38,421 nucleotides of DNA, taken from assembly GCA_018823795.1 (NCBI GenBank), contig JAHJGZ010000168.1, forward strand, positions 1-38,421, written 5' to 3'. This document shows positions 1 through 38,421 of the stretch, piece after piece. The position numbers were made by a program, and so were the translations under genes. Each line of letters begins with the position of its first letter. The stretch's first letter is position 1. Source of the stretch: Candidatus Omnitrophota bacterium (GTDB lineage: Bacteria > Omnitrophota > Omnitrophia > JAHJGZ01). The notes under the pieces are model-generated. The model made no database searches and had not been told where the DNA came from. It saw only the letters and a program-made list of their open reading frames with translations.

Positions 1-9
1 AACAAAAAG

Positions 10-51
10 TGTAACCTATGTCTCCGGTTTAAAATGTTACCCATGTTTCGG
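10..51. repeat. Tandem degenerate ~17-bp motif, possible insertion-sequence terminus
   Basis: TGTAACCTATGTCTCCGG (10-27) and TGTTACCCATGTTTCGG (35-51), 25 bp apart at the window edge; resembles multi-copy transposase-binding ends of IS21/IS481-type elements (from memory). No transposase in window. Confidence 0.35.
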
Positions 52-55
52 TTGC

Positions 56-90
56 ACATCAGTTATGTCACTATGTTCCATAACTGATGT
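56..90. repeat. 12-bp perfect inverted repeat
   Basis: ACATCAGTTATG (56-67) / CATAACTGATGT (79-90). Confidence 0.75.
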
Positions 91-402
91 CGTCATTGAA
101 GGGTGGAATGCTATAAGAAGAAGCCCGAATAGTCTTTTTTTGTCCCCGCCCGCTTTGCTTCGCAAAGCGAAGCGGCGAGGATACATTCCGACTTATACTT
201 TAAATCACTTCGTTCTGTAAAGTATGTCGTCATGTACGGGACTGATCCTTTCTTCTCTCTCTTGAATGGCTATAAGAGAACCCCATATAGTCATTTGCCC
301 TTGTCGGTTTTGTTCATGGCAAGGATACATTTGCGCATATGATTTATGTCGGCTTTTTGCCTCCATAAATCATGCGCTCATGTAAGCGGCATTAATATAA
401 AG

Positions 403-530
403 ATCCGTGCTATGTTCTTTCTTCCGGCATCACTTTGCGTAATGAATCCAGGATGGATGAGTAGCAAAGTGGCAGAGAAGCGTAGCAGGAGTGCAGAGCT
501 GAACGTAGGAAGGAAGAATATAGCACGGAT
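403..530. repeat. Near-perfect 23-bp inverted repeat flanking ~80 bp
   Basis: ATCCGTGCTATGTTCTTTCTTCC (403-425) versus GGAAGGAAGAATATAGCACGGAT (508-530), 2 mismatches. Confidence 0.75.
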
Positions 531-596
531 AAATCGATATGGGGTTCGAATGTATACTTTACATACATCATGTCTGCATGTATCATATAGCACGTT

Positions 597-1076
597 ATGA
601 GTATCGTTCTAATAGTTCTCGGCTTCATACTTAATATTGTTGGTATCATCGGTTGCATCATTCCCATACTCCCCGGGCCGGTATTAAATTTTGCCGCACT
701 CATTCTCTTACAGTTCACGGTGACGCCTCATCCATTCAGCACACTTTTTTTAATTACGATGGGACTCTTGGCAGTCGGCATATCATTACTCGATAATATT
801 TTGCCGTTGATGGGAGCAAAACTTTATGGCGCGACGAAGTACGGCATTGTAGGGGCACTTATCGGAATGATCATCGGACTCATCCTGTTCCCACCTTTTG
901 GACTCATTATCGGAACTATGGGAGGAGCAATCATCGGAGAATATATTGGCGGGAAAAAAGGGGGTCAGGCTTTAAAGTCAGGAATTGGTTCCTTTCTGAT
1001 GAGCCTGCTGGCAATCATTCTAAAGCTCACCGCTTCGCTGGTTATGATGTTTTATTTTATCAAAATAATCTTCTAA
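597..1076 (+). CDS. DUF456-like small integral membrane protein
   Basis: 159-aa hydrophobic ORF with IIGCIIPILPGPVLNFAALILL and glycine-rich GALIGMIIGLILFPPFGLIIGTMGGAIIGEYIGG typical of DUF456. Confidence 0.8.
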   Translation: MSIVLIVLGFILNIVGIIGCIIPILPGPVLNFAALILLQFTVTPHPFSTLFLITMGLLAVGISLLDNILPLMGAKLYGATKYGIVGALIGMIIGLILFPPFGLIIGTMGGAIIGEYIGGKKGGQALKSGIGSFLMSLLAIILKLTASLVMMFYFIKIIF

Positions 1077-1102
1077 ACGACTTTCCGTTACGGTCACGCG
1101 TA

Positions 1103-1339
1103 TTAATAGTTAAAGAGGTCGCTCATCACGTAGTTCTTCCCCGCAGCCTTGTTTAATGCATGAAGAACTTTGTGTTGTACATTGGCGGTCAACCGCCTGC
1201 CCTTGATCGCACGCGAAACCATTTTGTGTGTCATCTGTTCGGTGGCGTTTACTATAAGATCATGCGGCTTCAAACTATGCTGTGCCATAATATGGCGGAT
1301 AGGCTGATCCCCTAGATTTCGTTCAATATCACGATTCAC
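1103..1339 (-). CDS. Conserved-looking small protein, possible DNA-binding/HTH-like
   Basis: 78-aa ORF, MAQHSLKPHDLIVNATEQMTHKMVSRAIKGRRLTANVQHKVLHALNKAAGK; compact operon-like spacing to the next gene. Confidence 0.55.
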   Translation of the reverse strand: MNRDIERNLGDQPIRHIMAQHSLKPHDLIVNATEQMTHKMVSRAIKGRRLTANVQHKVLHALNKAAGKNYVMSDLFNY

Positions 1340-1348
1340 GTTTTTACC

Positions 1349-1810
1349 TTATTCTCTCTCGTCATGTGTCTTTTTACCTGCTAAAAAGCTCAGTATCCCG
1401 ATCGCACTGACCAGTAGCAACAGTAAACCACTCAGCCACCATGATATTATGGGCAATACTATTAAGATACCCCAAAAAATTAAGAAGAGTACAAAAGCAA
1501 GGATTAACGGAGACCACATTCCGCCTTCGTGGTACAATTTTTTTGTGATTGCGATCAACGGTTCCCCTACCTCTTTTAACACGCTGACAATATTTTTTGC
1601 TGCGGCAATATTTTTTTTCGGGGAAAGATCCGTTTCTTTCTTTTCTGCATAATCCCCCACCAGCATCGTATGAACCATGACATCTTTGTACGTTTCCTTG
1701 CATTTGGGACACTGTAAGGTGACCCGTTTTTCAAACTCCCGCATGAATAATTCATCGATAACCCATTCATTCTGGCATTGTTTACACTTAACAACAGCAG
1801 TTTTTAACAT
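1349..1810 (-). CDS. Zinc-ribbon membrane protein
   Basis: 153 aa; N-terminal CxxC...CxxC (CKQC/CPKC) and two C-terminal hydrophobic segments. Confidence 0.6.
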   Translation of the reverse strand: MLKTAVVKCKQCQNEWVIDELFMREFEKRVTLQCPKCKETYKDVMVHTMLVGDYAEKKETDLSPKKNIAAAKNIVSVLKEVGEPLIAITKKLYHEGGMWSPLILAFVLFLIFWGILIVLPIISWWLSGLLLLLVSAIGILSFLAGKKTHDERE

Positions 1811-1870
1811 AAGACCCCTTTAATGAGTCCCTTTCTATTATTTAATTTAATATAGGAAGGGACGAATTAA

Positions 1871-1903
1871 TACTTTTTTAAAGGGGTTGCCTTTAAAAAA
1901 GTA
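1871..1903. repeat. 14-bp perfect hairpin
   Basis: TACTTTTTTAAAGG-GGTTG-CCTTTAAAAAAGTA; possible bidirectional terminator or repeat unit. Confidence 0.7.
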
Positions 1904-1956
1904 CGCGTGTTTTAGTTCTGCGCGCCTGCCAGCTGGCTGGCAAAATACATGTTCAG

Positions 1957-2346
1957 TTATCCTAAAATAATTTCCTTGATCCCCCACAGAAGTAATACGA
2001 TCCAAACCGCCATATACAGCCACATCCCCTTCATCATCTTTTTTATATCCTGCCCCTGCACCCAGTTTATGAGCTGCTCACCATACGGTGCCATACCGAC
2101 AAGCATCAGCAACATAATAAATACCATGACGGCAAGAATATGTATCATGGTCATACCGGCATTCATAAGAAAACACAGAACAATCGCTGCCAATACGAGT
2201 GCTGCGGCTTGTGTTACCGGCGGCCGTCTATACAGCTTTTTTGCAAAATTAAACCACGCCTGAGGATTCCGTAAAACCACCACTGTTTTTATCACCGCAA
2301 AAATGATAAGAATACCGGCAAATACTTTTAACGGTCCCAATGTCAT
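1957..2346 (-). CDS. Hypothetical integral membrane protein
   Basis: 129 aa with several hydrophobic helices; RBS-like AAGGAGGTGG directly upstream of ATG. Confidence 0.6.
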   Translation of the reverse strand: MTLGPLKVFAGILIIFAVIKTVVVLRNPQAWFNFAKKLYRRPPVTQAAALVLAAIVLCFLMNAGMTMIHILAVMVFIMLLMLVGMAPYGEQLINWVQGQDIKKMMKGMWLYMAVWIVLLLWGIKEIILG

Positions 2347-2369
2347 ACTACCACCTCCTTAATGAACAC

Positions 2370-2442
2370 GTAACTTACGGAGCGTATTTCGCGACGTAAG
2401 TTACTGTGTGAATTAATACTTTTCCAGCTGGCTGGAAAAGTA
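2370..2442. repeat. Two adjacent hairpins of a dispersed repeat family
   Basis: GTAACTTACG (2370-2379)/CGTAAGTTAC (2395-2404); TACTTTTCCAGC-TG-GCTGGAAAAGTA (2417-2442). Confidence 0.7.
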
Positions 2443-2743
2443 TATGTTCAGACACATATTTTACATCACTTCGTTCTGTAAAGTATGTCTTCACGTATCC
2501 CGACGAAAGTTGCAAAATTGCTGTAATAAATTTTGCGACAGCTTTTGAGTCGGGGCACGAACGTCATATTTGCGCGCCTGCCTGCCAACTGGCAGGTAAA
2601 GTATATGTGTAATTATTTTGTTTTAGCTGAAGCACACTGAGATGTGTCACTCCCCTTCTTACTTTTCGAAATTGGACACCATTTCATAGGGCATGCACAT
2701 CCTGCTAACACAATTGCAATAAGACTTACGATAATTATTCTTC

Positions 2744-3094
2744 TCATTTTTTCCCTTTCTTTGGTTCCTTTAGGTTCTGTTTCTTCTTTTTACTGCCTTT
2801 TTTTATTATTATACCACACGGAAGCCGAAGGTGTGTACCTGCTAACTTGCGCTTTTTGGCAGGAGGCAGTTTTTTAATGAAACGCTCCATTTTCATAGCT
2901 GCGGCTCGCGTCCTACAGTTTTTTTGATACACCAACACCACGGGACAGCGACTCCGTGTATATTTTGCCCCTTTACCATTATTATGATTGGTAACTCTAC
3001 GGGATACATTATTGCTCATCCCCGTATAGAGTGTCTTATCCGAACATCGCACGATATACACATACCACATAATAGAAAGATTATAACATTTCAA
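2744..3094 (-). CDS. GIY-YIG domain small nuclease (UPF0213/YhbQ-like)
   Basis: MWYVYIVRCSDKTLYTGMSNNVSRRVTNHNNGKGAKYTRSRCPVVLVY; the natural start is probably the internal MWYVYI. Confidence 0.85.
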   Translation of the reverse strand: MKCYNLSIMWYVYIVRCSDKTLYTGMSNNVSRRVTNHNNGKGAKYTRSRCPVVLVYQKNCRTRAAAMKMERFIKKLPPAKKRKLAGTHLRLPCGIIIKKGSKKKKQNLKEPKKGKK

Positions 3095-3175
3095 TTAATG
3101 TATTGCTATTTTTCAATTACAGGGAAAGCAAACGGCTTATTGTTACTATAATTTTTTGTTCTGAGGGAGGTGTAA

Positions 3176-3325
3176 GGGATTAATTCGCACAGTTACTTAT
3201 CCCCGCCAGCTACGCTTTGCGGGGCACAACAGCTTCGTTTCATTGTTCCCCCCTCAAAAGATGTCGCAAAATCCTTTACACTATTTTTGCGACTTTCGGG
3301 GGGATTAATTCGCACAGTTACTTAT
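3176..3325. repeat. Direct repeat pair (25 bp) flanking palindromic DNA
   Basis: GGGATTAATTCGCACAGTTACTTAT at 3176-3200 and 3301-3325; between them GTCGCAAAA (3263-3271)/TTTTGCGAC (3285-3293). Confidence 0.8.
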
Positions 3326-3620
3326 GTCACCCTAAGGGCTCCATAAGCAACGTGCTCATTAATAATGGATCTTTTTATAAAAAAGTTTGCTGTCCTTTTC
3401 TATGTCAAATCACTCCACATACCTGGCCGCTTCAGATACAGTTTCACTCCGCACCCCTTGTTTTGTGTAACAAAAGCGGACACTTATGGTTAAAACGTTG
3501 TATCGTATTTTTACATAACCTATTGTTTCTAAAAGGCTTATAAAAACTTCCGTGCTTGCACGCGGAGCCGACACCTGTTATCTTTTACATGAAAACATAC
3601 TTTGGAGGGAGGTGACGTAC

Positions 3621-3860
3621 ATGAAATGTCCACGATGTCATAACGAAATTGATTATCTCGTTTTCAATAAAATAAATAAAATATACGGCATCTACGACAT
3701 TGAACAAAAAAAATCACTTGAACGACTAACAAAGTCACTCGCTACGTATTATGTCTGTCCACAATGTCAGCAAATAGTAGTTAAAAGTGATGACGAACTC
3801 GACACGCTTATTTGTTCTTTGAGTACTGGTAGGATTAAAGAAATAGACGTACTAGGCTAG
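3621..3860 (+). CDS. Small zinc-ribbon protein
   Basis: MKCPRCHNEIDYLVFN...YYVCPQCQQIVV; strong RBS GGAGGGAGGTG upstream of ATG 3621, so trimmed from the longer ORF 3552..3860. Confidence 0.7.
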   Translation: MKCPRCHNEIDYLVFNKINKIYGIYDIEQKKSLERLTKSLATYYVCPQCQQIVVKSDDELDTLICSLSTGRIKEIDVLG

Positions 3861-3877
3861 CAATTTTTCTTAAGACC

Positions 3878-3940
3878 ACAGGATGCTGTACCGTACTTAT
3901 GTTCACCTTCACATACCTCGGCGCAGCATCCTGTCTTTTT
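3878..3940. terminator. Putative terminator between convergent genes
   Basis: ACAGGATGCTG (3878-3888) / CAGCATCCTGT (3924-3934) followed by CTTTTTT on the plus strand. Confidence 0.55.
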
Positions 3941-3995
3941 TATGCACGTCTGAAGACCATGAAAGCCTTCTCGACCTCTCGTTCTATTATGTGTG

Positions 3996-4376
3996 TTATT
4001 TTTTATTTCCCGGAAAATATTTATCAATGATTTTTCCGACTGCGTCATTTGAAAATGGTTTGGCAAGAAACTCATCAAAATCTCCCCCGACGCTCCTTCC
4101 TTTCGCATCTTCGTGAGTGAAAATATACCCTGATATGAGCACGGTAATGCTTTGCTCCTCCATTTGCTTGATTTTACTGAGAAAAGTAAATCCATCCTCC
4201 TTGCTCAAGAACAAATAATCAGTAAATATAATGTCATATTGCTTCTTCTGACACAACCGCAGACCACCGTCACCGTTGCTCGCTAGATCAACCCAGCAAT
4301 CATACTCATCGGTCACATATTCTTTAAGCCCCTCACGTATCTCCTTTTCATCATCAATAATAAGAATTTTTATCAT
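3996..4376 (-). CDS. Stand-alone response regulator receiver protein
   Basis: MIKILIIDDEKEIREGL...DIIFTDYLF...VLISGY...FLAKPFSND. Confidence 0.85.
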   Translation of the reverse strand: MIKILIIDDEKEIREGLKEYVTDEYDCWVDLASNGDGGLRLCQKKQYDIIFTDYLFLSKEDGFTFLSKIKQMEEQSITVLISGYIFTHEDAKGRSVGGDFDEFLAKPFSNDAVGKIIDKYFPGNKK

Positions 4377-4425
4377 TTTAAAAACTCATCACGAAAAATG
4401 TATGCTTTGAGTTCTGTACATACCG

Positions 4426-5202
4426 TTACGTAACCGTTACACACTCAATATTCTCAGCCTCGATCCAGCCTTCTTCACCGCTCACTAATTCAATTTTATG
4501 CCAACTGTCTTTTCCTGCGGTAATGAGCACTTCGATGCCCGGTGATAAGCGGAATGCTACCGCATCCGCAGACAAGGGACCGGAACGTACCGGCGCCTCA
4601 TCAGCTATAATAACCGCTTCCTGTGCAAATAATAATGGATACGCTTTTGTACAAAGAGCACCGAGCGAGGCGATGAAAAAAAACATACACCAAAAGGATA
4701 ACCTTTGTAACCCTTTCTTTTTGTGCGCAAAGAGCCTCCGTAAAGAAATCATTAAGAAGAAGAATAAGAAGAGTAATACACCTACCTCTAACTCATTAAT
4801 GGTTACGTACGATAAAAATCTCTCAGCAGTGCGCATATACCAATTCCGGTTATCATTGACTTTATACTGCACTAAACTTCGCACGAATGATATGTTGGCG
4901 CGTATTGCTTTATCACGCGGATGAAGATTGAATGCCCGTTTATAATTAAGCAGTGCTCTGCCTAAATCCTTTTCCCGAAAGTAACAATTACCGATATTAT
5001 AGAAAATTTCGGCGCTGGTTATCTTCCCATCCTCCGCACACTGCTCATACTGTCTGCGTGCTGCTTCATACTTTTCTTCATTGTAGAGACTGTTTGCTTC
5101 TTTGAACACCTCAGCGGCCGATTGTGCATAGGCACAATAGCTATTCACGATTATACACAGCACGGCGATAAAACTACCGGTATAGACACGCATACGTATC
5201 AT
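4426..5202 (-). CDS. BatE-like TPR protein with C-terminal SH3-like domain
   Basis: N-terminal TPRs (AEVFKEANSLYNEEKYEAARRQYEQ...), TM segment, SH3-like APVRSGPLSADAVAFRLSPGIEVLITAGKDSWHKIEL; overlaps the BatD-like gene. Confidence 0.75.
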   Translation of the reverse strand: MIRMRVYTGSFIAVLCIIVNSYCAYAQSAAEVFKEANSLYNEEKYEAARRQYEQCAEDGKITSAEIFYNIGNCYFREKDLGRALLNYKRAFNLHPRDKAIRANISFVRSLVQYKVNDNRNWYMRTAERFLSYVTINELEVGVLLFLFFFLMISLRRLFAHKKKGLQRLSFWCMFFFIASLGALCTKAYPLLFAQEAVIIADEAPVRSGPLSADAVAFRLSPGIEVLITAGKDSWHKIELVSGEEGWIEAENIECVTVT

Positions 5203-7124
5203 TGCATCTTCCTTTCAATACTATCGATAATTTTCTTCAAAAGAGTTTCCGTTTTTTTGTATGTATCTTTTGACAGAGACGCTGACGCAAAACGCGCGAC
5301 ATTGCACGTTTCATAAAAAGCTGCCGCTTCTTTTAGTAACTCTTCATTATAATTGATTCTCTTGAGCTCCTGTTCGATACGCTCCCAGGTCAATCCGTGT
5401 GGTGAAAGGTTACCTTTGTCTGCAATATAGCCGTCAAAGATACGCGCTGATTCTTCAAAAAACTTTCTATCCTGTGCCTGTTCTAATCTTTTGAGTTCTT
5501 TTATTCTCCGCCGCGCATTGTAAATCGCAAGCCGTCTGCGCCTGCCAACAACATCTTTATCAGCAGCCTCTTGTCTGCGCTTTACAATAAAAAATATTCC
5601 TAATAAAACAGCAAGAAAGATATCGACACTCATAAGGGCTATTTTCGCTGCGCGCCACATCCGTATCCGTTGGTAAAAATTTTCCTTTATATAGTGTACA
5701 TCTCGTGCCTCGACCTGTATTTCTTCTTTCAACTCTTCAGGAACGTGGAGTGATGAAAGGTTATTTTCTTTATCACTCTCATCACCCGGCACAACCGTTA
5801 GTTGAAAAGGACCATTTTTTAAGCTCATGTATTTTTTATACTTAAGGTTAAAAAAATCGAAAGTTACCGGTGGAATATTCAACATGCCGGCCTTCTTTGG
5901 CAGAAACATAACTTCAAAAGTTTTCTTCCCCTGCACAATCCCGCCTTCTTTGATAATGTGTGTCGATGAGGTGCCGTCATAGACCGTAAAATCTTTTGCT
6001 TCGCCGATCAACGGACGCTCAATTGTCTCAATATTCCCCGCACCTTCGATGGTTATGGTCATAGTAACGGGATCATTCTGTTTCGATCTTTTTTTATCAA
6101 GGGCGACGTTCATTCTATAATCGCCGCTCATTCCCTTAAAACCGAGTGGTTTATTTTCTTTAGGAAAAGGGAGCACCGTAATATCGAGTGACGGCGTTTC
6201 GAGAAGTCGTTCTTCTCGACGTGTCATAACATTACCAAAAAAATTATCTTTAAAAAAGTCGTCTATTTTCTCATCTTTTTTATCGGTTATTTGAACCGAA
6301 CATTTCACCACCGTTGGCTTAATGGTAAATTCTCCGGAGCGCGTCGGAAAGAGGGCAAGCTTGCGGACCTCTGCCTTCATATAGTTGCGTCCTTCAAGAG
6401 ACACCTCTTCGCGTACTAACTTTTCTTTATCAGTAAGATCTTCCACCCAAAATCCGAGTGTTTCAGGCTCTTTTTCAAATCCTTCATAGCGTAAATTACG
6501 CCGTGTATACATTATATAGGTGATCGTAAGCTGTTCATACGGATACACTTCTGCCTTATCAGGCACAATCTGTACAAATAAGTTTTCGTCATTTCCTTTG
6601 GGCAGCGTTTTTTTGTGTTGAGGCACCGTCGGCAACGGGGAGGAGACAGGAGAAGGTTGGGTATGTTGAGAAGAAACTGCTGCGGTTTGAGCAGTCGTTG
6701 TACCTATCGGCTGTGTGTGCTGAAGAGAAATTACTTTTATCGCAATCGGTGCTGTACGATATGTCGCACCTTCTACACTCACGTCAAAAGGACTTATGGT
6801 AAAGTCTCCTACTTTCTGTGGGATAAGAACGTACTTAAACGTAACCGTACGTACACTATTTCCCTCCACAAAAGAAAAATTACTCGACCGCCCTTCATAG
6901 TGTGTAAGGAAGTCTTCGAATTGCGGCAAGCGAGGACGTTGCAAGTTAGCGGCTCCAACGCCGACGACCTTAATGCTCATAGTGATTTTATCATCGACAC
7001 TCACTGTTCTCTTATCGAAGGAGGTCAACACCTTGACACTGCTTGCCTGTAAAGACAGCGGGAAAAGAAAAAAAGTTAATCCTAAAAAAACAATATATTT
7101 TTTAACTGTTCGGCTCTGGTTCAT
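5199..7124 (-). CDS. BatD-like protein (oxygen-tolerance family)
   Basis: Signal peptide, repeated Ig-like segments, SVDDKITMSIKVVG, YPYEQLTITYIMYTRRN, C-terminal TM. Confidence 0.8.
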   Translation of the reverse strand: MNQSRTVKKYIVFLGLTFFLFPLSLQASSVKVLTSFDKRTVSVDDKITMSIKVVGVGAANLQRPRLPQFEDFLTHYEGRSSNFSFVEGNSVRTVTFKYVLIPQKVGDFTISPFDVSVEGATYRTAPIAIKVISLQHTQPIGTTTAQTAAVSSQHTQPSPVSSPLPTVPQHKKTLPKGNDENLFVQIVPDKAEVYPYEQLTITYIMYTRRNLRYEGFEKEPETLGFWVEDLTDKEKLVREEVSLEGRNYMKAEVRKLALFPTRSGEFTIKPTVVKCSVQITDKKDEKIDDFFKDNFFGNVMTRREERLLETPSLDITVLPFPKENKPLGFKGMSGDYRMNVALDKKRSKQNDPVTMTITIEGAGNIETIERPLIGEAKDFTVYDGTSSTHIIKEGGIVQGKKTFEVMFLPKKAGMLNIPPVTFDFFNLKYKKYMSLKNGPFQLTVVPGDESDKENNLSSLHVPEELKEEIQVEARDVHYIKENFYQRIRMWRAAKIALMSVDIFLAVLLGIFFIVKRRQEAADKDVVGRRRRLAIYNARRRIKELKRLEQAQDRKFFEESARIFDGYIADKGNLSPHGLTWERIEQELKRINYNEELLKEAAAFYETCNVARFASASLSKDTYKKTETLLKKIIDSIERKMQ

Positions 7125-7136
7125 AATGATAATACT

Positions 7137-8117
7137 CTATAAGAATGTAAGCTTTTTATCAACATCAAACGCTGTTTTTAATGTTTTGCTGTTATTGTGA
7201 ATACACGTGAGCGCAGCGTGTAACTCATTTTCGGAAGAAAATTGTATAGCAAGAGTAGAAAAATCTTCTTCAAAATTTACCGGTTCTTTCAATTGAATAT
7301 TTTTTGTAAACTTAAGGCGTTTTTTCATTCGTGTAAAATTTTTCCTCATTGCCGTACAAGAGGGCCCCTGGACCTCTTTCAGATACTGGATAAGAAGGGC
7401 TCCCCGCTGCCGAGGCGAACTGTTTTTTTGCCGCAAAATTTTTTGTATTGTGTGTCTTTTTAACAATGTCGTCAAAGATAGAGAATCCCGTTTTAAAATA
7501 TTGTTCAATACATCACACACTATCTTTAGTTCACTGGCCGAGAAGAAACACCGAGGCAATACCTGCTTATAGAGAAGTGTTTGTTCCTCGCGGCTACAGT
7601 GAGCTAACACACAGGCGCCTTTAAAACTGATGTGTTCTTCTTCGATCAGCACCTTTAACGGATGTATCAAGCTGTGTATACGCATATATTCTTCTACAAC
7701 TTTTAAAGAAGGGGGCAGTCCAAGCAGTGGTGCTACCTGAGATCGCAAAAGGGTATCATTGAAGGAAAATATTTTTCGCCCCTTTTCCAACGCAATCCCT
7801 TTATCAAAATCAGAGAGGAGTGAATTTCTATTACTTTCAAGAGCCAGGAGAAACAGTTCCTGAGGGTTTTTATCCTCGCGGGAAATAACCAGTCCCGACA
7901 CCTCGCGCTTTTTGAGACGACGCAGACAATACATTCGTTTAAATCCCGATAGAAGAATAAAACGATCACCATTTTTTATAAACAACGGGGGCACGATAAT
8001 ACCCTGACGCTGAATAGAGTTACATAATCCTTCATCATGTAATCGAGAGCGATGACAAAAGTCATCCTTATCAAAATCGATCTGGGAAATATCAATCATA
8101 CGTAACGTTACGGTCAT
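7137..8117 (-). CDS. ParB-like N-terminal domain protein
   Basis: IDISQIDFDKDDF...LCNSIQRQGIIVPPLFIKNGDRFILLSGFKRMYCLRRL...LESNRNSLLSDFDKGIALEKG; start trimmed to ATG 8117, which overlaps the upstream stop (ATGA). Confidence 0.65.
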   Translation of the reverse strand: MTVTLRMIDISQIDFDKDDFCHRSRLHDEGLCNSIQRQGIIVPPLFIKNGDRFILLSGFKRMYCLRRLKKREVSGLVISREDKNPQELFLLALESNRNSLLSDFDKGIALEKGRKIFSFNDTLLRSQVAPLLGLPPSLKVVEEYMRIHSLIHPLKVLIEEEHISFKGACVLAHCSREEQTLLYKQVLPRCFFSASELKIVCDVLNNILKRDSLSLTTLLKRHTIQKILRQKNSSPRQRGALLIQYLKEVQGPSCTAMRKNFTRMKKRLKFTKNIQLKEPVNFEEDFSTLAIQFSSENELHAALTCIHNNSKTLKTAFDVDKKLTFL

Positions 8118-9589
8118 GCCTTTCCCTCTCGTATAAATCTCACCCATTTTTTATCGAACTGCTCGGGTTTCAATCGGAGCTGATCGTAGAATGCTTGTTT
8201 AAAATTTTTTCCTTTCTTAAGATCCTCTAAAAATTTTTTAATTTTATACATCTGATATCGCTTAAGTAAATATTGAACCATGGTAAATGATTGTTTATAA
8301 AACAATGACGTATTCGTACCCGCAGGCATTGTTGGCGATGAGAAAATACTGTCAAAAAGGATTTGTTCATTGTTGCGGACCGCATCGGTAACTATACTCG
8401 TATCAATCTTAACGATTTTATTCTCTTCATACTGAGCAAGCCCTTCATTCAACCAGAGCGGGCACTTATCACCGGCAATCTCATATATCAGCGCGTGTGT
8501 ATACTCATGTCGCACAAGACTCTCAAATGTTTTGAGATTCGTTTTTGTATCTATTGCAGGAAGTCGAATTTTTCCATCATACATAGCACGGATACTACCA
8601 TGCCCGCCCACCCCCTCCGCATCACCCTCTCCTGTGTTAGCAGTTTGTTCCATAAAGATATCATGATTATAAATAATCACGGGCGTTTTCGTTTTTGAAA
8701 AATAATTTAAATCACGGCCAATGACACGATAGGCACGCCGCAGGATTTCACGTAATTGATAACCACTTTGGGCAACACCTTTTTTATCGTAGCGAATAAT
8801 AAATTGAGCAGCCTCATACGAAGCTAAATCTTTTTCATGTCCCATTTCCGTTTCGAGTTTCTTTATTTTGTTTTCAATCTCCGGAATATGTTCTTCCTTG
8901 ATACCTTTGCCCTGGAGAGCCTTTTGCCAAAAAACTTTAGCCTTTTCTAAATCCTGTCTGAAATAGGCAATCTCACCTAAGACTTCATAAATATAGGTAT
9001 TATCAGAACGATACAATAACGCGTCTTTTAAACAACGTTCTGCCTGTTCGTATTTTTTTTCATTATAAAACTTGACACCACTCTCATACAATACAAAACC
9101 TAACCGGCCAAGATACGCAACATTCATAGGATCAAATTCGATTGCTTTTCTATAACTTGTGCACGCCTCATCCACCTTCCCCGCATTAAATTGTTGCTCA
9201 GCAAATTTATAGTACGCTGCACTCATACTCTTGCCGATGATTGCCGTATCCTCAGCAAGCGCATATGCTTCTTTCAGGTAAAAAAGGGCTTCGAGATAAT
9301 TCAAAGCCCTCATTTCCTCTAGTGCATAGGCATGATAGGCAATCACCAGTTTTTTTGTGTAGGTTGTATCACTACTATCAAGTTGCCTGAGTCTTTGATA
9401 TATCTCTATAGCTTCCTGATAGAGTCCTTGCTCTAATAAACGCACACCTCTTTGTTTTAACGTAACACTATCAGTCGATTCGCTCACATGGTACATTTCT
9501 TCTTGCTCTGTCGTGATTGTTTGAGCATGTGCAATGATACCGTGCACAAAACCAAACCATAGTGCGAGGAGTATGAATACGATTCTCAT
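8114..9589 (-). CDS. TPR protein with peptidase MA-like metalloprotease domain
   Basis: TPR-rich N-terminus; LVRHEYTHALIYEIAGDKCPLWLNEGLAQYEE (HExxH plus downstream Glu). Confidence 0.8.
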   Translation of the reverse strand: MRIVFILLALWFGFVHGIIAHAQTITTEQEEMYHVSESTDSVTLKQRGVRLLEQGLYQEAIEIYQRLRQLDSSDTTYTKKLVIAYHAYALEEMRALNYLEALFYLKEAYALAEDTAIIGKSMSAAYYKFAEQQFNAGKVDEACTSYRKAIEFDPMNVAYLGRLGFVLYESGVKFYNEKKYEQAERCLKDALLYRSDNTYIYEVLGEIAYFRQDLEKAKVFWQKALQGKGIKEEHIPEIENKIKKLETEMGHEKDLASYEAAQFIIRYDKKGVAQSGYQLREILRRAYRVIGRDLNYFSKTKTPVIIYNHDIFMEQTANTGEGDAEGVGGHGSIRAMYDGKIRLPAIDTKTNLKTFESLVRHEYTHALIYEIAGDKCPLWLNEGLAQYEENKIVKIDTSIVTDAVRNNEQILFDSIFSSPTMPAGTNTSLFYKQSFTMVQYLLKRYQMYKIKKFLEDLKKGKNFKQAFYDQLRLKPEQFDKKWVRFIREGKA

Positions 9590-10710
9590 AAAGAGGCGCT
9601 CTCTTTTTCTTTACTATCCTGTGACTGTGCCCATGCAATACGCTTCGCAATAGAAGGATGCGAGTAAAATATACACTCAATAAGCGCATGAGGAGAAGGG
9701 TCAGACAAATTGATCTCCCCTAATTTCTTCATCGTTGAGACAAACGCATCCCCTCGTCCTCCCGTGCGAAGGGCAAACGCATCCGCTTCACGTTCCATCG
9801 CACGTGAATATGCATTTTGTAGTGGCATAATAACAACACCAAAAAGAGCAAACAGTAAACATATAAAAGGAAATGTCGCAACGTCCGCTGCGCCATTAAA
9901 TGCGAACACTTTCACGATATACGATAACCACACGTACGCACAATAAAACGCGATAATATAGACAACGGTGGCAAATGAAATATGTTTCCAGATGTGTTTA
10001 AGAGTAAAATGCCCCACTTCATGAGCAACCACAACCTCGATTTCCTGCGGCGTAAAATGAGAAATAAGCGTATCACTCAATACAACTCGCTTCGTATTTC
10101 CCAATCCCATAAAAGCGGCGTTTGCTTTTTTGGTTGTCTTGCTTAAATTAAGCGAAAAGATATTACTAATCTTGAGTTTCGTATTTTTTACACAGTTGAG
10201 GATTTTCTCTTTTAATTCTTGATCTTTAATCTCGTCATATTTATAAAAAAGCGGCACAATGAAGACCGGAATGATCTTACTCAAAATAAGAGAGAAAAGA
10301 ATAAATGCCGCCCAACACCATACCCACCACCATGCAGGGCTCATTCTCATAATGGCGTAGAGCCCTTCGATCATAATAAGGCCAAGTACGATCGTCAGGA
10401 GACGCTTCTTCCCGTTATCAATGATCCATGCCATAAAGTTTTGATTCGATAGCTTATATTTATGCTCAAGAAAAAACGAGGAATAGATATCTAAAGGAAA
10501 ATCGATTATTAAGGAAAAGAGGTAAAATAACAAAAAGTAAAAGAATACTATGATGAAACTATTGTCAGAAAGACGGTGCGCCCAATTGCGAAAGACAAAC
10601 GTGAGGGGAGAAAAAGCAATTATCGATAAGAGGACAAGGGATACAACAAGGTTCATGATGGTTAATCTGATGCGAATTTTCGAATATTCTTTTGCTTTGG
10701 TATCAGTCAT
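9586..10710 (-). CDS. M48 family metallopeptidase (Ste24/CAAX prenyl protease-like)
   Basis: VVVAHEVGHFTLKH (HExxH), EREADAFALRTGG, multiple TMs, NAAFMGLGNTKRVVLSDTL. Confidence 0.9.
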   Translation of the reverse strand: MTDTKAKEYSKIRIRLTIMNLVVSLVLLSIIAFSPLTFVFRNWAHRLSDNSFIIVFFYFLLFYLFSLIIDFPLDIYSSFFLEHKYKLSNQNFMAWIIDNGKKRLLTIVLGLIMIEGLYAIMRMSPAWWWVWCWAAFILFSLILSKIIPVFIVPLFYKYDEIKDQELKEKILNCVKNTKLKISNIFSLNLSKTTKKANAAFMGLGNTKRVVLSDTLISHFTPQEIEVVVAHEVGHFTLKHIWKHISFATVVYIIAFYCAYVWLSYIVKVFAFNGAADVATFPFICLLFALFGVVIMPLQNAYSRAMEREADAFALRTGGRGDAFVSTMKKLGEINLSDPSPHALIECIFYSHPSIAKRIAWAQSQDSKEKESASL

Positions 10711-11252
10711 TTTTTTCCTTTATTTCTACTTTTTTTTATCATTGTATGATAGGTATTGCGCACCGTATTAAAATAACGGATCGTTTCCTCTTCTCTATAA
10801 TCCGGATAGGTCCATGGCAACAGAGTGTAACTCCCTTTCTTAAAGAGTAGGGTAATCTCAGCAAAAATTCCCTTCCCGAGATAAATACGATGTGAGAAAT
10901 CTTTGGTGCTTGCTAACACCAATTTTGAAAGGTCGACATATCCGGGATCGATATTGACTCGCCGTTTTCCTTTCCGGGAAAACTTTTTCTCAATCGCGTT
11001 GGTTATTACTTTAATGGCGGCCAACGTCTCCGGCTTGATCATTTTTTTAAAAGAACAATATTTGCGTTTAATGTCGTTGCCCAATTCATCGGTGTAGTAA
11101 TCGGTATGATGAAAAGAATACAACAGATTCGTACTGAGGAGGGGCCCAAATTTTTTTTGTACTATCTCCTCGGTTTTCTGCGCTATTTTTTCATCAGTAT
11201 ACAGAAGCCCCATTATTAAGAGCACTTTGTTTGGCCGTGTAATGGCTCCCAT
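10707..11252 (-). CDS. DUF4416 family protein
   Basis: KVLLIMGLLYTDEK...KFGPLL...SFHHTDYYTDELG...NIDPGYVDLSKLVLASTKDFSHRIYLGKGIFAEITL. Confidence 0.8.
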   Translation of the reverse strand: MGAITRPNKVLLIMGLLYTDEKIAQKTEEIVQKKFGPLLSTNLLYSFHHTDYYTDELGNDIKRKYCSFKKMIKPETLAAIKVITNAIEKKFSRKGKRRVNIDPGYVDLSKLVLASTKDFSHRIYLGKGIFAEITLLFKKGSYTLLPWTYPDYREEETIRYFNTVRNTYHTMIKKSRNKGKK

Positions 11253-11268
11253 AATTGTGTTCTTTCTT

Positions 11269-11811
11269 TTAATGACCGATCAAATTCAAAAATTCTGATC
11301 GAGATTTAGCATCAGTACGAAAATTGCCGAGCATAGAACTCGTAATTGCAATTGAATTTTGTTTTTCAACACCGCGCATAACCATACATAAATGTATTGC
11401 TTCGATCACACACGCGACCCCCGAAGGCTTGAGGGCATCCATTAAGGTCTCTGCAATCTGACCGGTCAATCGTTCTTGTACTTGGAGTCGTCGCGCAAAG
11501 ACTTCCACAATCCTTGGGATCTTCGAAAGGCCGATTATTCTCCCCTTCGGGATATAGGCAACGTGGCATTTACCATAAAAGGGAAGCATATGGTGTTCAC
11601 ACATACTAAATATTTCAATATTTTTTACGATCACCATTTCATCATATTTTTCTTCAAAAACCGCATCACGCAAAATTTCTTTGGGGTCTTGATGATATCC
11701 CTTTGTAAGATACTTGAGGGACTTTGCAACCCGCTCAGGCGTTCGCAGCAATCCTTCTCTTGTGGGATCTTCACCAATGTGAACTAATAATTCCTTAACG
11801 ACCTTTTCCAT
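11269..11811 (-). CDS. folE: GTP cyclohydrolase I
   Basis: [67 protein letters not shown]. Confidence 0.95.
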
Positions 11812-11887
11812 TGTGTTCCTCCATTTATTAAGGGATAAAGGGGTAAGGGCTCAGGGGTACGTAATCCATCGTAAGGCTTTTTATCCC

Positions 11888-12676
11888 CTACCTCTTACCT
11901 CTTTTTTTCACTTCTTCCCATATTGCATCCAACTCCTTCAGCGGGACTTCACCTATTTTTTTTCCTTCTTTTTTAAGCTGCCGCTCAACCAGCTGGAACC
12001 GTTTGATAAATTTATTATTTGTTTTTCGTAGTGCGATCTCAGAATTAAGATGTAACTTCCTGCCAATAGTAACAACAGAAAACAGAAGATCCCCTAACTC
12101 TTCCTGAATTTTTGCATTATTCCTCCTCCTGCGCCAGACCTCTTTTTTTATCTCCGCAAGTTCCTCATCAACCTTATTAAAAACCCCTTTCATATCAGGC
12201 CAGTCAAAACCAACGCGGGCAACCCGTCGTCCAATTTTATCGGATCGGTGCAATGCGGGAAATGATGAACTTAAATCATCTAAAATCGAAATTCGTTTAC
12301 TCACTCCTTTTTCTTTATTCTTTGCCGTATGCCACAATGCATGCGCGGTGCCTGACGTGCGTGCTCTTTCGCTGCCAAAAACATGAGGATGCCGGTGCAC
12401 CATTTTCTTGATCGCACCCTGCATGACAGTTTTTTTGGTAAAAAGTTTTTTTTCTTCGCCAATGGAAATTAACATAGCAATGATACACACGGTATCGCCT
12501 AATTCCTCTCGAATTTTGTCAGAGTCTTTCTCTAAGACCGAATCGATCATTTCATGCACCTCTTCTAAAAGACATGACATGAGCGTTTCAAAGGTTTGCT
12601 TCCGGTCCCACGGACAACCGTTCGGGCCCCGCAATGTTTTCATAATATCAATCAACTGGTTCATTTCTGCTACCAC
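11888..12676 (-). CDS. mazG: Nucleoside triphosphate pyrophosphohydrolase MazG
   Basis: LRGPNGCPWDRKQTFETL...EEVHEMIDSV...EELGDTVCIIAM...HPHVFG; second domain DELAEIKKEV..EELGDLLFSVV. Confidence 0.92.
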   Translation of the reverse strand: MVAEMNQLIDIMKTLRGPNGCPWDRKQTFETLMSCLLEEVHEMIDSVLEKDSDKIREELGDTVCIIAMLISIGEEKKLFTKKTVMQGAIKKMVHRHPHVFGSERARTSGTAHALWHTAKNKEKGVSKRISILDDLSSSFPALHRSDKIGRRVARVGFDWPDMKGVFNKVDEELAEIKKEVWRRRRNNAKIQEELGDLLFSVVTIGRKLHLNSEIALRKTNNKFIKRFQLVERQLKKEGKKIGEVPLKELDAIWEEVKKRGKR

Positions 12677-14667
12677 CGATAATCGTATTCTAATTCTTCT
12701 TTTTTATCTACTTCCTCGCCGTCATAATCCCATTCATCACTTACATATGATATATATTCACGCGGTATTTCACTTAAAAATCGTGACGGCATATTGTACA
12801 TACGCATACCATACAGTCGTCTACTACGGGCATAACTCAATATGATCTGCTCACGGGCTCGGGTAAGACCAACATAACAGAGACGCCGTTCTTCTTCAAG
12901 GTCACGGTCGTGACTGTTCAATACATTACTATGCGGGAAAATATCCTCCTCCATACCAACCATAAAGACAACATCAAACTCCAGCCCTTTTGCACAGTGA
13001 ATGGTCATAAGATTAAGAATATCTGTACCTTGTTCCAACTGATCGACACTGGTCTCAAGTGAAATCATATCCAAAAAATCTCCGAGCAAAGCTCGCTCTC
13101 CCTGCTGCCGCGCGTGGTCCTCAAACTCAGTCATTGCACCGATAAACTCTTTTATATTTTCCACTCGCGCCCGGGCTTCAATGGTTTGCTCTCTTTCGAT
13201 TATGTGCGCATATCCTGTCTCGTGCAGAATGGTTTGTACGACTTTACTGGGCAGGCAGCTATCTTTCTTCGCCCGTAATTCTTCCAGCCATGTATATAAT
13301 TTTTGAATGCTCGTACGTGCTCGATTGCTGAGCCCTTGAATGCTCTCGGCATGCGCTAAGGTAGCATACAAAGACAGCGTATGGGTTTTTTGATAGGTAC
13401 CGAGTATGTGCAGTGCTTTGATACCGATACCACGTACGGGAACATTAATAATTCGTTTTAAACTCACCTCATCCTCGGGACAGGCGATCACTTTCAGGAA
13501 TGCCATTATATCTTTAATTTCTTTCCGATCATAAAACCGAACGCCCCCGATAATACGATAGGGAATATTATACCGCCTCAGATACTCTTCCAAAACTCGT
13601 GATTGCGCATGAATACGATAAAAAACGACCATAGCATCCAAACGCGTCCCCTCTTGTCGGTAATGAACAATGTTCTCGGCTAATGCCCGCGCTTCTTCAC
13701 GTTCGTCACGGGTCTCACATAAAAGAAGCGGTTCTCCTTCTGCCTTATCAGTCCACAGCGCCTTTTCTTTTCGTGACAGGTTGTGCAGAATAAGTGCATT
13801 CGATGCATTGAGAATGTTTTCGGTGGAACGATAATTCTTGTCAAGTTTTATTACTGCAACGTTTGAATAATCTTTTTCAAACGATAAAATATTGCTAACA
13901 TCAGCGCCGCGCCATCCATAAATAGCTTGATCGGGGTCGCCAACCACCATTAAATTTTTATGATGGGCAGCAAGGAGTTTTATCCATCGATACTGTGCAT
14001 GGTTGGTATCTTGATACTCATCGATTAATATATAGTGAAACCGGCGTTGATAGTCCGAAAGGACGGAGGGATTTTTTTCGAATAGTTCGATGCATGTACT
14101 AATAAGTCCTCCGAAATCGATACCATTATATTGTTTCAGCTTTTTTTCATATACATCATAGACGCGCGCCACAACCTCATCCTGATAGGACCGTGTCTCC
14201 TGTTGATAACTTTCAGCTGTTATTAACTCATCCTTTGCACGATTAATACGCTCTCGAATCATCTTCGGTACAAATTGTTTATGATCGAGTTTTAATTCAT
14301 TTAGACATTCCCTTATAAGTGCTAATTGATCATTTTCATCATACACCGAAAAATATTTCTGCAAGCCAGCCTTTTCGCACTCAGAGCGCAGGATCCTGAG
14401 GCAACTCGCATGGAACGTGCTTACCCACACATCACTACGCACCAATCGTTTAATACGGTCTTTCATTTCCTGTGCTGCTTTATTGGTAAAGGTAACCGCA
14501 AGAAAATTAAATGACGGTATTCCTTGGGCAATAAGATAGGCTATGCGATGGGTCAACACGCGTGTCTTTCCGCTTCCGGCACCGGCAAGAACGAGAAGCG
14601 GTCCTTCTCCATACGTAACCACCTTACTCTGCGAACTATTTAACCCATCCAATATTTTATCTTTCAT
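12670..14667 (-). CDS. pcrA: UvrD/PcrA-type superfamily 1 DNA helicase
   Basis: LVLAGAGSGKTRVLTHRIAYLI, VTFTNKAAQEMKDR, LIDEYQDTNHAQ, VVGDPDQAIYGWRGAD, LMTIHCAKGLEFDVVF, LCYVGLTRARE. Confidence 0.95.
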   Translation of the reverse strand: MKDKILDGLNSSQSKVVTYGEGPLLVLAGAGSGKTRVLTHRIAYLIAQGIPSFNFLAVTFTNKAAQEMKDRIKRLVRSDVWVSTFHASCLRILRSECEKAGLQKYFSVYDENDQLALIRECLNELKLDHKQFVPKMIRERINRAKDELITAESYQQETRSYQDEVVARVYDVYEKKLKQYNGIDFGGLISTCIELFEKNPSVLSDYQRRFHYILIDEYQDTNHAQYRWIKLLAAHHKNLMVVGDPDQAIYGWRGADVSNILSFEKDYSNVAVIKLDKNYRSTENILNASNALILHNLSRKEKALWTDKAEGEPLLLCETRDEREEARALAENIVHYRQEGTRLDAMVVFYRIHAQSRVLEEYLRRYNIPYRIIGGVRFYDRKEIKDIMAFLKVIACPEDEVSLKRIINVPVRGIGIKALHILGTYQKTHTLSLYATLAHAESIQGLSNRARTSIQKLYTWLEELRAKKDSCLPSKVVQTILHETGYAHIIEREQTIEARARVENIKEFIGAMTEFEDHARQQGERALLGDFLDMISLETSVDQLEQGTDILNLMTIHCAKGLEFDVVFMVGMEEDIFPHSNVLNSHDRDLEEERRLCYVGLTRAREQIILSYARSRRLYGMRMYNMPSRFLSEIPREYISYVSDEWDYDGEEVDKKEELEYDYRW

Positions 14668-15041
14668 ATATCATACTCAATTTTTTCTTTAAATGCTTCA
14701 TCAAAGATATAGACATTCTTAAAATCATCGATTGAATCTTCTTCTGTTCTACTCATAAGGGATGATTCGATCAAATTATACACAATCTTTCCAAAATCAT
14801 ATGTTTCTCGAATTCCCCAGTGTTCAAATACTGTTTGTACCAAATGACCAAATTGATCAAGCGCATAATCCCGTATCCCGAAACACAGTTCTTGTCCGCT
14901 CACATGACGATGTTTTTCCAACCTATTCACCGTATAATGCAGGGCGCCCATAACAAAATGATACGCCTCCATTTTATACTCGGGATGTATTTGTACAACT
15001 TTTTCTACTTTGGAAAGAAAATCTTGAATTTCTTTGTTCAT
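14664..15041 (-). CDS. Minf_1886 family protein
   Basis: AYHFVMGALHYTVNRLEKHRHVSGQELCFGIRDYALDQFGHLVQTVFEHWGIRETYDFGKIVYNLIE. Confidence 0.75.
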   Translation of the reverse strand: MNKEIQDFLSKVEKVVQIHPEYKMEAYHFVMGALHYTVNRLEKHRHVSGQELCFGIRDYALDQFGHLVQTVFEHWGIRETYDFGKIVYNLIESSLMSRTEEDSIDDFKNVYIFDEAFKEKIEYDI

Positions 15042-15110
15042 AAATGAGCAGTCAATTTACGGAACATAGGTGACGTATATTGTAGGCCGAAGGCCGTCTG
15101 CGAATTTATC

Positions 15111-15150
15111 CTTGACATTTTATCCGTACTTTCATACGTAAAATGTCAAG
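15111..15150. repeat. Long intergenic hairpin
   Basis: CTTGACATTTTA-tc-CGTA-ctttca-TACG-TAAAATGTCAAG: 12-bp perfect outer stem plus 4-bp inner stem. Confidence 0.75.
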
Positions 15151-15201
15151 GGCACCGTCAGCCATCTCACTGTGCATCACCACTGTTCACTCCGTTATTT
15201 T

Positions 15202-15220
15202 GGGCGCAGGCACTGCGCCC
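15202..15220. repeat. GC-rich hairpin, dispersed-repeat-like
   Basis: GGGCGCAG-GCA-CTGCGCCC followed by CTACA; on the minus strand TGTAGGGGCGCAGTGCCTGCGCCC. Confidence 0.65.
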
Positions 15221-15257
15221 CTACATTACTTTTTCTACTACCGTTTACTGTCAATTG

Positions 15258-15713
15258 TCAACCAGGTTCAACCTCTTCCTCAGTTTTAACTTCAAATCCA
15301 TGATCTACGAGAAACTGTGCTAATACACCATTGCCATTTTTGAGTTTCCCGGAAAAACTACCATCATAAATCGCCCCAAAGCCACATGACGGGCTTCGGG
15401 CTTTCAAGATGGCTCTTGTAATCCCCCTCTGGTAGGCCATTTCATATGCAGCTTGTGCGCCGCGTATAAACTGCTCTGTTACATCACTGCCTTCCTCGCT
15501 CATTACGCGACCTTTACCACATATAACTTCAGCCCCGTCCCCTTCCTGAATTTCTGTCCTTGGCCTTGGAACCCCCATTCCCGCAAGAAGTTCCGGACAT
15601 ACGGCAAGTGAGTCACCTTTATCAAAAATACCTTTTACCAAATGATGTATATTATTGCTACCATTATACTTACAATCATTACCAATCAGGCAGGCACTTA
15701 TTACGTAACACAT
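15258..15713 (-). CDS. DUF523 family protein
   Basis: VISACLIGNDCKYNGSNN...VCPELLAGMGVPRPRTEI...FIRGAQAAYEMA...AILKARSPSCGFGAIYDGSFSGKL. Confidence 0.9.
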   Translation of the reverse strand: MCYVISACLIGNDCKYNGSNNIHHLVKGIFDKGDSLAVCPELLAGMGVPRPRTEIQEGDGAEVICGKGRVMSEEGSDVTEQFIRGAQAAYEMAYQRGITRAILKARSPSCGFGAIYDGSFSGKLKNGNGVLAQFLVDHGFEVKTEEEVEPG

Positions 15714-15716
15714 ACT

Positions 15717-16457
15717 TTAATTTTTTAAAATCCATTCCTCACGAATATATTTTTCATGTTCAAGTACTGACGCTTCTTCAATCTCTTCTTGTGTAAAGGA
15801 GTGTCGCTGTCCGGTAACGCCAAGAACACTATAAAAAGATTGGATAAAAATTTCACACATATTCTCAAAAACTGCATAATAGTTTTCATCTTTCGGCAAC
15901 AATGGCTCGAGAGAAATAGATCCCTGATGGAGGAGAAAGTCGTGTGATCTCTTCTGTGCCCCGCCAGCTATTTTCTTTCCCTCGATCATCAAATCATTCT
16001 TTACCGGCGTTGTAAAACAATCCCTTGTTCCCATAAAAATTGATTCATTGCTATCAAAAAAATCAGTGGCTAATCCTTTTGTATGTAAGGCTTCTTGAAT
16101 AACGGAATGAATTATACGATACGATTCTTTTAAAGACAAAAAAGTTTTGTGAGCTTTTTTATGAGCAACAATTGAATACGTTAAATTATTATCATGAAAA
16201 ACAACACCACCACCAGTAATGCGACGAGTAACATTTGAGGACGCGTGAGAATAATCAATAAGGGGATGGGTTTGCTTCATCTTCTGGCATGCCCCCACCG
16301 TCACTGCCTGAGGATGAAAACCATAGAGTCGTAATACCGGTTGCTGTTGATGTCCGTGAAGGGCCCGACGAAAAAGTACTTCATCAAAAGCCATATTCCG
16401 GCTCGCATTGTGAAACCCGTCACAAATGATGCGCCAAGGTAATGCAGACAAATTCAT
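15717..16457 (-). CDS. lplA: Lipoate-protein ligase A family (biotin/lipoyl ligase fold)
   Basis: PWRIICDGFHNASRNMAFDEVLF, TRRITGGGVVFHDNNLTYSIV, KIAGGAQKRSHDFLLHQGSISLE; adjacent to gcv genes. Confidence 0.85.
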   Translation of the reverse strand: MNLSALPWRIICDGFHNASRNMAFDEVLFRRALHGHQQQPVLRLYGFHPQAVTVGACQKMKQTHPLIDYSHASSNVTRRITGGGVVFHDNNLTYSIVAHKKAHKTFLSLKESYRIIHSVIQEALHTKGLATDFFDSNESIFMGTRDCFTTPVKNDLMIEGKKIAGGAQKRSHDFLLHQGSISLEPLLPKDENYYAVFENMCEIFIQSFYSVLGVTGQRHSFTQEEIEEASVLEHEKYIREEWILKN

Positions 16458-16474
16458 CGAAGATACCTTCTTAA

Positions 16475-16932
16475 TGTAGTTTGTAGTTAGTAGGTTGTAG
16501 TTCGTTATTTTGAAAAGTGCGTTATGAGTCCGCTTAACATTTTAGAAATAACATAGCAATCATTATACAGCGATTCATACGTCTCTTTTGGCATCTTGTT
16601 TTTATTACACAAGATTGTTAGCATAGGGATACATTCAAATGCTGACCCTTGCGAGATTTCGAAGTGGTGTCTCTTTTCTTTTCTGCCTCTTCTACCACTC
16701 CCTTCGGCAATATTGTTTGCAATAGACACAGCAGCTCGCAATAAATTGTTTCCGATTGATGTTTGTATTCGATAAGGTAATTTTTCGAATAAATCAAAAA
16801 TTTTATCTATGAAATCCAATGCTTTTTGATACACATCCAACTTCTCAAAATCAAACTTGCCCACATTGTTCCTTTCCTATCTTCACTATCAATGTTTTAT
16901 CTCAAATTACTACCATCAAACTACAAACTACT
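16475..16932. mobile_element. Four-helix-bundle/IVP gene bounded by imperfect inverted repeats
   Basis: Left GTAGTTTGTAGTTAGTAGGTTGTAGTTC (16475-16503); right reverse complement AGTAGTTTGTAGTTTGATGGTAGTAATTTG (16901-16932). Confidence 0.5.
16505..16864 (-). CDS. Four helix bundle protein (23S rRNA intervening-sequence protein type)
   Basis: FDFEKLDVYQKALDFIDKIFDL...SIGNNLLRAAVSIANNIAEGSGRRGRKEKRHHFEISQGSAFEC. Confidence 0.93.
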   Translation of the reverse strand: MGKFDFEKLDVYQKALDFIDKIFDLFEKLPYRIQTSIGNNLLRAAVSIANNIAEGSGRRGRKEKRHHFEISQGSAFECIPMLTILCNKNKMPKETYESLYNDCYVISKMLSGLITHFSK

Positions 16933-18377
16933 CATTTCCAGCACACATTAGGGAAACGAGCGGCATGCACTTCATCGCACCGCCCTCGCTCAAGCAGGTG
17001 TGGTGCATTTTTTACGATATCAGGATTTTGCCTGCTTTCATCCGCAATTTTTTTTAATGCTTCAACAAAAGCATCCAGCGTTTCCTTCGTTTCTGTTTCA
17101 GTCGGTTCAATCATAAGCGCTTCTGGAACAATCAATGGAAAGGACACTGTTGGCGCATGAAAACCATAATCGAGAAGTCGTTTGCCAATGTCACCAGCAT
17201 GTACATTATAGTTCTTAAAATTTTGTGCCGATGCCACAAACTCATGCATACAATACCCTTCATAGGGAATAGAATAAGAATCCTTTATCTTACTTTTAAT
17301 ATAATTGGCGTTTATAATGGCATCTTCGGTTGCACGACGTAATCCGTCAATCCCTAATGAACGAATATAACAATATGCCTTAATAAGTACGCCCACATTA
17401 CCATAAAATGTTTTAACCTTTCCAATTGTCTTCGGCAATGAGCTATTTAATACATATCGATCTTTTACCTTTTCAACAAGTGGTATCGGCAAATAATCGA
17501 CCAATGTGTTCGTGACTCCTAGTGGTCCAGCCCCCGGCCCGCCGCCGCCATGAGGGGTTGAAAACGTTTTATGAAGATTAAGATGAATAATGTCAAAGCC
17601 CATATCAGCGGGTCGGAATAAGCCCATCAATGCGTTAAGGTTCGCTCCATCATAATACAGGAGACCCCCCTTCTGGTGCACTATGTCTGCGATCTCGAGT
17701 ATGTCATCTTCAAAGAGTCCGAGCGTGTTGGGATTTGTTAACATAAGGCAGGCACATTCCTCATCAACAATCGCTTTGAGTTCATCCACATTCACCCGTC
17801 CGCGATTATTTGATTTTACTTCGACGATTCTGTATCCATACACCGCAGCACTTGCTGGATTGGTACCATGACTCGAATCAGGCACAATAACTTTACTGCG
17901 CCGCGCCTCGCCTCGTGCATCATGGTATGCTTTCACTAACATCATACCCGTTAATTCAGCATGTGCTCCGGCTGCGGGTTGAAAAGAAAAACGTTTCATC
18001 CCGGTCAATGAACACAGATACTGTTCTAACTCGTACATGACGGTGAGTATTCCTTGAACATGTTCAGGTTGCATAGAGGGATGCACCTGCGTAAAGCCAC
18101 TAAGCGCGGCTAAATCTTCATTAACCTTCGGGCTGTATTTCATCGTACAACTTCCCAGCGGATAAAAATGGGTATCAACACAAAAGTTTTTTTGAGAAAG
18201 ACGGAAAAAATGCCGTATTACTTCAGGCTCGCTCACTTCAGGTAGCGCTGTATCAGTTTTTCGTTTGAGGCCATCAGGAATAAACCGATGTAATTCATCC
18301 ATTGACAGGTCCCGGCACGGAAGGGATGCCCCCTGTTTACCTGGTTTACTGTACTCAAAAATTAATTTTTCTTCCAT
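16932..18377 (-). CDS. gcvPB: Glycine dehydrogenase (decarboxylating) subunit 2
   Basis: YPLGSCTMKYSPKVNE, QPAAGAHAELTGMM, PDSSHGTNPASAAVYGY, NLHKTFSTPHGGGGPGAGPLGV; start trimmed to MEEKLIFEYSKPG. Confidence 0.96.
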   Translation of the reverse strand: MEEKLIFEYSKPGKQGASLPCRDLSMDELHRFIPDGLKRKTDTALPEVSEPEVIRHFFRLSQKNFCVDTHFYPLGSCTMKYSPKVNEDLAALSGFTQVHPSMQPEHVQGILTVMYELEQYLCSLTGMKRFSFQPAAGAHAELTGMMLVKAYHDARGEARRSKVIVPDSSHGTNPASAAVYGYRIVEVKSNNRGRVNVDELKAIVDEECACLMLTNPNTLGLFEDDILEIADIVHQKGGLLYYDGANLNALMGLFRPADMGFDIIHLNLHKTFSTPHGGGGPGAGPLGVTNTLVDYLPIPLVEKVKDRYVLNSSLPKTIGKVKTFYGNVGVLIKAYCYIRSLGIDGLRRATEDAIINANYIKSKIKDSYSIPYEGYCMHEFVASAQNFKNYNVHAGDIGKRLLDYGFHAPTVSFPLIVPEALMIEPTETETKETLDAFVEALKKIADESRQNPDIVKNAPHLLERGRCDEVHAARFPNVCWK

Positions 18378-18399
18378 GGTAAAGGTACTCTTGTTCTCC

Positions 18400-18474
18400 G
18401 TAATTTGTAGATGGTAGTTGGTAATTTGAAAAAAAAGTTCAATCAACAAACTACAAACTACTAACTACTAACCG
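18400..18474. repeat. Solo inverted-repeat element related to the IVP-gene ends
   Basis: GTAATTTGTAGATGGTAGTTGGTAATTTGA ... TCAATCAACAAACTACAAACTACTAACTACTAACC; lies between gcvPA and gcvPB. Confidence 0.6.
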
Positions 18475-19807
18475 CTAACGAAAATTCTTTAACAAAACGA
18501 TCTAAGTCCTCTTTTGTTTTGGTCTCTGTCGCACACACAAGTAATTCATTTTTTAATTTTGGATAAAACCTCTGAAGAGAAAGGCCTGCATATATTCCCT
18601 TTTTAAGTAATGCAGCTATTATCTTTTCCACGTCTTTATTGATTCTTATAACAAATTCATTAAAGATCGGCCCGGTAAAGGTAATTTCACACTCCAAGAC
18701 TGACGTGAATGCTTCCCGGAGGTAATTCGCATTTTGAATATTTAAATCAGCGACCTGCCGTAATCCCTCTTTTCCTAACGTAGTTAAATAGACTCCTGCG
18801 GCTAAAGCACACAAGGCTTGGTTCGAACAGATGTTTGAGGTGGCCCGCTCTCTCCTAATATGTTGTTCACGCGTTTGTAACGTAAGGGTAAACATCCTCC
18901 GGCCTTCGCTGTCATGGCTCAACCCAACCAGACGGCCAGGAATCTTTCGCATGAGTTCTTTTTTGACGGCAAAATAGCCAAGATAAGGACCGCCAAATGA
19001 AAGTGGGTTGCCAAAAACCTGTGCCTCACCACAGGCAATATCAGCATTCCATTCACCGGGAGATTTAAATCGCGCGAGCGAGAGTGGATTTGCAACGATA
19101 ATAAAATGGGCGCCACACGCATGAATGAGTTTTTCTATCTCAGAAAAGTTTTCTACAATACCAAAAAAATTAGGTGATTGAACAATGCAACAGGCAACAT
19201 CTTCATGAAGTGCTGTCTTAAAACGACTGCTATCGAGCATACCCTCACTCGTAAAAGGAATCTCTATACATTCACCCGCCGTACCGCGCAGATATGTCTT
19301 TAAAACCTGGCGATATTCAGGATGCACACTGGATGCAACGATAACCTTTTTTCTTTTTTTGACAGACATACTTACAAGAGCTGCTTCTGCCATACTCGTA
19401 GCACCATCATAATGTGATGCATTAGAGACATCCATGCCGGTAAGAGTACACATCATACTTTGATATTCATACATAGCCTGCAGCGTTCCTTGGCTTGCCT
19501 CCGCTTGATACGGTGTATAGGCAGTATAAAATTCACTCCGAGACGTAACGTGATGAACAACCGATGGTATGAAATGTTCATAGGCACCTGCACCAATAAA
19601 TGAAAGAACGGTATCGGTCGATTTATTTTGATGTGCTAACGAGCGTACCATCGTGCGCAATTCAAGTTCGCTTAATGGGTGAGGAAGTTTTATAACTGGA
19701 TTGCGCAACTGTCGTGGGATAGCTGCACACAATTCTTCAAAATCAGTTACGCCAATTTCTTGAAGCATTACTTTTCTATCGTGATCGGTGAGTGAGGCGT
19801 AGCTCAT
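18461..19807 (-). CDS. gcvPA: Glycine dehydrogenase (decarboxylating) subunit 1
   Basis: FIGAGAYEHFIPSVVHHVTSRSEFYTAYTPYQAEASQGTLQAMYEYQSMMCTLTGMDVSNASHYDGATS. Confidence 0.96.
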   Translation of the reverse strand: MSYASLTDHDRKVMLQEIGVTDFEELCAAIPRQLRNPVIKLPHPLSELELRTMVRSLAHQNKSTDTVLSFIGAGAYEHFIPSVVHHVTSRSEFYTAYTPYQAEASQGTLQAMYEYQSMMCTLTGMDVSNASHYDGATSMAEAALVSMSVKKRKKVIVASSVHPEYRQVLKTYLRGTAGECIEIPFTSEGMLDSSRFKTALHEDVACCIVQSPNFFGIVENFSEIEKLIHACGAHFIIVANPLSLARFKSPGEWNADIACGEAQVFGNPLSFGGPYLGYFAVKKELMRKIPGRLVGLSHDSEGRRMFTLTLQTREQHIRRERATSNICSNQALCALAAGVYLTTLGKEGLRQVADLNIQNANYLREAFTSVLECEITFTGPIFNEFVIRINKDVEKIIAALLKKGIYAGLSLQRFYPKLKNELLVCATETKTKEDLDRFVKEFSLAVSS

Positions 19808-20190
19808 TGTTCTCCTTCAATATGCTTTCCATACGCTGCAGCATCCATCAACGAATTCAATTCATTTTCATTTGAACATTCGAGTTTAAAGAGCCACCCC
19901 TTGCCATACGGATCACTATTAATAAGGGCCGGATTATTCTCTAAATCAGTATTCACTTCGAGAACTCGCCCTGAAAGTGGCGCAAAAATATCAAAAGCTG
20001 CTTTAACTGATTCAACAACACATACAGCTTCGCCAGCCTTTATATCCCGGCTAATATCGGGAAGTTCAACATAGACAACATCTGAAAGTTCTTTCTGTGC
20101 ATATTCAGTTACTCCGACAATACAAACTTTTTCTTCCTTTTTTGTCCATTCATGTGTCTTCGTGTACTTACAATTGTTTGGAAATTTCAT
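19804..20190 (-). CDS. gcvH: Glycine cleavage system H protein
   Basis: CKYTKTHEWTKKE...VGVTEYAQKELSDVVYVELPDI..VVESVKAAFDIFAPLSGRVLEVN; start trimmed to MKFPNNCKY. Confidence 0.96.
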   Translation of the reverse strand: MKFPNNCKYTKTHEWTKKEEKVCIVGVTEYAQKELSDVVYVELPDISRDIKAGEAVCVVESVKAAFDIFAPLSGRVLEVNTDLENNPALINSDPYGKGWLFKLECSNENELNSLMDAAAYGKHIEGEQ

Positions 20191-20261
20191 GGAATGTCCT
20201 TTCTTTAGAACGCACATTATCGCGAATCAAATGCATATTGTCACAGTAATGCTCGATGTTT

Positions 20262-20333
20262 GATACTTGAATACTCGGTATTTATTTTAAGAATACCCTT
20301 CGAAACGTACCGTTCTTGCTAGAATCAAGTATC
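20262..20333. repeat. 9-bp perfect inverted repeat in the spacer between gcvH and the cassette
   Basis: GATACTTGA (20262-20270) / TCAAGTATC (20325-20333). Confidence 0.5.
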
Positions 20334-20498
20334 CGGCATTTAAAACTTTGTACATTCATTTGTTATAAAACTGTAAGTTAATTTAGTAACATACGTTACG
20401 TATTGAAAATATGGGCGATTAAACAGAAATGAATTTATTTCCTGTAACCGGAAATAATGTAAGTTGGTATTATATCAACTAATAGAGAAAATGCAATA

Positions 20499-22250
20499 TT
20501 AAATGAATGGTGGAATTGAATTAATGATTTGATGAGCAAACAATTTAGAAAATTCGCTTTCTCTATTCAATAAATCCTTACTATTACATGTAATTATTTC
20601 GTGGGAATTGATAAAACAATAAACGAGTTCTGCGCACATTACGGTGGATAACCTATGTGATATTGTAATAAAAGTAATTTTATCCTGAAATTGTTTAATA
20701 TTTGACACTATTTTGTCTTCACTTGATGCATCTAATGAAGACATGGCTTCATCTAATATCAGTATCGTCGGCCTTTTAATCAATGCACGTGCAATAGCAA
20801 TCCTTTGTTTTTGGCCATCAGAAAGCATACACCCATTTTCCCCAATAATAGTATTATATCGATTACTAAAGTTATTAATAATTTCCTCTATGCCCACTAT
20901 CTGGGAAACACGTATTATTTCATCCATTGTTGCATCTTCTTTTCCATATACTATATTATTTGCAATACTGTCATTCCAAAGAAAAGGCTCTTGACATGCA
21001 ACGCCAATTTGACTTTTCAGTACAGACAGAGACATATTGTTAATATCATATCCATCAATTAGAATTTTGCCACTCCACGGTTCATAAAGACGCATCAATA
21101 AATTTACAAAAGTAGTCTTACCACAACCAGAGGGACCAACGAGAGCAATATGCTTCGATGCTTCTATACAAAAGTTTATATTTTTAAAAATATGTCCCTC
21201 ACGCTTATATCCAAAATTCACCTCCTGAAACAATATTGATCCTTGCCGAATTGAAATTTTCTCCTTATCCGTAACCGTAACTATCTGCAACTGCTCACCC
21301 ATAATCTCCTCTATCACCTGACACGATGTAATTCCACGAATAATTACTTGAAAAGACTCGGAAATCTTTGTTTGAAACACCATGAGCTGCCCAAAATAAA
21401 TTATTATTGCTGAAAAGGTTCCTAAACTCATTCTTCCTGTTATAACCTGATAAATACCAAAAACCACAATGAATCCTGCTACAGCCTTGCCTGCTAAGAC
21501 AGAAGTAACGCTACGCAGAGATTCCAATCGTAAATGTCTTATACTCAAGCGGGTATTAGTAAGTACCTTTTTAAAATAGGTACGTATAGTCACCGATTCT
21601 TTACCAAATAATTTGATCAGATAAATATGCGAAAAAAGCTCCTCTAAATTCACAAAGATACTTTGACTACTATCATTCAAAACTTTCCATGAACGCTGCA
21701 CTATTGAACTAAAATAACAATATGGTACATATATAAAAGGGATGAGGACAATCGCTATACATGCCATTTTAAAATCAAGAAAATACATAATGATCAAAGT
21801 CAATAATAACCGTATAAAAAGAAAGAGTAATTGTGGCGGGATTTCAGTAATAAATTGAGTGACCCTTTTTATATCATAACTTAAATTATAGAGATGCTGC
21901 CCCGCAGATTTCTTCTGAAACCATTGATACGAATATCCTTGAATATTTTTAAACACTTTTTTTTGCAGATCTAAAGTTATTTTTTGGTTTACATAATGCT
22001 CTAAATATTCTCTGAATAAATCAATTAAACTCGATAAGAAAACAATGGCTCCCAGAGCTAATGCGAGAAAAGTAAAAATACGTACATCATGCTTCTCTAT
22101 TGCCTCGTCAACGACTAACCTGCATAAATAAGGGCTTATTAAGCCTAAAATACTTCCCATGCCACTTAGTATAAATATGATTAACCACTTCTTACGGTAC
22201 GGATAAAGGAATTTAAAAAATAAAAAATAAAGTTTGAATTTTGACATCAC
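20499..22250 (-). CDS. ABC transporter, fused permease-ATPase (no peptidase domain)
   Basis: N-terminal TMD; Walker A GPSGCGKTT, signature LSDGQKQRIAIARAL, Walker B TILILDEAMSSLDA. Confidence 0.93.
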   Translation of the reverse strand: MMSKFKLYFLFFKFLYPYRKKWLIIFILSGMGSILGLISPYLCRLVVDEAIEKHDVRIFTFLALALGAIVFLSSLIDLFREYLEHYVNQKITLDLQKKVFKNIQGYSYQWFQKKSAGQHLYNLSYDIKRVTQFITEIPPQLLFLFIRLLLTLIIMYFLDFKMACIAIVLIPFIYVPYCYFSSIVQRSWKVLNDSSQSIFVNLEELFSHIYLIKLFGKESVTIRTYFKKVLTNTRLSIRHLRLESLRSVTSVLAGKAVAGFIVVFGIYQVITGRMSLGTFSAIIIYFGQLMVFQTKISESFQVIIRGITSCQVIEEIMGEQLQIVTVTDKEKISIRQGSILFQEVNFGYKREGHIFKNINFCIEASKHIALVGPSGCGKTTFVNLLMRLYEPWSGKILIDGYDINNMSLSVLKSQIGVACQEPFLWNDSIANNIVYGKEDATMDEIIRVSQIVGIEEIINNFSNRYNTIIGENGCMLSDGQKQRIAIARALIKRPTILILDEAMSSLDASSEDKIVSNIKQFQDKITFITISHRLSTVMCAELVYCFINSHEIITCNSKDLLNRESEFSKLFAHQIINSIPPFI

Positions 22251-22382
22251 TGTCTCACTTTCCCTTTCACGTATTTTGAAGTATAAAAATATACAATACC
22301 GGTTAACAAAGTAATAGTCTATTGTAGAAAATGGATGGACGAATTTGGATAAACCCTATTGAAATAAAAACTTGCGGCTTGT

Positions 22383-23219
22383 TCATTCTTTATGTAATGC
22401 AACCGAAAATATATCTTCTGGAACTTCCTCAAAACGCATTGTATCAATAATGACATTCCCTATCAATTTGTTATTTTCATACATCGTTATACGAAACGGG
22501 ATCAAAAAAGGCCCTATTCTTTTTTCATTTAAATAATATTCTGTTCTTTTTCGCTCGTTCTCAAGACCAATGTTAGCTGTATTCTCTATTGAAACTATTC
22601 GAAAAGAATTTATTTCAATATAATATATATCACTTTCTTTTTCGCCTAATAAAGACTCAAGGATATGACAGTTTCTGCCCCTTACTTTCTTTTCACCTCT
22701 ATACTTCAAAGAGTTCCGGTCTCTTATTAGATATGACAACGTTAGAGAAATGCCATTGAACGGCTCATATCTGAGCTCCTCCTGAATACTCTCTCTTAAA
22801 TTTTGAACCTTATCATTATCAGTGATGAGATCACCATTCTCCGAATAATATACTTGTCCGGAATTATAAATGGTCGTAACGCGTCGTTCATTTGATAAAT
22901 AATCCCCACGAATTTTATCGGGGTACTTAAAGTAACGTTCAATCCGTCTCCAAGCTCCATTGGCCCGGCTCATATGGGACAACAGTACATACCCTCGCAT
23001 CTTAGAAGCCGAATCATTCATCCCATATTCGTCTATTGCCTTACTGAGTATATATTCAGCAATATCACTTTTTTTAGTTTGAATGCTTAAAAAAAGAAAT
23101 GCACCATACGCCACCATTAATACAATAATAATAATACTACACGCATATACTAGAGAATCGATAAAAATAGGATTACTTATCTTAAATTTACTCAATATTT
23201 TTTTTACATTATTATACAC
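22383..23219 (-). CDS. Membrane-anchored LolA-like (outer-membrane lipoprotein-sorting-like) protein
   Basis: N-terminal TM; RRIERYFKYPDKIRGDYLSNERRVTTIYNSGQVYYSENGD...KVRGRNCHILE...YYIEINSFRIVSIE. GTG start. Confidence 0.5.
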   Translation of the reverse strand: MYNNVKKILSKFKISNPIFIDSLVYACSIIIIVLMVAYGAFLFLSIQTKKSDIAEYILSKAIDEYGMNDSASKMRGYVLLSHMSRANGAWRRIERYFKYPDKIRGDYLSNERRVTTIYNSGQVYYSENGDLITDNDKVQNLRESIQEELRYEPFNGISLTLSYLIRDRNSLKYRGEKKVRGRNCHILESLLGEKESDIYYIEINSFRIVSIENTANIGLENERKRTEYYLNEKRIGPFLIPFRITMYENNKLIGNVIIDTMRFEEVPEDIFSVALHKE

Positions 23220-23302
23220 CGCAATATACCTCTGTTATCCTTCTTGATCTTTTTTGCTATCGCAACACCAGAACCATATCGTATATACATAGTAGAGCTA
23301 TT

Positions 23303-23440
23303 TTAATTACGGGAACTCGGTCCCGAATAGGTACAACATGCAAGAACCGTTTCCTTAGGATTGAGTTTTATCCGCGTAATTTTTGGCTTAAACTTATGTT
23401 TTTGTAATTTACTATCGTGTGATTTTTTTCTTTTACTCAT
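23303..23440 (-). CDS. Candidate RiPP precursor peptide (45 aa), below the ORF-track cutoff
   Basis: Translated by hand: MSKRKKSHDSKLQKHKFKPKITRIKLNPKETVLACCTYSGPSSRN*. RBS-like AAAGAGAA upstream of ATG; lies between the HprK-like and LolA-like genes, same strand as the cassette; charged leader and short CC/Ser/Thr/Tyr-rich C-terminus. Confidence 0.7.
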   Translation of the reverse strand: MSKRKKSHDSKLQKHKFKPKITRIKLNPKETVLACCTYSGPSSRN

Positions 23441-23516
23441 TGCGCGTATTCTCTTTGTACTGTCTTCATCATATCGTTATCATTCTAAGTTAATTTCCAA
23501 CTTCCTTTTAAAGATA

Positions 23517-24431
23517 TCATAGTACATTTTTAATAAAATTTACAACCCTTTTATTATTAACAAACCCCAATCGATAACATGGTATTACCCTAATCAACTC
23601 ATGACAAAATAGTACACTATTTTTTACACTCGTCTTATGCCAGTAAATGGAAAAAAGCACGGGATACAGCAAGGTAAGTGCTTCCCTTGCAATAACTTGT
23701 TGTATTATATTTTTTGATGCGTGCTGTATAAAAAACATTTTTGCTATGTGCGTTGCTTTATGCGATACAAAACACCGGTTCCTAATATTTTTTCCCTGCC
23801 ACGGACTCCCATACATAAAATATTTTTTTTTACTTTTCCTGATAATTATTTGGTCATCATTTATGATTCGAGTTTTGCAATGCCTATTCCATATCCCGGC
23901 TATAGTGCTTTTCCCAGAACCAGATTTACCTGCAAAAAGAAGCCCTACATCTTCTGACACGCCTACGCCAGACGAATGAATACAAATCCCCTGTTTTCGA
24001 ATCGCTAGGTAGTGTATTAAAATAACTCGCAAAAAGTTACATATACTATATAAGCTATCCACTATGTATCTTTTGCTACTTTTTGATAACAGAAATACTT
24101 CGATTTTATCAAACTTTTTATTTGATTGTATTACCTGAACAGCATTGCAGCCATCAAGGAAAATTTTATACACATATTTTTTATTTTGTTTATACAGAAC
24201 CCATCCATTGTTAGCATTAAATAATTGCATTACATTATCAAACGGAGGAAGAGCATTCACGTGTTGTATGGTAATAGAAACACTATGCTTTTCTCTCCCT
24301 TTATATATAAAATCGTTGAATGGTTTACGGTAAAAGGGGTTTTCTTCTTTTCTAATCCTTAGTAATGGATCCTGGCTTTTAATTTCAATAATAACTTTTG
24401 CGATTTCTAGTTTTATCTTAAATTTTCTCAT
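23517..24431 (-). CDS. HPr kinase-related (HprK-like) P-loop kinase
   Basis: GICIHSSGVGVSEDVGLLFAGKSGSGKSTIAGIWNRHCKTRIINDDQIIIRKSKKKYFMYGSPWQGK. Confidence 0.85.
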   Translation of the reverse strand: MRKFKIKLEIAKVIIEIKSQDPLLRIRKEENPFYRKPFNDFIYKGREKHSVSITIQHVNALPPFDNVMQLFNANNGWVLYKQNKKYVYKIFLDGCNAVQVIQSNKKFDKIEVFLLSKSSKRYIVDSLYSICNFLRVILIHYLAIRKQGICIHSSGVGVSEDVGLLFAGKSGSGKSTIAGIWNRHCKTRIINDDQIIIRKSKKKYFMYGSPWQGKNIRNRCFVSHKATHIAKMFFIQHASKNIIQQVIAREALTLLYPVLFSIYWHKTSVKNSVLFCHELIRVIPCYRLGFVNNKRVVNFIKNVL

Positions 24432-24453
24432 GTGTATTTTCTTTAAATACGTG

Positions 24454-25512
24454 TTAATTCGTGCACCTTCTCTGAACCGGTTTTTTTATCTTTTGTCTCA
24501 CTTGTGCTAGTTTGCGACAGGTACGGCTACATGTTGAAAAATTTCTATGTTCAAGCCACGATAGTGCAGGGCACCACGAACAATACATTCGCAACGGACA
24601 CGTATCACATTGATAACGCTCGTCAGGCTTTATGCTCATCGCAAATTTTTTTAACTTTTCATAAGCATTTTCAAACGAACTATTCAATATCGAATACTGT
24701 GGTTCATTCACATTAATACAAATCTTCAATTTACCTTGTGGTGTTATTGCTACACTGTGGCGGCCTCCTCCACAATTAAAAAATTTATGTCTATCAAATG
24801 TATACCAATTATATTGACTCCCTCCCCCCCCCCTTTCGTCATCTAATCGTAGTAAATGATTTATATGCCGCGCTTTATAATAATAGGGCTTTTTTGTTCC
24901 ATCAAGACACGGTAAAACGTTAAAATCTAAACTGTGCGGTAGATAAAGTGACCCAGCAAAATCTTCAATAGATTGCAACTCCTTTTTATTAGCTTGAAGA
25001 ACACATGTTTTAACCCCAACATTCAACCTCTTCTCCCGCAAATTTTTAACGACAGCAAATACTTGATCACGCAATCCTGTAGTACCCGTAATAGTATCAA
25101 AAGTTGTACTATTCATTGCTGGTAGAGTAATGTCTATTCTATGTGGCTGTACTAGTACTAACTCGCGTATCATATTTGAATCAATCAGAGAACCATTCGT
25201 ATTAATAATGACCATAAAGCCGCATTTTTTTGCATAATATAAAATATCAACAAAATCGTTTCTCATGAATGGGTCACCACCCGTAAACCCTATATATAAA
25301 CAACCGATATCTCTTAAACTCTTCAATACAACACATACTTCATCCGTGGTGAGTTCTTTTCTTCTTTTCCTAAAATTCGACGGAAGATAGCAATGACCAC
25401 AATTAAAATTACAGCGATAGGTTAATTCAAATACTGCTCGCAGGGGAAATTTTTTTATTGTAGCTTTATCATTCATGCGTTTCCAAAATTTTTCATATGA
25501 CTGAATTTTCAT
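24454..25512 (-). CDS. Radical SAM/SPASM peptide-modifying protein (rSAM-1)
   Basis: ELTYRCNFNCGHCYLP (CxxxCxxC), GFTGGDPFMRNDF, SPASM-type CDTCPLRMYCSWCPALSWLEHRNFSTCSRTC; contains a G10 tract. Confidence 0.92.
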   Translation of the reverse strand: MKIQSYEKFWKRMNDKATIKKFPLRAVFELTYRCNFNCGHCYLPSNFRKRRKELTTDEVCVVLKSLRDIGCLYIGFTGGDPFMRNDFVDILYYAKKCGFMVIINTNGSLIDSNMIRELVLVQPHRIDITLPAMNSTTFDTITGTTGLRDQVFAVVKNLREKRLNVGVKTCVLQANKKELQSIEDFAGSLYLPHSLDFNVLPCLDGTKKPYYYKARHINHLLRLDDERGGGGSQYNWYTFDRHKFFNCGGGRHSVAITPQGKLKICINVNEPQYSILNSSFENAYEKLKKFAMSIKPDERYQCDTCPLRMYCSWCPALSWLEHRNFSTCSRTCRKLAQVRQKIKKPVQRRCTN

Positions 25513-25517
25513 CAGAC

Positions 25518-26558
25518 TTACACAACCTTCTCTTGATACTGTTTTTTTATTTTTGCTAACTCACAATAATAAGAAACGGGCGTATCAATAGTACCGGTTT
25601 CAAGATAGGCAACTCCAGGACAAAAGGAACAGAATTCTCCTAGGGCACAACTTTTGCATTTTAATCTGCTCGTTAAGAACATTTTTCGGATTGTGTTCAA
25701 TAGTCTGCTACGCGCATATTGAATATTCACGTCTAAAATATTAAATGAAGGTTTTCGTATTGCTGAACAGAAAAAGGTATTTCCATAAGGATCAAGATGC
25801 ATGCAATCGCTTCCTTCTTGATAACAAAGCCCGGATATCCGTTTCATAACTGATTCGTCACTGTCTGCTATTATCTTTCCCCGTGATACCTGCACTATGT
25901 CATCTGGAGTAATTCTTAAATCACATGGTGATGTATCATTATTTAAACGCGCAGTTACACAACTATAGGGATGAAACTCAAATCCTCTTTTTTCGATAAA
26001 CTTTTTAATACTCGAAATCTCATGTATGTTGTTTCTAATAACATGTGTTTTAATCTTAAGCGGCAATCCTGCTTCTAATATGAGGTCTATTCCTGCCATA
26101 ACTTTACCAAACGACATCCGCACTTGTGATATTTTCTCATATAACATATCGGTCACTGCATTAAGGGTAATTTCGACTCTCAGGGGAGGCTGCCGTGATA
26201 AATAGTCAGCAATTTTTTCCGTCATTGAATATGCATTTGTAAATAATGTTATAATAAAGCCTTTTGCTTTAGCATATGAGTAAATTTCTAAAAAATCGGG
26301 TCGCATCAACGGATCTCCGCCTGTTAAATATAAATGCGCGACTCCCATTTCAGAAACTTTATCAAGAATCGATTTAACCTGTTGCGTATTTAACTCTTTC
26401 GCTTCATTGGAAGGGATATTATAACAATCTGTATAACAATACATACAATGTAAATTGCATCTATACGTTAATTCAAATACGCATTCACTCGGTTTTTGCC
26501 TCAATCGGCGTTTTCTGCGTATTTTCATTCCAAAAGCTTCGTATGAAATCTCTTTCAT
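25518..26558 (-). CDS. Radical SAM/SPASM peptide-modifying protein (rSAM-2)
   Basis: ELTYRCNLHCMYCYTDC (CxxxCxxC), YLTGGDPLMRPDF, SPASM-type CKSCALGEFCSFCPGVAYLETG...YYC. Confidence 0.93.
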   Translation of the reverse strand: MKEISYEAFGMKIRRKRRLRQKPSECVFELTYRCNLHCMYCYTDCYNIPSNEAKELNTQQVKSILDKVSEMGVAHLYLTGGDPLMRPDFLEIYSYAKAKGFIITLFTNAYSMTEKIADYLSRQPPLRVEITLNAVTDMLYEKISQVRMSFGKVMAGIDLILEAGLPLKIKTHVIRNNIHEISSIKKFIEKRGFEFHPYSCVTARLNNDTSPCDLRITPDDIVQVSRGKIIADSDESVMKRISGLCYQEGSDCMHLDPYGNTFFCSAIRKPSFNILDVNIQYARSRLLNTIRKMFLTSRLKCKSCALGEFCSFCPGVAYLETGTIDTPVSYYCELAKIKKQYQEKVV

Positions 26559-26587
26559 GTATCACACATTTTTCCCGAGCACATGTG

Positions 26588-26887
26588 CTAATCTATAATA
26601 ATTGCTTTAATCTTCTCTAAATCCCCCAGTAACACCCGTATTTCACTTTCTACTTCTTGTGGGGTAGCATCAAATTGCCCTATTATCATACTTTTAATTT
26701 CACCGAGTGTTTTTCGACCATCAATCATTTTCCACACCCACGCTGCAGCTTTATTTAAGCTATAGATATAGTTCATTTCTTCCGCTGTCTTAAAAATAGG
26801 TATCAAGATAGTTTCATCTTCAATTTCTCGCGTTACTACATTTTTATTTTTATGTATACTTGTTGATTTTTTCATTGGCACACACAC
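26588..26887 (-). CDS. PqqD-like peptide chaperone / RiPP recognition element
   Basis: ILIPIFKTAEEMNYIYSLNKAAAWVWKMIDGRKTLGEIKSMIIGQFDATPQEVESEIRVLLGDLEK; strong RBS GAAGGAGGTG. Confidence 0.88.
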   Translation of the reverse strand: MCVPMKKSTSIHKNKNVVTREIEDETILIPIFKTAEEMNYIYSLNKAAAWVWKMIDGRKTLGEIKSMIIGQFDATPQEVESEIRVLLGDLEKIKAIIID

Positions 26888-26905
26888 CTCCTTCTATTTT
26901 TTCCT

Positions 26906-26995
26906 TTACACCCCGAATACATAAATACCATTAGATTTCTGTTTTAAACCATTTGTGTGAAACGGTATAGTCCTTATTAGTTCTATTAAATTCAT
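26906..26995 (-). CDS. Possible 29-aa translationally coupled peptide
   Basis: MNLIELIRTIPFHTNGLKQKSNGIYVFGV*; its ATG overlaps the TGA stop of the upstream gene (ATGA). No independent support. Confidence 0.2.
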   Translation of the reverse strand: MNLIELIRTIPFHTNGLKQKSNGIYVFGV

Positions 26996-28653
26996 GTGCT
27001 TTTTTTTAATCTTATTGATTTACATTTATATGTTATGCCCTGAATTACTCGTATCGCAAGACTATGCAAAGGACTAATTTTTATAATGAGCCGATTCAGA
27101 TAATAGCGTCCAATGCCTGTATAATTAATCAGTTTTCCGTTCTTTATTACGGCTATTACTTTTCCTACAAACATTTCCTCGGCTATAAATTTTCCTACGA
27201 GCGGAAAAGAATTGTCTCCGCACACGTAAAGGTTAAATCTCCCATCCTGTCTAACTTTTTTCTTCAGACGGTGGCATACGACCCGATTATGCTCTTTATA
27301 TAAAACAATATCTCCTATTCGTAATTTTTGTACCGCAACTTTTTTACATAACACTTTCTCGTTTCCTTTTAAGAATGGCCACATACTAAAGCCTGTCGTT
27401 TTATAAAACAAGATTTCATTGTTCGTGTGATCGGATAGCGTGTACGGCAAAAAAAATGTCTTAAACGAGTCGGCTTTAAATTTAATATTATTGCTTAAAA
27501 AAATGACCATCCTAAATAAAACATAGAGTAAACGGCAATGGTACAATAATGTTGTTTTTGTATCATACGGAGTGAAATTGTAAAATTTGGCAAATTGTTC
27601 TTCGGGAAGATTGATAATGTACCGTATTGGTTCCCACAGAGAATCATAAAGCAGGAAATGACTTTTTAGGTATAATTCTTTACATCTTTTCTGCATATCA
27701 CAACAAAAAGTGTTATTCTCAATAAAACGATCGATGAGTTTTTTCTTATATGAAGGCACTAACAAATTATCATAAACTGTCGAAGGAATTTCAATGATTT
27801 TCATATTTTTTACTTGTGACAGAAGAAAATATACTGTTGCCTTCATCTTTCCAGCATGCGATTCTTTTATCACATAATCCCAATTAAAATGTGTGTATTT
27901 TTTTAACAGGAGGATTACATCACACACATACTTTAAAGAAAGAGCGTTTCCAAATCGGCGATTATGTAATGCTAAGCTTAGAAGCGTGTCTTCTGGCGAC
28001 AATACTGTTAATCGTCTATCACCTATATTTATTTTTCTAATTCGCTTCCAAAGATTTGGTAAAAGATTACGATTATGCCTTCTAAAATCAAGCCCCCAGT
28101 GAAGTTCTATACATACATCGTTATAGTTACTATTTTTATAAAAGGCAAAGTGGCATTGTTTTTTTCTCCAATACCCCTCTTTTAAACCATATAATTCTTT
28201 CGTATACCCTAAATCATTCATTACTCTTACCGCACTATCCAAATCTGTTTCTTGGCATAAGAGATCGATATCAATCATTGTGCGTATAGGATATTTTGCA
28301 TATACATCATGGAGAAGCGATATTCCTTTAAGCGGGACAAGAGGCATTTGAACCCGTTCAAATGCCGATACAATGGTCATACATTCAACCCACAAATATT
28401 CACAATGAGCAATCGTGCGGTAATATTCATCTTGTAAGAACTGAGAAAAATCAAAAGGTAATGATATACATGTATCCCTGAAGAGCAGATAAGCAAACGT
28501 TACTAATTCATGATACACAAGAAGGGCTTTCAATGTATTCCAATCAATAGAGTCGTGATGAGAAAAAGGTGTTAGCGCTTCTACGTTTGATGTTCCATAT
28601 GCTAGATTAGTAATAACGTTTGCGATGAAAAGCTTCTTTTTATCTATTGTCAT
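26992..28653 (-). CDS. NTP_transf_5-type nucleotidyltransferase fused to an S26 signal-peptidase-like domain
   Basis: N-terminal VPLKGISLLHDVYAKYPIRTMIDIDLLCQETDLDSAVRVMNDLGY; C-terminal TTGFSMWPFLKGNEKVLCKK...LRIGDIVLYKEHNRVVCHRLKK...LYVCGDNSFPLVGKF. Confidence 0.85.
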   Translation of the reverse strand: MTIDKKKLFIANVITNLAYGTSNVEALTPFSHHDSIDWNTLKALLVYHELVTFAYLLFRDTCISLPFDFSQFLQDEYYRTIAHCEYLWVECMTIVSAFERVQMPLVPLKGISLLHDVYAKYPIRTMIDIDLLCQETDLDSAVRVMNDLGYTKELYGLKEGYWRKKQCHFAFYKNSNYNDVCIELHWGLDFRRHNRNLLPNLWKRIRKINIGDRRLTVLSPEDTLLSLALHNRRFGNALSLKYVCDVILLLKKYTHFNWDYVIKESHAGKMKATVYFLLSQVKNMKIIEIPSTVYDNLLVPSYKKKLIDRFIENNTFCCDMQKRCKELYLKSHFLLYDSLWEPIRYIINLPEEQFAKFYNFTPYDTKTTLLYHCRLLYVLFRMVIFLSNNIKFKADSFKTFFLPYTLSDHTNNEILFYKTTGFSMWPFLKGNEKVLCKKVAVQKLRIGDIVLYKEHNRVVCHRLKKKVRQDGRFNLYVCGDNSFPLVGKFIAEEMFVGKVIAVIKNGKLINYTGIGRYYLNRLIIKISPLHSLAIRVIQGITYKCKSIRLKKST

Positions 28654-30158
28654 GTCGTCTCTTGTCTTTCATACCGAAACAGCCACACACCGTCAAATTC
28701 ACGATAGAATGTTAAGTTATATTGTTTAGCTAAAAATATTTTTACCGACCAACAATTATTATCCATTAATCCATTTCTCTCATAATTTGACGAAATAACC
28801 CATAATCGTTCAAATGAAAGGCTGTTAATCTTCGCAATAGGAACAACTAAGTCATTTTCTTGAAAAGGCCTTTGTGAATGAGTATATACATATTGAGGAT
28901 TAAAAAAATAGTAGTAAGGGATTTCTTTCCCTTTCATATAATAAAGAACCGAAGGCATTGCTGAATCGTTTGTAAAAGCCAAAATGTCGGTTGGCTGCAT
29001 TCTTTCATTTAAATACGAAACTAATGGTCTTATTGGTCTTTTGATGTACGTACCATAACGATGCTCTAAAGGTTGGCATATTATATCGTTAAAGTATCTA
29101 TATATTCCTATTATTAAAAGGGAAATTAAAATAATAATACTGATTATTTTTTGTGTTCTCTTAAAATAATCAATCCCCACGGCAATAAGAAGATAGAAGT
29201 ACGGGCTAAAGATAAGAAAACATCGATCTAAATGAATTGAAGAAACAATACGAGAAAAAAAATACGTAAAAAATAGAGGGATAAATGCTATGACCGCACA
29301 CACGGAAAAATTTTCCCGCACTTCCCTGTCCTGATAAAACCTAACCAGAGAAGTACCAAGTACGAATACTATTATCAAATCAATAATACGATAGAGAAGC
29401 AATGAACCATTATATCCGAGGATAAAGTTTTCCAGTGTAACAAACAAGGAATTCCACCGGGGCGTTGGAATCCAGAAACCATTGCTTATAAAATAAAGTT
29501 TATTCAAGAATTTTGGTAAATAAAAACAAAATCCGAGCAGCACAAGTAAAAAAGCTGTTAGTTCTCTAAAATTAAGCCGAAATCGCTTTTTTACCAGAAT
29601 AATTATTCCATACCCCATTAACAAAAGAATAAAAAAATAATTTGTATATAACCCTATAAGTGAAATTAATATAAACGATATCCAGACAAGAAAACTTTTT
29701 CGCTTTAATAACATCAGAAAAATATACGTCGCTCCCACTCCTAAAAAAAGTGTTATGCTATAATTTCGTGCCTCTTGCGCATACCAAAGATGAAACGGTG
29801 AAAGTCCCATAATAAGGCACGCAATCATCCCCACTCTTTTATTAAAAAGTATTGTCCCGAGATGAAGTGTAAGCAGTATTGAAAAAAGATTAAATAAGAC
29901 AGAAGGAAAACGAAGGCTTAATTCAGAAATGCCAAATACTTTAATCCAAAAATGAAGCAGTACATAATAAACAGGAGGGCACCATGTATTCCAAGGATTT
30001 TCAGCATACTCGATAGTACTAATTTCATCAAACCAAAAATCGTGAGTTGTTATACTATACAAACGAATGAAAAAGAAAATACAAAAAAAAATGAAAATTT
30101 TTATTTTATTTTTATTATGCACGCATACGTGCTTATCATTCGTAAGATATTTAATCAT
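28650..30158 (-). CDS. GT39/ArnT-like polytopic membrane glycosyltransferase
   Basis: SITTHDFWFDEISTIEYA...PPVYYVLLHFWIKVFGISELSLRFPSVLFNL...GLSPFHLWYAQEARNYSITLFLG; many TMs. Confidence 0.85.
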   Translation of the reverse strand: MIKYLTNDKHVCVHNKNKIKIFIFFCIFFFIRLYSITTHDFWFDEISTIEYAENPWNTWCPPVYYVLLHFWIKVFGISELSLRFPSVLFNLFSILLTLHLGTILFNKRVGMIACLIMGLSPFHLWYAQEARNYSITLFLGVGATYIFLMLLKRKSFLVWISFILISLIGLYTNYFFILLLMGYGIIILVKKRFRLNFRELTAFLLVLLGFCFYLPKFLNKLYFISNGFWIPTPRWNSLFVTLENFILGYNGSLLLYRIIDLIIVFVLGTSLVRFYQDREVRENFSVCAVIAFIPLFFTYFFSRIVSSIHLDRCFLIFSPYFYLLIAVGIDYFKRTQKIISIIILISLLIIGIYRYFNDIICQPLEHRYGTYIKRPIRPLVSYLNERMQPTDILAFTNDSAMPSVLYYMKGKEIPYYYFFNPQYVYTHSQRPFQENDLVVPIAKINSLSFERLWVISSNYERNGLMDNNCWSVKIFLAKQYNLTFYREFDGVWLFRYERQETT

Positions 30159-30193
30159 TATATATATATCTATTTTTTTCTAAACATATATAC

Positions 30194-30235
30194 ACAAAAA
30201 AACTCTCGTTGTCACTAGTAGCTTGTTAGAGTTTT
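30194..30235 (-). terminator. Putative rho-independent terminator downstream of gcvT
   Basis: Minus strand: AAAACTCT-21 nt-AGAGTTTTTTT; stem 30228-30235/30199-30206, T-run to 30194. Confidence 0.45.
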
Positions 30236-30291
30236 GTTTCTCAAGAATAAGTCAGTTTTGGCTCACAGGGTAAAGATGATGCATCTCCATT

Positions 30292-31413
30292 TTATAATGC
30301 TGGTCCACATTTCCGTCGTTTATAAAACGGCTTCTTTACAATTAGTGCCTTTAAAAGTTTTTTTCTGACTGCAATAAAGATTTCTTCTCCTTGGTGAGCA
30401 AAGGAAGAATCCACATAGCCAAAACCCATATTTTTATTCATCGTCGGGCACAAGCTACCGCTCGTCACTTCCCCAATTTTAATATTGTTCTTTAAAATCG
30501 GGTACTCGTGGCGAGCAACACCACGATCGATAAGTTCAAATGCTATCAGCTGTTTCCCGATGCCCTCTTTTTTTTGTCTTACTAATGCTGCCTTACCAAT
30601 AAAATCATCCTTCTCTAACTTTACGGTCCATCCAAGCCCTGCTTCAAGTGGTGTTGTTGTATCATTCATATCATTGCCATACAAAAGACATCCGGCTTCA
30701 AGCCGCAATGTATCCCGCGCGCCAAAACCAATGGGCTGAAGTCCGAATGATCGTCCGGCATCGAAAAGTCTGTTCCAAAGGGTAACGGCTTTTTCCCTCA
30801 TGCATATAATTTCACACCCTATCTCCCCCGTATATCCTGTTGTAGCAATAATAACATCAGAATTATCAATACTCACTGTAATAAAGCTATGGTATGGCAT
30901 ACGTAAAAGATCGATATCCCATGCTGCCTTCATAATATCAGGACTGAGCGGCCCTTGGAGCGCAAATAATGCCTTAGTGCCAGAGACATTCTTCAGTTCG
31001 ACTGAAAATCGCTGACAACGACTGGCAAACCAACTAAAATCTTTTTCATGATTTACTGCGTTTACAATTAAAAAAAACTTTGTTTCGGAAATTTTATATA
31101 TAAAAATATCATCGATAATTCCGCCCGCCTCATTACAGAGAGGGGTATACAATGCTCCCCCTTCGTGCAAGGTGTTCATATCATTCGAAATGAGATATTG
31201 GAGATAACTCGCAGCATCAGAACCTTCTACCTCTATGACCCCCATGTGTGAAATATCAAAAATCCCGGCCTTGTTTCGTACCACGTTATGCTCATCAATA
31301 ATACTGGTAAAATATGCCGGCACTTCCCACGACGCAAAAGGGATAAACGTTGCCCCTTTTTTTACGAACACATCATGTAATGGTAAATGATTCATAGTAC
31401 ACGTATTAGCCAT
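30292..31413 (-). CDS. gcvT: Glycine cleavage system aminomethyltransferase
   Basis: PLHDVFVKKGATFIPFASWEVPAYF...FDISHMGVIEVEG...GYTGEIGCEI...DTLRLEAGCLLYGNDMNDTTTPLEAGLGWTVKL. Confidence 0.96.
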   Translation of the reverse strand: MANTCTMNHLPLHDVFVKKGATFIPFASWEVPAYFTSIIDEHNVVRNKAGIFDISHMGVIEVEGSDAASYLQYLISNDMNTLHEGGALYTPLCNEAGGIIDDIFIYKISETKFFLIVNAVNHEKDFSWFASRCQRFSVELKNVSGTKALFALQGPLSPDIMKAAWDIDLLRMPYHSFITVSIDNSDVIIATTGYTGEIGCEIICMREKAVTLWNRLFDAGRSFGLQPIGFGARDTLRLEAGCLLYGNDMNDTTTPLEAGLGWTVKLEKDDFIGKAALVRQKKEGIGKQLIAFELIDRGVARHEYPILKNNIKIGEVTSGSLCPTMNKNMGFGYVDSSFAHQGEEIFIAVRKKLLKALIVKKPFYKRRKCGPAL

Positions 31414-31468
31414 GTATGCAAAAAGACCTACGGAAATGTTTGAATTATTAAATAGTATTAAAAGCGTA

Positions 31469-31496
31469 ATTATAACAAGTTATGAAAAAAATGCAA
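31469..31496 (-). promoter_or_regulatory. Putative sigma70 promoter upstream of gcvT
   Basis: Minus strand TTGCAT-16 bp-TATAAT. Confidence 0.5.
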
Positions 31497-31639
31497 TATG
31501 AACCCCGTTTGAACACGAAATTAATCAAATATCGTCAATTTTGGCTATATCCAACGTTTAAAGCACACTTAAATGTTTACTTCTGAATAGTAACTGCTTT
31601 CTAACGTGGTGAAACTGTAACCATTTTTACATACAGCGA

Positions 31640-33055
31640 CTACAAACTCGAAAGTTTTTCTGCTTCATCAAGAAGAATAGTTTCGTCCCCTTTTGCCAAT
31701 GATGCCTGTTGGTGAGCTGCTTTAATGCCATCAAAAGTAAGGGTTACTCTTGTGTCGTTTTTAAACGCATGACGCAAAAATGCTATTTTTTTACGAATAA
31801 TTTTTTTATCATTAATCGTATATCGTTCAAAAGGGGTCGCCGGTTTTGGGATAAACGGCGTTACGCTGACCCGTATGAGCATTATTTTTGCACTTTCTTT
31901 TATAAATAATACCGTTTCATCTAAATCAGCATCGGTCTCATCAGGAAGCCCGATTAGCATATAGAGTTTGATTCTCTTCATTCCACATTTTTTTGCTAAT
32001 TGAATAACATCAAAGAAACATTTATTGTCTATATTTTTACTAATGTGTTTTCGCAAACGTTCACTGCCGGTCTCAGGCGCTAAGGTAAGTGATGTTTGTC
32101 CGCTCGCAATAAGAAGCTCTAATACAGATTTTGTTATTGATGAAACACGTAACGATGAAAACGAAACTTTGGCATTTCTCGATTTCAAATATGCACACAG
32201 CTCATCAAAAGAAGGATAGTCAGACGGTGCTGAAGCAATGAAGCCTAATCGATTTGTTAATAATAATCCTCTCTCACACGAACGCATTATATGTGATAAC
32301 GTTCGGAAACGAGGACGTTGATACACATGTCCTGAAACACAAAAATTACATTTATGAAGACATCCGCGTGAAATTTCTACAAGAAACATATTTTTAAATT
32401 CGGTGTGAGGAGTAATGATGCGTGAAACACACTCGAAATGATCAAGATTGTCAACATACCTGGGGTTTACTGTCTGAGAAAATCCGGGGACAAAAATACC
32501 ATCAATCAGTGAAAGTCTTTTCAGTAACTCTGTCTTTTCGACGCCTTTTGTAGCTGCATAGTGGACTAATTCGTTGTTTACCTGTTCGAATAGTTCCTCG
32601 CTCTCTCCGATAAAAGCAAAATCAATAAAGGGAATCAGTGGCCGTATATTAAAAAAAGTAACGATCCCTCCTATAAAAACAAGCGGATGAGAATAATTCC
32701 TCTTTTCTCGTAATAAGGGAATCTTGGAAAGCGACAGCATGCGGAGAATATTAACATAATCGAGCTCAAAATTAATGGAAAAACCGACCAGTGAAAATTC
32801 ATCGAGGGAGCGTCCTGATTCTAACGTGAGTGGTTTCTCATCCCCCTCATAAAATGCCCGTTCTGCTTTCACATTTTCAGGAAGGTTAAAATGCCAATAG
32901 GCAGTATGAAAACCAAGATTGCTCATTCCCACAAAATAAGAATTAGGAAAGCAAAGAGCAATAGTAGCAGCGACATCTACTTTATAAATAACACCTCGTT
33001 CGTCACGAAGGAGGTCTTTTCTTCTATCTGTCCAATATTCCGCCACTGCCTTCAT
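31640..33055 (-). CDS. Radical SAM protein (TIGR03960-like, B12-binding-type N-terminus)
   Basis: FPNSYFVGMSNLGFHTAYWHFN..., EISRGCLHKCNFCVSGHVYQRPRFRT, TLAPETGSERLRKHISKNI. Confidence 0.85.
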   Translation of the reverse strand: MKAVAEYWTDRRKDLLRDERGVIYKVDVAATIALCFPNSYFVGMSNLGFHTAYWHFNLPENVKAERAFYEGDEKPLTLESGRSLDEFSLVGFSINFELDYVNILRMLSLSKIPLLREKRNYSHPLVFIGGIVTFFNIRPLIPFIDFAFIGESEELFEQVNNELVHYAATKGVEKTELLKRLSLIDGIFVPGFSQTVNPRYVDNLDHFECVSRIITPHTEFKNMFLVEISRGCLHKCNFCVSGHVYQRPRFRTLSHIMRSCERGLLLTNRLGFIASAPSDYPSFDELCAYLKSRNAKVSFSSLRVSSITKSVLELLIASGQTSLTLAPETGSERLRKHISKNIDNKCFFDVIQLAKKCGMKRIKLYMLIGLPDETDADLDETVLFIKESAKIMLIRVSVTPFIPKPATPFERYTINDKKIIRKKIAFLRHAFKNDTRVTLTFDGIKAAHQQASLAKGDETILLDEAEKLSSL

Positions 33056-34130
33056 CCAAATATATGCCCTTCATATTCATCTCAAGGGCTTGCGGATTAT
33101 CACTTGCCATTAATGCTTCTTCTTTCGAAACAAAGCCCTCATTATAGAGTTTACACAATGCTTGATGGAATGTCTGCATACCCTCTTCAGAACAATTTGC
33201 AATAGCTTGAGGAAGCTTTTCCATTTTATTATCACGAATAAGTTGAGCAATAGTACCATTATTCATAAGTACTTCACAGACCGGAACTAACCCTTTCTTA
33301 TCTTTTTTTCTTAATAAACGCTGCGCTGCAACGGCCTTTAAATTAAATGAAAGTTGTACGAGAACTTGTTCCCGTTGATCAGAAGGGAAAAAACCGAGGA
33401 TACGGTCAAATACCTGCTGGACATTTTTGGCATGAATCGTACTGATCACAAGATGTCCTGTTTCTGAGGCTACAATCGCAGACTTAAATGATTCAGGGTC
33501 GCGCATTTCACCGACAACGATAACATCCGGATCCTGTCTGACGACATATTTTAACGCATCAGAAAAGCTAACAGCATCCTGTCCTATTTCCCGCTGATTA
33601 ATAATGCATCGTTTATCTTCATGCATATATTCAATAGGGTCCTCGATAGTAAGGATATGGCCATCCCGCTCTTGATTTATATAATTAACCATTGAGGCAA
33701 CCGTTGTACTTTTTCCTGTTGATGTTGCACCGCTAATTAAAATGAGTCCACGTTCCTGCAATGAAATTTTTTCAAAAACAGCCGGTAAATACAGCTCGGA
33801 AAAAGACGGAATAAGATTTTTTATAACTCTGATGACAATACTGGTTGTCCCTCTTTGCCAAAAGATATTGGCCCTAAAACGCCCGTAGGTTTCTGAGGCA
33901 AATGCTAAATCAACAGATCTATTTTTTTTAAAAAGTTCTTTTTGCCCATCATTCATCAACGAGTCGGCCAGACTGCTAACAAATTTCGGACCGATTGCAT
34001 CTGTCTCCATTTTTTGAATAGTCCCGGAAACGCGTAAGCGCGGCACGACACCTGATTTAATGTGTAAATCGGACGCATTTTTTTCAGTAAGCTGTTTAAG
34101 GCTATTTTCTAAAAATATTTTTGGATCCAT
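33024..34130 (-). CDS. pilT: PilT-like type IV pilus retraction ATPase
   Basis: ASDLHIKSGVVPRLRVSG, LILISGATSTGKSTTVASMVNYIN, ILTIEDPIEYMHED, EIGQDAVSFSDALKYVVRQDPDVIVVGEMRD. Confidence 0.93.
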   Translation of the reverse strand: MDPKIFLENSLKQLTEKNASDLHIKSGVVPRLRVSGTIQKMETDAIGPKFVSSLADSLMNDGQKELFKKNRSVDLAFASETYGRFRANIFWQRGTTSIVIRVIKNLIPSFSELYLPAVFEKISLQERGLILISGATSTGKSTTVASMVNYINQERDGHILTIEDPIEYMHEDKRCIINQREIGQDAVSFSDALKYVVRQDPDVIVVGEMRDPESFKSAIVASETGHLVISTIHAKNVQQVFDRILGFFPSDQREQVLVQLSFNLKAVAAQRLLRKKDKKGLVPVCEVLMNNGTIAQLIRDNKMEKLPQAIANCSEEGMQTFHQALCKLYNEGFVSKEEALMASDNPQALEMNMKGIYLDEGSGGILDR

Positions 34131-35341
34131 GCTTTTACCTTCATTGTTTCCTTCATTAAATAACTTTTATTACGAAATTGTAGCTCATTTTTTCTATATT
34201 GATCTTGAACATACCCCAAAACACCTGCAGCAGCAGTATACTGCGGCGAGGTAACAACTTCTTTTGGGCCATGGATTTTTCTGGTGACACCTAATCGAAC
34301 TGGTGTTGCAAAGACATCCTGGCTCAATTCTAACAATCCTTCTAGTGACACACTTCCTCCGGTGAGTACAATCCCGGCAACAACCCCTATTTTTTTCTTT
34401 ATCCCATCAATAGCAGGTTTTATTTTCTCAAGAAGGTCCTTCGTCGAAGTAAATATTTGATCATACAGCCTTTTTTTATTCAAGCTCAGTCTCGTTTTTC
34501 CAAATATATCAACCACCGGGATAATTTCATCTTCAAATGTTGACAGTAACATTGCAGAACCAAAACGTTCCTTAAGACGCTGTGCTTCAGGTTGCGTAAT
34601 GCTCAAATGCTCTGCTAAATATGACGATATATCTTCACCCCCAACTGATTTTGTTTCATAATGCTGAATAATCATATTTTTTACATACAGTATATCAGTA
34701 ACGTAACCTCCCATGTCAACAAGAACCACACCATCCCGTTTTTCTTCCTCTCGTAAAACGGCAAAACAAGAAGCAAGTGCTTTTGGAATAAAAGATGTGG
34801 CGGTAAGATCCGCCCGCTCAAGCGCTTTTGTTAAATTACGAATAACGGTTCCATCAACAGTAAAGATAAGAAGATTGACACCCAAACGACGCGCTTCAAG
34901 TTCGAGTGGATCAATTATATTACCCAAATCATTTACCAAAAATTCTTGAGGTGACTGTTCAATTATATATTCATCAAGAGGTATTGTTGACACACTTTTT
35001 GTCTGAGCTATAACCTTATGAATATCACTTTGTGTAATAGGTTTCATCAGCTCTCCGAAATAGAGCGAACTATTACACGAATAATTCCGTAGATATTCAT
35101 TGGAAATCACGACATAAAAATCAACTTTGGTGTAATCTACCGTACCACCCAATTCATTAACCAACTTCCGAAACTGCATACTTGCTTTTTCAATATTAAC
35201 AACTACTCCTCTTTCAAAACCGACGGATGGCATTTTAACAAAACGCTCCACCGTTAATGAGCCATCTTCACAAACCCATCCCTGTAATGCAACTAATTTT
35301 GTTGTGCCGACATACAGCACATAAATGTTTCGTTTTTTCAT
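34109..35341 (-). CDS. ftsA: Cell division protein FtsA (SHS2/actin-like fold)
   Basis: VVLVDMGGYVTDILYVKNMIIQHYETKSVGGEDISSYLAEHLSITQPEAQRLKERFGSA, GIVLTGGSVSLEGLLELSQDVFATPVRLG; follows ftsQ. Confidence 0.88.
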   Translation of the reverse strand: MKKRNIYVLYVGTTKLVALQGWVCEDGSLTVERFVKMPSVGFERGVVVNIEKASMQFRKLVNELGGTVDYTKVDFYVVISNEYLRNYSCNSSLYFGELMKPITQSDIHKVIAQTKSVSTIPLDEYIIEQSPQEFLVNDLGNIIDPLELEARRLGVNLLIFTVDGTVIRNLTKALERADLTATSFIPKALASCFAVLREEEKRDGVVLVDMGGYVTDILYVKNMIIQHYETKSVGGEDISSYLAEHLSITQPEAQRLKERFGSAMLLSTFEDEIIPVVDIFGKTRLSLNKKRLYDQIFTSTKDLLEKIKPAIDGIKKKIGVVAGIVLTGGSVSLEGLLELSQDVFATPVRLGVTRKIHGPKEVVTSPQYTAAAGVLGYVQDQYRKNELQFRNKSYLMKETMKVKAWIQKYF

Positions 35342-35367
35342 TATCGGCTATCAAATGTGTAAAGTTA

Positions 35368-36180
35368 TTATCGTCTTTTAACAACGACGTCATTAAACCG
35401 CATATCAATATATCGTATCGAATCACGATTTGGATCATTTAGAATTTCACGGAGCATATCTTGTTTTTCAAAAATCGCTTCTGTGTTTTTACCTATCCTG
35501 ATTTCTAACGACGGTGGTAACACAATAGTCATGTCTTCCCTGTTATCAATAGTAATAGAAATATCTTTTTCATTTTTTAAAACAGCGCTCGTCTGCATAC
35601 GCTTTATTAACTTCAAAACTTTTTTCAGTGGAGCGTTATCAAAAACTTCTCCTGCCGCAAACTCACTTTTTTGAGTAAACTGTGCATTAATAATCAATAC
35701 ATCCCTTCCTGGCTTTGTCAGGATTGGGGTAAGGATATGTCCTTCTTCATCAATTAAATAATACTCCTTGTGAAAGGGAATCTTTACCTGGGCTACTTCG
35801 TACCGTTCGGTTATCACCATCCGAATAGTATTGGGCAGTAACCGCGCAATTTCGGCTTTTTTTATGCGTGGTATTTTTTCAAGCCGCCGGGCAACATTTT
35901 TTAAATTAATCTTAAAAATATTATCCCCCTTTTTCACATGAGCACTGGTAAGTATGTTTGCTCGTGTGACAAAATGCGTTTTATTAACGTCAATTGTTGT
36001 TATCTTAAATAAAGGATTACTCTGGGCATAGTTTTTTATCATTACCATACAATACATAATGATAACCACTATGACGATACATCCGATTTGTTTGACTACG
36101 AAATTTTTTATGGCAGAAAATATTTTCTTTGTTGAACGGGCATTACTTGATTTTATTTTTGCTATACTTCTTTTTGCCAT
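35368..36180 (-). CDS. ftsQ: Cell division protein FtsQ/DivIB
   Basis: Single N-terminal TM, POTRA-like FKITTIDVNKTHFVTRANILTSAHVKKGDNIFKINLKNVARRLEKIPRIKKAEIARLLPNTIRMVITERYEVA. Confidence 0.88.
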   Translation of the reverse strand: MAKRSIAKIKSSNARSTKKIFSAIKNFVVKQIGCIVIVVIIMYCMVMIKNYAQSNPLFKITTIDVNKTHFVTRANILTSAHVKKGDNIFKINLKNVARRLEKIPRIKKAEIARLLPNTIRMVITERYEVAQVKIPFHKEYYLIDEEGHILTPILTKPGRDVLIINAQFTQKSEFAAGEVFDNAPLKKVLKLIKRMQTSAVLKNEKDISITIDNREDMTIVLPPSLEIRIGKNTEAIFEKQDMLREILNDPNRDSIRYIDMRFNDVVVKRR

Positions 36181-37114
36181 ATAATCCTCTTTTAAGTGCT
36201 ATCGTTAACAAGGAAAGACACAATGTGCTAAAATCAAGGCCCGCTTCGTGTGCAGCTTTCGGCAATAAACTCGTCGCGGTAAATCCGGGTATGGAATTGA
36301 GCTCCAACACATATGGATTTCCCTCATAATCAAGCATTATGTCTACTCGTGAAAAATCACGAGCGCCTAATGCACGATGTGTCGCTAATGCTAATCGTCG
36401 ATAACGAGCAGCATCGCTTTTGCGTAAAGGAGCAGGTATAATATATTCGGTTTTTCCTTTTGTGTATTTAGCATTAAAATCGAAGAATGCGTTTTTAGGC
36501 TTTAGTTCAATAATCGGTAATGCACGGTTACCTAAAATTCCAATGGTAATCTCCCGTCCAATAATGCACTCTTCAATTAAATATTCATCATAAAGTCTAA
36601 AAACTGAACGCAATGTGCTTTTTAAAGTATCAAAGGATTCAATCAGATAGACACCGATACTTGATCCATTATCAATTGGTTTGATAAAAACCGGGAGCTG
36701 TATATTCGCTATCTTTTTCAGCCAGTTTTTCTTATTGATAAGAAAACTTACTGGTGTTGGAATATTTTTTTTCTTTAAAATTTGTTTTGTTCTTTTTTTA
36801 TTAAATGCATTTGATGACGCCTGCACCCCTGAACCGGTATAGGGTATTTTCAGACGCTCGAGCACACGTTGAATGACGCCGTCTTCTCCCCCATGACCAT
36901 GTAATGCAATAAACGCAACATCGATATTTGCCTTCTCAATTACACTTTCGAATCCATTCTGTATATCTACGTTAACGACATCTAAGCCCTTTTGCTTAAG
37001 CGCATTATGCACAGCAGTACCTGAAAGAAGAGATATTTTCCGCTCACTCGAATTTCCTCCGAGTAATACACCTATTCTTTTCCGTATAAGACTCGTATGT
37101 ACCGCAGGTACCAT
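36143..37114 (-). CDS. ddl: D-alanine--D-alanine ligase
   Basis: IGVLLGGNSSERKISLLSGTAV, IALHGHGGEDGVIQ, IPYTGSGVQASSNAFNK, LPVFIKPIDNGSSIGV, LELNSIPGFTATSLLPKAA. Confidence 0.95.
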   Translation of the reverse strand: MVPAVHTSLIRKRIGVLLGGNSSERKISLLSGTAVHNALKQKGLDVVNVDIQNGFESVIEKANIDVAFIALHGHGGEDGVIQRVLERLKIPYTGSGVQASSNAFNKKRTKQILKKKNIPTPVSFLINKKNWLKKIANIQLPVFIKPIDNGSSIGVYLIESFDTLKSTLRSVFRLYDEYLIEECIIGREITIGILGNRALPIIELKPKNAFFDFNAKYTKGKTEYIIPAPLRKSDAARYRRLALATHRALGARDFSRVDIMLDYEGNPYVLELNSIPGFTATSLLPKAAHEAGLDFSTLCLSLLTIALKRGLYGKKKYSKNKIK

Positions 37115-37140
37115 ATTTTCCTTACCAGAGACTACCCGTG

Positions 37141-38421
37141 CTAGGTCTCAACAGTTTCCTTCTTGAGGAACATTGAAAATTCATTTGCAATATGAGTAAT
37201 ATCTCCTGCTCCCAAAAATGCAATAATTGCTCTTTTATAACTTTTCTGTATTAAATAGGAAATAACATTATTGATATCTTGACATACAACGGGCGGAGTC
37301 CCTTCCCTTTCAATTGCCTTACTAATAATAGTTTCATCGACCCCTTCAATGAAGGCTTCACCGGCCCCATAAATATTTGTTATCACTACCTGATCAACCC
37401 CATTAAAACAGGTGCCAAATTTCTCCCCCAGATGCATCGTTCGAGAATAGCGATGTGGTTCAAAAACAACAACGACCTTTTGCTCAGGCATTTTCATACG
37501 TTGCAACACCTCGAGTGTCGCCATAATTTCAGTCGGATGATGTGCATAATCGTCGATGACGACAATATCATTATCTTGATATTTAATTTCTATTCTCCGC
37601 TCTGTTCCTTTGAACTGAAGCAAGAGCGAACAAAGCTTTTTTAAATTAATGTCTAGTATAAAAAAGGGAGTAAGTGCGGCTAATGTATTATACACATTGT
37701 GTAAACCAGAAAATGGTGTGATTACCGTATCAATAAAATATCCCTCAGCATAGAGTTCAAAAGATGTGCGTGTTCCTTCATACCTAATGTTTTTTGCCCG
37801 TATCGTTGCCCCGTCTTCCCTTCCGAATGAAATGCCTTTTTTGTGTGCTCTTTCAATAATACACCTTAAGTTCTCATCATCATAATTATAAACAACACTT
37901 CCTCCTTCATCGATTCCATGAATAAATTCCATGCTTGTATTTTTTATGTCCTCTAAATTATTGTAGATATCCAAATGATCCTCTTCAAGATTGGTAATAA
38001 CTGCGATCTTCGGGTGAATGTTCAAAAGCGATTTATCGCTTTCATCAACTTCGGCAATAACTATATCATCCTCCCCTATAAGCGCATTCGTATGGTAATT
38101 CAACATAACACCACCAATAAGACAGGTGGGTTTCAGTCCACTTTCCTGTGCTAAAAAAGAAATAAGTGCACTGGTGGTTGTTTTGCCGTGTGTGCCCGTA
38201 ACGCCAATTGATGTTTTCTCTTTCATTACAAAAGAAAGGAGTTCGCTTCGATGAAATATAGGAATACGTTGTTGGCGCGCTTCTTTTAATTGACGAGATG
38301 CGGGAGAAACAGCGGATGAATAAATAACAATGTGCGAAGGAGAAAGAGGAATATCAGAACCGATAGTAATGTCACACCCATTTTTTTGTAATTGATCAGT
38401 TATTTCACTCTTTTTGAAATC
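37141..38421 (-). CDS. murC: UDP-N-acetylmuramate--L-alanine ligase, 5' end truncated by window edge
   Basis: SIGVTGTHGKTTTSALI, EVDESDKSLLNIHPKIAVITNLEEDHLDIY, VVIDDYAHHPTEI; the frame stays open upstream of the ORF-track start (…PLSPSHIVIYSSAVSPASRQLKEARQQRIPIFHRSELLSFVMKEK). Confidence 0.93.
   Translation of the reverse strand, partial: DFKKSEITDQLQKNGCDITIGSDIPLSPSHIVIYSSAVSPASRQLKEARQQRIPIFHRSELLSFVMKEKTSIGVTGTHGKTTTSALISFLAQESGLKPTCLIGGVMLNYHTNALIGEDDIVIAEVDESDKSLLNIHPKIAVITNLEEDHLDIYNNLEDIKNTSMEFIHGIDEGGSVVYNYDDENLRCIIERAHKKGISFGREDGATIRAKNIRYEGTRTSFELYAEGYFIDTVITPFSGLHNVYNTLAALTPFFILDINLKKLCSLLLQFKGTERRIEIKYQDNDIVVIDDYAHHPTEIMATLEVLQRMKMPEQKVVVVFEPHRYSRTMHLGEKFGTCFNGVDQVVITNIYGAGEAFIEGVDETIISKAIEREGTPPVVCQDINNVISYLIQKSYKRAIIAFLGAGDITHIANEFSMFLKKETVET

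Follow-up and report, generated by a model that had tools for sequence, protein, structure and literature searches.

Several described systems share parts with the locus analyzed here. Prochlorosins have a conserved leader, many hypervariable cores per genome and few enzymes, with lanthipeptide chemistry. PQQ and mycofactocin pathways are laid out as PqqD plus SPASM enzymes, and the canonical SPASM motif closes on a Cx3C step. Among lasso peptides, dedicated kinases phosphorylate the C-terminal Ser (PMC8498205, PMC9266682), a reaction for which a His-Lys-Asp-Asp set was shown by mutation to be necessary (PMC9266682). In pseudomycoidin, a nucleotidyltransferase gene then adds a hexose to the C-terminal phosphate (PMC8498205, PMC9266682). 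We examined a window (the whole stretch of 38,421 nt analyzed here) from a Candidatus Omnitrophota genome, in which a short open reading frame (ORF) at 23303–23440 very probably encodes a RiPP precursor that is bound by PqqD, modified by two radical SAM/SPASM enzymes, processed, and exported.

A short reading frame within a cassette between gcvT and gcvH

The ORF lies on the minus strand, where direct reading places its start ATG at 23440 and the end of its stop codon at 23303. Its full 45-aa translation is MSKRKKSHDSKLQKHKFKPKITRIKLNPKETVLACCTYSGPSSRN, in letter-for-letter agreement with the hand translation offered by the first-pass annotation. The Shine-Dalgarno-like site proposed there was likewise read directly, as AAAGAGAA (23449–23456, minus strand), 8 nt 5′ of the ATG. 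The leader spans approximately residues 1–33 and carries the motif HKFKPKITRIKLNPKETVL; the core, ACCTYSGPSSRN, is short (12 aa), with two Cys and a C-terminal Asn (..SSRN). ORF length cut-offs had caused the gene to be overlooked.

As had been claimed, the ORF sits inside a biosynthetic cassette (20499–30158, minus strand), flanked by an HprK-like gene (23517–24431) and a 278-aa ORF (22383–23219). Read 5′ to 3′ on the minus strand, the cassette starts with a PMT_2-type glycosyltransferase (28650–30158; PF13231), followed by an NTP_transf_5 nucleotidyltransferase fused to a signal-peptidase-like S24/S26 domain (26992–28653; PF14907, 131.8 bits; sigpep_I_arch, 2.8e-8), which is a candidate glycosyl/nucleotidyl tailoring enzyme combined with a leader peptidase. 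Next come a PqqD-family RiPP recognition element (26588–26887; PF05402, 43.9 bits), radical SAM/SPASM proteins A (25518–26558) and B (24454–25512; PF04055 in both), the HprK-like kinase (HprK_rel_B, 1.4e-5), the peptide, the 278-aa protein, and an ABC exporter with membrane and ATPase domains (20499–22250; PF00664/PF00005). The 278-aa protein is probably membrane-anchored and could be assigned to no family: it has few homologs, was not found in the other cassettes, matched nothing in Pfam or NCBIfam, and gave an unusable single-sequence fold (pLDDT 43). Distant homologs of it stand in tandem in genome G174 (L159/L160), adjoining another radical SAM-like gene.

In all 19 relatives of the class examined, gcvT lies directly upstream of gcvH. 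Here gcvT (30292–31413) and gcvH (19804–20217) are split apart by the cassette, which falls within the interval 20218–30291 and has a GC content of 33%–35% in most bins versus 37%–43% in the flanks. Its most plausible reading is an acquired insertion into the glycine-cleavage operon. Transposition-type direct repeats were absent within either cassette end region, each taken alone.

A precursor family with conserved leaders and variable cores

We searched with the full peptide against its own genome and 57 relatives. A single strong homolog emerged, and its genome is the sole other member of the order in the sample. This homolog (MAKKPKFKPEITRVKLNPEQAVLAC.. / MAKKPKFKPEITRVKLNPEQAVLACTC..) is immediately flanked by PqqD on one side and a radical SAM gene on the other. 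Querying with the leader gave matches in 33 of 386 genomes sampled across the phylum (E ≤ 0.05, best 1e-6 to 1e-9), so the ORF is not a chance one; homologs occur at the same genomic position. A profile search of the fetched contexts yielded 82 ORFs, and a scan of species genomes added loci labeled as Ca. Omnitrophota, Elusimicrobia, NPL-UPA2, Psychracetigena, WOR-3, Saganbacteria and Caldisericota, with single loci elsewhere. The pooled set holds 130 non-redundant precursors, 128 of them complete. Their leader consensus is KPKFxPxITRVKLNPEQAVLxC(x)C, with near-invariant positions P (89%), L (97%), N (86%), P (90%), E (93%), Q (97%), A (96%), V (93%), L (98%) and C (97%).

We compared nonsynonymous with synonymous change across the family and obtained pN/pS of 0.33 for leaders and 0.88 for cores. 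The window peptide against all members behaved alike (leader: pS 0.84, pN 0.30, pN/pS 0.35; core: pS 0.79, pN 0.73, pN/pS 0.92); all of these values are ordinal measures, because pS approaches saturation and the core comparison allowed no gaps. The substitution pattern indicates that leaders are under purifying selection and that cores are hypervariable. On this comparative evidence, the 45-aa ORF is confirmed as a real gene encoding a RiPP precursor.

The first-pass annotation had read the peptide as leader plus core and had named beforehand three outcomes that would count against it: no homologous small ORFs at related loci, no coding constraint, and no predicted interaction between leader and PqqD. 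All three checks favored it. Small ORFs with a conserved leader and variable C-terminus were found beside PqqD/radical SAM genes in many genomes, constraint was present on the leader and absent on the core, and a leader–PqqD interaction was predicted (see below). The annotation had also proposed thioether or aryl crosslinks as putative bonds in the core; the spread of the family across phyla and the kinase module associated with it emerged only in the present analysis.

Copy number differs greatly between genomes. In the 1.4-Mb genome STF1_137 (G209), the DNA pattern for LNPEQAVL had 52 matches with at most one mismatch, and a reversed control pattern had 0; one HprK-like gene was detected alongside at least 52 precursor motifs. 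Its peptides form tandem groups, which in the fetched stretches are separate from the enzymes (L051, L078–L081, L130–L154). A permissive initial look at genome G256 gave 81 candidates; of the 22 that were scored, 14 matched at E ≤ 0.05. Three of its loci (L075–L077) hold a dispersed subtype with the leader YYSPNIKRVNLNPDQAVL and no enzymes nearby in the stretches fetched. Two loci from different families (L055 in G060 and L056 in G174) carry identical peptides in the same arrangement, reflecting either recent transfer or cross-binning of contigs. A plasmid search with the peptide returned chance-level matches only (E = 3 or above).

Neither Pfam nor NCBIfam has a model for the peptide family. 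Our literature search, with most subscription papers outside its reach, yielded no paper with the motif NPEQAVL or with the combination of PqqD, HPr kinase, radical SAM and precursor, and a search on SynChlorMet/GeoRSP found nothing relevant. Papers on the Cariaco Basin report expressed Omnitrophota biosynthetic clusters, and no such precursor is described in the relevant passages. The family is apparently uncatalogued and widespread in uncultured Omnitrophota and related phyla.

Radical SAM and kinase modules

Protein A has the radical SAM motif CxxxCxxC (C34, C38, C41), a Gx4C element (G259–C264), and the auxiliary cysteines C301x2C304x5C310x2C313 and C332, all conserved. Protein B has a comparable layout, with C34, C38 and C41, then C247, G260–C265, C302, C305, C311, C314 and C328. 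Conservation of the cysteines was seen across 21 and 40 homologs. These auxiliary cysteines are of SPASM type with a final step of Cx2C, not Cx3C; the Pfam search reported no SPASM match for the cassette radical SAM proteins. The locus presents the features expected of a radical SAM/SPASM RiPP: a short precursor, with conserved leader and variable core, beside the candidate maturases, CxxxCxxC plus auxiliary cysteines, and a PqqD element.

The HprK-like kinase contains a P-loop and His152, Lys174, Asp192 and Asp193, kept at 85% or more in 32 homologs and matching the HKDD motif of lasso kinases. Among the complete precursors, 109 of 128 end in Ser and nine in Thr (118 together); for long ORFs from these loci, the share with a terminal Ser is 8.7%. 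We infer from these sequence features that a C-terminal-Ser kinase module belongs to the precursor family. The rule fails for the window peptide because its core ends in Asn; it (SSRN) and the peptide of locus L072 (STRN) are exceptions, and of the remaining eight, several seem to be truncated. Two more weak HprK-like matches occur elsewhere in the window's genome (G000:C137:23539–27754).

Most enzyme-bearing contexts of the family contain PqqD, radical SAM A′, radical SAM B, HprK and radical SAM A, often with an ABC exporter, a nucleotidyltransferase and an S24 peptidase. L072 (= L128, Ca. Omnitrophota Modern_marine.mb.214) resembles the window most closely and shares its gene order: glycosyltransferase (a homolog of the window's, again at the head of the cassette), nucleotidyltransferase-peptidase, PqqD, radical SAM A, radical SAM B, HprK, peptide, and ABC. 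Both have two radical SAM genes, versus three in most cassettes. The L072 peptide equals the window's in length, and its core, SCCYPAAPSTRN, matches that of the window (CCYPAAPSTRN vs. CCTYSGPSSRN). L072 also has, between PqqD and radical SAM A, a 322-aa ORF (L072:3806–4774) that the window lacks and that, read by eye, looks like a SAM-dependent (arginine-type) methyltransferase. The L072 peptide, from the cassette with this methyltransferase-like ORF, ends in Arg-Asn.

Predicted recognition of the leader by PqqD

Natural fusions connect the two partners directly. In genome G265, a complete PqqD domain and a precursor share one open frame at three sites (L053, L084, L086), and a fourth site (L087) has just the tail of PqqD joined in frame to the precursor; a PqqD–precursor fusion also occurs in G195 (L071). 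We predicted the fold of a relative's natural fusion (L111:9536–10087) from an alignment of 45 sequences, some of them PqqD-only and some leader-only. PqqD was modeled confidently, the linker was not (pLDDT 54–60), and the leader block reached pLDDT 94, with a strand at 164–168 (ITRVK) and a short helix at 171–174 (PEQA).

The best PDB matches of this model in Foldseek were 5v1v and 5v1u, the lasso element TbiB1 with the TbiA leader (TM normalized by target up to 0.82, probability 1.00, best E 3e-3). The family PqqD profile also ranked solved TbiB1 first, so that a lasso B1-like leader-binding element is indicated by both profile and fold. Because of the predicted strand, its confidence, and the TbiB1 complexes it matched, the leader is predicted to dock on PqqD.

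Alternative explanations

At just 45 aa, the ORF is of a size at which the window contains many spurious ORFs. We nevertheless give almost no weight to a chance ORF, against which stand homologs at E 1e-7 and beyond, a common neighborhood, and purifying selection on the leader. The ORF might also encode a translated but unmodified regulatory small protein that merely adjoins the enzymes, as its small size and Lys/Arg-rich N terminus would allow. We consider this very improbable, as the leader motif goes with PqqD/radical SAM cassettes across several phyla, two genomes have it fused to PqqD, and the core behind it is free of constraint.

The most serious alternative is that the window peptide gives rise to a conserved small redox cofactor or signal of the PQQ or mycofactocin kind, made from one copy with a fixed short core that is excised after modification. 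The window's genome has a single clear precursor copy, the combination of PqqD with SPASM enzymes fits that layout, and the window and L072, which belong to different families within the phylum, have CC, P, S, R and N in common in their cores. Against it, the cassette holds an ABC exporter, a signal-peptidase-like domain and a kinase; cores are hypervariable in most relatives, several of which have many copies; and the short core is known from two examples only. In the class of G165, the sole short-core relative ending in RN was in G165 itself. We judge such a cofactor unlikely, and prefer the reading of the peptide as precursor of a modified and exported RiPP.

Proposed pathway and implications

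For this RiPP precursor, PqqD would bind the leader, with the ITRIK segment predicted to join its beta-sheet as a strand in the manner of lasso B1. Gene content suggests that the two radical SAM/SPASM enzymes would then modify the short Cys-Cys core, that the signal-peptidase-like S24/S26 domain would cleave off the leader, and that the ABC transporter would export the product. Across the wider family, the most likely role of the HprK-like kinase is to phosphorylate the C-terminal Ser; the nucleotidyltransferase would then decorate the resulting phosphate, as in paeninodin and pseudomycoidin. For the window peptide (SSRN), this kinase and decoration step is uncertain and would need trimming or a different acceptor.

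A broader proposal, which we regard as evenly balanced between right and wrong, is that the family represents a RiPP class spread over several uncultured phyla. It would join radical SAM/SPASM modification of the core to lasso-type phosphorylation or phosphoglycosylation of a C-terminal Ser, rely on a leader-binding element of lasso type, at times fused to the precursor, and in some genomes serve dozens of precursors with one enzyme set. If so, the motifs of STF1_137 would amount to a natural combinatorial library. Genomes that pair a single leader with dozens of cores would be natural libraries in which to study how much substrate variation such enzymes tolerate. If kinase and nucleotidyltransferase work as they do in lasso clusters, a C-terminal phospho-decoration module would be common to unrelated RiPP chemistries. 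The precursor also offers a testable substrate for orphan radical SAM enzymes of poorly cultured or wholly uncultured phyla, and the motif KPxITRVKLNPEQAVLxC offers a handle for finding precursors that ordinary annotation tends to miss.

Comparison with known systems

SynChlorMet clusters resemble the window in their PqqD-related ScmD, HprK-like ScmC, and two radical SAM/SPASM proteins (ScmE and ScmF). We rejected this identity, as all four NCBIfam models scored far below their curated cut-offs (ScmD, 37.5 of 100; ScmC, 20 of 125; ScmF, 63.5 and 80.1 of 400; ScmE, 59 and 67.7 of 400). Geopeptide/GeoRSP systems (TIGR04229, TIGR04302, TIGR04303) likewise pair PqqD with radical SAM/SPASM partners, and the geopeptide model TIGR04229 was the nearest to the peptide. 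Its match covered 11 residues (29–39) at 13.4 bits, below the curated cut-off of 30, and this identity too was rejected; the same model had no matches among 16 other family members scanned.

With prochlorosins the family shares a conserved leader, many hypervariable cores per genome, and few enzymes, but its leader is different and its enzymes are of the radical SAM/SPASM type. Lasso peptide identity was rejected: the asparagine-synthetase-like cyclase (C) and transglutaminase-like protease (B2) were absent from the Pfam matches of all cassette proteins and ten flanking proteins. The phosphorylated or glycosylated lasso peptides paeninodin and pseudomycoidin nonetheless have much in common with the family, namely a PqqD-like B1 element, an HKDD HprK-like kinase, a nucleotidyltransferase, an ABC exporter and, in most precursors, a C-terminal Ser, which the window peptide lacks. 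The nucleotidyltransferase is fused to the B2 protease in some lasso clusters and to a signal-peptidase-like domain in the window. Unlike lasso clusters, the window cassette uses radical SAM/SPASM enzymes, and the cores are Cys-rich.
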